DNA of 64,000 nt from a bacterium (GTDB lineage: Bacteria > Bacillota > Clostridia > Lachnospirales > Lachnospiraceae). The notes under the pieces were generated by a model. It saw only the letters and a list, made by a program, of their open reading frames with translations. It was not told the origin of the DNA and made no database searches. Both the position numbers and the translations under genes were made by a program. This document shows, piece after piece, positions 1-64,000 of this stretch; position 1 is the first letter of the stretch, and every line of letters starts with the position of its first letter. The stretch spans positions 1 through 64,000 of the forward strand of contig JAUNGE010000008.1 in NCBI GenBank assembly GCA_030524675.1. Reading direction: 5' to 3'.

Positions 1-47
1 TCCATTATTTAATTATGCAGTTCGAATTATACAAGTAGCACAACGAG

Positions 48-581
48 TTAAATTAAAGGATTGATTGGCAGCAGCCCCTCACCTACAGCATAAGAAAGCA
101 GACTACTTATAATAGCACAATCTTTTGCAATCGTAGCTTCAGATAATCCGCCGCTTTTCCCATCCTTTCTGCTGCCGTCTTTGCGTAATTCCTTAGAATA
201 TTCTTTCACCGTTTTGGAAGTAATATTGTTTATCTTTACATGTCCTAAACGTGGAATAATGCGAAGGTCTAAAATATCCTTATATCCCGCATAAGTAGTA
301 ACAGACAGCATATCTTCATCTGTTCTGGTAGGCTTACTGTCTGAAAGAAACAACTCTGCCAACTGCTGCAATGTCATGCGCTGCCCTTTTACATTTTGAC
401 CTGATTTCACTTCCCGCTCAAAATCTACTTTAAATTGCTCTAATGCTTTTTCAATTTGTTTTGGAGTCATGCCAGGCTCAGGGCTGAAAGTGGCTGTTTC
501 TATAATTTGGCTGCCATCGGCCCTTCTTCCATTACTGACCGTAATTTGATAGGAATTTCCCCTTTTTCTTATGTTTGCCAT
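48..581 (-). pseudogene. tyrosine recombinase/integrase, N-terminal part only
   Basis: About 177 residues matching the front of a Tn916/phage-type tyrosine integrase: an arm-binding N-terminus (MANIRKRGNSYQI...), then a SAM-like core-binding domain with LSEATIAKDC and NPLI at the end. The reading frame stops at 48, just where the catalytic domain should begin, so the R-H-R-H-R-Y residues are absent. Such integrases normally run to about 380-420 residues. I start it at the ATG at 581, which has GGGAAGG upstream, rather than the GTG at 590. It is the last gene of a minus-strand series that begins with the repressor at 1908. The product could bind att arms but could not cut DNA. Whether the missing part lies beyond position 1 or is lost cannot be seen. 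Confidence 0.85.
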
Positions 582-650
582 AGTGTACACCTTCCCTTCT
601 TTTGGCAGAAAGCACCCGCAAAACGAACACCAGTTTATTTTGAATTTTAA

Positions 651-680
651 GAAAAACCGCCTGGAAGCGGCAGCAGGCGG
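651..680 (-). terminator. intrinsic terminator after the Uma2 gene
   Basis: On the minus strand CCGCCT (680-675) pairs with AGGCGG (662-657) and is followed by TTTTT (656-652). The loop contains CCTGCTGCC, the 9-mer that recurs through this element. It lies between the Uma2 gene and the integrase remnant. Confidence 0.6.
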
Positions 681-704
681 CGTATATGATTTTATAGTTC
701 ACAG

Positions 705-1250
705 TTATTCGATGAAGTCAGTGATTGTAATAGTGAGTTCCGGAAAGATACCTACAGTTATAGGCATATCAAAAGTGTATAAAATTGCTGCCTCATCTTC
801 ATCATAACGATAGACTAAAGTTCGATGTTTGGCAGGGTCTACAATCCAATACTCCCTCACTCCAGCTTCCGCATACAACGCATACTTTGTGGTGTAGTCC
901 ATTTTACGGCTTGAAGGAGATACAATCTCAATTACCATATCCGGCGCGCCAGTACAGCCGCGTTCTGTCAGCTTGTTCTTATCACAAATAACTGCAATAT
1001 CCGGCTCAACATAGGTGGTATCGTCTGCATAAAGGTTTACAGCGAAGGGAGCGGCATAGACCTTACATGTTCCACAATTTGATTTGATAAACTGGTGAAT
1101 AGCAGAAGAAAGTTCTATAGATAAATTTTGATGAATCCTCATAGGCGGAGCCATAGCATACAGCTTCCCATCAATCAATTCTGCCCTTTCCCCTTCTGGA
1201 AGGTTCCAGTAGTCTTCTGCGGTATAAATACGTTCTTTTGGCAATGGCAT
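705..1250 (-). CDS. Uma2 family putative endonuclease
   Basis: 181 residues with the Uma2 pattern of a PD-(D/E)XK-type fold: VEPDIAVI near residue 87, then GAPDMVIEIVSPSS, a Lys in the TTKYALY stretch, and AGVREYWIVDP. The usual family length is 180-200, so it looks complete. I use the ATG at 1250, eight bases after AAAGGGG, rather than the TTG at 1256. It sits 22 bases below the ImmA-like gene in the repressor transcript. Uma2 proteins are predicted nucleases without a well-settled role and are common as cargo. A part in element maintenance or defence would be guesswork. Confidence 0.85.
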   Translation of the reverse strand: MPLPKERIYTAEDYWNLPEGERAELIDGKLYAMAPPMRIHQNLSIELSSAIHQFIKSNCGTCKVYAAPFAVNLYADDTTYVEPDIAVICDKNKLTERGCTGAPDMVIEIVSPSSRKMDYTTKYALYAEAGVREYWIVDPAKHRTLVYRYDEDEAAILYTFDMPITVGIFPELTITITDFIE

Positions 1251-1272
1251 AAACAAAACCCCTTTCTATAAA

Positions 1273-1497
1273 CTACATAGCCTTTTCTATATCATCAGCA
1301 GATTCTTTTTCAAAGTCATGTTCCATAATGTGCAGCAAGGCATGTTGATAAGCCTGCATCTGCTGCTCGTAGGTAAGCCTTGCATTAATGAATATGGTAA
1401 AGCTGCCATCCTCATTGAAAACAACCTGTTCTTTTACCTTTGTAGGCATATTTAAAAAATGCACCCCTATATCTTCAGTCAGTAATGGATGGTTCAA
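1273..1497 (-). CDS. small ImmA-like protein with degenerate metallopeptidase motif
   Basis: 74 residues resembling the core of the ImmA/IrrE fold that partners XRE repressors: a beta-rich part (FTIFINARLTYEQQMQAYQ) followed by HALLHI, where an active member would have HEXXH. The catalytic Glu is Ala here, so proteolysis is doubtful. The start is TTG at 1497, nine bases after GAGGGG and three bases beyond the repressor stop, so translation is probably coupled to the repressor. In ICEBs1-type systems ImmA cleaves the repressor to switch on excision. A catalytically dead relative might act by binding instead. Many such short proteins in clostridial elements are unstudied. Confidence 0.6.
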   Translation of the reverse strand: MNHPLLTEDIGVHFLNMPTKVKEQVVFNEDGSFTIFINARLTYEQQMQAYQHALLHIMEHDFEKESADDIEKAM

Positions 1498-1500
1498 TAT

Positions 1501-1908
1501 TTAACACCCCTCAATATCATTTCCCCGTTCTCTTGCTTTTAAGCGTTTCATAAAGTCTATATGTGCCCGTAACTCTTCTGGTTCTATGTCGCGGGCTACA
1601 TGGAAGAGAGAACGCAAGTCTGGATTCTCAAAAACTTCCTGGGCGATTTCGCGCGTTTCATCATTCATGTAGTAATGCCCCACAGTTTCAGGTAAAAGAG
1701 TAGTCTTATTGGTTCTTCCTAAAAGATAGTCTGTATCAACATTGAATAGGTCTGCAATAGCCTCCAAAGTCTCAAAATCAGGCTCTCTTGCGCCAGTTTC
1801 ATACATTCCTATTGTGCTTCTTGAAACACCTAATTTTTCTGCTATTTCGGCTTGCGTATATCCACTGGATACTCTCATATTTTTAAATATGTTCTGAAAG
1901 CTTCCCAT
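1501..1908 (-). CDS. XRE-family repressor of the element
   Basis: 135 residues. An N-terminal Cro/C1-type HTH spans about residues 8-62 (SSGYTQAEIAEKLGVSRSTI, then GAREPDFETLEAIADLFNVD and YLLGR), followed by a short helical tail (HVARDIEPEELRAHIDFMKRLK) suited to dimerisation. The start at 1908 has GGAGGGG upstream. It is transcribed away from the Cro-like gene at 2054 and the space between holds three palindromes of one type. It is therefore the probable master repressor, autoregulating and silencing the rightward operon. The ImmA-like gene follows immediately. Confidence 0.9.
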   Translation of the reverse strand: MGSFQNIFKNMRVSSGYTQAEIAEKLGVSRSTIGMYETGAREPDFETLEAIADLFNVDTDYLLGRTNKTTLLPETVGHYYMNDETREIAQEVFENPDLRSLFHVARDIEPEELRAHIDFMKRLKARERGNDIEGC

Positions 1909-1939
1909 GTTGTTCCCCTCCTCTCTATATTTAATACTT

Positions 1940-1956
1940 TATCACATATAGTGATA
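1940..1956. promoter_or_regulatory. operator O1, XRE switch
   Basis: TATCAC-ATATA-GTGATA, a perfect 6-bp inverted repeat with a 5-bp centre. It lies in the leader/promoter of the leftward repressor gene. Together with the sites at 1970 and 2018 it defines the consensus TRTCAC-N5-GTGAYA. Confidence 0.75.
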
Positions 1957-1969
1957 AAAAGCAAGCGTT

Positions 1970-1986
1970 TGTCACAAAATGTGTTG
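1970..1986. promoter_or_regulatory. operator O2 (imperfect), overlapping the rightward -35
   Basis: TGTCAC-AAAAT-GTGTTG: the left arm is perfect and the right arm degenerate. Its right end overlaps the TTGACA of the rightward promoter at 1984-1989, so occupancy would block RNA polymerase. Confidence 0.65.
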
Positions 1987-2012
1987 ACACTTGGAAGAAA
2001 CTGTGCTATATT
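1984..2012 (+). promoter_or_regulatory. rightward early promoter of the element
   Basis: TTGACA (1984-1989), 17-bp spacer, TATATT (2007-2012). It drives the Cro-like gene at 2054 and the operon behind it, and is bracketed by operators at 1970 and 2018. Confidence 0.8.
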
Positions 2013-2017
2013 GATTG

Positions 2018-2034
2018 TGTCACTAATAGTGACA
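2018..2034. promoter_or_regulatory. operator O3, XRE switch
   Basis: TGTCAC-TAATA-GTGACA, a perfect palindrome with the same geometry as the site at 1940, placed over the start region of the rightward transcript. Confidence 0.75.
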
Positions 2035-2053
2035 GAAAGAGGTGAAAAATAAT

Positions 2054-2269
2054 ATGGTTAAATATGGGAAGCGTTTAGCAGAATTAAGAGGAAACAAAAG
2101 TCAATCCGAAGTAGCGAAAGACCTTGGAATAGCTACATCTACACTGGGAATGTATGAAACAGACCAAAGACGCCCTAAAGATTCTGTAAAAATCGCGATT
2201 GCTCAATATTATGGGGTAACTGTTCAGGAAATTTTTTTTGATGAAGATTGTCACGAAAAAGGACAGTAA
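2054..2269 (+). CDS. Cro-like XRE-family regulator
   Basis: 71 residues, essentially a single HTH domain (AELRGNKSQSEVAKDLGIAT, STLGMYETDQRRPKDSVK, then YYGVTVQEIFF). I place the start at the ATG at 2054 because AGAGGTG ends ten bases upstream and overlaps the alternative GTG at 2042. It is the first gene under the 1984-2012 promoter and faces the repressor, the classic CI/Cro arrangement. It probably competes for the same three operators and commits the element to its active state. Confidence 0.85.
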   Translation: MVKYGKRLAELRGNKSQSEVAKDLGIATSTLGMYETDQRRPKDSVKIAIAQYYGVTVQEIFFDEDCHEKGQ

Positions 2270-2288
2270 GGGGAGGGAGCGTGATTCA

Positions 2289-2540
2289 ATGGCAACAATA
2301 CCGGAAATGCTGACACTCAGACAGGCAGCAGCCAAAACAGGGCTTTCTTATGATTATCTGAGAAAGTTGTGCTTACAGAAAAAGATAATCTTTGTAAAAG
2401 CTGGTAACAAGTATCTCATCAACATGGAAAAGCTTACTGCTTTCTTAAACGGTGAGGACGTGACAGCGGGGAGAAAAACACTGATTCATACAGAACGTTT
2501 TACGGGCCGTATCCGCAAGGCAGAGGGAAAGGAGGAATAG
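2289..2540 (+). CDS. excisionase-like HTH (MerR/HTH_17 type) protein
   Basis: 83 residues. LTLRQAAAKTGLSYDYLRKL is the usual opening of Xis-like HTH_17 proteins, followed by KKIIFVKAGNKYLINMEKLTAFLNG and a basic tail. The ATG at 2289 lies behind GGGGAGGGAG and is preferred to the upstream in-frame start at 2238. Its place directly behind the Cro-like gene fits directional control of excision together with the now broken integrase at 48-581. It could equally be a plain transcriptional regulator. Confidence 0.75.
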   Translation: MATIPEMLTLRQAAAKTGLSYDYLRKLCLQKKIIFVKAGNKYLINMEKLTAFLNGEDVTAGRKTLIHTERFTGRIRKAEGKEE

Positions 2541-2543
2541 AAG

Positions 2544-2876
2544 ATGCAGAAAGAAAAGAAGCCTGCTGCCGCTTCTGCACTCCTGCGCTTTCTGGTGGCG
2601 GACATGCTGCCGAAGGGAAAAGAGAACGCAGTCAGCACAGCATACCTTTACAAAGCACTGGGTTTTACAGATGCCAGAAGCCTTCAGACAGAAATTGCCA
2701 GGGAAAGAGAGGCGGGCGCTGTGATTCTCTCCACCTGTCAGGACGGCGGCGGGTATTATCTGCCAGGAAGCGCCGCAGAGGTGAAAGAGTTCATCGAAAC
2801 GTTGGAGAGCAGAGCAAAGAACACCTTTCTTGCGCTGCGTTCGGCGCGTCGATGGCTGCGGCAGCAGGAAGGCTAA
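2544..2876 (+). CDS. winged-helix-like protein of unknown function
   Basis: 110 residues, three bases after the preceding stop and tightly coupled to it. The region VSTAYLYKALGFTDARSLQT, a basic helix (EIAREREAG), and ILSTCQDGGGYYLPG read like an HTH followed by a wing. The C-terminus is helical and strongly basic (ARRWLRQQEG). I do not recognise a named family. The context, between the excisionase-like gene and the candidate replication gene, suggests a DNA-binding role. Both of its ends carry copies of the element-wide 9-mer (2572-2580 and 2860-2868). Confidence 0.65.
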   Translation: MQKEKKPAAASALLRFLVADMLPKGKENAVSTAYLYKALGFTDARSLQTEIAREREAGAVILSTCQDGGGYYLPGSAAEVKEFIETLESRAKNTFLALRSARRWLRQQEG

Positions 2877-2894
2877 AATGCAGAAGGGGCGAAT

Positions 2895-3320
2895 ATGAGC
2901 CGAAGCAAAAATAAGAAAGGTTACAAGCCAGGAAGTTTTGAGAGTACAGGAGTAAGTAAAGATACGACAGCAAGCCTTTACAACAGTATGCTTACACATC
3001 CTGCTTTTATTACACTCAAAACACGCCAGAAGATACTGTATGTGTATATCAAATTACAGCTTTTCGGAAAAAGAAAGCCCCGTCACGATTATCCGGACAT
3101 AGAAGAGGTATCAAGCGATTTGTGCTTTTACTTAAATCATGCAGCAGTAGTTGAATATGGGCTTTATACCGAAAAGAATCATAAAGACTTCTATCAGGAT
3201 ATGCAAGAGCTGGAAGAACATGGATTCATTGAGAAGATAAGTTCTGGAAGAGCACAAAGGAAAAAAAGTATATATAAGTTCAGTAGCAAATGGCAGGAAT
3301 GGAAAGCGGATGATAGATGA
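2895..3320 (+). CDS. winged-helix protein beside an iteron-like array; candidate initiator or regulator
   Basis: 141 residues starting at an ATG about nine bases behind AGAAGGGG. It opens with a basic stretch (MSRSKNKKGYKPGSF). A helical core (TRQKILYVYIKLQLFGKRKP) and a C-terminal part with DMQELEEHGFIEKISSGRAQ then RKKSIYKFSS look like the recognition helix and wing of a winged-helix domain. The stop is only 14 bases before four copies of one long repeat (3335-3470), an arrangement typical of replication initiators with iterons or of autoregulators. Which of the two it is cannot be decided from sequence. No DnaA-box cluster was seen. Confidence 0.55.
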   Translation: MSRSKNKKGYKPGSFESTGVSKDTTASLYNSMLTHPAFITLKTRQKILYVYIKLQLFGKRKPRHDYPDIEEVSSDLCFYLNHAAVVEYGLYTEKNHKDFYQDMQELEEHGFIEKISSGRAQRKKSIYKFSSKWQEWKADDR

Positions 3321-3334
3321 TAAATTCAAAATAC

Positions 3335-3470
3335 GTGTGAGCTATTTCCCCATCAGAAGACTTTTGGTGTGAGCTATTTCCCCATCAGCTGCAAAAATTT
3401 ACTTTTTGATGGGGAAATAACTCACAGTACTTGCAAACAAAATGCACTTTTTAATGGGGAAATAGCTCAC
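3335..3470. repeat. four-copy iteron-like array, two direct and two inverted
   Basis: The unit GTGAGCTATTTCCCCATC appears as two direct copies at 3335-3356 and 3367-3388 (identical over 22 bp, 32-bp spacing) and as two inverted copies at 3408-3425 and 3453-3470 (45-bp spacing, one or two mismatches). The layout is two forward units facing two reverse units across about 20 bp, so the strand can also fold into a long hairpin. It lies in the gap between the winged-helix gene and the next small ORF, consistent with an origin or an operator. Confidence 0.8.
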
Positions 3471-3556
3471 AGATATATATTAATAATACCATACAGTACC
3501 ATTTTAATAAAAAGTGAATACCAACAGAAAAAACAGGAAGGGGCAGTGCAACAGCA

Positions 3557-3745
3557 GTGAAAGCATTAAAAAGCATCGCACAGTATGCAGTCATGAAGTG
3601 GATGCAGCAGGAAGGGTTTGCGGTAGAGTGCTTCAAAGTGGATTTTATCAGTGAGCATGAAGCAGTGATTACGGATGCAACAGGCGAACAGCTTAAAGTG
3701 ATATATGACAGTACCAGTAAAGCAGTATATGCTGTAGAAGAATGA
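3557..3745 (+). CDS. hypothetical small element protein
   Basis: 62 residues from a GTG at 3557 with GGAAGGGG about fifteen bases upstream, so initiation may be weak. The sequence (MKALKSIAQYAVMKWMQQEG...) starts with an amphipathic helix, followed by alternating beta-like stretches ending in KAVYAVEE. No known domain was recognised. Its stop overlaps the next start (ATGA at 3742-3745), so the two are probably translationally coupled. Confidence 0.5.
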   Translation: MKALKSIAQYAVMKWMQQEGFAVECFKVDFISEHEAVITDATGEQLKVIYDSTSKAVYAVEE

Positions 3746-4008
3746 AGGAAGAAGGAAATCAAGAGATGAACGAAGAAAGAAACACCTGGGTGAATTATAC
3801 CATTCCACACCGTCCAGCAGCGGAGACAAGCGCAGAAATGTACTGGGCAGCGGTAAGAAGAGAGCAGCAGGAGAAACAGGCAAGAGCAAGAAGAAAAGCC
3901 TATAATAAGGCAATGAGAAAGGCAGAGCTTGCTATTAAGGCAGCAGGCGCGATGTGGGTTATGGCAGTGCTTCTGTTTGCCTTTTCACTGGCAAGAGTAG
4001 TGATGTAA
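3742..4008 (+). CDS. small protein with a C-terminal membrane helix
   Basis: 88 residues (80 if the ATG at 3766, which follows GGAAGAAGGAAATCAAGAG, is the true start). A charged, Arg/Lys/Gln-rich helix (RREQQEKQARARRKAYNKAM) precedes one hydrophobic segment (AGAMWVMAVLLFAFSLARVV) at the very C-terminus. This is the pattern of a tail-anchored inner-membrane protein. It overlaps the preceding ORF by four bases. Function unknown. Confidence 0.55.
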   Translation: MKEEGNQEMNEERNTWVNYTIPHRPAAETSAEMYWAAVRREQQEKQARARRKAYNKAMRKAELAIKAAGAMWVMAVLLFAFSLARVVM

Positions 4009-4015
4009 AAAAGAA

Positions 4016-4047
4016 GCCCTCTGGGAAGCAGAAACTTTCCAGGGGGC
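4016..4047. terminator. strong hairpin after the tail-anchored ORF
   Basis: GCCCTCTGGGAA pairs with TTTCCAGGGGGC across an eight-base loop, with wobbles. There is no T-run on the plus side, but on the minus strand it is followed by TTCTTTTTT. It may be a weak or bidirectional terminator, and it is followed at once by GGCAGCAGG at 4051. Confidence 0.35.
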
Positions 4048-4249
4048 AAGGGCAGCAGGTGATGCTGCTGTATGCAAGCAAGTATATAGTAGCATCTTGC
4101 TGGAAGAAAAGAAAGAGGTTTTGTATTTTAGGAAATGGTTTTGAACTGCCAGCCTTTTTGATTAATACCTATACATGGATATGTCAAATAGTACGCAAGC
4201 TGGTGTTCAAAATAGTATGCAAAATAGTGTTCATGAAAAAGGAAAGAAT

Positions 4250-4393
4250 ATGGAAAAAGAAAATGGAGACTTAAAAAGCGATTGGATGAGAAAAAACATC
4301 ATCCACAAAATAAACAATATAAGTGCAAGAGATGTACGCATTGTATATTATTTTTTGATTGGACTTTTGAATGGAGGAGAAAAGGGGAAATGA
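4250..4393 (+). CDS. tiny protein, IY-F-I motif family copy 1
   Basis: 47 residues from the ATG at 4250, which follows AAAGGAAAG. The longer reading from 4175 lacks a ribosome site. The C-terminal half (IIHKINNISARDVRIVYYFL then IGLL) carries a pattern of small hydrophobics, Asn, a charged pair and aromatic YYF. The 52-residue ORF at 4683 carries the same pattern (MVNEIHNTGYLKMIYGFV). Short proteins of this look are frequent in Firmicute mobile elements and have no assigned role. It is coupled to the next gene by an ATGA overlap. Confidence 0.5.
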   Translation: MEKENGDLKSDWMRKNIIHKINNISARDVRIVYYFLIGLLNGGEKGK

Positions 4394-4686
4394 TAAGAGT
4401 AAATGAAATCCGCCAAGGCATCGCGGATGAAGTGAAGGGAATCAGAAATAAAATCATTTTGAATAAAGTTCTGGAGACTGCGAGTCTGTTTCGTCGGGCG
4501 TACAGCAATACAGAGTATAAGACGCTCACAGATGCAGAATGGAGAAAGGTGCAGATAATCAATGATGTGATTTCCTGCAATAACAGCAAATTGAAAGAGC
4601 TGCGATGTGTCCAGGCTTTCACACGAAATATGCTTGATGAGCAATGTAAAAGAATCATGAAAGAGAGAGATGCGAAAAGAGCATGA
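4390..4686 (+). CDS. hypothetical helical protein
   Basis: 98 residues starting at the ATG at 4390, behind GGAGAAAAGGGG. The protein looks all-helical and charged (MIRVNEIRQGIADEVKGIRN, then TDAEWRKVQIINDVIS, then CKRIMKERDAKRA). The start and stop overlap both neighbours by four bases (4390-4393 and 4683-4686), forming a three-gene cassette between the two tiny related ORFs. No family recognised. Confidence 0.55.
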   Translation: MIRVNEIRQGIADEVKGIRNKIILNKVLETASLFRRAYSNTEYKTLTDAEWRKVQIINDVISCNNSKLKELRCVQAFTRNMLDEQCKRIMKERDAKRA

Positions 4687-4841
4687 TAAATTATAAAAAA
4701 GAGATTCAAACAATGGTGAATGAAATTCATAACACCGGATATTTGAAGATGATTTATGGTTTTGTAAGAGCTACATATACGGAAGATGAAAGATTACACA
4801 ATAGAGTGAAGAAGCAAAAAGCAAGCGGCAAAGAGGCTTAA
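4683..4841 (+). CDS. tiny protein, IY-F-I motif family copy 2
   Basis: 52 residues (MINYKKEIQTMVNEIHNTGY..., ending KKQKASGKEA), ATG at 4683 overlapping the previous stop, TAA at 4839-4841. LKMIYGFVRATY matches the VRIVYYFLIGLL segment of the ORF at 4250. It closes the cassette and the hairpin terminator at 4916 follows about 75 bases later. Function unknown. Confidence 0.5.
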   Translation: MINYKKEIQTMVNEIHNTGYLKMIYGFVRATYTEDERLHNRVKKQKASGKEA

Positions 4842-4915
4842 AAAAAATCAAATAGAGCATAAAGAAGAAAGCGGCGGGCAGGCTGCAAGGTGGGGAAGCA
4901 ATTTGTGACTTCATC

Positions 4916-4937
4916 GGCAGCAGCTGGCTGCTTTTTT
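4916..4937 (+). terminator. intrinsic terminator after the small-ORF cassette
   Basis: GCAGC-AGCTG-GCTGC followed by TTTTTT (4932-4937). The left arm is a variant of the element 9-mer (GGCAGCAGC). Confidence 0.65.
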
Positions 4938-5066
4938 GTTAATGTTCGCGATGGAAATGTCGGAAACATCGAAGCGTGAGGGAAGCGTGAGAAAACGCCA
5001 CTTTGGAGAAGCCATAGGGACTAAATTTGACTTAGGGCGTTCTGTTGCAAGAAAAGTGGCAAACAA

Positions 5067-5387
5067 ATGACATACAAAAGGGCAAGCAAAGAGCATAGTA
5101 AATTCACTGTATTTACAATAAAAAACTATGGTTTGTATCAAGCAAGTGACAAGCAAAACGACAAGCAGATGACAAGCAAGCGACAGACAAACGACACGCA
5201 GAATATAAATATCATCACTGGTGTTTTCGCTTATTTTTTAGCGAAAGTCTTTTTAGAAAAGCAAAATGAAGCAAAAAAAGCAAATGGTTTTTTTGAAAAG
5301 CAAACGAAAGCAAAACAAAGCAAAATTTTTACTACGGTATATACTACGCTTTTTACTACGGTATACACTTATAAATTGAAAGTATAA
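5067..5387 (+). pseudogene. relic resembling a replisome-organiser (phage_rep_org/DnaD-like) gene
   Basis: The segment KFTVFTIKNYGLYQ followed by repeated DKQ/SKRQ units (QASDKQNDKQMTSKRQTNDT) looks like the end of the N-terminal DNA-binding domain and the tandem linker of phage or element replication organisers. What follows is low-complexity Lys/Gln/Phe sequence, and upstream coding is in another frame with a stop, so it reads as a decayed fragment. The recognition is by pattern only. Confidence 0.35.
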
Positions 5388-5555
5388 AGCGAAGCATTTC
5401 TTTTTAGCCACCTGCTGCCGCTGCCTGGGGTATTCCTTCAGAGAAGAATTCAGGTTTTTTCAGGTTACGAAAACTGTCCCGCCGTTTCTGTAGTATCTGC
5501 TGCTTCATCCGGCGTGTCTGGTTCTCTTTTCGTGTGCTGTAAAAAGGGTCAAATA

Positions 5556-5610
5556 TTGAACCGAAAACAGCACCATAAATGGAACTGAAAACGGCACTGA
5601 AAATGGCGCC
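5556..5610 (+). repeat. three short direct repeats before the sigma gene
   Basis: ACCGAAAACAGCAC, ACTGAAAACGGCAC and ACTGAAAATGGCGC follow one another. The first two are 24 bp apart and the third overlaps the second. One frame reads TEN-S/G repeats (INGTENGTENGA), so this may be a leftover of repetitive coding sequence rather than a protein-binding site. Confidence 0.45.
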
Positions 5611-5718
5611 TTATTTTCTCAGTGCTTTTTGGAAGACCTGCCAGGCAGCAGGGTACACCATATAGGCTATTTTGCTTTCCCAATTTGAGCAGCAAGTTTT
5701 TATACAGGAGGTTTTATC

Positions 5719-6585
5719 ATGACAAACGAAGAACTTGTACAGAGAATAAAGGATGGAGACAGCGCCGCATTGGAAGAGCTGTACAGCCAGGTAAAAAGCT
5801 TTATTCATTCTATAGCCTGGAAATACAGAGGATATGCAGAGCTTGAGGATTTGGAACAGGAGGGCTTTTTAGGCTTGTACGACGCTGTAGAACATTATAA
5901 CCCTGCTGCCGGTTACACATTTCTTACCTATGCCGGACACTGGATAAAGCAGCACATAAGAAAGTACATCAATGACTGCGCTTTCTCTGTCAGGATTCCA
6001 GCATATACCATGCAGAAGGTACGGGATGCAGAAAAAGCCGCTGCCATGCTGGAGCAGAAAACCACGTCAGACAGCAGGAAAGCCCCATTAAGCCGCCTTG
6101 ATAGAGAAATTATAGAACAAATAGAGCAAAGTAGGAAAACCGCCTTAAAACGGCACACAGTAAGCCTAGATGCGCCCATAAAGGGCTTTGAGGAAGATAT
6201 AACCCTTGCGGATACCATAGCAGCAGATGGTAGCCTGGAATCTTCTGTACTGGATGCACTGGCAGCGGATGAGCTGCGGGAAATTCTTTGGAAGCTGGTG
6301 GATGCACTGCCAAAAGAACAAGCCAGCGTGCTTCATCTGTGTTATGAGGATAATTTGACAAGGGCAGCAGCAGGGGACCATCTGGGAATCAGTCATGAAT
6401 GTGTCAGGAGACATGAAAGACAGGCTTTAAGGGAACTCAGGGAGCCTAAAAACAGCCGGCACCTGCTGCCATACTGGAGCGATACATACAGTGCCGCAAT
6501 ACGCGGCTGCGGCGTGCAGCGATTCAAACAGACATTTACAAGTTCCACAGAGAGAGCAGCTATACACAATTTGGAAGAGCCATAA
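5719..6585 (+). CDS. sigma-70 family RNA polymerase sigma factor of the element
   Basis: 288 residues with an excellent AGGAGG site. Region 2 occupies about residues 5-85 (ELVQRIKDGDSAALEELYSQ; LEDLEQEGFLGLYDAVEHY; FLTYAGHWIKQHIRKYI). A polar linker follows, then region 4 at about 205-255 (LPKEQASVLHLCYEDNLTRA, and HTH ISHECVRRHERQALRELR). The C-terminal tail (RFKQTFTSSTERAAI) is a feature I associate with sigma factors carried by clostridial integrative elements. It probably directs polymerase to element promoters, but its target sequence is unknown. A weak hairpin follows at 6652. Two element 9-mers lie inside the gene (5902, 6462). Confidence 0.88.
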   Translation: MTNEELVQRIKDGDSAALEELYSQVKSFIHSIAWKYRGYAELEDLEQEGFLGLYDAVEHYNPAAGYTFLTYAGHWIKQHIRKYINDCAFSVRIPAYTMQKVRDAEKAAAMLEQKTTSDSRKAPLSRLDREIIEQIEQSRKTALKRHTVSLDAPIKGFEEDITLADTIAADGSLESSVLDALAADELREILWKLVDALPKEQASVLHLCYEDNLTRAAAGDHLGISHECVRRHERQALRELREPKNSRHLLPYWSDTYSAAIRGCGVQRFKQTFTSSTERAAIHNLEEP

Positions 6586-6651
6586 CGGCCGATACAATAC
6601 AGCACGTATACTCTTTCAGAGCATGGCCCTTCTGCTTCTGCGTCGCTCATC

Positions 6652-6684
6652 AGGACGCGGCAGCAGGGGCAGCGGGTCCTTCTT
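6652..6684 (+). terminator. possible terminator after the sigma gene
   Basis: AGGAC (6652-6656) and GTCCT (6676-6680) enclose a loop containing GGCAGCAGG, followed by TCTT. The stem is only five pairs, so the call is weak. Confidence 0.35.
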
Positions 6685-8074
6685 ATGGGGTGTACCCTGT
6701 CTGCGGGGCCGAGTGAGGCCGGTTATTCTCTCTTTGAAATGAAAAAAAATAGGCGATTTCCTTCCGCTTTTTGGTTCTGAAGCAAGGCTGTAGAAATTTC
6801 TGCATCCTGGAAGAGTTACCCGTACAGCAGGGACCTCAAGAGGAAGTGCAAAAGAGTGCATACAGGCTTGAAACTCGAGGAAAGCCGGAACGAACAGAGA
6901 GCGAACAGAGAGAAAAGTGTTTTTCCTTTGGAATCGTTGTCAGAACAGATGGAATGAAACAAGAATATACTACAAGTGTACATCAAGTACGGTTGTTCTT
7001 TAGTTGTGCAATAATCGGCCGAAAAAGGGGCCAAAGTCGGCGGTATGGATGAAGATGGCAATTGTTCATTGAAAGAGCCAAAACGGGAAATAGAGGCATT
7101 TAAGGCGCTGGAGACTGGGGGGTATTTAGTGGCAGCGGGCAGCCACATTTCCAAAACAACACAACTACTTCAGAAAACTTCAGTTTCAAACGCAATAGCA
7201 ATGACTCCACCTGTCAAACAGGCACCCTAAGAAATCCCAATAAATCCGAGTGTTTCAAAGCCAATGAACCCCCATAAAATCAAGCATTAAAAGAATATAA
7301 ACGTTCGGATAAAGTAATGCAACGTTCGGAGCGTTGCAAATGAAGCCGTGAGGAAGCCGTAAAGAATATGGTGCCCTAAAACGGGGCGGCATTTCTCTAG
7401 GGCGTTTTGTGGGGTAGGTATTGCCGATGGTATCACAGAGCAGAAGGCGGGCGGCTCAGTTTTGAGCTGTCAATGCTCTGATGCTGTGCCCTGCTGCCTG
7501 TATTCAAATTTCAGAGTCCCTAAAGGGCAAAAAGAAAGCCCTCAGCTGCCTATACTGAGAGCTTCCCTGTGCTTATGTTACCGTGTGTTTGCGTGGAGAT
7601 ACTAATATCATCTTTCATCGGCATCTTAAGCATAGCATGTTCTAAAAGCTCTGACAAGGAAAACTGTGCTGTTTTTCACAAAATCATGAAAAAGGTATGG
7701 TGAGATTTGTGAGGCCCTAAAACGGGGAGTTACCTGCTGCCAGATTCCCGACATTCTGGGAAACTTCAGAGACCCTAAAAGAGTAACAGGGAAGCAAGAT
7801 TACTTCTGCCGGAGCCAAAATTGGTGCGGGGTGGCAAGATACCACCTCATAAGCTTCAAAGGTCTTGATACTGCTTATATGCTTTAGAAAGGGTATCCCC
7901 GCTATGGAGACCCCTCAAAGCAGGAGGAAAAGCCATTTTGGGATTGTCGGGGAAGCAAAGCAACGCCCTATACAGAATATGCTGTGTAAGGGGGGCGTTA
8001 CTGCCGATACCCTTTAGAAACATAAGTGCAGTATTTCCTGCTGCCTGTATGAACCAGCTCAATTATTTGTGACA

Positions 8075-8160
8075 TAACCAAAATGTAGTTTTTCATAACC
8101 TGGAAGAAACCAAAGTGCAGTTTTTCGTAACCAAACCAGGGGCAAGACATAACCAAAATA
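8075..8160 (+). repeat. iteron-like direct repeats
   Basis: Two 26-bp units sharing ACCAAA..TG.AGTTTTTC.TAACC lie at 8075-8100 and 8107-8132 (32-bp spacing, the same spacing as the forward pair at 3335/3367). A third partial copy, ATAACCAAAATA, is at 8149-8160. No open frame explains them. Confidence 0.6.
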
Positions 8161-8442
8161 TAAATATCTGCATTGCCATATAACAAAGTTGATAATCTCA
8201 ACGACAAAACAGCGTCGAGTTTGGGACAGCGTGACGGTTGGCTTGTCGCAGAAATAGTAAACTCAATAACGAATCGTTATCAAGCTTAGACAGTAGCACC
8301 ATCTCAGGCACTCAGAATAGGCGACAGGGTATCAGTACATAGATTCAATCTAGGGGCTTCTGTCCCGTCTGTGCGTAAGCAGCGGAAAAGAACTGATATT
8401 CGATTTTACTCAAAAAAGAGTAAAAGTATCTGCTACCAGATT

Positions 8443-8695
8443 CCAGGAACGCGCAAGAACGAACTCCAGTTCGCAAGCGGCGCGACATATTCACTCTTCC
8501 AAAACATAGATGTAGCAGTGGCAGCAGGAGCAAAACAGTAAGAGCTTTTTATACATTTGTGGCGCTCTGTAAGCCCCATACAGCCATTTCGGGACGTTTG
8601 ATAGATATTTATGCATGATGCAGGTAAAAAGGTGAAAATAAGGCGCTGAACACTTTGCTCACCGTGAACAAATACGAACTCTAGTTCGTTCCTGG
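8443..8695. repeat. inverted repeats flanking about 250 bp, MITE-like
   Basis: CCAGGAACG (8443-8451) followed by the palindrome CGAACTCCAGTTCG (8460-8473) is mirrored by CGAACTCTAGTTCG ending in CGTTCCTGG (8687-8695). The enclosed DNA has no gene. The layout resembles a small miniature inverted-repeat element, or two copies of one regulatory hairpin. No target duplication was identified. Confidence 0.4.
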
Positions 8696-8698
8696 CAC

Positions 8699-8747
8699 AA
8701 AAAAGCTGCTGCCGGACTGAAAGCATAGTGTTTCAATTTGGCAGCAG
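8699..8747 (-). terminator. intrinsic terminator for the 8890-9045 transcript
   Basis: On the minus strand CTGCTGCC (8747-8740) pairs with GGCAGCAG (8713-8706), with a nested TGAAA/TTTCA stem, followed by six T (8704-8699). The stem is built from the element 9-mer. It lies about 140 bases beyond the 51-residue ORF. Confidence 0.6.
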
Positions 8748-8797
8748 GATACAATAAAAACGCCTTCCAAAATTGGAAAGCGAGTGAAATGTGGGTA

Positions 8798-8864
8798 TTG
8801 TTTTTAGGCATACAATTTGCTATACTCTTTGTGATGGAGAGCGGTGGCAAGCCCGCCCTCTCTG
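8798..8864 (+). ncRNA. promoter directly in front of a hairpin; possible very short transcript
   Basis: TTGTTT (8798-8803), a 17-bp spacer and TATACT (8821-8826) precede by about ten bases a GC-rich hairpin (8837-8864, GAGAGCGG...CCGCCCTCTC) followed by TGTTTTGCC. The predicted RNA would be around 40 nt, little more than the hairpin. It could be a decoy, an antisense regulator or a replication primer, or a chance pairing of signals. Confidence 0.3.
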
Positions 8865-8889
8865 TTTTGCCTTTTGCATTTGTTTCTGC

Positions 8890-9045
8890 TTAATCTTCGA
8901 TGTTATTCTGTGTATCTTCGATTAACTCGTCAATCAGCTTTTCAGCTTCCTCGAAGTTCTTTTCATGGATTGCTTTTTTCAGAAGTTTTAATTGTCTCAT
9001 CAAGCTTCTTAAATATCCTTTGAATACTGCCATCTCTTCGTTCAT
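8890..9045 (-). CDS. small helical protein
   Basis: 51 residues from the ATG at 9045, behind AAAGGAGAG. The longer reading to 9120 lacks a ribosome site. The sequence (MAVFKGYLRSLMRQLKLLKK, then EKNFEEAEKLIDELIEDTQN) predicts two amphipathic helices, as in small antitoxin-like or adaptor proteins. No family recognised. It is expressed from its own promoter at 9126-9154, which carries the same AT-rich operator word as the HTH gene upstream, so both probably belong to one regulon. Confidence 0.6.
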   Translation of the reverse strand: MNEEMAVFKGYLRSLMRQLKLLKKAIHEKNFEEAEKLIDELIEDTQNNIED

Positions 9046-9125
9046 GTACTCTCCTTTCCCCGATGGTTCTGTCTTGCCCCATTGCCTGCGGATATTGTCA
9101 TTCCGTTTCCTTCCTGACAATTAAT

Positions 9126-9154
9126 ATTATACTTTATTTTTAATGTAATGTCAA
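9126..9154 (-). promoter_or_regulatory. promoter of the 51-residue ORF with embedded operator
   Basis: On the minus strand: TTGACA (9154-9149), a 17-bp spacer beginning TTACATTA, and TATAAT (9131-9126), a consensus promoter. TTTACATTATTTTTAAA lies just upstream at about 9161-9177. Confidence 0.8.
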
Positions 9155-9181
9155 TCTGTTTTTACATTATTTTTAAAGTTT

Positions 9182-9391
9182 TTACTCAGAATCTTCTATA
9201 TATTTTATGATATTACCAGGTTGCATATCTAATAGCTTGCAAATTTTTTCTAAAGCAATAATTCCTACCATTTCACCACGGCGCAAAGATTGTATGGCAT
9301 TTTCACCTAACAGTTTTTCTTTTCTTAATCTTGTGGTATTATATCCGCTTTCTTTCAAGGCTTCTAATACATCAAACTTATATACAAACAT
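9182..9391 (-). CDS. XRE-type HTH regulator, probable local repressor
   Basis: 69 residues forming one HTH domain: VLEALKESGYNTTRLRKEKL, LGENAIQSLRRGEMVGIIAL, EKICKLLDMQPGNIIKYI. The last part is the usual end of minimal Cro/C1-type regulators. It stands between two genes whose promoters, like its own, hold the word TACATTATTTT in the spacer. It is therefore probably autoregulating and controls the HIRAN gene and the 51-residue ORF. The start is at 9391, with AAGAAGGG upstream. Confidence 0.8.
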   Translation of the reverse strand: MFVYKFDVLEALKESGYNTTRLRKEKLLGENAIQSLRRGEMVGIIALEKICKLLDMQPGNIIKYIEDSE

Positions 9392-9427
9392 AATAAAAAT
9401 CCCTTCTTCCTATTCAAATTAGATATT

Positions 9428-9456
9428 ATTGTACATTATTTTTAAACATTTTTCAA
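9428..9456 (-). promoter_or_regulatory. promoter of the HTH gene with embedded operator
   Basis: On the minus strand TTGAAA (9456-9451), 17-bp spacer, TACAAT (9433-9428). The spacer contains the complement of ACATTATTTTTAAACATT. A separate palindrome TTTACA-T-TGTAAA lies at 9463-9475. Confidence 0.75.
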
Positions 9457-9527
9457 TGGCTTTTTACATTGTAAATAATGCACAAATATCGGGGGAATAT
9501 ATGCATTGTTTTTGGTGTACTCACATA

Positions 9528-9556
9528 TTGAAATTACATTATTTTAGGTGTATAAT
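9528..9556 (+). promoter_or_regulatory. promoter of the HIRAN gene with embedded operator
   Basis: TTGAAA (9528-9533), 17-bp spacer starting TTACATTATTTTA, TATAAT (9551-9556). It is divergent from the HTH gene promoter. Confidence 0.85.
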
Positions 9557-9586
9557 TATAGCATAAAAGAGAGGAGATGACGCAGA

Positions 9587-10024
9587 ATGAAACAAATAAC
9601 CAAAGTGAGAAAGGCCGTGTGTATCATGGCAAATGCACTGAAGAAAGCTGGTTATACCCTGTCAGAAGCCTTCAAGAAGGCATGGAGACGGATAAAACTC
9701 ACTATGACAATTAGAGCAGTGGGGACCACGTTTGAGAATCGGCAGGAACGCTTGCAGTTCCTAAAACAGTTCCGGCCGAATGACCTGCATGTGACGCTGG
9801 AGAGAGAGCCGGAAAACTCTCTTGACAGCTGTGCTATAAAGATAGTAGTACATATTCTTCCAATAGCAAAGAAGACGATGATTGGATATGTGCCGCGTGG
9901 ACTGGCTGGAGAGCTGGCAAAAGTGCTTAATATGGGCATGTCGGTAAAAGCATCCCTGCTGGAGATTATCGGCGGATACAGCTACAAAGAGACACTGGGA
10001 GCACTCATTAACATCACAATATAG
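9587..10024 (+). CDS. HIRAN-domain protein
   Basis: 145 residues starting at the ATG at 9587 behind GAGGAG. After a basic N-terminal helix region, residues 43-145 follow the HIRAN pattern: AVGTTFENRQERLQFLKQF, LHVTLEREPENSLDSCAIKI, and IGYVPRGLAGELAKVLN. HIRAN domains recognise damaged DNA ends or stalled forks and are often single-domain proteins on bacterial mobile elements. The gene has a near-consensus promoter whose spacer holds the probable operator of the HTH protein at 9182. It is probably a DNA-binding accessory protein; the precise role is unknown. Confidence 0.85.
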   Translation: MKQITKVRKAVCIMANALKKAGYTLSEAFKKAWRRIKLTMTIRAVGTTFENRQERLQFLKQFRPNDLHVTLEREPENSLDSCAIKIVVHILPIAKKTMIGYVPRGLAGELAKVLNMGMSVKASLLEIIGGYSYKETLGALINITI

Positions 10025-10029
10025 AAAAG

Positions 10030-10061
10030 CCCCTGACAAGGCGGGCAGGCTTTGACAGGGG
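10030..10061 (+). terminator. hairpin after the HIRAN gene
   Basis: CCCCTGACAA...TTTGACAGGGG, with a mismatch in each arm, followed by AATTTTCC. The T-tract is weak, so it may only attenuate read-through into the gene at 10177. Confidence 0.45.
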
Positions 10062-10176
10062 AATTTTCCAACAATACCGAAATAATAGGGGATGAAGAAA
10101 GTATAACATGCCTGCTGCCGCGCTGCAAGCAGAATCTGCGCAGTATGCAGGCAAGAAAAGAAAGGATGGAAAGTAT

Positions 10177-10554
10177 ATGCAAAAGATGGTTATGATTCCA
10201 GAATGGCGGTATCAGAAGATGCTACAAACCTGCAGCACTTTGGCGGAAGAGGTGCAGGGCCTAAAAGATACAGTTCTGCCCCGTAGCTATGATGGACCAG
10301 ACGGGACAGCAGCGAAAAACCTGGAAGAACTGTTTGACTTCTTCTGTACAGAAGCAGAAGCTACAGAACAGGATACAGACCACAAGCGCACCTGGACGGC
10401 ATCGGCAGCAGTCAGAAAGCATTTAACCGCCCTGCTGCCCGTCGATGAGCTGGAAGATGCAATGGAGATTATCATTTTGGCAATGGGAGAATTTGAAAAG
10501 TCGGGCTTTATGAACGGTTTTCGATATGCCACGCGGATTTTCAAAGAGTGTTAA
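10177..10554 (+). CDS. hypothetical element protein
   Basis: 125 residues from the ATG at 10177 (AAAGGATGG upstream). The upstream in-frame ATG at 10108 lacks a good site and would place an element 9-mer and a GCCTGC/GCAGGC hairpin inside the gene. The sequence begins MQKMVMIPEWRYQKMLQTCS and is helical and acidic, ending FEKSGFMNGFRYATRIFKEC. Short proteins with this kind of MVMIP-ER-Y opening are seen in clostridial elements, but I know of no function. It is the last gene before the element end. Confidence 0.6.
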   Translation: MQKMVMIPEWRYQKMLQTCSTLAEEVQGLKDTVLPRSYDGPDGTAAKNLEELFDFFCTEAEATEQDTDHKRTWTASAAVRKHLTALLPVDELEDAMEIIILAMGEFEKSGFMNGFRYATRIFKEC

Positions 10555-10692
10555 GACATGCTATGGAATGTTATGGCTGCAGAAGCTGGAGCGGGTCACA
10601 TAGATGTGATGGGCAACCAATACAGAGGACGGCAGCGCAAAGTAAGCCATAGCAGAGTTATAAAGAAGTCATAGAGTCAATCAAAACACAGA

Positions 10693-10735
10693 GGGCAGCA
10701 GGGGCACCGGTTTGGGTGCATCTGCTGTCCTTTTT
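10693..10735 (+). terminator. strong intrinsic terminator at the element end
   Basis: GGGCAGCAG pairs with CTGCTGTCC and an inner GCACC pairs with GGTGC, followed by TTTTT. The outer stem is another GGCAGCAGG copy. Confidence 0.85.
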
Positions 10736-10764
10736 ATATTCTTTGAATTTCACTTTTATTTTCC

Positions 10765-10786
10765 ATGTTAGTCAAATGTTAGTCAA
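10765..10786 (+). repeat. tandem ATGTTAGTCAA, candidate integrase arm sites
   Basis: The 11-bp word ATGTTAGTCAA occurs twice head to tail (10765-10775, 10776-10786), about 80 bp from the tRNA 3' end. Short direct repeats at this position are typical of arm-type sites bound by the N-terminal domain of tyrosine integrases. No second set was found near the integrase remnant. Confidence 0.5.
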
Positions 10787-10837
10787 ACAGGAAAATTTTG
10801 CTGATTTTTTGTTCTTTTAACATCTCATAAAATAACA

Positions 10838-10862
10838 AAAACCCTTGATTTACAAGGGTTTT
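10838..10862 (-). terminator. terminator of the tRNA-Thr gene
   Basis: AAACCCTTG-TAAAT-CAAGGGTTT on the minus strand followed by TTGTTATTTT, directly after the tRNA. Confidence 0.75.
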
Positions 10863-10868
10863 CGGGAA

Positions 10869-10941
10869 AGCTAGCGACGGGAATCGAACCCGTGACCTCA
10901 TCACTACCAATGATGTGCGCTACCTACTGTGCCACGCCAGC
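10869..10941 (-). tRNA. tRNA-Thr (GGT anticodon)
   Basis: A 73-nt cloverleaf on the minus strand. The acceptor GCTGGCG pairs with CGCTAGC (one G-T pair), the anticodon stem CATCA/TGATG encloses TTGGTAG giving GGT, and the T arm contains GGTTCGATTCC. CCA is not encoded. It appears to be the integration site of the element to its left, whose end abuts the tRNA 3' end. Confidence 0.93.
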
Positions 10942-11038
10942 TTATATTCTTCTTCAGAAGACCTTAAATAGAATACCATGACATTTTCATTTTGTCAACC
11001 CTATTTTTTATTTTTATAAACCTATTTATAAGCCATTT

Positions 11039-11275
11039 ATGATAATGTCTCAGTATACCACATATGAAAATGTCCCAGATGTGGTAAAATATCCTCTATA
11101 TTTCAGATTGGAGGAAATCATTATCAGAAAGGTAATACTTACAATGGATGAACAGAAAAAATATGAAGTAATCAAATCTCTGGCTGACCACCCAGATGGA
11201 AATAAGGACAGGGCAGCATTGGCCCTTGGCTGTACCAGCCCCTACAGTCGTGCCTGCCAATCAAATTATGGTTAG
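11039..11275 (+). pseudogene. IS transposase remnant (IS1202/ISNCY-like N-terminus)
   Basis: From the ATG at 11144 the protein reads MDEQKKYEVIKSLADHPDGN then KDRAALALGCT, the typical opening of IS1202/ISNCY-type transposases (an HTH start). Homology ends near 11236 and the frame stops at 11275. The DNA before it (11039-11140, with TGTCTCAGTATACCACATATG and AATGTCCCAGATGTGG) looks like the end of such an IS. The rest of a transposase of about 450 residues is missing, so this is a left-end fragment. Confidence 0.6.
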
Positions 11276-11477
11276 CAGGAATCATAACTATAGAGGCTGC
11301 CAATACATTCTTAAAATAAGCCCCAGATCCATGAGGCCTATATTTAGAATTTTTCAGGATATTTTCAAAAATGCTTAACAGGAAACGCCATGTATTCCGC
11401 AATTCATCTCACCACTTGTAGAAATGATGGATGGAATTTCTTAATTCACTGAAAACAGTACCTGAGTCACCTGAAAT
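11276..11477. other. short non-coding remainder behind the IS fragment
   Basis: No gene supported. A minus-strand frame (about 11280-11402) with NTWRFLLSIFENILKNSKYR might be another transposon scrap, but I cannot assign it. Confidence 0.3.
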
Positions 11478-14153
11478 CTAAAAACTTTTTGTCATCTGCA
11501 CTATGCGCACAATTCTGCAAACACATGCTCGTAATTCTGCCTCTGTCAGTTCTCCATTTTTCAGCGCTGCACGAATATTTTCATGGTCAGCGACCATACC
11601 AGGCATAATCAAATCATTTCCTGCTTTGATACAGAGATAACTCTCTGAGCCATTTCCAGTTGTTGTCCAGTCTGTCATAATCAGACCTTTAAATCCCCAT
11701 TCCTTTCTGGCAGCCTGTGTGCATAGGTCTGTGCTATTTGCAGAATGCACCCCATTCACCAGATTATAAGATGTCATAATGGCAAATGGCTGTGATTCCT
11801 TTACAGCAATTTCAAATCCTTTCAGATAAATTTCACGCAAGGCGCGCTCAGAAAGAATACTGTCCACACCCATTCGGTTGTCTTCCTGACTATTGCAGGC
11901 AAAATGTTTGATTGTGGTGCCGGTTTTGCCTTTTTCCTGAACGCCGAGTGTGATTGCAGCTGCTATCTTTCCTGTAAGAAGCGGGTCTTCTGAATAATAT
12001 TCAAAATTTCTTCCACAGAGCGGGTTTCTGTGAATATTCATGCCTGGCGCCAGCCAGAGCGCCACATGAAACAGCTCCATCTCTTCACTGACTGCCCGTC
12101 CGACTTCCTTTATCAATTCCGTATTCCAAGTCTGTGCTAACATGGTTCCAATCGGAAATGCTGTACAATATTGATAATACATAGTAGCATCTTCATATAT
12201 TATTTCCGGCTCAAACAATCCATGTTCCAGGTTTGTTTCACCACTCTGAGGGCAAATTGTGCCATCCTGTGCCACCTGATAATGCTGGTCAAGCCGCAGT
12301 CCTGCTGGACCATCAGCGACCACTATGGACTCCAGCTGTACATCCTCCGGTTTCTCTGCATAAAATCCCACAGTCTGCCCCGCAGCCCCTGGAACAGAAA
12401 GTGCTGCGGTTCCCAGCTCAGATGCCTCACCGCGCACCAGACCGCATACCAGACGAATCATCTGCTCTTGTGTCAATTTATCTGCTATCTCCTCCGCCTG
12501 TTTCATCCAGATATCAGATTCCGCCTGCGTGGCATCCATCTGAAATGAAGTCTTTGATTCTAGCGCCTGCGATGCTTGTGCCGCCTGATTTGTTATTTGA
12601 TTTCCTTCTTGATTTGTGATTTGATTTTCTGTCTGGCTTCCTGTTTGATTTGCTGCGTGATTTCCCGCCTGAATCTGTGCTCTGGAAAGAACAATATCCC
12701 CTTTTTTCTTTGTCAAAACTATACTTGTATCAATATGTTCCAGTACCTCCTCTGCAGTCAATGTTTCTGACAATCCTTCTGGCAACAGAGGCTCTATCTC
12801 TTCCTTGGGGCGGCAGATGTGCTGCACAGCCTCCAAAACGCAGGTTTCCTCCACGTAAAGGACAGCACCTGTCTGAAGTTTATTCGCTCTATCTGCACAA
12901 TTTCCCACCAAAATCTCATATCGTCCCTCATCCACCACCCAGGCGGACATGTCTTCATCAAATCTAGCCAGTTCTCTGTAGGGAATCTCGCAGAGTACGG
13001 TTTCTTCCTCGCCTGGTTTTAAGAGAGAAGTCTTTGCAAAAGCTGCCAGTTTTTTGGATTCTCTCACAACATCACATACCTTTGGAGCTGCCACGTAAAC
13101 CTGAACAACTTCTTTTCCTGCAAAAACATCTCCTGTATTTTTCACCTGTACTGCAACCTGTATACCCTTCTCTTCCGCTTTCACTGAAACAGGCTGTATC
13201 AAAAACGATGTGTATGACAGGCCAAAGCCAAACGGGTAGCGCACCTTATCCGGATTTCTATCAAACCAGCGGTATCCCACCAAAATACCTTCCCGATAAT
13301 ACTCTTTCTCCAAATCGCCATTATTGGCACCAAAACTGTTCGCACATGGCCAGTCCTCATAATGATTTGCCCAGGTATCTGACAGCTTTCCGCTCGGATT
13401 CACCTCCCCGCAAAGCACCTGCCCCACTGCAGTTCCGCCTTCCATTCCGCCCTGCGAAACATACAGAACTGCTTTAATCTGCGGCAGTTCGTCCAAAAAC
13501 GACAGATCTATCAAGCCTCCAGTATTCAACACCAGAACAATCGCACATCCCTGTTCCTGCAGCATCTTTAAATTCTCATACTCTCTGTCAGACAACTGGA
13601 AGTCACCTTTTTTGTTTCTTCTGTCTGCACCTTCACCAGAAATCCTGCTGATAACATAGACAGCAATCTTTGCCTTTTTTGCCATCTCTTCTGTGATTTT
13701 ATTTTCTTCCGGATTCTCAAACGGACATGCAAAATATGCCATAATGAACCTTTTGTTTTCTTCCCGCGCTATTCGCAGAACTTGATCTTTCCAGTCCAGA
13801 CGCGCCTTCTGATAGACTGCATCATAGGTGTCCATCCATGTCTTGTCCGCAATCTGAAAACCTGCCATCTCCATGCCCTGCTCAATCGAAATAGATTCTC
13901 TCTCGTTTACATTGCCGGAGCCAGTTCCGCCCTTCACGGTCTTTCTCGCCCCACTGCCAAAAAGACCTGTCATTGTCCCCTTCGGAAGCGGCAGCAATCC
14001 CTCATTTTTTAATAATACAATTCCCTCTGCAGCGGCCTTAAGTGCAATTTTCCGATGCTTCGTCTCATAAGGTCTTACACTGGAATCTGCAGTGCCATTC
14101 TGTCTTTGTGTCTTGATATGTGTCATAAAATATCCATTGCTTGTCATGGTCAA
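11478..14153 (-). CDS. glycoside hydrolase family 3 enzyme, circularly permuted
   Basis: 891 residues. The usual order of GH3 domains is reversed. The alpha/beta sandwich comes first (GIVLLKNEGLLPL near 45, GSGARKTVKGGTGSGNVNER, FGFGLSYTSF near 325), then a fibronectin-III-like domain (VKNTGDVFAGKEVVQVYV). The TIM-barrel with KHFACNSQEDNR and the nucleophile Asp in GLIMTDWTTTGNG stands at the C-terminus. Between them, near residues 525-560, is an Asn/Gln/Thr repeat (NQTGSQ, NQITNQ). Permuted GH3 enzymes are known among gut Firmicutes and act as beta-glucosidases or related exo-enzymes. No signal peptide is present, so it is intracellular and probably cleaves imported oligosaccharides. The ATG at 14147 is an alternative start. 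Confidence 0.92.
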   Translation of the reverse strand: MTMTSNGYFMTHIKTQRQNGTADSSVRPYETKHRKIALKAAAEGIVLLKNEGLLPLPKGTMTGLFGSGARKTVKGGTGSGNVNERESISIEQGMEMAGFQIADKTWMDTYDAVYQKARLDWKDQVLRIAREENKRFIMAYFACPFENPEENKITEEMAKKAKIAVYVISRISGEGADRRNKKGDFQLSDREYENLKMLQEQGCAIVLVLNTGGLIDLSFLDELPQIKAVLYVSQGGMEGGTAVGQVLCGEVNPSGKLSDTWANHYEDWPCANSFGANNGDLEKEYYREGILVGYRWFDRNPDKVRYPFGFGLSYTSFLIQPVSVKAEEKGIQVAVQVKNTGDVFAGKEVVQVYVAAPKVCDVVRESKKLAAFAKTSLLKPGEEETVLCEIPYRELARFDEDMSAWVVDEGRYEILVGNCADRANKLQTGAVLYVEETCVLEAVQHICRPKEEIEPLLPEGLSETLTAEEVLEHIDTSIVLTKKKGDIVLSRAQIQAGNHAANQTGSQTENQITNQEGNQITNQAAQASQALESKTSFQMDATQAESDIWMKQAEEIADKLTQEQMIRLVCGLVRGEASELGTAALSVPGAAGQTVGFYAEKPEDVQLESIVVADGPAGLRLDQHYQVAQDGTICPQSGETNLEHGLFEPEIIYEDATMYYQYCTAFPIGTMLAQTWNTELIKEVGRAVSEEMELFHVALWLAPGMNIHRNPLCGRNFEYYSEDPLLTGKIAAAITLGVQEKGKTGTTIKHFACNSQEDNRMGVDSILSERALREIYLKGFEIAVKESQPFAIMTSYNLVNGVHSANSTDLCTQAARKEWGFKGLIMTDWTTTGNGSESYLCIKAGNDLIMPGMVADHENIRAALKNGELTEAELRACVCRIVRIVQMTKSF

Positions 14154-14517
14154 AGTTCCACAGGCTTATCTGTATGAGGAAGCAGCACCCTGTGCCAAGT
14201 CCCTGTATCAGACCCCTTGTGCCGAAACCTCTGCACTGGAATCTTTATGTCGGACCTTCTCCTATCGAATTCAGGCCACAACAATTTTCCTTTCTGTTAA
14301 GTATATGCTTCCTGTGTCATCTTTTTTTATAATACCATACCTACATGTATCTTTCTATCCATTTTCTTCACACATTTTTGTACTTTTTTTCTGTAATTTA
14401 TCCGTATTTTCTTTTTATTTTTGTCAACCTCCACTCTCTTCTCTCATATGTTAAACTAAAACATTTCAGCTACAACTCAGCCTCACAGCTGCATGTAGCT
14501 TCTTTTGAGGTCATTCT
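14154..14517. other. divergent intergenic region, no gene
   Basis: 364 bp between the GH3 gene and the DUF4397-like gene. It is AT-rich and contains TTGACA on the minus strand (14427-14422), a possible -35 for the GH3 gene, but no clear -10 at standard spacing. No structured RNA or repeat was recognised. Confidence 0.4.
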
Positions 14518-15135
14518 ATGATTTGCTCTTATGTATTTTCCTCTGTCCGTTTTCTCAATGCCTGTACCTACACATATCCGGTTTCTGTGTGTATAGATGG
14601 ACGTTCTGTCTCCTCACCATTTAGCTTTGGCGAAGCAACAGAATACATTGGTGTCATGCCAGGAACTCATACCGTCACAATCCGGCAGGCTTGTTCCAAA
14701 TGCCAGACTCTGTACTCGCAGCCGCTCTTTTTTTCCGCAAATGAAGTGTCCACTTTTATCTTGCTTGACAGTGGCAGAGGCATGACATTATCTCGGATGA
14801 CAGATTCCCTTCCAGACATGCCAAACCTCTCAAAAGACAGTGGATGCTACCGGATGGCAAATCTCTCCTACCCAAATTCCAACATTACTGTTTTCCCAAC
14901 CAATGCTTCTGCTGCAGATACTCAGACTCCTCTCGTTTCAGGCCTCACATTCCAGGCTGCTACACTCCCCCAACCATTTCCATGCGGCAATTTTTCTCTG
15001 CATATCTCAGAAGCATCTGGTCCGCTTTCTTTCAATTACTCCATAAAAATACAGCCAGAAACCCTCTCCACCACCTATTTTATAGGAAATCCGTGGTGTA
15101 TCAAAAGTTTTCTGGCTGTTACTCTGGAAACCTGA
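14518..15135 (+). CDS. DUF4397-like protein
   Basis: 205 residues from the ATG at 14518 behind TTTTGAGG. The pattern VRFLNACTYTYPVSVCIDGR, FSFGEATEYIGVMPGTHTV, IRQAC, ANEVSTFILLDSGRGMTLSR and MANLSYPNSNITVFPT matches DUF4397 (residues about 10-180). That beta-sandwich repeat domain is usually found in secreted proteins. There is no signal peptide or membrane segment here, so it is predicted cytoplasmic. In Firmicutes the family is poorly characterised. One of few plus-strand genes in the region. Function unknown. Confidence 0.7.
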   Translation: MICSYVFSSVRFLNACTYTYPVSVCIDGRSVSSPFSFGEATEYIGVMPGTHTVTIRQACSKCQTLYSQPLFFSANEVSTFILLDSGRGMTLSRMTDSLPDMPNLSKDSGCYRMANLSYPNSNITVFPTNASAADTQTPLVSGLTFQAATLPQPFPCGNFSLHISEASGPLSFNYSIKIQPETLSTTYFIGNPWCIKSFLAVTLET

Positions 15136-15257
15136 TTCTCTGATTCAAAATCGAAATCTGATGTTCTGATTTAGTTGGTTCTCTGACTCAAAATCGAAAT
15201 CCAATGCTCTGATTTGGTTCTCTGATTCAAAACCAAATTTTCAGGTTTCGATTTTGA
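15136..15257 (+). repeat. degenerate tandem repeat ending in an inverted repeat
   Basis: Three units beginning TTCTCTGAYTCAAAAYC start at 15136, 15179 and 15218 (periods 43 and 39). TCAAAATCGAAA of the units is complementary to TTTCGATTTTGA at about 15246-15257, so the RNA can fold. It may end transcription between the convergent DUF4397-like gene and rlmB. Confidence 0.55.
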
Positions 15258-15383
15258 AGTCGAATTTTTTACTTCCAAACTTTTAACTTCCAAACCAGAC
15301 ATAAAAATTAATTTTTTCTCATGAAATAGTGTACAAGTGTACAATACCCGAATCATGCCCCACTATGATTGTTATGATACATT

Positions 15384-16130
15384 TTATTTCATGCCCAAGC
15401 GCTGTCTGACAATCTCATATGCCAGAACACCAGCCGCCACAGAGGCATTCAGGGAATCAATATCTCCCTTCATCGGAATCGATGCCACCATATCACAGTG
15501 CTCTTTCACCAACTTGCTGACTCCATCGCCCTCATTTCCGATGACAACACCAATCGGCCCCTTCAGGTCAAGACGATACATGGTCTCTCCACCCATATCT
15601 GCGCAGACAAACCAAAGCCCTTCTTTTTTCAGTTCCTCCATGGTAGCTACCAAATTCGTCACCTTCGCTACAGGAGTATAGGAAATCGCTCCGGCAGACG
15701 CCTTGGCTACAGTCGCTGTCAGACCAACTGCGCGGCGTTTTGGAATAATAACACCGTGGGCGCCTGCCAGATTGGCAGTACGGATGATTGCGCCCAGATT
15801 ATGCGGGTCCTCAATACCATCAAGAATGAATAAAAATGGTGGTTCTCCTTTTTCCTTCGCTGCTTTCAGAATATCCTCCACTTCACTGTACTCATACACT
15901 GCCGTGTATGCAATCACACCCTGGTGCTTTCCCGTCTCAGACATATGGTCCAAGCGCTCTTTGGTTACAAAATTTATAATGGTATCATGTTTTTTCGCCT
16001 CTCTCACAATGGTGCGGACTGGCCCGTCCTGGCATCCATCCAAAACAAACAGTTTGTCCACAGTTTTTCCAGCACGGAATGCCTCAAGCACAGCATTGCG
16101 GCCCTCTATTGTCTGTTCTTCAAATCTCAT
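15384..16130 (-). CDS. rlmB: TrmH-family RNA 2'-O-methyltransferase (RlmB type)
   Basis: 248 residues when started at the ATG at 16130, which has GGAGG eight bases upstream. The longer frame to 16172 adds only a repetitive MQKIEAMQKM leader. An N-terminal substrate-binding part (TIEGRNAVLEAFRAG) is followed by the SPOUT knot motifs IRTANLAGAHGVIIPK, GVVIGNEGDGVS and SIPMKGDIDSLNASVAAGVL. RlmB methylates the ribose of G2251 in 23S rRNA; some Firmicute relatives modify tRNA instead. It follows mrnC, separated by a terminator-like hairpin. Confidence 0.9.
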   Translation of the reverse strand: MRFEEQTIEGRNAVLEAFRAGKTVDKLFVLDGCQDGPVRTIVREAKKHDTIINFVTKERLDHMSETGKHQGVIAYTAVYEYSEVEDILKAAKEKGEPPFLFILDGIEDPHNLGAIIRTANLAGAHGVIIPKRRAVGLTATVAKASAGAISYTPVAKVTNLVATMEELKKEGLWFVCADMGGETMYRLDLKGPIGVVIGNEGDGVSKLVKEHCDMVASIPMKGDIDSLNASVAAGVLAYEIVRQRLGMK

Positions 16131-16194
16131 CTGCTTTTCCTCCATTTTCTGCATTGCTTCTATTTTCTGCATTTCTTCTATGTAAAAAACAGAA

Positions 16195-16241
16195 ATACCA
16201 TGTATCTGCCGGAATCTTCTACACCGGAGGATACATGGTAT
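16195..16241 (-). terminator. hairpin between mrnC and rlmB
   Basis: ATACCATGTATC and GATACATGGTAT form a perfect 12-bp stem with an inner CCGG/CCGG pair, followed on the minus strand by TTCTGTTTTTT. It should stop or attenuate the cysS-mrnC transcript before rlmB. Confidence 0.75.
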
Positions 16242-16273
16242 TCCACCCGTTTTTCTTTATGACAGTCAGAAAT

Positions 16274-16798
16274 TCATTCCTGAAAACCCACTGCCGCTAA
16301 TCCTATCTCAATCAATTCCATCATCCGAGAAAACTCCCGATTGAGGTACAGATACCCAATCAGCGCCTCAAATCCTGTCGCCATCCGGTAATCCTTCATG
16401 CTGGCATTCTTCGCCATCGTCGCCGCCTTTGCATTCCGCCCGCGCTTATAAATGGCATGTTCCTGCGGTGTCAAAACATGCTCTATCGCTATTATCATGT
16501 TTGCCTGCGCTTCGGCCTTGACAAACTGCGTTGTCTTTTTGTGCATCTTATTCACCTGCATATTAGCCTCTGACACAATGCGGCTGCGAATCACCAGCTC
16601 ATATACAGCATCTCCGATATAAGCAAGGACAAGCGGTGAGTACTGACTGGCATCCATGGAACGGTCTGCGCTGAGTATTTTCAGAAAACATTCCTCATCA
16701 ACCGCCTGCTGTACCTGCTTTTCCTGAGATTTTCCTGTTTCCTGTACTGCCTGTATTTCTTGTACTTCTTGCGCTTCCTGCATTACATTCTCTTCCAT
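16274..16798 (-). CDS. mrnC: mini-ribonuclease III
   Basis: 174 residues. A low-complexity N-terminus (QEVQEIQAVQETG) precedes the RNase III catalytic fold: YSPLVLAYIGDAVYELVIRS with the signature Asp/Glu, then GRNAKAATMAKNASMKDYRM and ATGFEALIGYLYL. There is no dsRNA-binding domain, as expected for MrnC, which matures 23S rRNA in Firmicutes. The start overlaps the end of cysS by 16 bases and has AGGGAGGGTG in front. This linkage to cysS and rlmB is conserved in the phylum. The N-terminal extension of about 35 residues is longer than usual. Confidence 0.93.
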   Translation of the reverse strand: MEENVMQEAQEVQEIQAVQETGKSQEKQVQQAVDEECFLKILSADRSMDASQYSPLVLAYIGDAVYELVIRSRIVSEANMQVNKMHKKTTQFVKAEAQANMIIAIEHVLTPQEHAIYKRGRNAKAATMAKNASMKDYRMATGFEALIGYLYLNREFSRMMELIEIGLAAVGFQE

Positions 16799-18222
16799 TT
16801 TACACCCTCCCTGGTATCTTCAAGCACAATTCCCATACCAAGAAGTGTTCCTCTGATTTCATCCGCCAGAGCGAAGTTCTTCGCCTTTCTGGCTGCCTGT
16901 CTTTTGGCAATCATCTCTTCTATTTCACTGTCCAGAACTTCTTTCTTTCTCTCTGTCAAAATTCCTAGGACATCGCACAATGTCTCCATCGTATGTTTCA
17001 CAGAGACAACCAGTTCTTTTGAGCTGGTTTCATCCACGGATGTATTTGCCAGCTTCACCAGCTCAAACACAGCCGAAATGGCATCTGCGGTGTTGAAATC
17101 ATCTTCCATCGCTGCCTCGTACTTTTCTACCAGCGCCTGTACATCCTTCAGCACCTCTGCTTCTCTTCCCTCTTTCGCTTCTTTTTCCTTCTGTCCTTCC
17201 CCCTGTGCACCGTCAGCTGCTTTTGCCTCCAGCTCTCTCAGACGCTCCATGGAAGTCAGAATCCTCTCCAGACCATTCTTAGAAGCTTCCATCAGGTCAC
17301 GGCTGAAATTCAGCGGACTTCTATAATGGGCACTGAGCATAAAGAAGCGAAGTACCTGCAAATCATACTGTTCGCTGATATCACGCACAGTAAAGAAGTT
17401 TCCGAGAGACTTACTCATTTTTTTATTATCAATATTCAAAAATGCATTGTGCATCCAGTAGTTTGCAAATGTCTTGCCGTTTGCCGCCTCGCTCTGCGCA
17501 ATCTCATTCTCATGATGTGGGAAAATCAGGTCCTCACCACCTGCATGGATGTCAATCTGCTCTCCGAGATATTTCTTGGACATCACAGAGCACTCAATAT
17601 GCCATCCAGGACGTCCCTCACACCATGGGGATACCCAGAACGGTTCCCCCTCTTTTTTCGGCTTCCAGAGCACAAAATCTGTCGGGTCCTCTTTTCCCTC
17701 TTCACCAGTCACTTTAATTTCACGGAAACCAGACTGCAAATCTTCCAGATTCTTGTGGGACAGTTTGCCATACTCCTTAAAGGAACTCGTTCTGAAATAT
17801 ACGGTACCATCCGCTGCCACATATGCATGGCCTTTGTCAATCAGAGTCTGAATCATCTCGATCATACCGTCAATTTCCTCAGTTGCCAGCGGATGCTTTG
17901 TCGCTGGTCTTACATTCATTCCCTTCATATCTTTCTTGCACTCTTCAATATAGCGCTTGGAAATAACCGAGGAATCCACTCCCTCCTCGATTGCTGCCTT
18001 GATAATTTTGTCATCTACATCTGTAAAATTTGACACAAAATTCACATCATATCCCTTGTACTCAAAATAACGTCTCACCGTATCAAACACAATCATCGGT
18101 CTTGCATTTCCAATATGGATATAATTATAAACAGTAGGACCGCAGACATACATCTTTACCTTTCCAGGCTCTAACGGCTCAAATTCTTGTTTGCTCTTTG
18201 TCAATGTATTATAAATTTTCAT
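16783..18222 (-). CDS. cysS: cysteinyl-tRNA synthetase
   Basis: 479 residues, normal for the family. The class I motifs are HIGN (residue 37, in YNYIHIGNARPMIVFD) and KMSKS (near 269). The zinc ligands are visible as CGPT, CEGRPGWHIECS and HHENE. A Lys/Glu-rich linker (EGQKEKEAKEGREAEV) lies before the C-terminal helical domain. It charges tRNA-Cys. It is first of the cysS-mrnC group; no T-box leader was recognised in the short gap before ispF. Confidence 0.97.
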   Translation of the reverse strand: MKIYNTLTKSKQEFEPLEPGKVKMYVCGPTVYNYIHIGNARPMIVFDTVRRYFEYKGYDVNFVSNFTDVDDKIIKAAIEEGVDSSVISKRYIEECKKDMKGMNVRPATKHPLATEEIDGMIEMIQTLIDKGHAYVAADGTVYFRTSSFKEYGKLSHKNLEDLQSGFREIKVTGEEGKEDPTDFVLWKPKKEGEPFWVSPWCEGRPGWHIECSVMSKKYLGEQIDIHAGGEDLIFPHHENEIAQSEAANGKTFANYWMHNAFLNIDNKKMSKSLGNFFTVRDISEQYDLQVLRFFMLSAHYRSPLNFSRDLMEASKNGLERILTSMERLRELEAKAADGAQGEGQKEKEAKEGREAEVLKDVQALVEKYEAAMEDDFNTADAISAVFELVKLANTSVDETSSKELVVSVKHTMETLCDVLGILTERKKEVLDSEIEEMIAKRQAARKAKNFALADEIRGTLLGMGIVLEDTREGVKWKRM

Positions 18223-18308
18223 CTCTCATTCCCTTTCTTTCCCTGCTCTCATTTCAGTTTTCTCCCCGCAGATTTTATATTCTTATTTCTCAAACATATT
18301 TCTGCTTT

Positions 18309-18851
18309 CTATTGCCCCGATTTGGGGCAGCCAGGGCAGCCCCCGTAGGAAATACACCTATCATCATACTGATAATCTGCCACGCTGGAAAGAAGAGCGA
18401 TTGCCTGTGCAGAAATCCCCTCACCGTTTCCGGTAAATCCCAGCCCTTCCTCTGTCGTCGCCTTGATGCTCACCTGATTCGTCTGAATTCCCAATACCTT
18501 CGCGATATTTTCTGCCATCTGCGGACGATATGCTGCTAACTTCGGGCGCTGCGCAATAATCGTCGCATCAATATTTTCAATCATATATCGCTTTTCCTGC
18601 AGCAAAGTTCCCACATGTCCTAAAAGCTCCATGCTCGAAATCCCTTTGTATACTGGATCACTGTCTGGAAAATGCTGCCCGATATCGCCTAAAGCTGCCG
18701 CTCCGAGCAGAGCGTCCATGATGGCATGCACCAGAACATCCGCATCCGAATGTCCCAAAAGTCCCTTTTCATAGGGAATCTTTACGCCTCCCAAAATCAA
18801 ATCTCTTCCTTCTGTCAGCCGATGTACATCATATCCCTGTCCAATTCTCAT
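18309..18851 (-). CDS. ispF: 2-C-methyl-D-erythritol 2,4-cyclodiphosphate synthase
   Basis: 180 residues from the ATG at 18851 behind [15 protein letters not shown] holds the metal-binding DxH, followed by [31 protein letters not shown] and [19 protein letters not shown]. It makes the cyclic diphosphate of the MEP isoprenoid route. The enzyme normally ends shortly after the AQAIALL helix (about 158 residues). Here about 20 extra residues follow and end in [15 protein letters not shown], with three Cys in a CxxxxCxxC array. That tail could bind metal; this is inference. It lies next to cysS, as often in Firmicutes. Confidence 0.95.
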
Positions 18852-18985
18852 AGATTTCTCCATTCTCTTTATTTCCAGTTCTATTTATTTCCATTTTTAT
18901 TTATTTCTTCATTTCTATTTTTTACTTTTTAATTTCTATAATCATTTACTTCTCAATTTTTAATCTTTGGTCTTGTGCAATCATC

Positions 18986-19915
18986 TTACACAATCATGCA
19001 AATCTGCTTTGAAATACAGCGGATTTCCAAATCCGTCTGGCTGTAACAGCTCTCACCATCCACATGGACTGGCACCGGCGTATCCACATGCATCCTCACC
19101 TCGTGGCACTGAAAACTCCTCAAACCTTTGCCCTTCTTTCGATTGCCAATGTATGCATGAACAAGAACCGCAAACAGCTTTTTCTTGGAATCACTGTTAA
19201 ACACAGAGACATCCAGCAGACCGTCTGTGCAGTCCGCATTCGGTGCAAACCGAAATCCACCGCCCTCATATGGGTGAATGTGCGTAGAAATAAAGTAAAT
19301 GTGATTAAATTCCACTTTGCGCATTCCATCCAAAATCAGATACCCTGTCACCGGTTTTGCCAGAATCAATCTCTTTAAGCCCACTGCCAGATACACCATC
19401 TTTCCCATATGGTATGGCGCCAGTTTTTTCTTTGTCTTGGAATATAAAATCTCGTGACAGACTGCTGCATCAAACCCCATACCGCTGCTGACCGCAAAAC
19501 GCCTGTGTGAAACTTCCTCACTTCCATAAGAAACCACACCGTAATCAATCAGGCGATATCCCTTTGGTGATAAAATATGCTGCAGAGCTTTCCGAGGGCT
19601 CTGAGGAAGTTTCAGGCTTCTTGCCAAGTCATTTCCGCTTCCCGCCGGAATATATCCAAATGGAATTGTCCTTTCACAGCATAAACCATCCAATACTTCA
19701 TTTACAGTCCCATCTCCACCGACTGCCACAATGGTTCCTGGCATTTTCTTTTTTCCTTCCGACAGCTCCTTTGCAAATTTTTTGGCATCACCAGGCCGCT
19801 GCGTCAGATATGCTTCATATGCTGTGCCGCTCCTCTTCAATTCTTCTTCTATTTTCTCCCAAATTTTCTTTCCTTTCCCGCTGCGGGAATTCCTATTCAC
19901 AATGAAATAATACAT
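18986..19915 (-). CDS. diacylglycerol/lipid kinase family protein
   Basis: 309 residues starting at the ATG at 19915 with GGAGG in front. The TTG reading at 19927 would lie inside the ribosome site. FIVNRNSRSGKGKKIWEKIE opens the DAGK catalytic domain, GGDGTVNEVLDGL is the nucleotide-binding signature, and FGYIPAGSGNDLARSL follows. The C-terminal domain contains GGFRFAPNADCTDGLLDVS. Members phosphorylate diacylglycerol or related lipids at the membrane (DgkB/YegS type). The exact substrate cannot be given. A TATAAT at 19999-19994 may be its promoter -10. Confidence 0.88.
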   Translation of the reverse strand: MYYFIVNRNSRSGKGKKIWEKIEEELKRSGTAYEAYLTQRPGDAKKFAKELSEGKKKMPGTIVAVGGDGTVNEVLDGLCCERTIPFGYIPAGSGNDLARSLKLPQSPRKALQHILSPKGYRLIDYGVVSYGSEEVSHRRFAVSSGMGFDAAVCHEILYSKTKKKLAPYHMGKMVYLAVGLKRLILAKPVTGYLILDGMRKVEFNHIYFISTHIHPYEGGGFRFAPNADCTDGLLDVSVFNSDSKKKLFAVLVHAYIGNRKKGKGLRSFQCHEVRMHVDTPVPVHVDGESCYSQTDLEIRCISKQICMIV

Positions 19916-20054
19916 GGATGCCTCCAAAAATAGTCCGAACTAGAAAGAACCTACCTCTATACCACTGTCCTTACACTACTGTCTGGTCGTTTCATTATAG
20001 CACAAAACGCATAAAAAAGATAATAAAATTTCTAAAAAAAATCGAAAAAAGCTA

Positions 20055-20083
20055 TTGACATTTTGAAAAGAAACGGTTATACT
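20055..20083 (+). promoter_or_regulatory. promoter of the tRNA-Val/tRNA-Met pair
   Basis: TTGACA (20055-20060), 17-bp spacer, TATACT (20078-20083), about 25 bases before the first tRNA. Confidence 0.85.
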
Positions 20084-20108
20084 ATCAGAGCAGTCGGGAA
20101 ATGGCTAA

Positions 20109-20181
20109 GGGGTCTTAGCTCAGCTGGGAGAGCATCTGCCTTACAAGCAGAGGGTCACAGGTTCGAGCCCTGTAGGCCCCA
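20109..20181 (+). tRNA. tRNA-Val (TAC anticodon)
   Basis: 73 nt. Acceptor GGGGTCT/AGGCCCC (one T-G pair), D arm AGCTCAGCTGGGAGAGC, anticodon stem TCTGC/GCAGA around CTTACAA giving TAC, T arm with GGTTCGAGCC. CCA is not encoded. Confidence 0.95.
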
Positions 20182-20217
20182 CTTCTTCTTCGACTCCATA
20201 CAGTCAATTTTATATAT

Positions 20218-20291
20218 GGCGGAATAGCTCAGTTGGCTAGAGCACACGGTTCATACCCGTGGTGTCGAGAGTTCAAATCTCCCTTCCGCTA
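20218..20291 (+). tRNA. tRNA-Met (CAT anticodon), elongator type
   Basis: 74 nt. Acceptor GGCGGAA/TTCCGCT, anticodon stem CACGG/CCGTG around TTCATAC giving CAT, T arm GTTCAAATC. It lacks the three G-C pairs at the anticodon and the unpaired 1-72 of an initiator, so it is elongator Met, or Ile if the C is lysidine-modified by TilS. Confidence 0.9.
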
Positions 20292-20301
20292 CTTTTAAAA
20301 G

Positions 20302-20341
20302 CCTCGAAAACTTTGCAGTTGCTTAGTTTTCGAGGTTTTTT
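20302..20341 (+). terminator. terminator of the tRNA operon
   Basis: CCTCGAAAACT pairs perfectly with AGTTTTCGAGG across twelve bases, followed by TTTTTT. Confidence 0.9.
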
Positions 20342-20392
20342 GTTCGGTTTTTTATTCTTTTTGTTCTTTTTGCTCTATTTCTTTTTCCACTT

Positions 20393-21154
20393 TTATTCTG
20401 CCGCAATCTCTACGCAAAGCTGCATCGCAACTTCAAAGGAATCGCCGCCCCATCCACGCATATCATGCTTTTCCAGGTTTGCCAGGGAATCCGCAGAAAA
20501 CAAAAGCTGGCCAAATGAAATCCCCCGAAACTGCGCGCAGGCAGCAAGCGCAGCACACTCCATTTCCACCACCTGACATCCTTCCGCTCTGCGATATTTC
20601 ACCATATCCGCTGTTTCCCTAAAAAATCCGTCTGTTGTCCAGGTTTTGCACATTTGATAGCGGATTCCATATCGGTTCAGAACGTTCTGTATCATGGAAA
20701 TAGCCTCCTGATTCAAAGAAACACACCTTGACGGCGGCAGATAGTGATACGAAGTTCCCTCATCACGCAGTGCTTCCTGCGGAATCAGAAATTCATTCTC
20801 CGCAATGTCCTCCAGCGTTCCACAGCTTCCCGCAGAAATCACATATTTTACGCCGCAGGCAATCAGAAAATCCAAAAGCTGCGTAGATGGAGCCGCTCCC
20901 ACTGGCGCCTGACAAAGGCAGATTTCCTTTCCATTCACATTCAATTTATAAATGGGATACATTTTTGTCGCACTTTCAAACTCTCCTATCCATTCTGCCC
21001 TATGTGCAATCGCATATTCTTCCACTACATCTGACAAAAAAGCGAACACTGCACGCTCAGGAAATTGGTATCCCTCTCTCACATTCGGCATAATCACAGC
21101 TTTCTGCTCGGCATCATATTCCAGAATGGGTATTTCGTGTTTCTGTACTGCCAT
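20393..21154 (-). CDS. nucleoside phosphorylase (PNP/UDP family)
   Basis: 253 residues. Features of the family are GAAPSTQLLDFLIACGVKYV, SAGSCGTLEDI, the substrate loop VVEMECAALAACAQFRGISF, and LLFSADSL. It splits a purine or pyrimidine nucleoside with phosphate for salvage. The VVEMEC-type loop and length are closest to uridine phosphorylase-like members, but the base specificity is not certain. It is a single gene, flanked by the tRNA terminator and an unknown membrane protein. Confidence 0.85.
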   Translation of the reverse strand: MAVQKHEIPILEYDAEQKAVIMPNVREGYQFPERAVFAFLSDVVEEYAIAHRAEWIGEFESATKMYPIYKLNVNGKEICLCQAPVGAAPSTQLLDFLIACGVKYVISAGSCGTLEDIAENEFLIPQEALRDEGTSYHYLPPSRCVSLNQEAISMIQNVLNRYGIRYQMCKTWTTDGFFRETADMVKYRRAEGCQVVEMECAALAACAQFRGISFGQLLFSADSLANLEKHDMRGWGGDSFEVAMQLCVEIAAE

Positions 21155-21274
21155 ATCCTTTTACTCCCTTCTATTTTGTTGCTCAATATGTATTGTTTCA
21201 TACATGTTATTCAATCTATGCTGCACCATCCATGCAAGTACATTTCAGCATCTATTTTAGAGGGGCAGAGTCCT

Positions 21275-22279
21275 TTAAAATACAAACACAGCCAGAAGAA
21301 CTGCTAACCCCACTACCACTGCGGCCAACACCAGCCCTCTCAGAAGCATCATAAACCAGGTTACTTTATTTCTGCTCTTTTTAATTACACTGTGATTAAA
21401 CCTTGCCACCTCAATTCCAGAATTCAAAATATATTCCATAATCTCCTTCTGGTATGATTCTATCTCCAAAATCAGCGGATGAGTTCCGATTTTTTGCAAC
21501 ATTCTGTCCTGAACTTTCGCAAAAATATATGGTGCATATGAAATATCGCTCGCATAGGCATTTCCAAAATAATCCACCAGAACCGCTGTATTTGCGGCAA
21601 ATACCTCCACTTCAGCCTTAATGTGAAAGGATTCCAGCCCATCGCGCAGCATATCCGCCATATCCTCTTTTATATCATTTTTGCGTTTTCCATAGCTTGT
21701 CATAATGATAATCTTCTGCTCGCCCCTGTACTTGCATTTATAGTACAACATTCCGGCAATTTCTAACATGGTATAACCGGAAATAGTCTGTGCCTTCCGG
21801 TCGCTGTCACCGCAGATGTACAGATTTCCCTCTGTGAGTGAAACATCATCATCCTGTATCAGATAGGGGTGTGTTCCCAAACAATATGCATGATACAAAA
21901 TCACGCCATTTGTCTCATATGCCCCCTTATTTTTAGGAATACGCTTTCCTACTATCAGCACATTGCCCTTCGGATAAATATTTTCCTGCTTTTGTATCTG
22001 TTTTTCAAACGTTTCTCCCATTGTACTCCCAGAAGACGACACAGCCGATGAGACAGGAACCGGTCTTTCCAGATAGACCGGCGGAATAGAGCCAAACGCA
22101 GTTTCTGCATTCATGCTTTCTTCTTCTGTGTTTTCTTCTCTGATATTTTTTTCCTCCATACTGCTCCTAGCATCCTCCGGTTCCAGCCTGTCTGTCTCTC
22201 GTGCTCCGGCATCATCTCTGCTCTCCCATTTCACGTCTTCCAGCTCCTTTTCTGCAAATTCCTCTCTGGTATCTTCCAT
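21275..22279 (-). CDS. tail-anchored membrane protein of unknown function
   Basis: 334 residues from the ATG at 22279, which has GGAGG nine bases upstream. The longer frame to 22351 adds a very basic stretch without a ribosome site. Residues 1-100 are acidic and low in complexity, ending in a Pro/Ser-rich linker (PPVYLERPVPVSSAVSSSG). A globular part of about 190 residues follows (GNVLIVGKRIPKNKGAYETN, LTEGNLYICGDSDRKAQTIS, KIIIMTSYGKRK), and a single hydrophobic segment ends the protein (LVLAAVVVGLAVLLAVFVF). The soluble part therefore faces the cytoplasm. No family recognised. Confidence 0.7.
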   Translation of the reverse strand: MEDTREEFAEKELEDVKWESRDDAGARETDRLEPEDARSSMEEKNIREENTEEESMNAETAFGSIPPVYLERPVPVSSAVSSSGSTMGETFEKQIQKQENIYPKGNVLIVGKRIPKNKGAYETNGVILYHAYCLGTHPYLIQDDDVSLTEGNLYICGDSDRKAQTISGYTMLEIAGMLYYKCKYRGEQKIIIMTSYGKRKNDIKEDMADMLRDGLESFHIKAEVEVFAANTAVLVDYFGNAYASDISYAPYIFAKVQDRMLQKIGTHPLILEIESYQKEIMEYILNSGIEVARFNHSVIKKSRNKVTWFMMLLRGLVLAAVVVGLAVLLAVFVF

Positions 22280-22573
22280 ACTTATTTTCCTCCGTCTCCC
22301 TTCTTTCGTCTCTCTTCTTTTATCTTTCCTTTTTCGTCTCTCATCCTTCATTCTGCTCGATTTTTATGTATCATTCCACAACAACACTTTTTCTCATAAT
22401 GCCATACTACCTCTTATCCGAATACAGCATCGTGCTATTCCTTATGCCAACACAGTATCCTACTGCTTCTATCTCGTATTCTAGCACACTTCTCCATTCA
22501 CGCAAACCAAAACTTATTCTTTTTCTTGCTTCACATAAAAAATCCACATGCTTCCTTTCTCACTACAAGGCGC

Positions 22574-22788
22574 ATGTTTTTTTATGGCATTTTGTTCATG
22601 CTTCTGTTTCTACTTCCTTCTTCTGACTGGAATCTAAAAGCAAAAGCAGCCCCTCTGTCACCCCCTGTATACCTGCTCAACCTGATTTACCTCGGCTTGG
22701 AGCATCGGCGCTGTGTTTTTTGATATGGATGTCTGTACTCGGCGCGATTCTGACAGTCGCAGGACTGTTTCTCTCATCTGTCTTATAA
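22574..22788 (+). pseudogene. small exported/membrane protein interrupted by a frameshift
   Basis: From the ATG at 22574 the frame encodes a typical signal peptide (MFFYGILFMLLFLLPSSDWN then LKAKAAP), but the sequence soon loses sense and stops at 22723. Adding one C to the CCCCC run at 22671-22675 switches to a frame reading CIPAQPDLPRLGASALCFLI and then WMSVLGAILTVAGLFLSSVL, ending at 22788. That stop coincides with the hairpin terminator at 22787, which argues that the second frame is the true end. It could be a decayed gene, a sequencing slip, or phase variation at the C-run. Confidence 0.4.
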
Positions 22789-22834
22789 CAAAGAGGCTAA
22801 GTTCCCTGTAAAAAGGGTTCTTGGCCTCTTTGTT
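22787..22834. terminator. bidirectional terminator
   Basis: AACAAAGAGGC (22787-22797) and GCCTCTTTGTT (22824-22834) form a perfect 11-bp stem with an inner CCC/GGG pair. The U-rich 3' arm works on either strand. It separates the small plus-strand ORF from the sugar operon converging from the right. Confidence 0.8.
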
Positions 22835-22895
22835 CATAGTCTCCTATTTTTTTATTTATTCCGTTTACAGTTTTCCTATCACTGCCACTATACCA

Positions 22896-23747
22896 TTACA
22901 GCAGCTCTGAAAATCCCATCTCTCTGATATGTCCCACACTGGTTTTCACACAGTCAAACGGTTCCAGCCCGTAGGTCTGGTCCTGCTCAATCGGCAGATA
23001 TACAGCACCGCCGTCGATTGCCGCCTGAATGATTGCCTTCATATCTAAATTTCCCTCACCGATTTCTGCAAACTGGATGCACTGCTCTTTATGAAAAATA
23101 TCTGGTGTTGGCTCTCCGTCAGGAAAACAGATGCGATAGTCCTTCAAATGCACCAGCTCTTCCCTTCCAGACAGACGCTTTATCCATGCGACTGGATTTT
23201 CGCCGGCTCTCTGAATCCAATGTACATCCGGCTCAAATCCCACATATCTCGGGTCCGTATGTTCCACCAAAATTTCAAATCCCGTCTTTCCATGAAACTT
23301 CTCAAACTCAAAATGATGATTGTGATAGTAAAGTTTCAGTCCGTTCTCCAGAAGAATTTTTCCATACCGATTTAACTCCTCTGCTGCCTTGTAATACCCG
23401 TCCTCATTGTGGATGCAGGTTTTTGGAATCAGCGCATCTCTCACATATTTGACCCCAAGGCGATGGTTTACCTCAATGATTCTTTCCAGGTCACGCTCCA
23501 AATCCAGCCCTTTTGCATTGCTTCCAAACAACGGTTTATAATTGCAGCTAGTAGAAATCACCTTCACTCCATATTTCTCGGATGCCTCCATCACCTGTTC
23601 CAGAAAGGAATCGGTCATATCGACCTGGGATAGTTCAAAATAGGAAATCCCCGACTCTTTCACCTGTCGGAATGTCACATCTGGTCCCTGCTCCCACATA
23701 ATAAACTTTACCATAGACATATTCAATGCAATTTTAGGCTGTCTCAT
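22896..23747 (-). CDS. sugar phosphate isomerase/epimerase family (xylose isomerase-like TIM barrel)
   Basis: 283 residues from the ATG at 23747 (AAAGGGTG upstream). The AP_endonuc_2/xylose isomerase-like barrel is marked by SGISYFELSQVDM, LKLYYHNHHFEFEKF (metal His), GFEPDVHWIQRAG (Asp/His ligands), LVHLKDY and EIGEGNLDM with the C-terminal VYLPIEQDQ. It is the last gene of the operon starting at 31765 and, with the oxidoreductase before it, probably converts the imported sugar or inositol-like compound. The substrate cannot be told. Confidence 0.87.
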   Translation of the reverse strand: MRQPKIALNMSMVKFIMWEQGPDVTFRQVKESGISYFELSQVDMTDSFLEQVMEASEKYGVKVISTSCNYKPLFGSNAKGLDLERDLERIIEVNHRLGVKYVRDALIPKTCIHNEDGYYKAAEELNRYGKILLENGLKLYYHNHHFEFEKFHGKTGFEILVEHTDPRYVGFEPDVHWIQRAGENPVAWIKRLSGREELVHLKDYRICFPDGEPTPDIFHKEQCIQFAEIGEGNLDMKAIIQAAIDGGAVYLPIEQDQTYGLEPFDCVKTSVGHIREMGFSELL

Positions 23748-23861
23748 GCTCTTTTTCACCCTTTCTGCCGTCTCTCTCTGCTGTTCCCATTTTTTCTACT
23801 CTTCTTATTCTTCTTTGTTGTTTCTATTTTTCTCTGCCAGTTTCATTGTTTTGTGCTGTCT

Positions 23862-25019
23862 CTAGTCTTTATTTTTCCTTTCCTCTTCCTGTATCCGCGC
23901 TTTCAATTCTTCATAAAATACTGTCTCATCCACTGGCAGCACAACTTCTTTGTTCTGCCAGTCAGAAAGATACATCGCATTGGCAATTTCTACTGCCCGT
24001 ATTCCTTCTGCTCCTGGCGCAATCAACTTTTCTCCATGAAGAATTGCGTTGGCAAAGTTAATCAGCACATCCACATGCTGTTTCGCCCAGTCCTCCGGAC
24101 ACTCAAACACTTCTTCCTCATACAATTTTAAATTGCTCTGCCCCTTTGTGAGCGCCATCGCCTCTCGAAATCCAAGTTCTTCCGAGAGCACGCTCTCCGG
24201 TTTGCAGAGCCTTTTTACAGTCACTCTGCTGCTGTTTTCAATCAGAATTTTTCCTTTGTCTCCATACACTTCAAAATGGTCCGTTCCGAGCGCATCGTGC
24301 GTACAGGTAATCAGTGTACCACTTGCCCCATTTTCATATGTAAAATACGCTGTCACATCATCTTCCACAGTGATATTTCTGTGGGAACCATATTTGAGGT
24401 ATGCGCGCATCGTCACCGGCATCCCGCACATCCACTGCAGCAAATCCAGCTGGTGTGGCGCCTGATTCACCAGAACACCGCCGCCCTCTCCTTTCCAAGT
24501 CGCGCGCCAGTCGCTGGAATCATAATATTTCTGTGTTCTCCACCAGCTGGTAATCATCCAGTGAACACGGCGGATTTCTCCGACACATCCGTCATCTATC
24601 AGCGCCTTCACCTTCTGATACAGAGGGTTCATACGCTGGTTGAACATCATGCCAAACACCAAGTTTGGATGCCTTTTTGCTTCCTCATTCATCCTGCGAA
24701 TCTGTCTGGTGTATACCCCTGCCGGCTTTTCCACCATGACATGCAGCCCGCGCTTCAGCGCCTCAATCGCTATCTCTGGATGCAGATAATGCGGTACAGC
24801 AATCACCACTGCATCCACCTTTCCGCTGTCCAAAAGTTCGATATAATTGAAATAAAATGCGGCATCCGGCAGATTTTCTTTCACCCAGATTTCTCTCTCA
24901 GGGTTGATGTCACACACAGCTGTCAAAACCGCACCAGGCACGTCACCATCTGCAATCCATCTTGCATGGCTGGTTCCCATATTTCCAATACCGATAATAC
25001 CGATTCTTACTTTTTCCAT
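23862..25019 (-). CDS. Gfo/Idh/MocA family oxidoreductase
   Basis: 385 residues. The N-terminal Rossmann fold shows GIIGIGNMGTSHARWIADG. The signature EKPAGVYTRQ (residues about 97-106) carries the catalytic Lys. The C-terminal GFO_IDH_MocA domain includes GGGVLVNQAPHQLDLLQWMC with the expected Asp and His. It uses NAD(P) to oxidise or reduce a cyclitol or sugar. It lies in the sugar ABC operon, between the second permease and the TIM-barrel isomerase; such pairs usually process inositols or keto-sugars. Confidence 0.9.
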   Translation of the reverse strand: MEKVRIGIIGIGNMGTSHARWIADGDVPGAVLTAVCDINPEREIWVKENLPDAAFYFNYIELLDSGKVDAVVIAVPHYLHPEIAIEALKRGLHVMVEKPAGVYTRQIRRMNEEAKRHPNLVFGMMFNQRMNPLYQKVKALIDDGCVGEIRRVHWMITSWWRTQKYYDSSDWRATWKGEGGGVLVNQAPHQLDLLQWMCGMPVTMRAYLKYGSHRNITVEDDVTAYFTYENGASGTLITCTHDALGTDHFEVYGDKGKILIENSSRVTVKRLCKPESVLSEELGFREAMALTKGQSNLKLYEEEVFECPEDWAKQHVDVLINFANAILHGEKLIAPGAEGIRAVEIANAMYLSDWQNKEVVLPVDETVFYEELKARIQEEERKNKD

Positions 25020-25103
25020 CTCGTTTCTGCATCTCCTTCTCTATTTCATTCCGCGTCATTTTCTATCATTTCCATTCGTATTTCTTTCTGTAATCAACTT
25101 TCA

Positions 25104-25166
25104 TACTATAGTGTTTTTCATGCCACAGTACTTTTTGTACTATAGTGCTCTTCATGCCACAGTGCT
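25104..25166. repeat. two 29-bp direct repeats inside the sugar operon
   Basis: Units at 25104-25132 and 25138-25166 share TACTATAGTG and TTCATGCCACAGT and differ at three positions (34-bp period). AGTAC/GTACT can pair between them. They lie in the 204-bp gap between the permease and oxidoreductase genes. Confidence 0.6.
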
Positions 25167-25223
25167 GTTACATCACGGTATTGCCTGCGCCGACGGGTAT
25201 ATCCGCTTACATACTGTTTCTCG

Positions 25224-26063
25224 CTATCCCTTGACACCTGCCGCTGCAAAACTCTCAATGAAATATTTCTGTGTAAAAAGGAACAGCACAATCAGCGGAA
25301 TCAGGGAAACCGTTGCTCCAGACATTATCAGCGCATAGTTTGTCGATGCATCTTCCTGAAATCTCTGCAGTCCAACTGTCAAAGTAAACAGCGTCTCATT
25401 GGACAAAAATACCAGTGGATTCATATAGTCATTCCAAGACCAAGTGAAGGACAGCAGGAGAAGCGTCATAATTCCAGGCTTCGCCAGAGGCAGAATCAGC
25501 CGCAGGAAAATGTGGGGGTGGGATGCTCCATCCATATATGCCGCTTCTGTGTATTCAAACGGAATCTGTGCGAATACCTGCCGCATTAAAAGTACACCGA
25601 ATACAGAGAAAAAGCTGGGAAGAATCAATGCCCAGTGCGTGTTTGTGATATGCAGCTGGGAAAAATAAATGTATTTCGGCAGAAGAAGCACCTGCCCAGG
25701 AATCATCATAGTTGACAAATATAACGTATAAAGCAGCTTTTTCCCTCGAAAATTCAGACGCCCAAATGCATATGCCGCTGTTGTTGTGATGCACAGTTCC
25801 CCTAAAACAGCGCAGAGTGTCACTTTCACAGAATTTAAATAATATCTTGGAAAATTGCTGTTGTTCCACACAGTTGCATAATTTTTCAGATTCCAGCGTT
25901 TCGGAATCAAACGGATAGGAAACTCCATGACATCTATCTCGTACTTAAATGAAGTCGAAATCATCCACAAAAACGGAAATATACAGGCAAGTGCGAACAT
26001 CGCCACAATCGCTGTCACCAGAACTCTCAAAACAAGTTTCTTTGTCTTTTGCTGTTTTTTCAT
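25224..26063 (-). CDS. carbohydrate ABC transporter permease (MalG-like)
   Basis: 279 residues from the ATG at 26063 (279 or 282 depending on the GTG at 26072). It has six membrane segments, beginning with LVLRVLVTAIVAMFALACIF. The inner-membrane EAA loop reads EYTEAAYMDGASHPHIFLRL with ILPLAKPG, the contact site for the ATPase. Family position CUT1. No ATPase gene is in the operon, so a shared MsmX-type ATPase elsewhere probably energises it. It follows the other permease gene closely. Confidence 0.93.
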   Translation of the reverse strand: MKKQQKTKKLVLRVLVTAIVAMFALACIFPFLWMISTSFKYEIDVMEFPIRLIPKRWNLKNYATVWNNSNFPRYYLNSVKVTLCAVLGELCITTTAAYAFGRLNFRGKKLLYTLYLSTMMIPGQVLLLPKYIYFSQLHITNTHWALILPSFFSVFGVLLMRQVFAQIPFEYTEAAYMDGASHPHIFLRLILPLAKPGIMTLLLLSFTWSWNDYMNPLVFLSNETLFTLTVGLQRFQEDASTNYALIMSGATVSLIPLIVLFLFTQKYFIESFAAAGVKG

Positions 26064-26082
26064 CTCCCTCACCTTCCAGTAC

Positions 26083-27030
26083 TCAATATGTCAGTTTTTC
26101 TTCCAGCTTCTGCAAAATACTGGAAAACACAAAGATAATCAAAAACAGGATAATGGCCACTGCTGCCGCATACCCGATGCGGTATTCCTTAAACGCATAG
26201 TAATAAATACACTGCACTAGCACGGTAGTGGAAAATCCTGGGCCTCCCTCTGTGATGATATTGACCTGGTCAAACACCTTAAACGAATTGATGGTGGCAA
26301 GTGTAACGCAGAAGAAAATGGTGCTTCCAAGCATCGGCACTGTAATCCGAAAAAACGTCTGCACTGCACTCGCGCCATCTACAGCCGCCGATTCATACAC
26401 TTCTCTGGAAAGTCCCTGCATATTGGCAAGAATGATAATCACATAATATCCCACATCATGCCACACAGACATCATGATAATTCCAACCAACGCCCACTTT
26501 GAACTGATAAACCATTTCGGCGGATTTGCGATATGAAATACACTGCTCAGAATAGCATTCACCGGCCCTCTGTCTGGATATAAAAGCACCATCCAGACAG
26601 TTGCCACAGATACTAAAGAGGAGATATACGGCATAAATATCATCATGCGCAGCGGAATTTTACAGAACACAAACCGATTTAAAACTGCTGCCAAAATCAG
26701 GGCAATTCCTATCGTAAGGGGGACATAGGACAGCGAATACACCAAGTTATTGTGGATGGCGGCCAGAACTCTGTCATCTGAAATAACTTCCTTAAAATTG
26801 GCAAGAGCCACCCACTTTACTCCTGCGAGCCCCTTCATGGGATTCCACTCTGTAAATCCCAGAAGAAGGGACATCACAATCGGAATCACAATAAAAATCA
26901 ATGTTCCAATCATGCTGGGGAGAAGAAAGAGGTATCCTGCCCGCTCCTCCCGAAGCTGAATTTTATTGAGACTTTTTTTCATTCTTTTATCAAGTCTTTT
27001 ATCAAACTCTTTATTGAGCTTTTTCTTCAT
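26083..27030 (-). CDS. carbohydrate ABC transporter permease (MalF/UgpA-like)
   Basis: 315 residues with a basic, repetitive N-terminus (NKEFDKRLDKRMKKSLNKIQ) and six membrane segments. The EAA-type loop reads SREVYESAAVDGASAVQTFF with RITVPMLG. The ribosome site GGAAAGGGG lies before the ATG at 27030. It forms the heterodimeric channel with the product of the next gene and receives sugar from the lipoprotein at 27136. Confidence 0.93.
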   Translation of the reverse strand: MKKKLNKEFDKRLDKRMKKSLNKIQLREERAGYLFLLPSMIGTLIFIVIPIVMSLLLGFTEWNPMKGLAGVKWVALANFKEVISDDRVLAAIHNNLVYSLSYVPLTIGIALILAAVLNRFVFCKIPLRMMIFMPYISSLVSVATVWMVLLYPDRGPVNAILSSVFHIANPPKWFISSKWALVGIIMMSVWHDVGYYVIIILANMQGLSREVYESAAVDGASAVQTFFRITVPMLGSTIFFCVTLATINSFKVFDQVNIITEGGPGFSTTVLVQCIYYYAFKEYRIGYAAAVAIILFLIIFVFSSILQKLEEKLTY

Positions 27031-27135
27031 GCAGTTTACCCCTTTCCGGCCAATAAGATTTCACTCTGACATAGTCATCTCTTTATTCTTTCTCTTTGTT
27101 CTTTCTCTTTCTTCTTTCCTTCGTTATCTTTTTCT

Positions 27136-28518
27136 CTACTTTTCCAGAATCTCATTGACTCTCTTCTCAATGGTATCCAGAGTATCCTCCAAAGATTTTT
27201 CTCCGTTGAAATACTGTTCTGCCTCTTCTTTTGTAATCTGCATATACTCTGCGCCATGGTTTCCGATTACTTTGTTTGTGGAGAGTTTCACATTACTGTC
27301 AAAAAACTTCTGTCCGTCTTCCACGGCCAGCGGAGAGCCATCCACAAAAATGTTCACAATATTATCGTCATAGGCCGGAAGATATGTCGGCAAGTTTCCA
27401 GACTTTGCAATCTCGCTGGAACACTCTTCCACATAGTAGCGGATAAAACGCCATGCCTCCTCCTTGTGTTTGGAGTTTGCCGGAATACCGAGAACGGAAG
27501 CAGAATAGTTGGCACGCGGCCCTTCTACACTTTCATCGTAACGCGGCAAATAAGCAACGCCTACATTAAAGTCAAACGGGAACTTGTCTTTGTTTTTCAT
27601 ATCACGCACCAGCCAGCTTCCCGCATGAACCATCGCTTCTTTTCCTCCCAGGAAAGAGCTGTTGATTACTGCTTTTACCGCCACAATCTGCCCATATGGC
27701 ATCTGAACACCCGCATCATCCAGAGATTTTCTCACCTCCAAAGCACGCACCCACGCTGGATCTTTGATATTGCACTTTCCATCCTCCGTGTACCAGTTTC
27801 CTACCTGTCCTGCAATAGTCGCCCACTCATTGGCATACGTGTGGGTGTATGTTCCATAAATTCCCTGCTCCTTGCCCCACTCTGCCATCTTTTTTGCCGT
27901 CTCTATATATTCATCCCAAGTCCAGTCGTCACTCGGATACGGAACACCTGCCTGGTCGAACATGTCCTTATTGTAATAAATAGCCGTCTGTGTCGCGCGG
28001 AATGGGATTCCATAGTACACACCGTCAGACTGTCCCCACACTGCGTACTTTCCAAAACTTGCCTCCATATCAATGCCGTCGCGCGCAATAAACTCATCCA
28101 GACTAGCCAGCATACCGGACTCAAATCTGGTAAACTGGTCGCCGTCTGAAATCGGCATCACGTCCATATCACCTCCGCTCATCGCCAGAATATCCAGTTT
28201 GGTAAGACGCTCACCGTTTGCAGGAATCGTGTGCACGACAACCTGAATATCCGGATTTTCTTCGTTAAATTTCTCAATGAATGCTTCGTCAGGAACATCC
28301 CATTCATAATAATTGATGACAACCGGTTCTGCCTTTGCGGAATCTGCCTTTTGCGATTCCTCTGTGTTTGTCTTTGCAGACGTTCCCTGATTGGACTCTT
28401 CCTGAGAAGGGACAGCGGATGTACCGTTTGAAGAATCCCCTGACTGACATCCAGCAAACATCAAAGATGCTGCCAGCGCAAACATAAGACCATAGCCACA
28501 CTTTGTACTCTTTTTCAT
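27136..28518 (-). CDS. sugar ABC transporter substrate-binding lipoprotein
   Basis: 460 residues with a perfect AAGGAGG site. The lipoprotein signal LMFALAASLMFAGC (Cys near 24) is followed by a Ser/Asn/Gln/Glu linker to about residue 65 and a CUT1 solute-binding fold (VINYYEWDVPDEAFIEKFNE, YGIPFRATQTAIYYNKDMFD). The protein is tethered outside the membrane and delivers the sugar to the two permeases. The hairpin region at 28573-28646 separates it from the kinase gene and may allow higher expression. Confidence 0.93.
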   Translation of the reverse strand: MKKSTKCGYGLMFALAASLMFAGCQSGDSSNGTSAVPSQEESNQGTSAKTNTEESQKADSAKAEPVVINYYEWDVPDEAFIEKFNEENPDIQVVVHTIPANGERLTKLDILAMSGGDMDVMPISDGDQFTRFESGMLASLDEFIARDGIDMEASFGKYAVWGQSDGVYYGIPFRATQTAIYYNKDMFDQAGVPYPSDDWTWDEYIETAKKMAEWGKEQGIYGTYTHTYANEWATIAGQVGNWYTEDGKCNIKDPAWVRALEVRKSLDDAGVQMPYGQIVAVKAVINSSFLGGKEAMVHAGSWLVRDMKNKDKFPFDFNVGVAYLPRYDESVEGPRANYSASVLGIPANSKHKEEAWRFIRYYVEECSSEIAKSGNLPTYLPAYDDNIVNIFVDGSPLAVEDGQKFFDSNVKLSTNKVIGNHGAEYMQITKEEAEQYFNGEKSLEDTLDTIEKRVNEILEK

Positions 28519-28572
28519 ATCCTCTTACCTCCTTGGTTTTCTATTGATGTCTGAAACTTTCATATAATAAAA

Positions 28573-28646
28573 GCACAGGCATCTGTTTACACGATGTTAG
28601 GGCAAAAGGTATGTTACCCTAACATTATGTAACCGTGTTTCTGTGC
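28573..28646. promoter_or_regulatory. inverted repeat before the binding-protein gene
   Basis: ATGTTAGGG (28594-28602) and CCCTAACAT (28618-28626) form a perfect pair, and GCACAG/CTGTGC close the outside. On the minus strand TTTTATTATAT follows, so it can act as an attenuator between the kinase and binding-protein genes. Alternatively it is a binding site of the AraC-type regulator. Confidence 0.55.
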
Positions 28647-28703
28647 TTATTATCTCAATTTCATGTTAAAAAAACAATGCGCATAATTTCTTATTTGTTC
28701 AGA

Positions 28704-30599
28704 TTATTTCATCGGAAACGAAATTTTTGTGACAGTTCCTTTCTCTTCGCTGCTGCAGACAGAAAATTCCGCCTTCTCTCCATAACACAAATGCAGCCGC
28801 ATCATGATATTGCGAATTCCCACACCATTTTTCTTCTTTTTTCCATCCTCCTCCACATCCTGATTGTGAGAAATCTGCTCCCAGAGCCTGGTGAGTTCTT
28901 CGCATTTCTCCGGTTTCATTCCCTTTCCATTATCTGCAACGATGATGGTTATAGACGTATCATCTGCCTCATTGCCTGCGCCCTCTCTCTTCACCGAGCT
29001 CACCAAAATTTCTATTTTTCCACGAATATTGTACGGTTCAATCCCGTATTTAATCGAATTTTCCACCAATGGCTGGATGATATGCTTGACAATTCGCGCC
29101 TTCATCACGCTCTCATCCGCATCAATCATGTAATCCAGCTTCTCCTCAAAGCGCACCTGCTCCAGATACATAAACAGGCGGATATTCTCCAGTTCTTCCT
29201 CTACAGTAGTATAAATACCGGAAATGCCCGTCGTGTTCATATTGGCGCGAAACAGATGTCCGAGTGCCAGCGCCATCTTTGAAATCTCCTTATTTCCCTG
29301 CATCAGTGCCATCCAGTTGATGGAATCTAAGGTATTATACAGAAAATGCGGATTAATCTGCATCTGAAGTGCCTGAATTTCGGCCTCTCTGGCATCATTC
29401 TGCAGCTTTTGCTCCTTGATGCGTGCCTCATACACTTCACGAATCAGCGTATCCAATCGGTATACCATCACATGGAACCTCTGAAACAGGCGGTCAATCT
29501 CCATGATATGAAATTTTTCATGAATTTTGAGGTCAAACTCTCCCTGCTCCACCTTCTCAAACTCATCCTCCAAAACCTTAAACGGCGCACGGATTGCTCT
29601 GGCATTGTGGATAGAAAAAAACAGGAAAACGAGAAGCAGCACAAAAGACACACAAAAGCACACAAAAACTGCCATGTGAGCGTCTTTTAAAATCTCGCGC
29701 TTCGGCGTGATGCACACGACATACCAGTAAAAACTCTCGGATGGCACTTCTGTATAAGTAAACAGAACCTTCTCTCCCTGATAGGAAATATATGTGTTAT
29801 TGCAGTCTGCATGAAAAAAGGAAGTGTCAAATTTATCTCCAATTCCCCGTTTTTCTATGGAACTGATAATTTTCCCGTCCGCCGCCACAATCAGCACTTT
29901 ATGCCCATCTGCCGGATACTGGTATTCATTCTGCACAAAGTTTAAAACTTGGTCCAGATTCAGCACTCCGTAAAAATATCCCAGAGTCTTTCCGATTGGC
30001 ACATTTCCTGAGGCATGCAGCGCACGAATTTTCTTCACAACTGGTATCGTCACATGCCCTCCATAATTATCCCACGCCGTTTGAACTAGGTCCGGCAACC
30101 ACACGGTCTCCCCGCCGGATTCACTCGCTTCCTGATACCAGGAGTAATCTTTTGCCTTCTTCGCTGTGTCAAATCCCAAAAGACTGCCCACCATATTTCC
30201 GTCCGCGGAGAAAACCACCATATTGTCAAACATCATAAAAGAATTTGCCACTCCTGTAATCGCCTGGTTCATCTCGACACGCAGAGCATTCAGGTCGCTC
30301 GCTTCCTTTCCGCTGCTCAGAAGTTTCTGCACCTGTGTGTGATAAGCGACATCTCGAAATGTCGTCTCCAGCCCCTCCAACCGGATTTCAATGCCTGATT
30401 TTTTCTGCCGGACAATCTGCTCACTGGTCTGTACCATATATTTCCAGGAATTTTCACTGAGAAGCGCATAGCTGACAATACTGATTAAAATAACAGAGAC
30501 TACGATTGAAACATAGGATGTGACAATAAAGCGGCTGCACAGTGTATTTTTGATGTGCCATCCACTGTACAGTCCGCCGTGTTGCTTTCTCTTTTTCAT
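28704..30599 (-). CDS. sensor histidine kinase, YesM type
   Basis: 631 residues. A membrane segment at about 22-48 (VTSYVSIVVSVILISIVSYA), an extracellular sensor of about 250 residues, and a second segment (FVCFCVSFVLLLVFLFFSIH) lead to a HAMP region. The phospho-acceptor His lies in ALQMQINPHFLYNTLDSINW, typical of HisK_5/YesM kinases. The ATPase part shows HIIQPLVENSIKYGI and IIVADNGKGM. It senses a carbohydrate outside the cell and phosphorylates the regulator encoded nine bases upstream. The gene order is that of clostridial sugar-responsive two-component systems. Confidence 0.94.
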   Translation of the reverse strand: MKKRKQHGGLYSGWHIKNTLCSRFIVTSYVSIVVSVILISIVSYALLSENSWKYMVQTSEQIVRQKKSGIEIRLEGLETTFRDVAYHTQVQKLLSSGKEASDLNALRVEMNQAITGVANSFMMFDNMVVFSADGNMVGSLLGFDTAKKAKDYSWYQEASESGGETVWLPDLVQTAWDNYGGHVTIPVVKKIRALHASGNVPIGKTLGYFYGVLNLDQVLNFVQNEYQYPADGHKVLIVAADGKIISSIEKRGIGDKFDTSFFHADCNNTYISYQGEKVLFTYTEVPSESFYWYVVCITPKREILKDAHMAVFVCFCVSFVLLLVFLFFSIHNARAIRAPFKVLEDEFEKVEQGEFDLKIHEKFHIMEIDRLFQRFHVMVYRLDTLIREVYEARIKEQKLQNDAREAEIQALQMQINPHFLYNTLDSINWMALMQGNKEISKMALALGHLFRANMNTTGISGIYTTVEEELENIRLFMYLEQVRFEEKLDYMIDADESVMKARIVKHIIQPLVENSIKYGIEPYNIRGKIEILVSSVKREGAGNEADDTSITIIVADNGKGMKPEKCEELTRLWEQISHNQDVEEDGKKKKNGVGIRNIMMRLHLCYGEKAEFSVCSSEEKGTVTKISFPMK

Positions 30600-30607
30600 A
30601 CGCCCAC

Positions 30608-31765
30608 CTACACCTCTCCCCCTCCCTTTCTGCGTCTATTGACATAATCTGCCGGAGATACCCCATACTTTTTCTTAAACGCATCTGTAAAATACCTCGA
30701 ACTGCCATACCCGACCATATCTGCAATCTCATAAATCTTATATTTTCTCTCCAGCAAAAGTTCTCTCGCCTTCTCAGTCCGAATATTCACCACATAACTC
30801 TTAAAATTTTCTCCAAAAGTCCTCGTAAAAGCAGTAGAAAGATAGCCATAACTCACATGAAGCCGGTCTGCCACCTGACGCAGAGAAAGCTCTTTGTCGC
30901 TGTAATGTGCGTTTACATACTGTCTCGCCTGATAGCTGACACGAATTGCCAAAGCCTCTGCATTTTCCTGCAGCATCATCAAAATGCTGCACAAATCTTC
31001 CTCAAACGCGGCTTCCTGACTTCTCAGTTCTTCCTGATGTCCTGATTCTTTCTGCCATCCCAATTTTTTCTGCTGCTTCCCCTCCTTCAGCCCATTTCTA
31101 TCCTCACTTTCCGAAACAGAAAATGTCTGCAAATCTGAGAGCACAGACTCCTCTAGCCGAAAATACCGCACCACTTTTTCCAGCACAGCTTTCCGGTACG
31201 CATCAGGATGGCTGCTGTAGAAATTGCGGCAATCTGAAAGAATTCTCTCTGCCGCCTGTTTCACCTTCTCGGGACTGCCTTCCTCCATTGTCAAAACCAG
31301 CTGTTCCAGATTTCGGTCCGTCTCAGAAAACAGGTGCCTCCCACTTTGCATACTCTGCATACGCACATGTTCTTCCTGCTCTCTGTCTAACGTTACTTTC
31401 AGTTTCCGAAAAATATCCGTAATCTTATCTGGGTCCAACGGTTTCAAAATATAGTTTTCCACTTTCAGCTGAATCGCTCCCAGCGCATAGTCAAACTCGC
31501 TGTAGCCGCTGATTACAATGCTCTTTACCCCTTCATTATACTCCCTTGCCTTCTCAATCAGCTCCAATCCGTTCATCTCCGGCATACTGATGTCCGTCAG
31601 AAGGACATCAATTTTTCTCTGTGAGAAAAGCTCTAGTGCTTCCTGGGCATTTCCCACCGCACCCACCAGCTCATATCCCATCTCTCCCCATGGAATAATT
31701 TTGCTAAGTCCCCGACGGATGAGCGCCTCATCGTCCACAATCAGCAAGGTATACATCAGCATCAT
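30608..31765 (-). CDS. AraC-type response regulator, YesN type
   Basis: 385 residues. The receiver domain at 1-120 has LLIVDDEALIRRGLSKIIPW, phospho-Asp in VLLTDISMPEMNGLEL and Lys in ENYILKPLDPDK. A linker of about 150 residues with a Gln/Lys/Glu-rich stretch leads to two C-terminal AraC HTHs (LSLRQVADRLHVSYGYLSTA; YEIADMVGYGSSRYFTDAFK, with KKYGVSPADYV). It is the first gene of the sugar operon, probably activated by the YesM-like kinase and acting on this operon. The start at 31765 follows AGAGGAG. Confidence 0.94.
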   Translation of the reverse strand: MMLMYTLLIVDDEALIRRGLSKIIPWGEMGYELVGAVGNAQEALELFSQRKIDVLLTDISMPEMNGLELIEKAREYNEGVKSIVISGYSEFDYALGAIQLKVENYILKPLDPDKITDIFRKLKVTLDREQEEHVRMQSMQSGRHLFSETDRNLEQLVLTMEEGSPEKVKQAAERILSDCRNFYSSHPDAYRKAVLEKVVRYFRLEESVLSDLQTFSVSESEDRNGLKEGKQQKKLGWQKESGHQEELRSQEAAFEEDLCSILMMLQENAEALAIRVSYQARQYVNAHYSDKELSLRQVADRLHVSYGYLSTAFTRTFGENFKSYVVNIRTEKARELLLERKYKIYEIADMVGYGSSRYFTDAFKKKYGVSPADYVNRRRKGGGEV

Positions 31766-31809
31766 CTTCTCCTCTTATGGCGCCGCCGCTGCCAGGCGAC
31801 ATATCCGTT

Positions 31810-32628
31810 TTATAGTCTCTCGCGCAATACCCTCACTAGCGTCGCAGCCAAAAAAAGTGCCAAATTCATGAGGACCACACTCGCGCCTGCCGGTGTTCCA
31901 TACTGATAGGAAATCATAATTCCTGCCACAAAGCATAGCACAGCTGTCGCAGCCGAACTCAGAACAACTGCTTTAAAGCTCTTAAACAGGCGCATGGCAG
32001 TAACTGCCGGAAAAATAATCAGGCTGGATATCAGCATGGCGCCCATCATCCTCATTCCCAGGACAATCGTAACCGCAGTCAGCACAGCAATCAGCGTATT
32101 GTACCACTGTGTCTTCACGCCTGTTGCGCGTGCAAAGCTCTCATCAAATGTGACAGCGAACATCTTGTGATAACAGAAAAGAAACAAAAGCAGCACAACT
32201 GCACATAGCGCCACGCTCAGACGCACATCCTGCCTGCGCATCGCCAAAATGCTTCCGAACATGTAACTGTTAATATCGGTAGTCATCCCCGTCGTCAGCG
32301 ATGTCACGGTCACACCGAATGCCAGCGAGCTGGCAGACACTATCGCAATCGCCGCATCGCTCGGCGTTTTCCCCTTTTCTGTCAGCCGCAGCAAAAAAAA
32401 CGCTGCCAGGATCACTATCGGAATGGACACCATAAGAGGTGCCCATCCTGCTGCCAAAGCCACAGAAAGCGCTCCGAAGGACACATGGGACAGCCCGTCT
32501 CCAATCATGGAATACCGTTTTAAAACCAGGCTCACTCCCAGAAGAGCTGCGCACAGCGCCACCATGGTGCCTGCCAGCACGGCCCTCTGGATAAAGGGGT
32601 ATGACATCATTTCCATCCAGATTTTCAT
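31810..32628 (-). CDS. zinc/manganese-type ABC transporter permease
   Basis: 272 residues with eight or so membrane segments, of the ABC-3 family (ZnuB/AdcB): MIGDGLSHVSFGALSVALAA near the N-terminus and MGAMLISSLIIFPAVTAMRL. The start overlaps the ATPase gene by four bases (32625-32628). It forms the channel for a divalent metal handed over by the His-rich binding protein two genes upstream. Zinc is inferred from that protein. Confidence 0.92.
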   Translation of the reverse strand: MKIWMEMMSYPFIQRAVLAGTMVALCAALLGVSLVLKRYSMIGDGLSHVSFGALSVALAAGWAPLMVSIPIVILAAFFLLRLTEKGKTPSDAAIAIVSASSLAFGVTVTSLTTGMTTDINSYMFGSILAMRRQDVRLSVALCAVVLLLFLFCYHKMFAVTFDESFARATGVKTQWYNTLIAVLTAVTIVLGMRMMGAMLISSLIIFPAVTAMRLFKSFKAVVLSSAATAVLCFVAGIMISYQYGTPAGASVVLMNLALFLAATLVRVLRERL

Positions 32629-33344
32629 AGCTCTGCTCCTCCTAAAAACTGCTTTCCCACAGCCGAATTTTTATATTGGTCTGTTGTCCCATAAAACAGC
32701 GGCTCCTTCTTCAAATGCAGGATTTTCCCTGCCTCCGTGATAATACTGCGGATATCGTGCGATACCATAATCACTGCCATGTGTTCCTTCTGATTCAGCT
32801 CCCGTATCAATGCATACAACTCCTGGGATGCCGCCGGATCCAGTCCGGTAATCGGCTCGTCCAGAATCAGGAGTCCTCTGGCTGCGCAGAGTGCTCTCGC
32901 AATCAAGACGCGCTGCTGCTGTCCGCCGGACAGCTCACGGTAACACTGCTTTCTCAGATGTTCAATTCCCAGCCGCCTCATCGAGACTGCCGCCATCTCC
33001 TTTTCTGCCCTGCCATAAAAAGGGCGCCTTCCCAGATGACTCAGACAGCCGGAGAGCACCACTTCATATACCGTTGCTGGAAAATCCCTCTGAGCAGCTG
33101 TCTGCTGCGGCAGATAACCGATTCCGTGATTTTTGAGCTCTCCTGACATCCATATCTTTCCGCCGGTCGGTTTTAAAAGCCCCAAAAGCCCTTTTACCAG
33201 CGTACTTTTTCCAGAGCCGTTCTCCCCCACAATGCAGAGATAGTCGCCCTTTTCAATCTGTATGGTGACTCCTGTCACTGCATCCTGATTTTCATAGCCA
33301 AAATCCACATTCGTGCACTCCAGCAATACCTGTTCATTTCTCAT
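32625..33344 (-). CDS. zinc/manganese-type ABC transporter ATP-binding protein
   Basis: 239 residues. Walker A is GENGSGKSTLVKG, the Q-loop IGYLPQQ, the signature YRELSGGQQQRVLIARAL, Walker B GLLILDEPITGLD, with MVSHDIRSI as the H-loop. It powers metal import with the neighbouring permease. It lies 164 bases behind the binding-protein gene. Confidence 0.94.
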   Translation of the reverse strand: MRNEQVLLECTNVDFGYENQDAVTGVTIQIEKGDYLCIVGENGSGKSTLVKGLLGLLKPTGGKIWMSGELKNHGIGYLPQQTAAQRDFPATVYEVVLSGCLSHLGRRPFYGRAEKEMAAVSMRRLGIEHLRKQCYRELSGGQQQRVLIARALCAARGLLILDEPITGLDPAASQELYALIRELNQKEHMAVIMVSHDIRSIITEAGKILHLKKEPLFYGTTDQYKNSAVGKQFLGGAEL

Positions 33345-33508
33345 AATTCACCATTTTCTATCAAAAAATCTGTATTCTGTATTGTATTTCCAACTTCGCC
33401 AGTTCTGATTTTCTTGTCTGATTTTCCTGCTTTTTCTTGGTTCCATTTTTGCAGGCTCGATTTCACTTCTACAATCCTATCTACAGGTCTAATTCCGCTT
33501 CCACACTC

Positions 33509-34696
33509 CTACTCCGAAAATCCGATTTTCAAGGCCTCAATATTTCTGCGCATCAGTTCTGCGTACGTAATGCCACTGTCAAACTCCAGCCTAGTCACAT
33601 TATGGCAGGAGTGAAGCAGAAGCGGCTGTGCGCCGGTCTCTTCCTGAAGAATCTCCGCCACCCGTGAACTGGATAATTCCAGATAATACACAGCCGGAAT
33701 CTTTTCACGCTTCACCTTGTCAATGAGAAAGGCGATCGTCTTCGCGCTCGGCTCCGTGTCCGCACTGCATCCAGTAAATGCCGCATAATATTTCAGGCCA
33801 AACTCCTCCGCGAAATACCGGAATGGAAACTTATCCGCCACCACCAGGGTGTGGTTTGAGGATGCATCCACCACCTCATGAATCTCCCTGTCTATCTGCA
33901 TCAGCTCTTCTTTGTAGGAAGCGGCGCGTGCCTGGTACTGCTCGGTATGGGCAGGATCCAACTCACAGAGTGCATGCGCAATCTCTGTCACGATGCGCAC
34001 CGCATTTGCCGGAGACGTCCAGATGTGTTCATCATACTCAATATGAAGACTGTCATCATCATGCGCATGGTCGTGTTCCTCATGGTCATGTTCTTCCTCA
34101 TGGTATTCTTCATGCCCATCGCCATGTTCCTCATGGTCATGTTCTTCCTCATGGTAGTTCTCTTCATCGTGATGTTCCTCTTCGTCATCATCATGATTGC
34201 TGCCTTCATGGCGGTGTTCGGTATCTCCCAGCTCGCTGTCTGCATGGTGATGTCCACTGTCCTCCATGCCTTCCACAACTTCCTCCTCATACACATCCAC
34301 AAAGTCCATCATGCGGACTACCATTCTGGTATCCGATTCCGCCGCCTCCAATACCTGTGTCAGCCACTGCTCCATCTCGCCGCCGTTGCACAGGACGAGG
34401 TCCGCCTGTTGAATTGTAATCATATCTTTTGGTGTCGGCTCAAAAGAATGGCTGTCCATTCCTGCCGGAATCACCATTGTCAAATCAATATACTCTGCCC
34501 CGATCTGTCTGGCAAAATCATAGTAAGGAAACAGTGTGGCAATCACTTTCTTTTTTCCATTTTCCGATGTCTCGCCCACTGTTCCCCCGTTTTTCGAGGC
34601 GCCGGAAACGCAGCCGCACAGCAGGGCACAGCACAGCAGCGAACATGCTGCTACGAGTTTCAAATAGAACTTTCTATTCTGTTTTCTCTTATTCAT
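33509..34696 (-). CDS. zinc-type substrate-binding lipoprotein with very long His-rich loop
   Basis: 395 residues, ZnuA/AdcA family. The lipoprotein signal is LVAACSLLCCALLCGCVSG. Metal ligands are expected at DSHSFEPTPKDM, IWTSPANAVRIV, and LVVADKFPFRYFAEEF. Between them, about residues 145-225, stands a loop extremely rich in His, Asp and Glu (HHHAD, EEEHDHEEHGDGHEE, HDHEEHDHAHDDD). ZnuA proteins often carry such loops as zinc traps, but one of about 80 residues is large. Its DNA is a run of imperfect CATGGTCATGTTC repeats, so it probably varies in length by slippage. Confidence 0.92.
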   Translation of the reverse strand: MNKRKQNRKFYLKLVAACSLLCCALLCGCVSGASKNGGTVGETSENGKKKVIATLFPYYDFARQIGAEYIDLTMVIPAGMDSHSFEPTPKDMITIQQADLVLCNGGEMEQWLTQVLEAAESDTRMVVRMMDFVDVYEEEVVEGMEDSGHHHADSELGDTEHRHEGSNHDDDEEEHHDEENYHEEEHDHEEHGDGHEEYHEEEHDHEEHDHAHDDDSLHIEYDEHIWTSPANAVRIVTEIAHALCELDPAHTEQYQARAASYKEELMQIDREIHEVVDASSNHTLVVADKFPFRYFAEEFGLKYYAAFTGCSADTEPSAKTIAFLIDKVKREKIPAVYYLELSSSRVAEILQEETGAQPLLLHSCHNVTRLEFDSGITYAELMRRNIEALKIGFSE

Positions 34697-34730
34697 GTTT
34701 TATTTTTTCTCTTACTTTTTCACTACTTTT

Positions 34731-34997
34731 TTACTTTTCCATCATCTCTGTTTCCACGAATTCACACAGTTTATCGAGCGCCTCCTGCTCCTGTTCTCCA
34801 TCGCAGATAATCTCCATTTCCTCACCAAAAGAAAGAATGGCATTCATCAGACTAATCAGAGATTTTCCATCACATGTTCTGCCGTTTCCAATGATTGTGA
34901 CACTGCACGGAAATTTCTCCGCAATCGTCACAAACTTTACCCCTTTTTTTGCATGAAGACATCTTGCACCTTTTACAACTAATGTTTTATGAACCAT
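34731..34997 (-). CDS. HPr-family phosphocarrier-like protein
   Basis: 88 residues, full HPr length. His15 is conserved (VKGARCLHAKKG) and so is Ser46 (DGKSLISLM), but the usual Arg17 is Lys. Arg17 stabilises the phospho-His in true HPr, so this may be a Crh-like or specialised paralogue. It lies between metH and the zinc importer genes, away from any PTS gene in the window. A regulatory role is more likely than general sugar phosphorylation. Confidence 0.85.
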   Translation of the reverse strand: MVHKTLVVKGARCLHAKKGVKFVTIAEKFPCSVTIIGNGRTCDGKSLISLMNAILSFGEEMEIICDGEQEQEALDKLCEFVETEMMEK

Positions 34998-35035
34998 AAC
35001 TTACTCTTCTCCTTTATGATATATTTCTTATGTTT

Positions 35036-37513
35036 CTATTCTCCAAACACAGACTGTGCGTACTTCACAGATGCCATCGCATCCTTGCAGTACTGGTCTG
35101 CACCTATGGTATCCGCATATTCTTTTGTCAACACAGCGCCGCCGACCATAATCTTTACATCCGGCGCTGCTTTTCTAAGCTGGCGGATGGTCTCCTCCAT
35201 GCTGGGAACTGTCGTCGTCATCAGCGCACTCAGTCCCACCAGGCGAATGTTCTCCCGCACAGCCGTCTCCACCACGACCTCCGGCGGCACATCTTTTCCC
35301 AAATCCAGCACTTCAAAACTGTAGTTTTCCAGTAATACTTTCACAATGTTCTTTCCAATATCGTGAATATCTCCCTTTACAGTCGCCAGAATGATGCGCC
35401 CCTGCTTCTCCTGTGCGCCTCCCGCGGACTCCATCGCATCTTTTATCACTTCAAATGCAGCTTTCGCCGCCTCCGCACTCATCAGAAGCTGCGGCAGGAA
35501 CACTGTGCCTGCTTCAAATCCTTTTCCGACTTCATTCAAGGCCGGAATCAGTTCTTCATTTACTATCTCCAGTGCCTCCTGCTCCCGAAGGCCCTCTTTT
35601 GTGGACTGCACAGCCTTTTCCTTCAATCCACGCACTACGCTCTCAAAAAGCGGGGATTTTGCAGCTTCTTCTCTTTCTCCCTGCTGCCTGCTTCCATCTG
35701 CCCGCGCTGTACTGGACTGCCCGCTGCTTCGCCTCTGTTTTTCTGCCTCTTTTGCCGCTTTCAGAGCTGCCGCCTGTGCCGCATACATGGAGATGTACGT
35801 CTGGCAATGCTCGTCCAGCCCCGCCAGTGCTCGATAGCTGTAGTATGCCTGCATCATGGCCTCGGAATTCGGGTTGATAATCGCTGCGGAAAGCCCATCC
35901 TGCAGCGCCAGTGTAAAGAATGAAGCATTGACATACTCGCGCATCGGCAGGCCGAAGGAAATATTGGACACGCCAAGAATGGTCTTTCCCCCAAGCTCAT
36001 CTCTGACACCCCGCAGTGTTTTCAGTGTTGTCACCGCACCCTGCTCATCAGAACTGATTGTCATGCAGAGTCCATCTATCACGATATCTTTTTTGGAAAT
36101 TCCATATTTTGCTGCTTCTGCGTAAATTTTTTTTGCAACCGCGATGCGCCCCTCTGCCGTCTTGGGAATCCCATCCTCATCGAGTGCCAGCGCCACCACA
36201 ACGCCGCCATACTTTTTTACCAGAGGAAATACCTGATTCATGACTTCCTGCTTTCCATTTACGGAGTTTACCATCGGCTTTCCGTTGTACACACGCATAG
36301 CGTGTTCCATCGCCTTCGGGTCGGAGGTGTCAATCTGAAGCGGCAAATCCAGCACGCTCTGCAGCGCCTCCACCGCCTCCTGCATCACAGCTACCTCGTC
36401 AATCTCCGGCAGTCCCACATTGACATCCAGAATATGCGCCCCATGTTCCTGCTCGTTTACGCCTTCCTGGAGAATATAATCCAGATTGTGGTCTCTGAGC
36501 GCCTGCTTTAATTTCGGCTTTCCTGTCGGATTGATTCTCTCTCCGATAATCACCGGATCTTTTCCGATTTCCACACACTGCGCATAGGAAGTCACAATGG
36601 TCTTTTCCTTCTTTGTCACCGGAATCGGCGGCATATCTGCACAGAGTGCAGTCAGTTTTCCAATATGTTCCGGAGTTGTGCCGCAGCATCCACCCGCGGC
36701 ACGAATTCCCATTGCCACAAACTCTCTCATTGCCTCGGCAAAGGTATCCGAATCAATATCGTACACCGTCTTTCCGTGCTCGCTTCTCGGAAGCCCCGCA
36801 TTCGGATTCACCAGAACCGGAACCGACGCCTCTGCCAGCATCTCTGTCACAATCTCCTTCATCTGCAGCGGTCCCTGCCCGCAGTTGACACCGAGCACAT
36901 CCACGCCGAGACCCTCGAGAAGTGCCACTACAGACTTCACAGTTCCGCCGGTCAGCATCTTTCCCTTGGAGTCAAATGTGACTGTGGCAAACACAGGAAG
37001 GTCCGAGTGTTCCTTGGCTCCCAGCACAGCCGCCTTCAGCTCATAGCTGTCGCTCATTGTCTCAATCAAAATCAGGTCTGCGCCTTCTCTGACACCAATT
37101 TCTACCACCTCGCTGTAGAGCGACACAGCATCCTCAAATGCCAGATCTCCCATCGGTTTTAGCAGTTTTCCGGTCGGTCCCAAGTCCAGAGCCACATAGC
37201 CTCTTCTTCCTGTTTTCTCCTCGACTCTCCTGACCGCTTCCTTCGCATTTGCGATAGCTGCTGCCACGACTTTTTCCAGGGAAAATTCGCCGTCCGCTCC
37301 ATATTTCAGGCGATTTGCCCCGAATGTATTGGTTGTCAGCACATCGCATCCCGCTGTCAGATATGCTTCCTGAATATTTATAATCACGTCAGGGTGCAGG
37401 ATATTCCATGTCTCCGGCAGCTCTCCTGGCCCTAATCCCTCTGCCTGCAAAAGACTTCCCATGCCCCCGTCAAAAAAGACGATTTTTTTCTGCAGTAATT
37501 CCAAGATTCCCAT
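35036..37513 (-). CDS. metH: cobalamin-dependent methionine synthase lacking the activation domain
   Basis: 825 residues from the ATG at 37513, which has GGAGG eight bases in front and lies just past the preceding stop. The order is: homocysteine S-methyltransferase (1-300; FDGGMGSLLQAEGL, VNCGQGPLQM, zinc motif AAGGCCGTTPEHI), pterin-binding (325-570; IGERINPTGKPKLKQAL, VNVGLPEIDE), a cobalamin cap (600-680), and a B12 domain (700-825; DIHDIGKNIVKVLLENY with the axial His, VGLSALMTTT, MVGGAVLT). The C-terminal reactivation domain is absent and encoded by the gene before. It makes methionine from homocysteine and methyl-folate. Confidence 0.95.
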   Translation of the reverse strand: MGILELLQKKIVFFDGGMGSLLQAEGLGPGELPETWNILHPDVIINIQEAYLTAGCDVLTTNTFGANRLKYGADGEFSLEKVVAAAIANAKEAVRRVEEKTGRRGYVALDLGPTGKLLKPMGDLAFEDAVSLYSEVVEIGVREGADLILIETMSDSYELKAAVLGAKEHSDLPVFATVTFDSKGKMLTGGTVKSVVALLEGLGVDVLGVNCGQGPLQMKEIVTEMLAEASVPVLVNPNAGLPRSEHGKTVYDIDSDTFAEAMREFVAMGIRAAGGCCGTTPEHIGKLTALCADMPPIPVTKKEKTIVTSYAQCVEIGKDPVIIGERINPTGKPKLKQALRDHNLDYILQEGVNEQEHGAHILDVNVGLPEIDEVAVMQEAVEALQSVLDLPLQIDTSDPKAMEHAMRVYNGKPMVNSVNGKQEVMNQVFPLVKKYGGVVVALALDEDGIPKTAEGRIAVAKKIYAEAAKYGISKKDIVIDGLCMTISSDEQGAVTTLKTLRGVRDELGGKTILGVSNISFGLPMREYVNASFFTLALQDGLSAAIINPNSEAMMQAYYSYRALAGLDEHCQTYISMYAAQAAALKAAKEAEKQRRSSGQSSTARADGSRQQGEREEAAKSPLFESVVRGLKEKAVQSTKEGLREQEALEIVNEELIPALNEVGKGFEAGTVFLPQLLMSAEAAKAAFEVIKDAMESAGGAQEKQGRIILATVKGDIHDIGKNIVKVLLENYSFEVLDLGKDVPPEVVVETAVRENIRLVGLSALMTTTVPSMEETIRQLRKAAPDVKIMVGGAVLTKEYADTIGADQYCKDAMASVKYAQSVFGE

Positions 37514-37515
37514 TT

Positions 37516-38163
37516 CTAATTCCTCCGATACAGACAATCTGTTTTTTTACATACCTCGCATCCGTCCAGAACGCAGTTTCCAGGCTTTCTGCTCATGCCA
37601 ATCACGGCGCTCACAGACTTGGAAGGCATCATCAAAAGACTGTCCGTCAAGGTGATTCCTGCCCATTTTGCCGCATCCAGAGCCTGTAAAATCTCCCTCT
37701 GGTTCTCCAAAGCAAAATCTCCGTATCCAGGGCTGAAACGCGGTCTGAGATACCATCCTTCCTCCAAAAATTTCCTTTTCCATTGTTCATTTAATGTATT
37801 GCAGTACTCCTCAATCAAGGCGGCAGAGGCGGCCTGCATCACCACAGCGCGGCTCATCTGAAACCGGCTGTATTTTGCCAAAAGCCGGTCAATTCCAACC
37901 CCGAGTGTCGCAGCAAAGACCAGTATCTGTTCACAGTCCTTCAGATTTTTTGCCAGATTTCTGCTCTCTGTCGTAAAACAGCCCGACTGTATCATGCCGT
38001 CTGCACTTTCCACTGTCACCGGAAACACACGGTACACATGGACAGGACTCGCGGTGCGCTGCACTTCCTCCATACAGGAATCCACCAGCTGTTCCGTTCT
38101 CTCATCTGGTGCATTTCCCCGATATCCCAGATACCGCAGCACCTCCCGCTTTCTTATCTCCAT
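37516..38163 (-). CDS. methionine synthase activation-domain protein, stand-alone
   Basis: 215 residues equivalent to the fourth domain of large MetH proteins. The motifs RPRFSPGYGDFALENQ and LMMPSKSVSAVIGMSR are the AdoMet-binding signature, and a Cys-rich end (CVLDGCEVCKKTDCLYRR) follows. It should reactivate the cob(II)alamin form of the adjacent MetH using AdoMet and a reductant. Split MetH systems of this kind are known in clostridia and Thermotoga. The C-terminal Cys cluster is notable. It sits between metF and metH. Confidence 0.9.
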   Translation of the reverse strand: MEIRKREVLRYLGYRGNAPDERTEQLVDSCMEEVQRTASPVHVYRVFPVTVESADGMIQSGCFTTESRNLAKNLKDCEQILVFAATLGVGIDRLLAKYSRFQMSRAVVMQAASAALIEEYCNTLNEQWKRKFLEEGWYLRPRFSPGYGDFALENQREILQALDAAKWAGITLTDSLLMMPSKSVSAVIGMSRKPGNCVLDGCEVCKKTDCLYRRN

Positions 38164-38250
38164 CGCTGATTCTCTCCCGTTTTTCTCTCGTTGATTCTCT
38201 CCAGTTTCTCTCTATGATATGATTTATAAAATTTCTCGCTCGCGCATCTG

Positions 38251-39117
38251 TCACTCTTTTCCGAGGATAACGGACAGATTGCTCTGGATACTTTCCGCCA
38301 CATCCGGCTTGTTCATGGAATACACATGAATTCCATTGACTCCGTTGGCAATCAAATCAATAATCTGCTCTGTCGCATACGCAATGCCGGCCTGCTTCAT
38401 GGCAGCCGGATTGTCCCCGAACCTGTCCACAAGCGCCTTAAAGCGCGCCGGAAGATAGGTGCCGGAAAGCTGACAGATGCGGCTGATCTGCTTTGCATTG
38501 GTTACGGGCATAATTCCCGCAATCACCGGAACAGTAATTCCCTGTTCGCGGATGCGGTAAAGATAATTATACAGGATATTGTTGTCAAAAAACATCTGTG
38601 TAGTCACAAAATCGCATCCAGCTTCCACTTTTTCTTTCAGATGGCGGATATCTTCTGTCTTATTCAGAGATTCCACATGTCCTTCCGGATAGCAGGCAGC
38701 GCCAATGCAGAAATCACTCGTCGCATGGATTTCACGAATCAGCTCGGAAGCATACTGATAATCATGCGCCTTTGGCCCTCCCTCTGGAATATCACCGCGC
38801 AGTGCCAGGACATTCTCAATGCCTCTCTCCCGAAGTTCTGCCAGAACCTTATGTACTTCTTCCCTCGTGGAAGAAACACAGGTCAGATGTGCAAGCGGTG
38901 TCACACCATACTGATTCTGAATATTAGAAGCAATATCCACGGTATATTTGCTGGTTCCGCCGCCGGCCCCATAGGTCACGCTCATAAAAGACGGCTTTAA
39001 GCGTGCAATCGCAAGAGCAGCCTTCTCTACAGATTCGTATGTCTCCGCTGTTTTTGGCGGGAACACCTCAAATGACAATGTTGGCCTTCCCTGCGCCAGA
39101 ATTTCTCTGATTTTCAT
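38251..39117 (-). CDS. metF: methylenetetrahydrofolate reductase
   Basis: 288 residues from the ATG at 39117 behind GAGGAG. The longer reading adds 15 residues without a ribosome site. Motifs: LSFEVFPPKTAETYESVEKA (catalytic Glu), FMSVTYGAGGGTSKYTVDIA, LTCVSSTREEV, LRGDIPEGG, VTTQMFFDNNILYNYL and PVIAGIMPVTNAKQI. The flavin enzyme reduces methylene-folate to the methyl-folate used by MetH, whose genes follow. No S-box or other riboswitch was recognised upstream. Confidence 0.95.
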   Translation of the reverse strand: MKIREILAQGRPTLSFEVFPPKTAETYESVEKAALAIARLKPSFMSVTYGAGGGTSKYTVDIASNIQNQYGVTPLAHLTCVSSTREEVHKVLAELRERGIENVLALRGDIPEGGPKAHDYQYASELIREIHATSDFCIGAACYPEGHVESLNKTEDIRHLKEKVEAGCDFVTTQMFFDNNILYNYLYRIREQGITVPVIAGIMPVTNAKQISRICQLSGTYLPARFKALVDRFGDNPAAMKQAGIAYATEQIIDLIANGVNGIHVYSMNKPDVAESIQSNLSVILGKE

Positions 39118-39360
39118 GTTTCTCTTCTCCTCTGTCCTGTTTCCTGTTATACTGTACAACATTCTGTATATATTTTTTATACTATTTTTCTATGATGGTA
39201 CTCTTATAAGAAATGGGAGTCGCCGTATTTGTCCTGTTTTACGACACCCCCATCTTTTTCCCCTGTTTCAATCTACATCAATCTGCACTCATGCCAAATC
39301 TTTTCTATGTGATATCCACGCCATACGTGTTTCAATCCTAGCTCAATACTTTCACAGAGT
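39118..39360. other. gap between FprA and metF genes with a GC-rich hairpin
   Basis: On the minus strand GGGGGTGTCG (about 39251-39241) and CGACTCCC (about 39222-39215) can pair across a 19-base loop. The tail is TTTCTTATAAG, so it might terminate the FprA transcript weakly. A possible metF promoter -10 lies in TTGTACAGTATAAC (about 39160-39147). Confidence 0.35.
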
Positions 39361-40566
39361 TTAGGCATTGACACTCTCTGCAATCTGTTTTGCCAGTGCC
39401 TTCACTGCTTCCATCTGCGCCTCTTTCAGAGAGGATTTTACAGACAGCGGCTGTCCAATCAGCGTCATCTGCTTCATCTCTTCCAATGTCTTCTGCATCT
39501 GTTTTGCCGCCATCGGAGCCCAAGTTCCATTGTCCATCAGCGCAACGGTGCGGTTCTGCAGATTCAATGCCTTCATATCCTGGATGAAATGCTCCATTGC
39601 CGGATAGACGCCTCCGTTATAGGTCGGAGCAGCCAGAACGATATGGCTGTATTTGAATGACTCTCCAATCAGATAAGATACTTCGGTCTTTGATACATCA
39701 TACACAGCAATCTTCTTCACACCCGCATCTGCCAGAAGCCCAGCCAGCACATTGGCAGCATTCTCTGTATTGCCGTACATGGAACCATAAGCAATCAGAA
39801 CCCCTTTTTCCTCCGGCTGATATTTGCTCCAGGTATCGTATTTTCCGATAAACCATGCCAGGTTGCTTCTCCATACTGGTCCATGCAGCGGACAGATCAT
39901 CTGGATATCCATAGTAGCTGCTTTCTTCAATACCCCCTGCACCTGTACGCCGTATTTTCCAACAATATTTGTATAATATCTTCTAGCCTCATCCAGCCAT
40001 TCTGTCTCAAACGCATACTCATCATTGAACAGATGGCCGTTCAGTGCTCCAAATGTACCAAATGCATCTGCTGAGAACAGGACTTTTTCGCTGCTCTCAT
40101 AAGAAACCATAACCTCCGGCCAGTGTACCATCGGCGCCATCGCGAAAGTCAATGTATGAGAACCCAGAGACAGTGTACTGCCTTCTTTCACTTCCAGAGT
40201 ACGTCCTGTCAAATCCAGATTAAAAAACTGCTTCATCATCACGACTGTTTTTGCATTGCCCACCAAAACAGCTTCCGGATAGCGTGTCAGCACTTCCTCA
40301 ATGCTCGCGCCATGGTCCGGCTCCATATGGTTTACAACCAGATAATCCAGTTTTCTTCCAGCCAGAGTATGCTCTACATTTTCCATAAACTGACGGCAGC
40401 AGGAAAAATCCACTGCATCCATCAAAGCCGTTTTTTCATCCAAAATCACATAGGAGTTGTAGGAAACTCCATTTGGAATCGGGAACAGATTTTCAAATAA
40501 ATGCAGTCTTCTGTCATTTGCTCCCACCCAAACAATACTGTCTGTCACATTTCTTGTACAATACAT
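39361..40566 (-). CDS. FprA-type A-flavoprotein (flavo-diiron O2/NO reductase)
   Basis: 401 residues. An N-terminal metallo-beta-lactamase fold (1-250) has the di-iron ligands in VNHMEPDHGASIEEV, then MVHWPEVM, FSADAFGTFG and CPLHGPVWR. A flavodoxin domain follows (255-401; LIAYGSMYGNTENAANVLAG, APTYNGGVYPAMEHF, FMN site). It reduces oxygen to water or NO to N2O with electrons from rubredoxin, protecting anaerobes. It stands alone behind a consensus promoter. Confidence 0.95.
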   Translation of the reverse strand: MYCTRNVTDSIVWVGANDRRLHLFENLFPIPNGVSYNSYVILDEKTALMDAVDFSCCRQFMENVEHTLAGRKLDYLVVNHMEPDHGASIEEVLTRYPEAVLVGNAKTVVMMKQFFNLDLTGRTLEVKEGSTLSLGSHTLTFAMAPMVHWPEVMVSYESSEKVLFSADAFGTFGALNGHLFNDEYAFETEWLDEARRYYTNIVGKYGVQVQGVLKKAATMDIQMICPLHGPVWRSNLAWFIGKYDTWSKYQPEEKGVLIAYGSMYGNTENAANVLAGLLADAGVKKIAVYDVSKTEVSYLIGESFKYSHIVLAAPTYNGGVYPAMEHFIQDMKALNLQNRTVALMDNGTWAPMAAKQMQKTLEEMKQMTLIGQPLSVKSSLKEAQMEAVKALAKQIAESVNA

Positions 40567-40757
40567 ATGCCTTTTCCTCTTTCTATTCTTGTTTCTATCT
40601 CTTTTTTGTTACTATTGCTATTTGCGTTGTTGGTGCTATTGATTCCAGGCCATTCCATGCGCCTCTCTCACCAAAGAGACAAAGGGAATTTGGAATGAAC
40701 AGAATAGGCTTTTTTAATATCTTTTTATATCTTCTGATATCTTCTGGAAACGAGTTG

Positions 40758-40786
40758 AGTGTACCGTGAGTCCTGCAATTTGTCAA
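40758..40786 (-). promoter_or_regulatory. promoter of the FprA gene
   Basis: Minus strand TTGACA (40786-40781), 17-bp spacer, TACACT (40763-40758), giving a leader of about 185 bases. Confidence 0.75.
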
Positions 40787-40865
40787 GATAAAAAATCACC
40801 AAACCATCATTCTGCTTTACAGTAAATGCTGACAAGGTCTAATGATGAACTTTCTTCTAAGCAAT

Positions 40866-42203
40866 TCAGGCTTTCAGTGTAAACTTTTCTTTCTTGTGAA
40901 TCAGATAGTACGGCACTTCGTAAAGAAGCATCACAGTCCAGCCGACGAAACAGCAATATGCGGCTCCCTGCATGCCAAATCTCGGAATCAGAACTGCTGC
41001 CGCCGCCACTCTTCCGACAATCTGCACAAAGGTACTAATCAGGCAGACATTCATCTGCCCCCAGCCGCGCACATAGCCCTGCAGACCGTTTGTGAGACCA
41101 GGCATCAGATACAAAAATGCCATAATATGCAGATAACTCACACCCAAATCCACCATAATATTGTCCGGAGTCGGTGCAAACCAGCTCATCAATGTTCTGG
41201 AGCTCACAAAAACCACCGTTCCGATAAATGCCCAGTACACCACCTCCATCATCATACCGATGTGGAAGGATTTCTGAATTCTGTCATTTTTCTTTGCCCC
41301 GCGGTTCTGCGCTGCGAATGTTGTCATCGCCGCACCGATGCTCTGCTCTGGCTGGAACACAAAATCGTCGATTCGATTCACTGCATTGAACGCTGCGATG
41401 ATATCCACACCCAGTGGATTGATAAATGCCTGTACCAGCAATTTTCCTACATTTAAAGTAATTTTCTGCATTCCCGTCGCCCAGCTGTAATGAATGGTTC
41501 TCCCCAGAAGGGATCTGTCAATCTGCCTCTCCCCGCGCGTCAGGCGCAGCACTGGCACATTTCTTCTCACATAAAACACACACAGCATGGAAGAAAGGAA
41601 CTGAGAAATCACAGTTGCCACAGCGGCTCCATACACCTGCATTTTCATTCCAGCCACAAATATCAGGTCGAGCGCAATGTTGAGCACCGATGAAAAAATC
41701 AGGAAATACAACGGCGTCTTCGCATCCCCCATACTGCGCAGTGTCGATGCATACAGGTTATAAATATACGTAAAAATCAATCCTATCAGGACAATGCGAA
41801 GGTATCCTGCTGTCATGGAAAATACTTCTTCCGGCGTAGAAAGCACAGTCAGAATCGGATTCACCAGAATCCAGATGCAAAGTGCAAGAGCCAAAAAGAA
41901 TCCCATACCAAATACCAGAGATGTGCCCATCTCGCGGCGCAGTGTCTTCTCATCCTTTGCCCCATAAAATTCACTCATCAGCACGGAAATTCCGTTGCAG
42001 ACTCCCACAATGAAAAAAGTCAGCACATTCATAAAGGGATTGCAGATACCGATTGCGGCCTGCGCATGGTTTCCCACAAAACGCCCCACTACGATGGAGT
42101 CCACCGCATTGTATGTAAGCTGAAACATATTTCCCAGAATCAGGGGAATCGCAAAACGCACCAGATGCTGAGTGATAGGACCTTCTGTCATGTCATGTTT
42201 CAT
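40866..42203 (-). CDS. MATE family efflux transporter
   Basis: 445 residues, twelve membrane segments. The N-terminus (MTEGPITQHLVRFAIPLILG, then NMFQLTYNAVDSIVVGRFVG) and ICNPFMNVLTFF are typical of clostridial MATE proteins that export cationic compounds using a Na+ or H+ gradient. The last segments end in a basic tail (LIHKKEKFTLKA). It follows the HD-domain gene by 17 bases, so the two are probably cotranscribed. Substrate unknown. Confidence 0.92.
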   Translation of the reverse strand: MKHDMTEGPITQHLVRFAIPLILGNMFQLTYNAVDSIVVGRFVGNHAQAAIGICNPFMNVLTFFIVGVCNGISVLMSEFYGAKDEKTLRREMGTSLVFGMGFFLALALCIWILVNPILTVLSTPEEVFSMTAGYLRIVLIGLIFTYIYNLYASTLRSMGDAKTPLYFLIFSSVLNIALDLIFVAGMKMQVYGAAVATVISQFLSSMLCVFYVRRNVPVLRLTRGERQIDRSLLGRTIHYSWATGMQKITLNVGKLLVQAFINPLGVDIIAAFNAVNRIDDFVFQPEQSIGAAMTTFAAQNRGAKKNDRIQKSFHIGMMMEVVYWAFIGTVVFVSSRTLMSWFAPTPDNIMVDLGVSYLHIMAFLYLMPGLTNGLQGYVRGWGQMNVCLISTFVQIVGRVAAAAVLIPRFGMQGAAYCCFVGWTVMLLYEVPYYLIHKKEKFTLKA

Positions 42204-42220
42204 CGTCGTATTCCTCTTAA

Positions 42221-42811
42221 TTATTTCTCTTCCTGCTCCATCATATGGTTAATGTTTTCCTCACAAGAACGCATTGCCAGAATGGTCTTCTCAAACAGTT
42301 CATCCAATCCCCATCCCAATCTCTCTGCACCCTGCTTGATGACATCGCGGGAACAGCCTGCAGCGAAACGTTTGTCCTTGAATTTTTTCTTCAGACTGGA
42401 TACTTCCATATCCATCACACTCTTTGACGGACGCATTCTGGCAGCTGCACCGATCAGTCCTGTCAGCTCGTCTGCAGCGAACAGAACTTTCTCCATTGTG
42501 TGAACTGGCTCGACATCACAGCAGATTCCATATCCATGACTGCACACAGAATGAATCAAATCTTCCTCTGCACCGCCCTCTCTCAAAAGTTCCGGTGCCT
42601 TCTGGCAATGTTCTTCCGGATACAGTTCAAAATCAATATCATGCAGCAGTCCTACCAGCCCCCAGTATTCTTCTTCCTCACCGTATCCCATCTCCTTTGC
42701 AAACCAGCGCATCACGCCCTCCACTGTGTATGCATGCAGGATGTGGAAAGGTTCTTTATTATACTTTTTTAAAAGTGCTACAGCCTGCTCTCTTGTAAGT
42801 TTTGTCTCCAT
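42221..42811 (-). CDS. HD-domain hydrolase
   Basis: 196 residues. Metal-binding His and the HD pair are seen in HILHAYTVEGVMRWF and GLVGLLHDIDFELYPEEHC. SVCSHGYGICCDVEP and MEKVLFAADELTGLIGAAAR supply the further His/Asp of this HDIG-like family. MRPSKSVMDMEVSSLKKKFK is a conserved follow-on. It probably cleaves a phosphate ester or nucleotide. It is widespread in clostridia without a known substrate. Confidence 0.82.
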   Translation of the reverse strand: METKLTREQAVALLKKYNKEPFHILHAYTVEGVMRWFAKEMGYGEEEEYWGLVGLLHDIDFELYPEEHCQKAPELLREGGAEEDLIHSVCSHGYGICCDVEPVHTMEKVLFAADELTGLIGAAARMRPSKSVMDMEVSSLKKKFKDKRFAAGCSRDVIKQGAERLGWGLDELFEKTILAMRSCEENINHMMEQEEK

Positions 42812-42939
42812 CTGTCATTCCTCCAGTTTGTTATGTTTTTGTTTCTTATCTTTTTGCTGTTTTATCTTTTTATTGTTTTATTTTCCTGTTTCTTTTTCTG
42901 ATTTCTGATTTATGCTGTTTTTCTGGCTCGTTCTGATGC

Positions 42940-44148
42940 CTATCTTCTCTCTCCGGTTTTATCTCCAGCTTCATATGCCATCTGGTAAATCGCCACAATC
43001 TCTTCTTTTCCCAGTTCGATATAATCCGGCAGCGTTCTCTGCCCAAAAAATGTGCATTTTTCTGCCATTTCCTCAAATTTCTCGTCTGTGATTCCCAGTT
43101 CTTTGAGTCCAACCGGCATCCCCAGAGAAGCAAAGTACTGCTCTGTCGCTGCGATTCCTGCCTGTGCAGTCTGCATTGGATTTTCAAAATTCATCTCACA
43201 GTTCCACACACGAACCGCATACTGTGCAAAACGCTCCACTGCATACGGACACACATATCTCGCCCAAGAGCAAAACAGCGCGGAAAGTCCCGCACCATGT
43301 GCAATCTGTGGATACATTCCTGACAGTTCATGCTCCATTTGATGTACTGTCATAAATACCTGACGCCCTGCACCAGTCAAATCGTTGTGTGACAGGCTTC
43401 CTGCCCACATCAAAGTTGCGCGCGCCTCATAATTCTCCGGCTCTCTGTCTGCGATTCTTCCCGCCTCAATCACGGACTTCAAAAGTCCCTCTGCCAGCCT
43501 GTCCGTCAAATCCACCTGTTTTGATTTCGTGAAATACCGCTCCAGTGTGTGCATCATAATATCCACTGTTCCGCAGCCTGTCTGAAATTTGCTCACAGTA
43601 TACGTCAGCTCCGGATTTAAAATGGAAAACAGTGGGCGGTGTGTTTTGGAGTTAAAGCCTCTCTTGAAGCCGCCGTCCTCATTTGTAATCACGCAGGAAG
43701 CGCTCATCTCACTGCCAGAAGCAGAGAGCGTCAGAATTGCACCTACCGGAAGCGCCTTTTTCGGAACTTCCTTCTTCAAAAAGAACTGCCATGGGTCAAT
43801 GTCCGGATTTCCCACACCGTCAGCAATGCATTTCGCGGAATCCAGAACACTTCCGCCGCCCACTGCCAGAATCAGCTCCACGCCTTCCTTACGGCACAAT
43901 TCCATACCCTGCTTTGCCAGGGATAAGGTCGGATTTGGCTGCACGCCGCCAAACAGTATGTATGCAATGTCATGTTCCTGCAGAGCATGCTCTACACGGT
44001 CGAGAAGCCCTGATTTTCGCACGCTTCCTCCGCCAAAATGAATCATGACTTTGTGATATCCATATGATTGAATGATTTCTCCTACCTGGTTCTCTGTACC
44101 TTTTCCGAAGAAAATCTCTGTTGGAGTATAAAATTGAAAATTTTCCAT
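42940..44148 (-). CDS. iron-containing alcohol dehydrogenase (YqhD/butanol dehydrogenase type)
   Basis: 402 residues. The NAD(P)-binding turn is VGGGSVLDSAKCIADG, and an Asp in GCGTVDIMMHTLERYF with His residues in QMEHELSGMYPQIAHGAGLS coordinate the metal. The start (MENFQFYTPTEIFFGKGTEN) is characteristic of BdhA/YqhD proteins that reduce aldehydes with NADPH. It is a single gene, likely for alcohol formation or aldehyde detoxification in fermentation. Confidence 0.93.
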   Translation of the reverse strand: MENFQFYTPTEIFFGKGTENQVGEIIQSYGYHKVMIHFGGGSVRKSGLLDRVEHALQEHDIAYILFGGVQPNPTLSLAKQGMELCRKEGVELILAVGGGSVLDSAKCIADGVGNPDIDPWQFFLKKEVPKKALPVGAILTLSASGSEMSASCVITNEDGGFKRGFNSKTHRPLFSILNPELTYTVSKFQTGCGTVDIMMHTLERYFTKSKQVDLTDRLAEGLLKSVIEAGRIADREPENYEARATLMWAGSLSHNDLTGAGRQVFMTVHQMEHELSGMYPQIAHGAGLSALFCSWARYVCPYAVERFAQYAVRVWNCEMNFENPMQTAQAGIAATEQYFASLGMPVGLKELGITDEKFEEMAEKCTFFGQRTLPDYIELGKEEIVAIYQMAYEAGDKTGERR

Positions 44149-44373
44149 AGTTCTTTTCCTTCCGTTTCAAATATTACCGTTTTTTGCTATGCGCATGATA
44201 CCTGTTTTTTAGTATAATACAAAATACCAGAAAAAAACAGCCGTTCTCACGAATTTTTAGAAAGTTTAGAAATCCGCAGTTTTCCTCCAATCACGAGGCA
44301 CTTTGAATCTGCCCCATGTCCTATCTCTCTGGTGCAGGCAATCGGCAAATCTGGCCGCACTGCGTGCTTCGCC

Positions 44374-44805
44374 TCAAAAAGAGCTATATCCTTCACTAGC
44401 TCCCCACATCTTTTGTGCTTTCTTCTTCTCATCTGCCAGCACCTGTACTTCTATGGTACAATTTGTTTCCTTTCCATCGTAAAAAAGCTTTACCCGATAC
44501 ACGCCTGGCACATTCCAGTCCACTCCGCCAAAATCCCAGGCTAATTTTGAAAACACAATCTCATCCTTCGAGAAATACTTCTCCGGCAAAAAAACGGCCT
44601 CTGTCCCAACCTCTGTTTTTACATACAAGGTAGTGCTCTGCCCTTTCTGAAAAAGGGGATTTTCTGGTCTTAGACTCTTCCACGCAAACAGCAGAATCAC
44701 CATCAGCACAAGTATGGGAAACAGCCGGATGGAAAATGGGCGCTTCTCTTTATTTTCTTTATTTTTTGTCTGCCTTATCTGTTTTAAAAATGTTTTCTCT
44801 TTCAT
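44374..44805 (-). CDS. small membrane-anchored extracytoplasmic protein
   Basis: 143 residues. A basic N-terminus is followed by one membrane segment (FSIRLFPILVLMVILLFAW). The outer part of about 90 residues is beta-rich (TTLYVKTEVGTEAVFLPEKY, WDFGGVDWNVPGVYRVKLFY, DGKETNCTIEVQVL), reminiscent of a bacterial Ig-like domain. The frame ends shortly after KKKAQKMWG. A second frame (44432-44247) continues from the same place as GELVKDIALFEAKHAVRPDL and runs 61 codons, so a frameshift near 44403 may have shortened the protein. Function unknown. Confidence 0.65.
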   Translation of the reverse strand: MKEKTFLKQIRQTKNKENKEKRPFSIRLFPILVLMVILLFAWKSLRPENPLFQKGQSTTLYVKTEVGTEAVFLPEKYFSKDEIVFSKLAWDFGGVDWNVPGVYRVKLFYDGKETNCTIEVQVLADEKKKAQKMWGASEGYSSF

Positions 44806-45039
44806 AATTTCTGTCCTGTTATTTCTTCCTCCTCTTTGCTCTTCTCTGCCCTTCTTCGCTCTTTATCTCCAAATAAAAATTTTACCACAAGAAACAGGCA
44901 TATGCATTAAAAAATATTGTATTTTTTTCTTTTATATCGTACACTTTCCTATATCCTGTATCTTGACGTACCATTCTTATTGTACAATTCCATATGGCAT
45001 CATGCATCGCCATTCTAACTGCATGGGAAAGGAAAATTT

Positions 45040-45969
45040 ATGAATCCGCAGAAACGCTGGAATGACAAACCTTACTATTCTCTTGATGCTTATCTGAAAG
45101 AGACTTTTGGAGAAAAAGTGTACAAACTCGCTCTGGAGAGCGGCTGTACCTGCCCGAATCGCGACGGCACGCTCGGCACGCGGGGATGCATTTTCTGCAG
45201 CGAGGGTGGTTCCGGTGACTTTGCCATCCCGAGACAGTCTTCTGTCCGCGAACAGATTGCTCTCGCAAAGGAAAAAGTGGCTGGAAAAATCACATCGGGG
45301 CGATACATCGCGTACTTTCAGTCCTACACCAACACCTATGCACCTGCAGAGGTCCTTCGGCCTCTCTTTGAGGACGCATTGGCGCAGCCGGAAATTGTCG
45401 CCTTATCTGTCGGCACACGCCCCGACTGCCTCCCTGCCCCGATTCTTTCGCTCTTGGATTCCTGCAATCAGGAAAAACCGGTCTGGGTGGAACTGGGACT
45501 GCAGACCATTCATGAGGACACTGCCCGCTTTATCCGCCGCGGCTACCCGCTCTGCGTATTTGAGGCGGCTGTGAGGGAGCTGAAAGCCAGGGGAATCTCT
45601 GTGATTGTTCATGTGATTCTGGGGCTTCCGACCGAGAGCCGCGAACAGATGCTGGAGACGGTGCGCTATCTCGGTGCTCTTGGCATTGACGGCATCAAAC
45701 TTCAACTTCTGCATATCCTAAAAGGGACGGATTTGGCCGTCATCTATGAAGCCAGCCCATTCCCTGTGTTTTCTCTGGAAGAATACGCAGATATGGTGAT
45801 TGACTGCGTGGAAGCTCTCCCGCAAAATGTCGTGATTCACCGCATCAGCGGCGATGCCCCGAAACCTCTGCTGATTGCGCCAGCATGGAGTGCCAACAAG
45901 CGCCTGGTTCTAAATACGATTGCCAGGCGGATGAAAGAAAGAAACAGCTGGCAGGGAAAAGCTGTATGA
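45040..45969 (+). CDS. TIGR01212-family radical SAM protein
   Basis: 309 residues from the ATG at 45040 (GGGAAAGG upstream). The start (RWNDKPYYSLDAYLKETFGE) and the Cys cluster GCTCPNRDGTLGTRGCIFCS are the family signature, with the last three Cys likely holding the 4Fe-4S cluster. LGLQTIHEDTARFIRRGY, HVILGLPTESREQM and GIKLQLLHILKGTDL follow. The family (B. subtilis YtqA, E. coli YhcC) is thought to modify RNA or a cofactor but has no agreed reaction. It is one of the few plus-strand genes here. Confidence 0.92.
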   Translation: MNPQKRWNDKPYYSLDAYLKETFGEKVYKLALESGCTCPNRDGTLGTRGCIFCSEGGSGDFAIPRQSSVREQIALAKEKVAGKITSGRYIAYFQSYTNTYAPAEVLRPLFEDALAQPEIVALSVGTRPDCLPAPILSLLDSCNQEKPVWVELGLQTIHEDTARFIRRGYPLCVFEAAVRELKARGISVIVHVILGLPTESREQMLETVRYLGALGIDGIKLQLLHILKGTDLAVIYEASPFPVFSLEEYADMVIDCVEALPQNVVIHRISGDAPKPLLIAPAWSANKRLVLNTIARRMKERNSWQGKAV

Positions 45970-46009
45970 TTTCCCCGCCAGCTGCACGTTTGCGCTGCAT
46001 TATCCGTTC

Positions 46010-46216
46010 CTAAACGGACATGTCGCCTAACGGCGACACCACCATAATATGAAAGTCGATTGCTCCGTGCTCACGCACTCCCGCAATCGCCGCCAGTATT
46101 CGCAAATCGGCCAGCTCACGCTGTCCTTTTTTGCTCATACTTCCTTGCTCGTCAAATGTCCAGTCGGCTTGGTGTGCAAGCACCCCTGCCGCCTGGCCGC
46201 TTGACGAGACTTTCAT
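46010..46216 (-). CDS. doubtful small ORF covering two adjacent hairpins
   Basis: 68 codons with an ATG at 46216 but no good ribosome site. The translation (AGVLAHQADWTFDEQGSMSK, REHGAIDFHIMVVSPLGDMS) has no recognised domain. Its 3' end consists of two perfect small hairpins side by side: GTCGCC-TAAC-GGCGAC (46022-46037) and CCGTT-CCTA-AACGG (46004-46017). The stretch may be a dispersed intergenic repeat or a structured RNA rather than a gene. No second copy was seen in this window. Confidence 0.35.
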   Translation of the reverse strand: MKVSSSGQAAGVLAHQADWTFDEQGSMSKKGQRELADLRILAAIAGVREHGAIDFHIMVVSPLGDMSV

Positions 46217-46225
46217 AGTAACATA

Positions 46226-47416
46226 TCAGTCTGCATAATATGCATCGATTCCATCTGCAATTCCTTTTGCAATTTTATTCTGGTACTCTTCTGTCGCCAT
46301 CAGACGGTCCTCCTCCGCATTGCTCATAAAGCCCATCTCCACAATCGTGACCGGAATTTCGCACCAGTTGATTCCGCTCATGGTATCTGTCTCCTGAATA
46401 CCTCGGTTCTTAAATCCTGTCTGTGCGCAGATGCCGTCCACAATTTTCCTTGACAGTTTCTGGCTCTTCTCATACAAATTGGCATTGTAAGGGTTATTTT
46501 TTGTCATGCACATTGTCAGCGTACCGCGCACACTGCTGTTGCTGAGAGAGTTCGCATGTACACGGACAAAAATATCCGCGCCGCTCTCATTTGCCATCTT
46601 CGCGCGCTCCGAGTTGCTCAAATCCACCTCATGAATTTCACGCACCATGTAGACATCGTAGCCACGGCTCACCAGCTCTTCTTTCAGTTTCAAGGAAACG
46701 GCCAAATTCAGCTTATACTCGGCAATTCCTGTGGAAACTCCTGCTGTTCCGGAACTCACCTTGGCCTTCATGGTGGAGGAGCCAGGTCCATCCGGCTCTT
46801 TCTGGCTATTCCCCTTTGCCTGATGTCCAGCGTCAATCGCTACCATAATTCCTTTTTCTCCGCCGGATGTCTTTGTGCCGACTCCGTCTCCGGTCTTTGC
46901 CGCCTGCACAGAAGTTTCCTTCGGCTTTGGCTGAGAGGTGGAGAGATATCTGGACGCTGCATAATATTCCCCGCCGTCCCATACCACCTTGCTCCAGGTC
47001 TCGCTGTAACCGACTCTCTTTATAGAACTTCCATAAGAAAGCTCTGTGACAATCTCACTTTCTGTTGATGCGCCTTTGCGGATATTTAAGGTACTCGCTG
47101 TGATATACACAGTTTCATCCACAGTCTGCAGAGAAATCGCTGGTTCCTTCACCTCTGGAACGCTGTTTTCGCTCCGCACTGTCTGCATCTGCTGACTCAC
47201 CAAATCTTGATTTTCTTCTGATTTGTTTGTTTCTTCCGTCTCTTTTCCTGATGTCTCTTCTCCTGCTATTTCCTGCCTTGCAGACTTTCCCTCATACTCT
47301 TTTGTCTGTTTCCAGATTCCCTGCGCCCCATTCTGGCATCCGCCAAGCATGCAGGAAAGCACCAGGATTCCAACCCACAGCAAAAATCCGGCATTTCTCC
47401 TTTTCCTTGTCCTCAT
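46226..47416 (-). CDS. N-acetylmuramoyl-L-alanine amidase with SH3 domain, lipoprotein
   Basis: 396 residues from the ATG at 47416 (AAAGGTGGAGG upstream), preferred to 47485. The lipobox is ILVLSCMLGGC. A Glu/Lys/Ser-rich linker leads to a bacterial SH3 domain (TASTLNIRKGASTESEIVTE, YAASRYLS). The C-terminal amidase_3 domain has the zinc His in MVAIDAGHQAKGN, then MVREIHEVDLSNSERAKMAN, IFVRVHANS and EMGFMSNAEEDRLM with the catalytic Glu. It trims peptide stems from peptidoglycan at the outer membrane face. It may be the last gene of the dusB-to-mnmA stretch. Confidence 0.93.
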   Translation of the reverse strand: MRTRKRRNAGFLLWVGILVLSCMLGGCQNGAQGIWKQTKEYEGKSARQEIAGEETSGKETEETNKSEENQDLVSQQMQTVRSENSVPEVKEPAISLQTVDETVYITASTLNIRKGASTESEIVTELSYGSSIKRVGYSETWSKVVWDGGEYYAASRYLSTSQPKPKETSVQAAKTGDGVGTKTSGGEKGIMVAIDAGHQAKGNSQKEPDGPGSSTMKAKVSSGTAGVSTGIAEYKLNLAVSLKLKEELVSRGYDVYMVREIHEVDLSNSERAKMANESGADIFVRVHANSLSNSSVRGTLTMCMTKNNPYNANLYEKSQKLSRKIVDGICAQTGFKNRGIQETDTMSGINWCEIPVTIVEMGFMSNAEEDRLMATEEYQNKIAKGIADGIDAYYAD

Positions 47417-47443
47417 TCCTCCACCTTTCTCTCCCTGTAGAGT

Positions 47444-47525
47444 ACACATTGTCTGTGCATTTTTTTCATGCATTTGCCTGTACATTTACTTACACATTTT
47501 TCGTTTTACACATTGTCTGTGCATT
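47444..47525. repeat. repeated ACACATTGTCTGTGCATT
   Basis: Two identical 18-bp copies at 47444-47461 and 47508-47525, 64 bp apart, lie between mnmA and the amidase gene. Similar ACATTT words stand between them. Possibly an operator pair or a small duplication. Confidence 0.55.
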
Positions 47526-47532
47526 GCCATCA

Positions 47533-48666
47533 CTACCGAATCGTTCCGCCGCCCACAACGTAATCGTCCTGATAGAACACCACTGCCTGCCCTGGCGTAA
47601 TTGCTCTCTGTGGTTCATCAAACACACACTCCACGCTTCCGTCTTCTCTCTCCCGAATGACGCATGGAGCCGCCTTGTGCGCATAGCGAATTTTTGCGGA
47701 CACACGCATTTCTCGCCCGTGCAGGCCATCGACTGCCATCCAATTCACCTCATCGCAGACCAGCCTGTCAGAAAAGACATCTTCTGCCTCTCCGATTACC
47801 ACCTCATTGGTCTGCGGGCGAATCTCTGTCACAAAGATTCTGCGGCCCTCGGCAATGTTCAATCCACGCCGCTGTCCCACTGTGTAATTTGTGATTCCCT
47901 GATGCCGCCCCAAAATCCTGCCGTCTTTTGTGACAAAATTCCCCTCCGGAGGCACTTTTCCAGTAAACTCTCGAATGAATTTGGCATAGTCATGGTCCGG
48001 AATAAAGCAGATTTCCTGGCTATCCGGCGTATCTGCCGCCTCTAGCCCTGCCTGCTTCGCCATGTTTCGTATCTCACTCTTCTGATACAGTCCCACCGGC
48101 ATCAGCGTGTGAGAAAGCTGTTCCTGGGTCAATCGGTACAGCGCATATGTCTGGTCTTTCTGCCCTGTCACCTGAAGTGTATAGCGCCCATTGGGAAGGA
48201 TTTTTATCCTTGCATAATGCCCTGTAGCAATGTATTCTGCCCCCAGAGCGCGGCTTCTCGCCAAAAGCGCCTCCCATTTCACAAAACGGTTGCAGATCAC
48301 GCAGGGATTCGGCGTCCTTCCTCTCAGATATTCCTCCGCGAACTGCTTCATCACATGCTCCCTGAATTCTCTGCGAAAATCTAAGATATAATGAGGAATT
48401 CCCAGGGCATCCGCCATCCGTCTGGCATCCGCCGCAAACGCCGGTACCATGCCAGACTTTAAAATCCCGTTTCCTGTATCCCCATCTGGTCCACCATACT
48501 GCTCCTTTGCCATCTGGTCCAGCACTTCTCCTATATGACATCCTTCCGGCTCCCAGTGAACCATCGTGGCGCCAATTACATCATAGCCCTGTTCTTTTAA
48601 AAGCCAGGCGCCGACGGAAGAATCCACTCCGCCGGACATCCCGATTACTACTTTCTTTTTCTCCAT
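47533..48666 (-). CDS. mnmA: tRNA-specific 2-thiouridylase
   Basis: 377 residues from the ATG at 48666 (the upstream in-frame ATG at 48678 sits on the ribosome site). The PP-loop is GMSGGVDSSVGAWLL, the catalytic Cys pair lies in NPCVICNRFVKWE and DSQEICFIPD, and the C-terminal beta domain holds GQRRGLNIAEGRRIFV. An unusual acidic/Gly insert (GGPDGDTGNGILKSG) near residue 60 precedes the nucleotide-binding core. It puts the 2-thio group on U34 of Lys, Glu and Gln tRNAs. Sulfur would come from the cysteine desulfurase encoded next to it. Confidence 0.95.
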   Translation of the reverse strand: MEKKKVVIGMSGGVDSSVGAWLLKEQGYDVIGATMVHWEPEGCHIGEVLDQMAKEQYGGPDGDTGNGILKSGMVPAFAADARRMADALGIPHYILDFRREFREHVMKQFAEEYLRGRTPNPCVICNRFVKWEALLARSRALGAEYIATGHYARIKILPNGRYTLQVTGQKDQTYALYRLTQEQLSHTLMPVGLYQKSEIRNMAKQAGLEAADTPDSQEICFIPDHDYAKFIREFTGKVPPEGNFVTKDGRILGRHQGITNYTVGQRRGLNIAEGRRIFVTEIRPQTNEVVIGEAEDVFSDRLVCDEVNWMAVDGLHGREMRVSAKIRYAHKAAPCVIREREDGSVECVFDEPQRAITPGQAVVFYQDDYVVGGGTIR

Positions 48667-49019
48667 TATAAGGTCCATCCTCTGTTCTCATTTTTTCTGC
48701 TGCCTGCCACTCACCATCTGCTTTTCTCAATCAATTTTCTTAATCTATTTTCTCTGTCCGTGTTACCGTCTGTCCTGCTATCTGTTTTCTCAAAAATTCT
48801 GCTTTTTCTGCTGCAAAGAGCACCTATGATGCGTGCCAGGTGATGACTACAGTGTAACCGATTCCATTCCAAGAATCAATACCCTCGAAAGAGTCATTTC
48901 CCACGAGCACATTTCCATCTTCTTCACATGCAGGTGTATTTTTGCAGACATTCTTTTTATACACACATACACACGGATAATTCTGCCTACAAATACCTAG
49001 TTTTTTGGCACATACCTAT
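48667..49019. other. 353-bp gap between mnmA and the desulfurase gene
   Basis: Pyrimidine-rich DNA without a supported gene, terminator or repeat. It may hold the mnmA promoter, but no consensus pair was found. Confidence 0.35.
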
Positions 49020-50201
49020 TTATTTTCTGCGCCGTCTGCACACCATGTCACGATACGCCGCCGACTGCCCGCGCAGCATACCAACGCACCGTTTCAGTAC
49101 TTCGACTACAGTATCAATCTCCTCTTTCGTTGTCTCCTCGCTCAACGTGAGCCGCAGAGCACCGCGTCCGATTTCATCCGGCAGTCCGATAGCCCGCAGC
49201 ACATGCGAAGTCCCTTTGGAGCTTGCGGAACATGCCGAGCCGCTTGAAGCGCAGATTCCATTCATATCAAGAAGAAGCACCAGCGCTGCTCCATCCACAA
49301 ACTGAAATGAAAAATTCGCATTATTCGGAAGTCTCTGCCCTCTAGCTCCATTCAGCCTGCTATACGGAATTTCCAGAAGTATCCGTTCAATCAGATACTC
49401 TCTCAGTCCCTGCTCTTTTTCGATGCGCTCCTGCATCCTGCAAAATGCCATTTCCGCAGCCTTGCCCATTCCTACAATTCCGGCAACATTCTCTGTGCCG
49501 CTGCGCTGCCCTCTCTCCTGGCCTCCACCCTGTATCATAGGCGGAATCCTGCATCCTTCCCTCACATACAAAAATCCGACTCCTTTTGGACCATGAAATT
49601 TGTGCGCGCTGGCACTCAGCATGGAAATATGGCAGTCATCCACAGAAATCGGGATATGCCCAAATGCCTGTACCGCGTCTGTGTGAAACAGAATTCCATG
49701 TTTTTTTGAAATCTCCCCAATCTCTTTCAGCGGCTGTATGGTGCCGATTTCATTGTTCGCTGCCATCACAGAAATCAGCATCGTATCCGGACGGATTGCC
49801 TTCTCCAAAGCATCCAGTTTCACCATGCCGCCTTCATCCACAGGCAGATACGTCACTTCAAATCCCTGTTTTTCCAACCACTGACAGGTATGCAGTATCG
49901 CGTGATGTTCTATCTGTGTTGTAATCATATGACATTTTCCGGCAGCTTTTCCCATTTCCATCGCTGCCTTCAACGCCCAGTTATCTGCCTCTGTACCTCC
50001 CGACGTGAAGAAAATCGCGCTCTTCTTTGCGCCGATTCCATCCGCAATCGTCTGCCTCACATTGTCCATCTCTTTCCGGCATGTGTCCGAGAATCCATAT
50101 ATAGAAGAGGGATTTCCATACTGTCCCTGCAAAAACGGCATCATTGCTTCCATTGCTTCTTTACTGACTTTTGTAGTTGCTGCATTGTCCAGATAAATCA
50201 C
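49020..50201 (-). CDS. cysteine desulfurase (NifS/IscS-like)
   Basis: 393 residues. PLP enzyme of class V: IYLDNAATTKVSKEAMEAMM, the PLP Lys in SASAHKFHGPKGVGFLYV, His in TQIEHHAILHTC, Asp in LFHTDAVQAFGH, and the active Cys in ICASSGSACSASSKGTSHVL. It releases sulfur from cysteine for tRNA thiolation and iron-sulfur clusters. The gene stands directly upstream of mnmA, the usual pairing of a dedicated desulfurase in Firmicutes. The C-terminus is strongly basic (MVCRRRRK). Confidence 0.94.
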   Translation of the reverse strand: MIYLDNAATTKVSKEAMEAMMPFLQGQYGNPSSIYGFSDTCRKEMDNVRQTIADGIGAKKSAIFFTSGGTEADNWALKAAMEMGKAAGKCHMITTQIEHHAILHTCQWLEKQGFEVTYLPVDEGGMVKLDALEKAIRPDTMLISVMAANNEIGTIQPLKEIGEISKKHGILFHTDAVQAFGHIPISVDDCHISMLSASAHKFHGPKGVGFLYVREGCRIPPMIQGGGQERGQRSGTENVAGIVGMGKAAEMAFCRMQERIEKEQGLREYLIERILLEIPYSRLNGARGQRLPNNANFSFQFVDGAALVLLLDMNGICASSGSACSASSKGTSHVLRAIGLPDEIGRGALRLTLSEETTKEEIDTVVEVLKRCVGMLRGQSAAYRDMVCRRRRK

Positions 50202-50308
50202 AACAATTCTCCTGATTTCAGTACTTACTATTTAATATATTCCAAAATCCAGAACTTGTTTCATTTTTCATATAGCAAGGAATCCATGCATCTGATACAT
50301 CCAATAGC

Positions 50309-51418
50309 TCAGTGATGTGTTCTCACCAATTCACACACTCTCTGTATCTCATCCGGAATCCGAATTCGTCGCGGGCACATGGAAAGACACGGCATACTGG
50401 TACATTTCCTGCACCATTTCGCACTTTCCTCTATCCCAAGAGCCAGCTTCTTTAACGCCCAGAAATTTTTTCCGAGAAAGTAATAGTGATACTGGCGAAA
50501 TAAAGTGTGAATTTCTGTGCCATGTGGACAGCGGCATCTCTGACAGCGGTCACACGGAATGGGAGAAAACTGTTTTTCCAGTGTGGACAGCACTTCTGCA
50601 AAAGAAATCTTCTGCGCCCTAGAATTCTCACTCACAGCACTCCCCATGGCAGCATCCGCCTGCCAAATGGCACCAATTCCAATCAAAGCGCTCGAAACCG
50701 GATACGACAGTACGCCCTGCAAGAGCGTGCATACAGAAAAGAACGCAGGCAGAATTCCAGCCGCATATACCTTATTCACCAGAAATCCTTTGTGTGAAAA
50801 CCTCTCCTCCTGGGCCATTCTGTCCAGCATACCGCGTTCCAAAATATTTCCGCTTCCCTGCAGCACATCGACCCGCGCATCCTGTGCACCTCGCAGCAAA
50901 ATGTCATAATAATGGGAAGCCACGCCTGCAAACCGTATTTTCCCTTCCTGTTTCAGCTCCGTCAGTGCATCCAACGCACCGCCTTTTTGAAACACTTCGT
51001 CCACATTGCCCTCATCCACCTGATGCACAAAGTAGATATCCGCATAGGTTCCCAGATTTTCGCAGGATGTTTCTACTGCCTGGTACATGTCATTCCCATC
51101 AAAAAAACGAGCCTTGTCCGATATGATAATGCGCTCTCTCCCTGACTTTTCGCTTTCCGTTTTCTCTCGTTCCAGATATGCTGCAAATTTCCCCAGCTTT
51201 CTTTCTGCATCTCCATACTCTGGGACAATCGCCGTGTCATAGAGATTGCACCCCAGAGCATATGCATGTGCCATCACAGCCAGCGCCTGTTCGTCCTCCA
51301 GATTGTAATAGTCCGGAAGAACCGGCACACTCCCCTTTAAAATGGGAATCGTACCGAATCCCACCTCTGACACCCAAAACCCTGTATCTCCCAATCTTCG
51401 GTATTTCATTTTTTCCAT
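50309..51418 (-). CDS. aldo/keto reductase with C-terminal 4Fe-4S domain
   Basis: 369 residues. An AKR barrel (1-260; YRRLGDTGFWVSEVGFGTIP, LYDTAIVPEYGDAERKLGKF, a catalytic-type Lys in IISDKARFF, HQVDEGNVDEVFQ) is followed by Cys clusters CDRCQRCRCPHG and WCRKCTSMPCLSMCPRRIRI. The second resembles a ferredoxin motif with one site altered. Such proteins are frequent in anaerobes and presumably couple ferredoxin to a carbonyl reduction. It lies between the LRR and desulfurase genes. Confidence 0.9.
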   Translation of the reverse strand: MEKMKYRRLGDTGFWVSEVGFGTIPILKGSVPVLPDYYNLEDEQALAVMAHAYALGCNLYDTAIVPEYGDAERKLGKFAAYLEREKTESEKSGRERIIISDKARFFDGNDMYQAVETSCENLGTYADIYFVHQVDEGNVDEVFQKGGALDALTELKQEGKIRFAGVASHYYDILLRGAQDARVDVLQGSGNILERGMLDRMAQEERFSHKGFLVNKVYAAGILPAFFSVCTLLQGVLSYPVSSALIGIGAIWQADAAMGSAVSENSRAQKISFAEVLSTLEKQFSPIPCDRCQRCRCPHGTEIHTLFRQYHYYFLGKNFWALKKLALGIEESAKWCRKCTSMPCLSMCPRRIRIPDEIQRVCELVRTHH

Positions 51419-51517
51419 TTCCTCTATTTTTCTTTTTATAGCACCTCTCCATTTTCCATATACAGCATTTCGCGTTTTTCACATATGGCATTTCACATTT
51501 TTTATACATGACATTTC

Positions 51518-54500
51518 TCATTCTTCATATATGATATGAGTTGGGGCTAACAGGCTCTTACATCCCACAAAAGCGCGCTCTTCCACTTGTATGCAGCTTC
51601 CAGAAAGCCAAATTTCTCCGCTTTCGTTTTGTCCTTCCAACTCTATTAGCCCTGATTGTCCCACCTGTATTTCTTCCAGCGTTCGGCAGAAAGCAAATGC
51701 CTCTTTTCCAATTTTTTTCACACTGTCAGGCAGTATCACGCGCCGCAGCGCATGGCAGCGGTAAAAGGCACGCGCAGGAATTTCCTCCACGCCGTCCGGC
51801 ACAATGATTTCTCTGAGTGATGTACAGTGCTCAAAGGCACGTGCTCCTATCTTTTTCAGCGCCTGAAACGGCTCTATTGTCTCCAGATTTCCGCATCCAG
51901 AAAACGCCATCTCTCCCAGTTCCGCCACAGACTGCACCTGGGTTACACTGCGAAGCCACTTACAGCGGGCAAATGCGCCTTTTCCGATTTTTCGCACATT
52001 CCCTGTCAGCGTCACTTCTGTGAGCAGGTTTCCATCCTGAAATACAGTATCTGCAATCTCTGTAATTCCGTGTGCCAATGCCAGACGGCTGATATTTCCC
52101 GTACACTCTCTCAGCACCCCATTCTCATCCGTCTTAAAGCAATTCAGCCGTTCCATCACAGCCTGATGCACGAGCGGCGGCAGCTCTTTGTGCCTGTCCT
52201 CGATTCCTCCCATCCGAAAAGCAGAGCCATCCGCCAGAATGATTTCCTTCAGATAAATACAGTTTCTAAATGCATATTCCTCCACGCGGACACGCTCTGA
52301 CAAAAAACGTATCTTTGTGATCTCCATTCCATTCGCAAAGGCCCAGCCGCACACCAGCCTGATGTCTTTTGGAACTACCACTTCCCCGCTGCACGCAGAA
52401 CCGTCCAAAAGCATATGATTCACAATCACCATCGGAGATTCCTGCTGCCGCTCTGCCATCCATGCGGTCCCATGAAATGCTCTGGCTCCAATGTACTCCA
52501 CACTCGCTGGAATCTCCACTTTTTCCAGCATCAGCGCATCTTTAAACACTTCCGCACGGATGGTTCGGATACCCTGCGGAATCTTCACATATCGGGCACT
52601 GCCGCAGTATCCGCACAGTTCTTCCTCTCTTTCCACTGCAAAGCAGCTCATCGCACTGTGAAACAGGATGCGCACAATCTCCGGAATTTTATCATCCAGA
52701 ATCGTGCGGTACTCCTGAAATTCCCACACTCTTCCATCCAATCTCACATACTGCAGCGCCGTGCAGCCCGAAAATGCATACTCCCGCACACAGAGAGCCA
52801 CATCTCTTTCATGTAGCTTCTCTGTTTTGGCATTTTCTATCCGAACTTCCTTCAATGCACAGCAGTCGTCAAAAGCGTGTGCTTCTATCACCGTTTCACG
52901 CTCCAAAGCCGCACGGCCATTCGCCAGTGTAATCTGTCTGAGACGGCAGCACCCCGCAAAAGCATATCTTCCTACCCGCTTCACATGTCTCAAGTCAATT
53001 TGTTCTAGCGCCGCACAGCCCGAAAATGCCTGTTCTTTTATTTCCTGCACGATGCCGCCGTATTCGCACACATACAGTGCCATGCATCCCTCAAACAGAC
53101 TCTCTTCCAGAACTGTCAGCCCTGATAGCTGTGCCTCTTTTAGTTTTGTACAATACCGAAACGCTCCCTGCCCAATGTGTTCCGCCTCCACACATACTTT
53201 CTGCAAGTTTGTACATTTTTCAAATGCCCGTCCACCAATCTGTCTGATTTTTCCTGAGAATTCAAATGCCTGCAGCTTTTGGCATCCCCAAAAAGCCCCA
53301 TCTCCCACCCAAACCAAACTTTTTGGAAATGTGATTCTGGTGAGGTTCGGATTTCGTGAAAAAGCAAATGGTGCAATTCCTGTGATTCCTTCTGGAAGGC
53401 ACACTTCTCCTGCTGCAAATTCTCCAGAGACCACCACGCCGCCTATGATACAGATACCGTTTGTTTCTCCGTTTTCTCCAGTTTTCTCTGCCCCTCTGTT
53501 TTCCACCGTCCATCCGGTTTTCTTTTTCTCTCTGTCCTTCTCATTTTGCCTCTCGGCAGCAGCTTTCTCCAGAAACTCCGCCTGTCCAAACGCATTTTCC
53601 CCAATATACACAAAGCCTATCTTTTCTGGAGGCTTCTTATCCGAAATCCCGATTTCTTTCCATTCTCTGCAGCCAAAGAAAGCCTCTTTTCCTATTTTCA
53701 GAGTCCCATTCAGATTCACGCACTGTATGTTGGCACACCCATAAAAAGCCCTATCTCCAATCTCTCTCCAGGAAGTTTCTTTTTCAGAAACTACTTCTTT
53801 TTTCACGCTCCGCAATGCAGTATCTCCAGCAAATACTTCCGCCTCCAGAATATTCGTATTTGCGTGCCAGTGCACACACTGCAATGCGCTGCACCCCTTA
53901 AAAGCAGCCGCTCCAACCCATGTCACACTCTTTGGAATGTGTACCTGTGTGATTTCTTTGTTTCCATAACAGGCACCGCCCGCCACAATCCGCGTGCCTT
54001 CTGGAATCCTGACCTCCCCTTTCAGATACCTTCCATCCCAGAAAATAGGCTCTTGTGTTTCTTCTATTTCCTGCGTCTTTTCTGTCCATTCTTTCAAAAA
54101 CAACGTTCCTTCCCAGACATTTCTGCCCACAGATTCCAGAGATTCTGGCAGTTGAATCTGCTTCAGTTTTTCACAGTGATATGCAAATCTGTCTGGAATA
54201 TGCTGCACGCCCTGTTCTAGCTGCACACTTCTTAAGCGCTTACATCCTGTAAAAATATCACGCCCCCAGCCGACACCGCTTCCTAAGATGCGCGCTTTCT
54301 TTATACCGCTCTCTGCAAATGCCAGATTTCCCACATACTGCACACCGGACGGAACTGTGATTTCCGGCAGTCCATCGCATCGATACCATGCCATATCGCC
54401 GATTTTTTTCAGTTCTTCTCCCAATTCTACCTGTTTCAGTGCACGGCACCCATAAAATGCCTGTTCTTTTATCTCCTGCAGACAATTTCCAAGCTCCACT

Positions 54501-55825
54501 TCTCGAAGCACCTGACAGCGCTTGAACACCTTTGCCTCCAAAACACGCAGTTTGTGCGGCAATTCTGCGCGAATCAGCTTCACACAGTTCTCAAACGCAC
54601 TCTCCCTAATGCGTTCCAGATTCTTTGGAAGCGGAATGGTCTGCAGCAGAAGGCAATCTCGAAAAGCACCTGCGCCGACTTCTTTTACACTCTCAGGAAG
54701 AATGACCCTATCAATGGCCTCATTTTTCGCAAATGCGCCCTCTCCAATCACAGTAATTCCATCTGGCACCACCACCCGCGACTCTGCACCCAAATACTGC
54801 AAAAGAATCGTACCGCTGATTCTGAAATTTCCCAGGACCTGCCTATGAATCTGCTTTACCAGTTCCGGCACTTCTTCCGATACCGTTTTTGACATGCCTT
54901 CTGCTGCCATTTTTCTGGAATGTTCCAGAATTCCTGTTATCTGATACACTGTTCTATCTGCAGCCTGAATCTCCTTCAATGTCGTACAATTTTTAAATGC
55001 ATCTTCGCAGACCTGTATTTTTGACATATCGCCTGAAAATGTCACTTTCTCCAGATTGATACAATTTCGGAACGCACGACTCTCAATCACACGCAGCGAT
55101 TGGGGCAGTTTCACAGATAGAATTCCCCGCTTATCAAAGAAACAGCTTTTTCCAATTTCCTCAATTCCTTCTGGAATCTCCACATGCTTGATATTTGTCA
55201 AAAATCTAACCAGACACCTTCCATCCAGCTCCATCATCCGCAGAATATCTTCTGCAATCGCCTGAATTACTGCAGGCACTGCACATTCTCCCGTCACCAC
55301 ATTCACAGCATTTCCGATATAATACGCCGTTTTTTCATCTGCAAATGCAATCTCCGCAATCCGTCCGCACCCGTTGAACACATCACAGATACAGTCAACA
55401 TCCAGTTCTCTGGAAATCTGCAGTTTTCTCAGAGAAACATCGTTTAAAAATACCTGTTTTCCTAGTTTTGTTACTCCAGGCATACAAATTTCTTCCAGGC
55501 TGTCACAGTATAAAAAAACACAGTTTCCAAGCTCCAGAACCGATGGTGGAAGTGTGATTTGCCTTAGAGCATGACAGCGGTGAAATGCATACTCTCCAAC
55601 CTCCGTCACTCCATCCGGAATCCGCACTTCCTGCAATTTCCGGCACCCCTTAAAAGCATGTGCCCCAATTTTTTTGAGTCCCTGCGGCAGCACCACCTTC
55701 TCAAGAGAGACGCAGCCCTTAAAGGCGCCCTCACCGATTGTATGAACCTCGTGCGGCACTACCACCTCCGTCTCCCGCAGCGTATAGGATTCCAAGACAC
55801 CTTCTTTTATCAAAAATCCATCCAT
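51518..55825 (-). CDS. giant BspA-like leucine-rich repeat protein without export signal
   Basis: 1435 residues made almost wholly of LRR_5/BspA-type repeats of about 23 residues, pattern h.IP.GV..IG..AF..C..L..h.hP. Clear units begin at EVHTIGEGAFKGCVSLEKVV and end with VKKIGKEAFAFCRTLEEIQ. Two non-repeat linkers interrupt the solenoid (around residues 290-330, HSRKMAAEGMSKTVSEE; around 760-790, ERQNEKDREKKKTGW). There is no signal peptide, membrane segment or LPXTG. Most relatives are surface proteins of gut bacteria and protists, so a cytoplasmic form is unusual. It lies between dusB and the AKR gene. A binding scaffold is likely; the partner is unknown. Confidence 0.92.
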   Translation of the reverse strand: MDGFLIKEGVLESYTLRETEVVVPHEVHTIGEGAFKGCVSLEKVVLPQGLKKIGAHAFKGCRKLQEVRIPDGVTEVGEYAFHRCHALRQITLPPSVLELGNCVFLYCDSLEEICMPGVTKLGKQVFLNDVSLRKLQISRELDVDCICDVFNGCGRIAEIAFADEKTAYYIGNAVNVVTGECAVPAVIQAIAEDILRMMELDGRCLVRFLTNIKHVEIPEGIEEIGKSCFFDKRGILSVKLPQSLRVIESRAFRNCINLEKVTFSGDMSKIQVCEDAFKNCTTLKEIQAADRTVYQITGILEHSRKMAAEGMSKTVSEEVPELVKQIHRQVLGNFRISGTILLQYLGAESRVVVPDGITVIGEGAFAKNEAIDRVILPESVKEVGAGAFRDCLLLQTIPLPKNLERIRESAFENCVKLIRAELPHKLRVLEAKVFKRCQVLREVELGNCLQEIKEQAFYGCRALKQVELGEELKKIGDMAWYRCDGLPEITVPSGVQYVGNLAFAESGIKKARILGSGVGWGRDIFTGCKRLRSVQLEQGVQHIPDRFAYHCEKLKQIQLPESLESVGRNVWEGTLFLKEWTEKTQEIEETQEPIFWDGRYLKGEVRIPEGTRIVAGGACYGNKEITQVHIPKSVTWVGAAAFKGCSALQCVHWHANTNILEAEVFAGDTALRSVKKEVVSEKETSWREIGDRAFYGCANIQCVNLNGTLKIGKEAFFGCREWKEIGISDKKPPEKIGFVYIGENAFGQAEFLEKAAAERQNEKDREKKKTGWTVENRGAEKTGENGETNGICIIGGVVVSGEFAAGEVCLPEGITGIAPFAFSRNPNLTRITFPKSLVWVGDGAFWGCQKLQAFEFSGKIRQIGGRAFEKCTNLQKVCVEAEHIGQGAFRYCTKLKEAQLSGLTVLEESLFEGCMALYVCEYGGIVQEIKEQAFSGCAALEQIDLRHVKRVGRYAFAGCCRLRQITLANGRAALERETVIEAHAFDDCCALKEVRIENAKTEKLHERDVALCVREYAFSGCTALQYVRLDGRVWEFQEYRTILDDKIPEIVRILFHSAMSCFAVEREEELCGYCGSARYVKIPQGIRTIRAEVFKDALMLEKVEIPASVEYIGARAFHGTAWMAERQQESPMVIVNHMLLDGSACSGEVVVPKDIRLVCGWAFANGMEITKIRFLSERVRVEEYAFRNCIYLKEIILADGSAFRMGGIEDRHKELPPLVHQAVMERLNCFKTDENGVLRECTGNISRLALAHGITEIADTVFQDGNLLTEVTLTGNVRKIGKGAFARCKWLRSVTQVQSVAELGEMAFSGCGNLETIEPFQALKKIGARAFEHCTSLREIIVPDGVEEIPARAFYRCHALRRVILPDSVKKIGKEAFAFCRTLEEIQVGQSGLIELEGQNESGEIWLSGSCIQVEERAFVGCKSLLAPTHIIYEE

Positions 55826-55878
55826 TTCGTATCCCCTTCTTTTCGCATATCTATATCCTGCATTCCGTCTTTCTGCAG

Positions 55879-56829
55879 CTAAGAAACCTCAAAAATTCTC
55901 TCCAGAATCTCTTCCAGTTCTTCCATACTCCCGCACTGATACAGCTTTTCCTTGTACTTTTTCGTCCCTTTTCGTTTTTTCATCCCATAGGAAGCCAATT
56001 TTCGCAGATATCCCATCGAAAACGTCTCATCATAATAACGACTGACCAGCGCAGTCTGTTCCCTCATTATCTCCAAAAACGATTTTTCGCAGTTTTTTCC
56101 TGTCAACTCACTGAAAATAAAAGGATTCTCCAGTGCATACCGCGCAAGCATCACACCGTCCGTCCCCGTTCTTTCCATCATTCTATCTGCATCCTCTGCC
56201 GAAAAAATCCCGCCGTTTGCAATCACAGGAATCGAGACAACGGCCTTGGCACGCTCTATCTCCTCATAATCCACTTCTCCATCGTACATCATACTTCGCG
56301 TGCGCCCATGAATGGTTATCATGTCAGCTCCCGCTTCCTCGCACATGCGGGCAAATTCGGCAGCAATTTTTTGGTCCTCACGAATTCCAATCCGGCACTT
56401 GACTGTCACCAGCTTTCCGCTTTTTTTGCACCCGCGGATAATAGCAGACGCCCTTGCCAAATCCGTCATCAGAGCACTTCCCTCCCCACTCTTAAACACA
56501 TTGGGTACCGGACACCCCATATTGATATCAATCACATCAAACGATGCCAACAGCTCGCTGCCGGCCATTCGTTCCATCACTCTCGCATCGCCGCCCAACA
56601 GCTGAACCGCTTTTATCTTCTCATCCTTGTCTGTCAGCAGAAGGCGCTTTGTCGCTTTATCCTGATATTTCAGAGCATTCGCGCTCACCATCTCCGTAAA
56701 GCAAAGTCCCGCTCCCAACTCGCTCACCAGCCGCCGGAACGGATAACAGGTATAACCGGCAAGCGGTGCCATCAGGACATTGGATGGCAGCAGCAGATGC
56801 CCCAGCCGAAGATTTCGTATCTCCATCAT
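55879..56829 (-). CDS. dusB: tRNA-dihydrouridine synthase
   Basis: 316 residues from the ATG at 56829 behind GGGAGG. FMN barrel motifs: NVLMAPLAGYTCYPFRRLVS, NMGCPVPNVFKSGEGSALM with the catalytic Cys, TVKCRIGIRED, ITIHGRTRSMMYDGEVDYEE, PVIANGGIFSAEDADRM and GVMLARYALENPFIF. It reduces uridine in the D loop of tRNA. The C-terminal helix domain is RNA-binding. It lies upstream of the LRR gene; with mnmA and the desulfurase further down it gives this stretch a tRNA-modification theme. Confidence 0.93.
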   Translation of the reverse strand: MMEIRNLRLGHLLLPSNVLMAPLAGYTCYPFRRLVSELGAGLCFTEMVSANALKYQDKATKRLLLTDKDEKIKAVQLLGGDARVMERMAGSELLASFDVIDINMGCPVPNVFKSGEGSALMTDLARASAIIRGCKKSGKLVTVKCRIGIREDQKIAAEFARMCEEAGADMITIHGRTRSMMYDGEVDYEEIERAKAVVSIPVIANGGIFSAEDADRMMERTGTDGVMLARYALENPFIFSELTGKNCEKSFLEIMREQTALVSRYYDETFSMGYLRKLASYGMKKRKGTKKYKEKLYQCGSMEELEEILERIFEVS

Positions 56830-56944
56830 GATTTCCTCCCGCTTATCTTCTTCATCATATAGAAACATCACTACATATTGCTGCCTTAAAATCAGTAGCT
56901 TTGCAATGATACGATTACTTCCAGTTTAACCAAAAACAGGAGAA

Positions 56945-56994
56945 AAAACAATCGTTTCTTCGCTACATTATCATATCGAACAAACGATTGTTTT
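56945..56994 (-). terminator. second terminator of the thiamine operon
   Basis: AAAACAATCGTTT and AAACGATTGTTTT form a perfect 13-bp stem across 24 bases, with TT continuing on the minus strand before CTCC. It would stop the thi transcript before dusB. Confidence 0.75.
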
Positions 56995-57026
56995 GTCTCC
57001 ATGTGTTTGTTATACTTCGTCTATAA

Positions 57027-57089
57027 CAAAGCGGGCAAGCCTGCCTCAGCCTTCCAACTTTTCACTCATGAGGGGCTTGACTGCTTTGT
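57027..57089 (-). terminator. long hairpin after thiD
   Basis: ACAAAGC (57027-57033) with GCTTTGT (57083-57089) and CAAGCC with GGCTTG close a long stem containing CTCA/TGAG. It lies 38 bases beyond the thiD stop. Confidence 0.6.
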
Positions 57090-57126
57090 GCGCCATGAAA
57101 AAAATAAGAGTTGAAAAAAATGAAAA

Positions 57127-57990
57127 TTACAGAATACTGTGCGAAAAGCTCTCTTCTGCATGTACCATATGATTCAGGGGGCCGTTTCCCTTTCCCAAAT
57201 CCAAACCAAAATTCAGCGCTCTGCCAAGATATATCTTTGCCTGGCGCACACTCTCTTCCAGTGATTTTCCTGCTGCCAACCCGCAGGCAATCGCAGAAGA
57301 CAGCGTACAGCCTGTACCATGATTGTTCGGATTTTGAATTCTTTGCGCCGAAAACCAGGTAACCTTCCTTTCCATTTCACATGTTTGAAATTCCTTTTGG
57401 CAGAGTATATCATCCGCACTGCCTGTCCGATGGCCGCCTTTTACCAGAACTGCCTGATACGTTTCACAGAGCAGCTTTGCTGCCGCCTCCATATCCTGCC
57501 TGTTCCGGATGGAAAGTCCAGTCAATACTTCTGTTTCTGGAATGTTGGGAGTGATAAGGGACGCCAACGGCATCAAATGTTCTGTCAGTGCTGACATAGC
57601 GTCCTCATTTAGAAGCCTGCGTCCGCTGGTCGAGATCATCACAGGGTCCAAAATTATATTTTTTGCCTGATACTGCCTCAGTTTTTCTGCCACAATTTCC
57701 ACGGCAGAAACTTCTCCCAGCATCCCGATTTTCACTGCCTCCGGCCTGATATCTGTAAAAATACAGTCCAGCTGTTTTCCTATCATCTCGGCCGGAATCT
57801 GTGAGATTCCATACACACCTGTCGTATTCTGCGCTGTGACTGCTGTAATCACACTCATTCCATAGACACCGAATGCAGACATAGTTTTTAAGTCTGCCTG
57901 AATCCCTGCACCGCCGCTGCAGTCCGATCCCGCAATAGTCAGTACCGTATGTATGCTGTCTGTTCCATGTATTACAGGTATCTGATTCAT
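57127..57990 (-). CDS. thiD: hydroxymethylpyrimidine (phosphate) kinase
   Basis: 287 residues starting at the ATG at 57990, which overlaps the thiE stop by four bases (AGGTGG upstream). Motifs: TIAGSDCSGGAGIQADLKTM, AVTAQNTTGVYGI, VKIGMLGEVSAVE, IILDPVMISTSGRRLLNEDA, VLVKGGHRTGSADDI and NNHGTGCTLSSAIACGLAAG. It phosphorylates HMP and HMP-P in thiamine synthesis. It is the last gene of the operon. Confidence 0.95.
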   Translation of the reverse strand: MNQIPVIHGTDSIHTVLTIAGSDCSGGAGIQADLKTMSAFGVYGMSVITAVTAQNTTGVYGISQIPAEMIGKQLDCIFTDIRPEAVKIGMLGEVSAVEIVAEKLRQYQAKNIILDPVMISTSGRRLLNEDAMSALTEHLMPLASLITPNIPETEVLTGLSIRNRQDMEAAAKLLCETYQAVLVKGGHRTGSADDILCQKEFQTCEMERKVTWFSAQRIQNPNNHGTGCTLSSAIACGLAAGKSLEESVRQAKIYLGRALNFGLDLGKGNGPLNHMVHAEESFSHSIL

Positions 57991-58694
57991 AAAATCTTTT
58001 CCACCTTTTCTCTCAAATCTCTGGCGGCGGCCCGAACATGCTCGCATGTCCTTTTTCCAAAAATTCCGGATACCACGGCTGCCCCTGCCATACCACTTCC
58101 GGCAAGCTGTTCCACATTGTCTTTGTTGATGCCGCCAATCGCCACTACAGGAATCGGCACACTCTGGCAGATAGCCTGCAAGGTCTCAAAATTCATATAT
58201 TTTGCATCCTGCTTTGTCACGGAACCGAACATGGCGCCGCTTCCCAGATAATCCGCACCTGCTCGGTATGCCGCCTGCGCCTGCTCCACAGTTTTTGCGG
58301 TCACTCCCAGAATTCGAGAATCCCCCAGTCTCTTTCTCGCCTCTTCTGCCGGCATATCGCCCTGCCCCATATGCACTCCGTCCGCGCCGCACGCCAGTGC
58401 TACTTCTATCTTGTCATTGATAATCAGCGGAACTTTGTATTTCTCTGTCAATTCTCTTACCTTGCATGCCCGCCTCAAAAAGGCCGCATCTTCCAGCTCT
58501 TTTTCACGAAGTTGTACCATAGAAGCGCCGCCTTGAATCGCCGCCTCTATCTGTGCCAGAAATTCTTCATCATCGTTTGAGAAATGCGGGTCCGTCACAG
58601 CATACAGACACAGGCTGCGGCGAATCCATGCATTCCGCTCTTTTTCTGCTTCTTTTCTTATTTCTATGTTCCCATTTTTTTCTACTTTTTCCAT
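57987..58694 (-). CDS. thiE: thiamine-phosphate synthase
   Basis: 235 residues from the ATG at 58694. The longer TTG reading overlaps thiM. After a charged leader of about 20 residues (MEKVEKNGNIEIRKEAEKER) comes the barrel: LYAVTDPHFSNDD, GGASMVQLREKELEDAAFLR, VPLIINDKIEVALACGADGV, HMGQGDMPAEEARKRLG, DYLGSGAMFGSVTKQDAKYM and VVAIGGINKDNVEQL. It joins HMP-PP and HET-P to thiamine phosphate. Both neighbours are thiamine genes. Confidence 0.95.
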   Translation of the reverse strand: MEKVEKNGNIEIRKEAEKERNAWIRRSLCLYAVTDPHFSNDDEEFLAQIEAAIQGGASMVQLREKELEDAAFLRRACKVRELTEKYKVPLIINDKIEVALACGADGVHMGQGDMPAEEARKRLGDSRILGVTAKTVEQAQAAYRAGADYLGSGAMFGSVTKQDAKYMNFETLQAICQSVPIPVVAIGGINKDNVEQLAGSGMAGAAVVSGIFGKRTCEHVRAAARDLREKVEKIL

Positions 58695-58702
58695 TTTATG
58701 TA

Positions 58703-59614
58703 TTACTGCCTTTCTCTCCAAAACATTTTCGCTCGTTCTTCCAATGTCTCATCTTCCAGCAAACTCATGGCATCCATAAAAAAGCAATAAAAGCTTCCAG
58801 TTCCGCCGGACCGCGCCGCTGTCTTTTCATATGCCATTTCTCCGCAGATACCATGCGCTGCCACTGCCCAGGCAGAAGCAGCCAACCTTTCGGAAAACGT
58901 CTTAGGACAAGCTGCCAAAAAGGCCGCCAAAATTCCATCTAACATACAGCCGCTTCCTGTTATCCGTCCCATCCAGGGATGTCCGTTTTCTATCATGCAC
59001 AGCCGCTTTCCGTCCGTCACAATATCCACTTCCCCTGTCATCACGACAATGCACTGCTGCTGTATTGCCAGTTTCGCAGCAATCTCCGCTTTGCTTTCCG
59101 CATTTTCACTTTTTGCAAGGTCGCTTTCCGATGCATCGATTCCGCATCTGCCTGTTTGCTCTGCAGTCACTTTTTCTGCCTTCTGCTTTGACTGTGCTTC
59201 CAGAAGAATCCGTATTTCTGAGCCATTTCCGCGTATCACAGTCACCGGAACTTCTGCTAGAATACGCAGCGCCGTTTCTCTTCGGAAAACCGAAGCGCCC
59301 ACACCCACAGGGTCAAACACGATGGGATGCCCAAGTTCTGCCGCTTTTTTTCCTGCCAAAATCATGGACGGAATCGTTCTTTCATCCAATGTTCCAATAT
59401 TGATTACCAGAGCATCGCAGATACCTGTCACATCCTCCACTTCATGCACGCCCGATGCCATAATCGGGGAAGCACCTGCGGCAAGCACAATATTTGCCAC
59501 GCTCTGCGCTGTCACATAATTTGTAATACAATGAATTCGGGGACAGACACGGCGGATTTTCTGCATATGTCCTTCCGTTCTGTCCCCATTTTTCTTTTCC
59601 ATCTTATTTCTCAT
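58703..59614 (-). CDS. thiM: hydroxyethylthiazole kinase
   Basis: 303 residues from the ATG at 59614 (59602 also possible). Core motifs: HCITNYVTAQSVANIVLAAG, ASPIMASGVHEVEDV, LVINIGTLDERTI, PIVFDPVGVGAS, TVIRGNGSEIRIL, VMTGEVDIVTDGKRL, and RITGSGCMLDGILAAFLAA with the catalytic Cys. An insert of about 35 residues (EAQSKQKAEKVTAEQTGRCG...) splits the central part and makes the protein longer than the usual 265. It salvages the thiazole half of thiamine. There is no ThiG or ThiS here, so thiazole may be scavenged or made elsewhere. Confidence 0.95.
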   Translation of the reverse strand: MRNKMEKKNGDRTEGHMQKIRRVCPRIHCITNYVTAQSVANIVLAAGASPIMASGVHEVEDVTGICDALVINIGTLDERTIPSMILAGKKAAELGHPIVFDPVGVGASVFRRETALRILAEVPVTVIRGNGSEIRILLEAQSKQKAEKVTAEQTGRCGIDASESDLAKSENAESKAEIAAKLAIQQQCIVVMTGEVDIVTDGKRLCMIENGHPWMGRITGSGCMLDGILAAFLAACPKTFSERLAASAWAVAAHGICGEMAYEKTAARSGGTGSFYCFFMDAMSLLEDETLEERAKMFWRERQ

Positions 59615-59834
59615 CACTTTCTCTTTGTCTTCTTTTTCTGTTCTATCATTATACTTACATTATACTTATATTCTACACTATGCTCTCTTTTCTTCCTCTT
59701 GTGCAGACTCCTAGCACATACGATAGCTATAAAAAATCCCAGCCAATGCCCAACCACTCTGCTTCCAGATACTAGATATACCCGGATACCAGCGCGGCTG
59801 GACATTAGATGTGCTTGATTTTCCTATTTTTTCT

Positions 59835-60344
59835 TTATTCTGCTGTCAGCAGATGATTCAGATACCCGAACGCACCTGATTTTGACAAGATTCCGACAAG
59901 TATAATCGCAATCACGGTACCGCATCCTGTACTCATCAAAAATGGCATGACATACATAAACAGCGCCGCTTCTTTTCCCATCAAAAAAGTGGCTACCGGA
60001 TAGCAAAGCATTCCGCCCAGAATTCCCGTTCCGAATACCTCACCCACATACGCAGCTGCCAGTTTTCCTGTCTTTTGATACAGGAATCCACACAGGAATG
60101 CCCCGACCATGCTGCCAGGGAATGCCAAGAGACTTCCGGTTCCCAGAAGATTTCGGATCAGGGATGTACAAAACGCCATGGCAACGGCATATCCTGGTCC
60201 CAAAAATACACCTGCCATCACATTGCACAAATGCTGAACCGGAAAACATCTGGAAGCGCCAATGGGGATAGAAAAACTGGACATTGCCACAGCCACCGCT
60301 ACCATCATGCCGCTGATTGTAAGTTTTCGTAAATTCATTTTCAT
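59835..60344 (-). CDS. thiW: ThiW-type thiazole/thiamine-precursor transporter subunit
   Basis: 169 residues, about five or six membrane segments (LTISGMMVAVAVAMSSFSIP, MAGVFLGPGYAVAMAFCTSL, LLAFPGSMVGAFLCGFLYQK). The sequence around PVQHLCNVMAGVFLGPGYA is typical of ThiW S-components of ECF transporters. It probably imports hydroxyethylthiazole for ThiM with the shared ECF module encoded elsewhere. GAGGAAAA precedes the ATG at 60344. It lies between thiC and thiM. Confidence 0.9.
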   Translation of the reverse strand: MKMNLRKLTISGMMVAVAVAMSSFSIPIGASRCFPVQHLCNVMAGVFLGPGYAVAMAFCTSLIRNLLGTGSLLAFPGSMVGAFLCGFLYQKTGKLAAAYVGEVFGTGILGGMLCYPVATFLMGKEAALFMYVMPFLMSTGCGTVIAIILVGILSKSGAFGYLNHLLTAE

Positions 60345-60368
60345 TGTATTTTCCTCTTATATTTCGCA

Positions 60369-61679
60369 TCATTCGTCATAAATATTGACAATCTCGCCAT
60401 CCAGAATCCGGTTCATATTCTTCACAGCACAGAAGTTTCCGCACATGGAGCAGGTATCTTCCTTCTCCGGTTTTGCGGAAGCGCGGTAATTTCTCGCCTT
60501 CTCTGGGTCAATGGCAAGCTCAAACATGCGCTCCCAGTCCAATTTCTTTCTCGCCAGACTCATCTGGTAATCCCAGTCTTTTGCCCCTTTGATGCCCTTT
60601 GCAATGTCTGCTGCATGAGCTGCGATGCGGGAAGCGATAATTCCTTCTTTTACATCGTTGACATCGGGAAGACGCAGATGTTCTGCCGGTGTCACATAAC
60701 ACAAAAACGATGCGCCGTATGTCGCAGCGATTGCTCCGCCGATTGCTGCCGTGATATGGTCATATCCAGGGGCGATGTCTGTCACAAGCGGTCCCAATAC
60801 ATAGAAAGGCGCGCCCTTACAGATAGTCTGCTGAATCTCCATGTTTGCCTTAATCTGATTTAACGGCATATGGCCTGGTCCCTCAATGATAACCTGCACG
60901 TTTTTCTCCCATGCACGTCTCGTCAGCTCTCCCAGTGTCACCAACTCTTCAATCTGAGAAATATCGGATGCATCCTCGATACATCCAGGACGGCACGCAT
61001 CACCCAGGCTCATAGTCACATCATACTGCTGGCAAATCTCCAGAATCTCGTCATAATGCTCATAAAATGGGTTCTCGCATCCTGTCATCTCCATCCATGC
61101 AAAGATGATGGAACCACCTCTGGATACAATGTTTGTCAGACGCTTTGCCTCTTTAAATCTCTTAGCAGTCTGCTTATTGATTCCCACATGGATTGTCATA
61201 AAATCTACGCCGTCCTCTGCATGCATCCGCACAATATCAATCCATTCTTTCGAGGTGATTTCTTTCAGAGGTTTGTGATAATATACAACTGCATCGTAAA
61301 TCGGTACGGTTCCGATAATAGCAGGACATTCTGCGGTCAGTTTGCGGCGGAATTTCTGGGTATCCCCAAAAGAACTCAGGTCCATAATGGACTCTGCTCC
61401 CATCTCCACGGCATCTTTCACTTTCTCCAGCTCCATGTTTAAATCCTTGCAGTCTCTGGAAGTGCCCAGATTGACATTGATTTTTGTCTTCAGCATGGAC
61501 CCGATTCCGTTCGGATTCAGGCAAGTATGTACCTTATTCGCCGGAATTGCCACCTTTCCCTCTGCGACCAGCTTCATCAGCTCTTTCTCGTCAAACTGTT
61601 CCTTCTCTGCGACCAGTTTCATCTCTTTTGTGAGAATACCCTTTCTGGCTGCATCCATCTGTGTTGTGTAGTTCATCAT
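60369..61679 (-). CDS. thiC: phosphomethylpyrimidine synthase
   Basis: 436 residues. The radical SAM enzyme converting AIR to HMP-P. Motifs: [111 protein letters not shown], and the C-terminal cluster [15 protein letters not shown] (CxxCxxxxC). The length matches short anaerobe ThiC. It is first in the operon, under the TPP riboswitch. Confidence 0.97.
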
Positions 61680-61856
61680 ATTTGTAACATTTCTCCTCTC
61701 TCATGCCATTTCTTATGCAAATATGTATGCAAAGGTGTTATGTAACTATATTTGGGATACTGCATATGCTGGGATGCTTTTTCTGCCGCAGGAAAACATT
61801 CTGCCCTGAGGGCTTTTTGGTATAATAGGAAGCTCCAGAGGAGTCTCCTATGATAC

Positions 61857-61890
61857 AAAAAAAGTCCACATCCCGCGCAGGATATGAACC
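61857..61890 (-). terminator. riboswitch-controlled terminator before thiC
   Basis: On the minus strand GGTTCATATCC (61890-61880) pairs with GGATGTGGAC (61873-61864), followed by seven T (61863-61857). It lies 34 bases after the TPP aptamer and about 180 before thiC, as expected for TPP-induced termination. Confidence 0.85.
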
Positions 61891-61923
61891 AAAAAATACA
61901 AGCCAAAAAGCCTGGTACATATT

Positions 61924-62006
61924 TCCCTACGTTGGCATTACCCAAATCAGGTTCTATAGGTCGAAGTTCGATTACTTCCTCTCAGCCTGCATTACAAGCT
62001 CCCTGT
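61924..62006 (-). ncRNA. TPP riboswitch (THI element)
   Basis: On the minus strand: GGGAGC (62003-61998), GCAGGCTGAGAGGAAGT, and ACCTGATTTGGGTAATGCC ending in GTAGGGA (61930-61924), the conserved pyrimidine-sensing and pyrophosphate-sensing boxes of the thi-box aptamer. Its place in front of thiC confirms it. Bound thiamine pyrophosphate should favour the terminator at 61857-61890. Confidence 0.97.
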
Positions 62007-62022
62007 TCTTTTATTCTTTTCC

Positions 62023-62051
62023 ATCATAGCACTGTTTTTGGGGTCTGTCAA
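62023..62051 (-). promoter_or_regulatory. promoter of the thiamine operon
   Basis: Minus strand TTGACA (62051-62046), 17-bp spacer, TATGAT (62028-62023), about ten bases before the riboswitch begins. Confidence 0.88.
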
Positions 62052-62109
62052 CGCTGTTTCCATCATACATTGGTAATAACTTTTCTTTTGCGGAGTCCCA
62101 CAACGTCCT

Positions 62110-63651
62110 ATGAATCTGAAACGAAATTCTCTTATCACTGGAACGCTGCTTCTCACGTTCACCGGCTTCATCAGCCGTATTCTTGGCTTTGTGTACCGGA
62201 TTTTTCTCTCCCGCACCATCGGGGCAGAAGGGCTTGGCATCTACCAGATGATTTTTCCACTGTATGGAATCTGCATGGCAATCTGTGCAAGTGCAATAGA
62301 AACCGCCATTTCCCGCTTTGTTGCTGCCAATCTCTCCCGCACACGCTCTGTACTGCGCACAGGATTTCTCATCTCATTTTCGTTATCCCTCATCACAGCT
62401 GGACTGATTTTCTGCTTTTCTGACTTTCTGGCCGTCCATGTGCTGATGGAACCGCGCTGTGCCAAACTGCTCCCTATTATGGCGCTCGCCATTCCCTGCA
62501 CCAGCATCCACGACTGTATCTGCGGCTGCTGTTATGGCTCACAGAAAGCCTCCATTCCTGGACTCTCACATCTTGTAGAGCTTTCTGCCCGCATGATAAC
62601 CGTCTTCTTCCTGGCTTCCTACTGCCTGGAACATGGAATCGAGATTACAGTGACCGTGGCTGTCTATGGACTTCTCGCCGGAGAAGCTACATCGGCCCTG
62701 TTTACTCTGCTCTCTTTTCTTCTGAGCGGAATCGGGAAACAAAAAACCAAGTCCACAGCATCCCACATGACACACACTGCCGGCCGTCTTTCTTTCTGGC
62801 AGGATTTTCAGATAACCGCTGCGAGTCTCATGACAATGGCTCTGCCACTGATTGCAAACCGCCTGGTACTGAGCGGGCTGCAGAGCGCTGAGGCAATTCT
62901 GATTCCAAACCGCCTGTCTGCCTTCGGTCTGACTTCCTCCGAGGCAATCAGCACTTATGGAACTTTGACCGGCATGGCTGTCCCATTTATCATGTTTCCA
63001 TCCACCATCAGCACCTCCCTCGCTGTCATGCTGCTTCCCACGGTATCCCAGGCGCAGGCGGCAGGAAACCACTCTCATATTGGACTGACTGCGGAGCGCT
63101 CCATCTCGTTCAGCCTGACAATCGGGATTTTGTTCACCGGAATTTTTATCCTGTTTGGAAAGGATTTGGGAATGACGGTTTTTCACAGCGAGGCCGCAGG
63201 TATTTATATCACAATATTGGCATGGCTCTGTCCCTTTCTCTATCTTTGCACCACACTCGGAAGTATCCTGAATGGACTTGGAAAAACCAGCACAACGTTT
63301 ATCAATCAGGTGGCCGCCCAACTTCTGCTTTTGACTTTTGTCGTGTTTGGCATTCCTAAATTTGGAATCATCGCCTATCTGTGGGGAAATCTGGCGGCAC
63401 AACTCTTTTTAACAGCACTGCATATCTGGGCACTGCGAAGAGAAATCCCATTCTCTTTCCATGCGGCAGAAAACCTTTTAAAACCTATGCTCTGCATCCT
63501 CGTTGCAGTGGGAATCTTTCTATTCTTTCAGACAACTATTCAGCCCGCACTTCCGACAGAGAACCCATGGATTCTTCTGATTTTAGAAGGCGGGCTGTAT
63601 ACAGGAGCGTATCTGCTGACACTGTGGGGCCTGCACTGGAGCAAAAAATAA
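62110..63651 (+). CDS. SpoVB/MurJ-like polysaccharide flippase
   Basis: 513 residues, about 14 membrane segments. The N-terminus (LITGTLLLTFTGFISRILGF, VYRIFLSRTIGAEGLGIYQM, IFPLY) is the signature of the SpoVB branch of the MOP superfamily. MFPSTISTSLAVMLLPTVSQ and SILNGLGKTSTTFINQ follow. SpoVB-type proteins move lipid-linked cell-wall precursors during spore cortex formation; vegetative paralogues exist. It is transcribed divergently from thiC. Confidence 0.9.
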   Translation: MNLKRNSLITGTLLLTFTGFISRILGFVYRIFLSRTIGAEGLGIYQMIFPLYGICMAICASAIETAISRFVAANLSRTRSVLRTGFLISFSLSLITAGLIFCFSDFLAVHVLMEPRCAKLLPIMALAIPCTSIHDCICGCCYGSQKASIPGLSHLVELSARMITVFFLASYCLEHGIEITVTVAVYGLLAGEATSALFTLLSFLLSGIGKQKTKSTASHMTHTAGRLSFWQDFQITAASLMTMALPLIANRLVLSGLQSAEAILIPNRLSAFGLTSSEAISTYGTLTGMAVPFIMFPSTISTSLAVMLLPTVSQAQAAGNHSHIGLTAERSISFSLTIGILFTGIFILFGKDLGMTVFHSEAAGIYITILAWLCPFLYLCTTLGSILNGLGKTSTTFINQVAAQLLLLTFVVFGIPKFGIIAYLWGNLAAQLFLTALHIWALRREIPFSFHAAENLLKPMLCILVAVGIFLFFQTTIQPALPTENPWILLILEGGLYTGAYLLTLWGLHWSKK

Positions 63652-63711
63652 GATAATACTTCTCTCTTTATTTCTTGTTTCGTGAGGTCCACTTTTTTCA
63701 TTTATCCAAGT

Positions 63712-64000
63712 TTACTCAAACACATCCAAATCCTGCCCATTGACTACCGCACCGTCATATCCTGCACCTCGGATTTCTTCCAGGATTTTCTCACACCGCC
63801 ATGCCATCTCATATTCCAAATCCTTCTGATTATCCTGAATGTTCATGTGATAAATCCGATGATACGTCACCAGCAGTTTTGGGGCGGCTTTTTTCGCCAC
63901 TTCCGCCAAATCTGTGCTCAATGTGTGAACTTCTCTGTGATACCGCTGCCATTTCGGCTCTCTGGCAGCAATTCCCGCTGTGTATTCCACTTCATGCAGA
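63712..64000 (-). CDS. metallo-beta-lactamase-fold hydrolase, C-terminal part
   Basis: The visible 96 codons run off the right edge. HTLSTDLAEVAKKAAPKLLV with TYHRIYHMN and GYDGAVVNGQDLDVFE are the end of a ribonuclease Z-like MBL-fold protein, where the His of HTLSTDLAE and the late His close the metal site. The start is outside the window, so substrate and full length are not known. Confidence 0.7.
   Translation of the reverse strand, partial: LHEVEYTAGIAAREPKWQRYHREVHTLSTDLAEVAKKAAPKLLVTYHRIYHMNIQDNQKDLEYEMAWRCEKILEEIRGAGYDGAVVNGQDLDVFE

Follow-up and report, generated by a model that had tools for sequence, protein, structure and literature searches.

A candidate Chi-like word of a Lachnospiraceae host, accumulated by a family of integrative elements

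Chi is a signal that switches a DNA-end-degrading enzyme from degradation to repair. Its sequence is GCTGGTGG in E. coli, GAAGCGG in S. aureus, GCGCGT(G) in L. lactis and GNTGGTGG in H. influenzae, and outside the Proteobacteria few such words are known. In E. coli, the observed-to-expected ratio (O/E) of Chi is 2.29 (PMC3784561). Chi sites generally favour core over acquired DNA. Chi-rich phages are a known exception, the word being over-represented in lambdoid phages that lack a recombinase of their own (PMC3784561). Other repeated words include the stoperators of cluster A mycobacteriophages, mostly found in a single orientation relative to transcription (PMC6550527), the DNA uptake sequences of Neisseria and Pasteurellaceae, with their very high density across the whole chromosome of a competent host, and the FtsK/SpoIIIE orienting words (KOPS/SRS), whose strict polarity extends to integrated elements.

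The window considered here is a stretch of 64 kb, the first ~10.75 kb of which hold an element, referred to as W. Within positions 1-10750 the 9-mer GGCAGCAGG occurs 18 times against 0.53 expected from a Markov-3 model, a ~34-fold enrichment. It leads all 9-mers of W by a wide margin; the runner-up, CGGCAGCAG, has 11 copies and overlaps it, which removes the objection that other GC-rich 9-mers might be equally enriched. Dinucleotide shuffles of the whole window gave 0.75 copies on average and never more than 3. The 18 copies had been listed in a sequence-only reading; all exist, but 2572 should read 2562, and the five reported in the remaining 53 kb are likewise real, with 35690 and 40394 to be corrected to 35680 and 40395. 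The same reading had put the random expectation below 0.1, which was too low, and had rightly described the orientation as balanced (9:9). Nor does the host genome share this density: its 3.82 Mb contain 252 copies, 234 of them outside W, i.e., about one per 16 kb compared to one per 0.6 kb in W.

W opens with a tyrosine integrase gene truncated near the contig start, of which only the N-terminal 180 aa are left (48..590, minus strand; Pfam Phage_int_SAM_3). A first copy of the word, intergenic and within a CCGCCTG/CAGGCGG hairpin (669..677, plus), has an intact aligned counterpart in a second, ~90%-identical left end on contig C69 of the same genome. It is followed by the gene of a Uma2-family protein (705..1256, minus; Pfam) found too in several related elements. 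Copies at 2562..2570 (minus) and 2860..2868 (plus) lie in an ORF at 2544-2876, and a small early protein, probably of replication type, is encoded at 2895..3320 (plus); a homologue of it opens the word-rich module of element G405 (52% identity) and a similar one that of G402. Inverted and direct repeats of TGTGAGCTATTTCCCCAT at 3331..3476 (plus) may mark a replication origin. Further copies are found at 3939..3947 (plus, in ORF 3742-4008), 4051..4059 (plus) and 5411..5419 (minus, intergenic). A sigma-70-family factor (5719..6585, plus; Pfam), common to G402, G404, G405 and L078, has one copy upstream (5644..5652, plus) and two within its gene (5902..5910 and 6462..6470, both minus); in the first set of viral contigs with relatives of this factor (L002-L004) the word is not enriched. 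A gene-poor region then carries copies at 6659..6667 and 8520..8528 (plus) and at 7490..7498, 7733..7741 and 8037..8045 (minus), and the copy at 8740..8748 (plus) forms an inverted pair with GGCAGCAGC at 8705. Towards the right end lie genes for a small, probably helix-turn-helix (HTH) protein common to relatives (9182..9391, minus), for a HIRAN-domain protein (9587..10024, plus; Pfam) and for a protein without assigned function (10108..10554, plus), the last gene ahead of the tRNA. Downstream of the HIRAN gene, the copy at 10111..10119 (minus) belongs to a promoter-like site, TATAAC-n3-CCTGCTGCC; the last gene contains another (10431..10439, minus), and a terminator-like hairpin close to the right end holds the last one (10694..10702, plus). 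A tRNA-Thr gene (10868..10942, minus), the sole feature above threshold in an Rfam scan, is the probable right attachment site.

Throughout the element family, the density of the word is 2.6 per kb between genes and 1.6 per kb in genes, where all coding phases are used. Shuffling synonymous codons left 14.8 sense and 2.4 antisense copies of GGCAGCAGG in element genes, compared to 54 and 30 observed. Among 52 words aligned with relatives no more than 77% identical, 28 are intact where 7.1 would be expected, so that selection maintains the word even within genes. Since copies occur in all phases as well as between genes, and beyond what codon usage provides, the signal acts on DNA. In 210 non-redundant copies the information is confined almost wholly to the 8-mer and position 9, the flanks adding next to nothing, and words with one mismatch are enriched about twofold at most. 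A compositional artefact, whereby runs of Ala-Ala, Gln-Gln and Leu-Leu codons in GC-richer genes would generate the word, can draw on the 16-fold rarity of the reversed word in the host genome and on an Ala-Ala-Gly context that accounts for part of the host background copies. However, it is highly improbable in view of the antisense and intergenic copies, the conservation and the absence of the word from phage structural genes of like composition, and for the elements the codon-shuffle control refutes it. Terminators do not account for the word either, as many copies are unpaired or inside genes. The earlier view that neither codon use nor terminators suffice stands, and codon shuffles, conservation in diverged relatives and recurrence in related elements all lend weight to its proposal of a recognition word.

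The related elements were retrieved via the HIRAN-domain protein or the integrase, never via the word itself. On other contigs, their top word is GGCAGCAG followed by G or T, and the resulting dialects, GGCAGCAGG with G and GGCAGCAGT with T, are element-specific. The family carries about 1-2.5 copies per kb, a density of GGCAGCAGG 10-30 times that of the host chromosome. The word recurs at differing places in related elements, a comparison of the kind that the sequence-only reading had suggested; position 10111..10119 is the single one preserved across many relatives. Orientation is balanced in most elements (about 12:10 in G405) and one-sided only in the ParA-type contigs L130 and L094, which have no genes in common with W in the stretches analysed. 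Searches of plasmid and GenBank phage collections gave no matches. In many elements the integrase gene is followed by an inverted word pair, and a word hairpin flanks this gene. Reading the word as integrase arm-binding sites, or as a short dispersed transposable repeat, would fit such a hairpin but is scarcely credible: the arm-like repeats at the element ends are TGGTGTCA and not the word, which is spread over 10-20 kb with flanks devoid of common sequence past 9 bp.

The host chromosome was scanned over 1.03 Mb outside W, with the leading strand inferred from GC skew. The O/E of GGCAGCAGG is about 2.4 (Markov), and its excess over codon shuffles (69 vs 23.9) is the second largest among 23,567 9-mers. 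This rank could partly reflect codon-pair bias, from which only a leading-strand scan separates it; other 9-mers match GGCAGCAGG in host codon-shuffle z-score. Sixty-five copies are on the leading strand and 10 on the lagging strand, and the corresponding comparison with codon shuffles is 59 vs 20.4 and 10 vs 5.7. The leading-strand excess over the shuffles is seen in leading genes, where the word reads sense (49 vs 18.7), and also in lagging genes, where it reads antisense (10 vs 1.7). In the Chi-type scan, which considers the leading strand and genes of either strand over codon shuffles, GGCAGCAGG comes first of 1,289 testable words. Moreover, the host encodes AddB (addB_Gpos TIGR02773, 972 bits against a cut-off of 903.7, at G000:C109). 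Because the word tops this unbiased scan, a Chi-like function is the best supported of the options raised by the sequence-only reading, and no other word of the host chromosome is, from such counts, as good a Chi candidate as GGCAGCAGG. We give about an even chance to the reading that GGCAGCAG, with G or in some elements T as ninth base, is a Chi-like word which the host reads and which the element family has accumulated in element-specific dialects. Like the Chi of RecBCD and AddAB it is a short, exact, asymmetric and G-rich word, genic and intergenic, with an excess on the leading strand of an AddAB-encoding chromosome and in mobile elements. Unlike those, this candidate has a different sequence, its ninth base is element-specific, and the elements, mostly balanced in orientation, carry up to 2.5 per kb, a density that clearly exceeds the host's.

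An alternative reader would be a dedicated element protein, such as a repressor, a silencer or stoperator-type block of transcription, or a partition or condensation factor, with binding sites distributed over the element as in cluster A mycobacteriophages. In both systems asymmetric copies are numerous in each element, relatives use variant words and one copy is promoter-like, here the word that directly follows a TATAAY box beyond the HIRAN gene, an arrangement seen in W, G397, G398, G400, G402-G405, L075, L076 and L184. The inverted pairs after the integrase also favour such a protein, and element-specific dialects resemble repressor specificities. This explanation is nonetheless possible rather than probable: the word is an exact 8-mer whereas operators are degenerate, most copies are in genes, sense and antisense and in every phase, whereas stoperators mostly keep one orientation, and the word is enriched in the host chromosome too. 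In the stretches analysed, we found no protein, DNA-binding or other, that every word-rich element shares, and this points to a reader supplied by the host. The HIRAN protein is an unlikely reader, as L053 has HIRAN but few words and L130 and L094 have many words but no HIRAN in the stretches analysed. The same holds for the small HTH protein beside it; a family of AT-rich repeats at 9122-9470 adjoins its gene and looks more like its operator. DNA uptake sequences share with our word the exact 9-mer, dialects, intergenic inverted pairs and use of all reading frames, but the host has only about 66 copies per Mb and the enrichment belongs to the mobile elements. KOPS/SRS-like polarity is absent from W and most elements.

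Word copies cease at the element edges, and many elements appear to sit inside terL, the terminase large-subunit gene of a prophage, an insertion demonstrated in G402, where the element splits the gene. Prophage DNA that surrounds the elements shows no excess (7 words seen vs 9.2 expected). Nor do the own-genome prophage contigs C104 and C90, so the word is not a general trait of the host's prophages. Such confinement, with a packaging gene interrupted and phage halves at chance level, might suggest a self-tag against prophage or helper DNA, through which an element-encoded system would, for example, spare the element from a nuclease or selectively replicate or package it. We consider this unlikely, as L130 has its own terminase gene and carries words even in its terL, the host chromosome has the word too and no candidate effector was found. 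As in the Chi-rich lambdoid phages (PMC3784561), mobile DNA carries an excess of what would be the host's recombination word, concentrated in a non-structural half; here, however, this half is a separate, sharp-edged integrative element, as the split terL of G402 reveals, and not the phage's own origin-to-packaging interval.

Under the Chi-like reading, the host AddAB helicase-nuclease would recognize the word, halt degradation and switch to recombination. Integrative elements, many of them lodged in prophages, and some phage-plasmids have accumulated the word, which would shield their DNA when linear or broken and feed it to the host's recombination pathway. The G/T dialect may follow the host species; searches turned up no genome of a T-dialect host. 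Several observations stand against this reading: Chi is polar and yet most elements are balanced; the elements far exceed the chromosome, core and accessory genes pooled, whereas lambdoid phages without recombinase roughly equal host density; and the surrounding prophage DNA, which should likewise profit, is unenriched. A bolder proposal, to which we assign a low probability, is that an undescribed family of integrative elements, many of them interrupting a prophage terminase gene, marks itself with a host Chi-type word at up to 2.5 copies per kb and in host-matched dialects, so that the host nuclease would spare and recombine the element but degrade word-poor phage DNA, self and non-self being told apart by words alone.

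If the Chi-like reading is true, GGCAGCAGG offers a directly testable Chi candidate for Lachnospiraceae, and mobile elements can carry a host recombination word well above chromosomal density. Comparing elements with chromosomes would then suggest itself as a sensitive route to Chi words and their dialects. Among the openly licensed papers searched, none has the word as a separate token and none pairs 'Chi site' with Lachnospiraceae. In gene content, W and its relatives resemble phage satellites and PICIs: they are integrative, 10-20 kb long, with an integrase and an early replication-type gene and no structural genes seen, W having divergent HTH regulators. Unlike satellites, many of these elements appear inserted in prophage terL. 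The terL-inserted elements constitute a second, independent lead, since they disable a prophage packaging gene that could be restored if excision is precise.

The 9-mer GGCAGCAGG (reverse complement CCTGCTGCC) occurs 18 times in positions 1-10750 of the window and five times in the other 53 kb, as the sequence-only reading had counted; its copy positions were also correct, apart from three coordinates that were off by 1 or 10. Its random expectation of below 0.1 was too low, since a Markov model of order three, built on the element, predicts 0.53 copies. Among the 9-mers of the element the word stands on top by a large gap, and the next entries are its own overlaps. The suggested possibility of an equal density in the host is not borne out: the whole genome of 3.82 Mb holds 252 copies, so the word is about 27 times as dense in the element as elsewhere in the genome.

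Relatives were sought among viral contigs by querying with the HIRAN protein, without use of the word. Ranked by enrichment, GGCAGCAG takes first or second place among the 8-mers in six of the nine contigs found (L050, L051, L052, L054, L055 and L057) and third place in L056. The ninth base can differ between elements, and in L057 it is T in 20 copies and G in none. A separate search by integrase alignment yielded nine loci at 54-57% identity, where the integrase gene and the DNA upstream of it (49.3 kb in all) hold 59 words (1.2 per kb) and the 53.6 kb downstream hold 6 (0.11 per kb); the independent loci are fewer than nine, since L326 and L330 belong to contigs that the HIRAN query had also returned, and L327 and L328 are apparently near-identical. 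Loci with distant integrases (at most 38% identity) contain 0-1 words. The ParA-type contigs L130 and L094 are also word-rich, having been selected on the word itself by a search for inverted pairs.

The edges of one such element can be seen in G402 (IMGVR_UViG_3300010163_003659), where the word-rich block (42901-63360) lies inside the terminase large-subunit gene, terL, of a prophage and is bounded by a 20-bp direct repeat (42901 and 63341). Both parts of the split gene match phrog_2, the N-terminal one at positions 260-348 and the C-terminal one at 350-596; joining the flanks yields one open frame, and a terL of the same type is uninterrupted in another genome (L243:10086-11486, at 10443). 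The words are thus a property of the inserted element rather than of the phage. A C-terminal terL fragment following the integrase in G403, G405 and L323-L329 (L326 being the contig of L075) suggests that these elements are likewise inserted in terL, both ends being seen only in G402; L332 has an N-terminal terL match at another place on its contig. The TGGTGTCA repeats at element ends look like integrase arm sites.

In 13 word-rich stretches (147 kb) there are 257 words versus 49 expected from a fourth-order model, and the 8-mer ranks first, while phage structural regions contain 7 versus 9 expected. Words occur at 2.6 per kb in intergenic and 1.6 per kb in genic DNA, as delimited by ORFs called with a simple script, in all phases and on both strands. 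Synonymous-codon shuffles explain only a minority of the copies, and the flanking sequence past position 9 carries almost no information. Of 52 words in alignments of at most 77% identity, 28 are preserved in both partners, where GC-matched 8-mers would predict 7.1; this is a somewhat favourable figure, which pools eight selected pairs, several with common members, and omits some pairs with few or no common words (e.g., G403-G405, G404-G405 and their L075 counterparts).

For excess over codon shuffles in the host chromosome, judged on 1.03 Mb that exclude the element, GGCAGCAGG ranks second among 23,567 9-mers. With the leading strand assigned per stretch from GC skew, leading-strand copies number 49 versus 18.7 in shuffles when sense in leading genes, and 10 versus 1.7 (shuffle maximum 4) when antisense in lagging genes; for leading-strand excess in both gene orientations the word is first of 1,289 testable words. 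The host has little excess of GGCAGCAGT or GGCAGCAGA, in agreement with the G dialect of the element. Smaller samples of other genomes are mixed: G116 and G272 lean as the host does, G232 does not.

The host encodes AddB, and a host-read, Chi-like word would account for the exactness of the motif, its selection at the DNA level, its presence in elements without any common gene, the leading-strand bias and the dialects. It fails to account for the presence of both orientations in most elements and for the lack of the word in the flanking prophage DNA. The main rival is a word read by an element-encoded protein. In eleven elements a word follows closely on a TATAAY box behind the HIRAN gene, always in the same position (window 10102-10119), and an inverted word pair comes after the integrase; certain copies may thus serve local functions as well. 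Recombinase-less lambdoid phages enriched in Chi provide a precedent (PMC3784561), and among the openly licensed papers searched none mentions the word as a distinct token or links a Chi site with Lachnospiraceae. We therefore call the word Chi-like by its pattern, and do not class it as a Chi site.

Within 1-10870, the element encodes a truncated tyrosine integrase, a Uma2 protein, two divergent HTH regulators, a small early gene (2895), a sigma factor, a HIRAN-domain protein and an unknown protein; no structural genes were recognised there, and a tRNA-Thr marks its end. The early gene is immediately followed by TGTGAGCTATTTCCCCAT repeats, both inverted and direct (3331-3476), which may be an origin of replication. 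Word-rich elements of other contigs carry homologues of the early gene, sigma factor, HIRAN and Uma2. A second copy of the left end, about 90% identical, lies on contig C69 of the same genome (L017:9472-10868), with a tandem second Uma2 region, and is cut by the contig end. Positions 6600-8800 are 2.2 kb without convincing genes, containing many words and CCTAAAACGGGG-type repeats. Repeated TTTACATTATTTTTAAA-type motifs at 9122-9470 surround a small HTH-like gene and are probably its operators. A short stretch at 8815-8875, with no Rfam family, is matched at 77-94% identity in some 20 further genomes from the family and resembles a promoter with a conserved leader or hairpin behind it.
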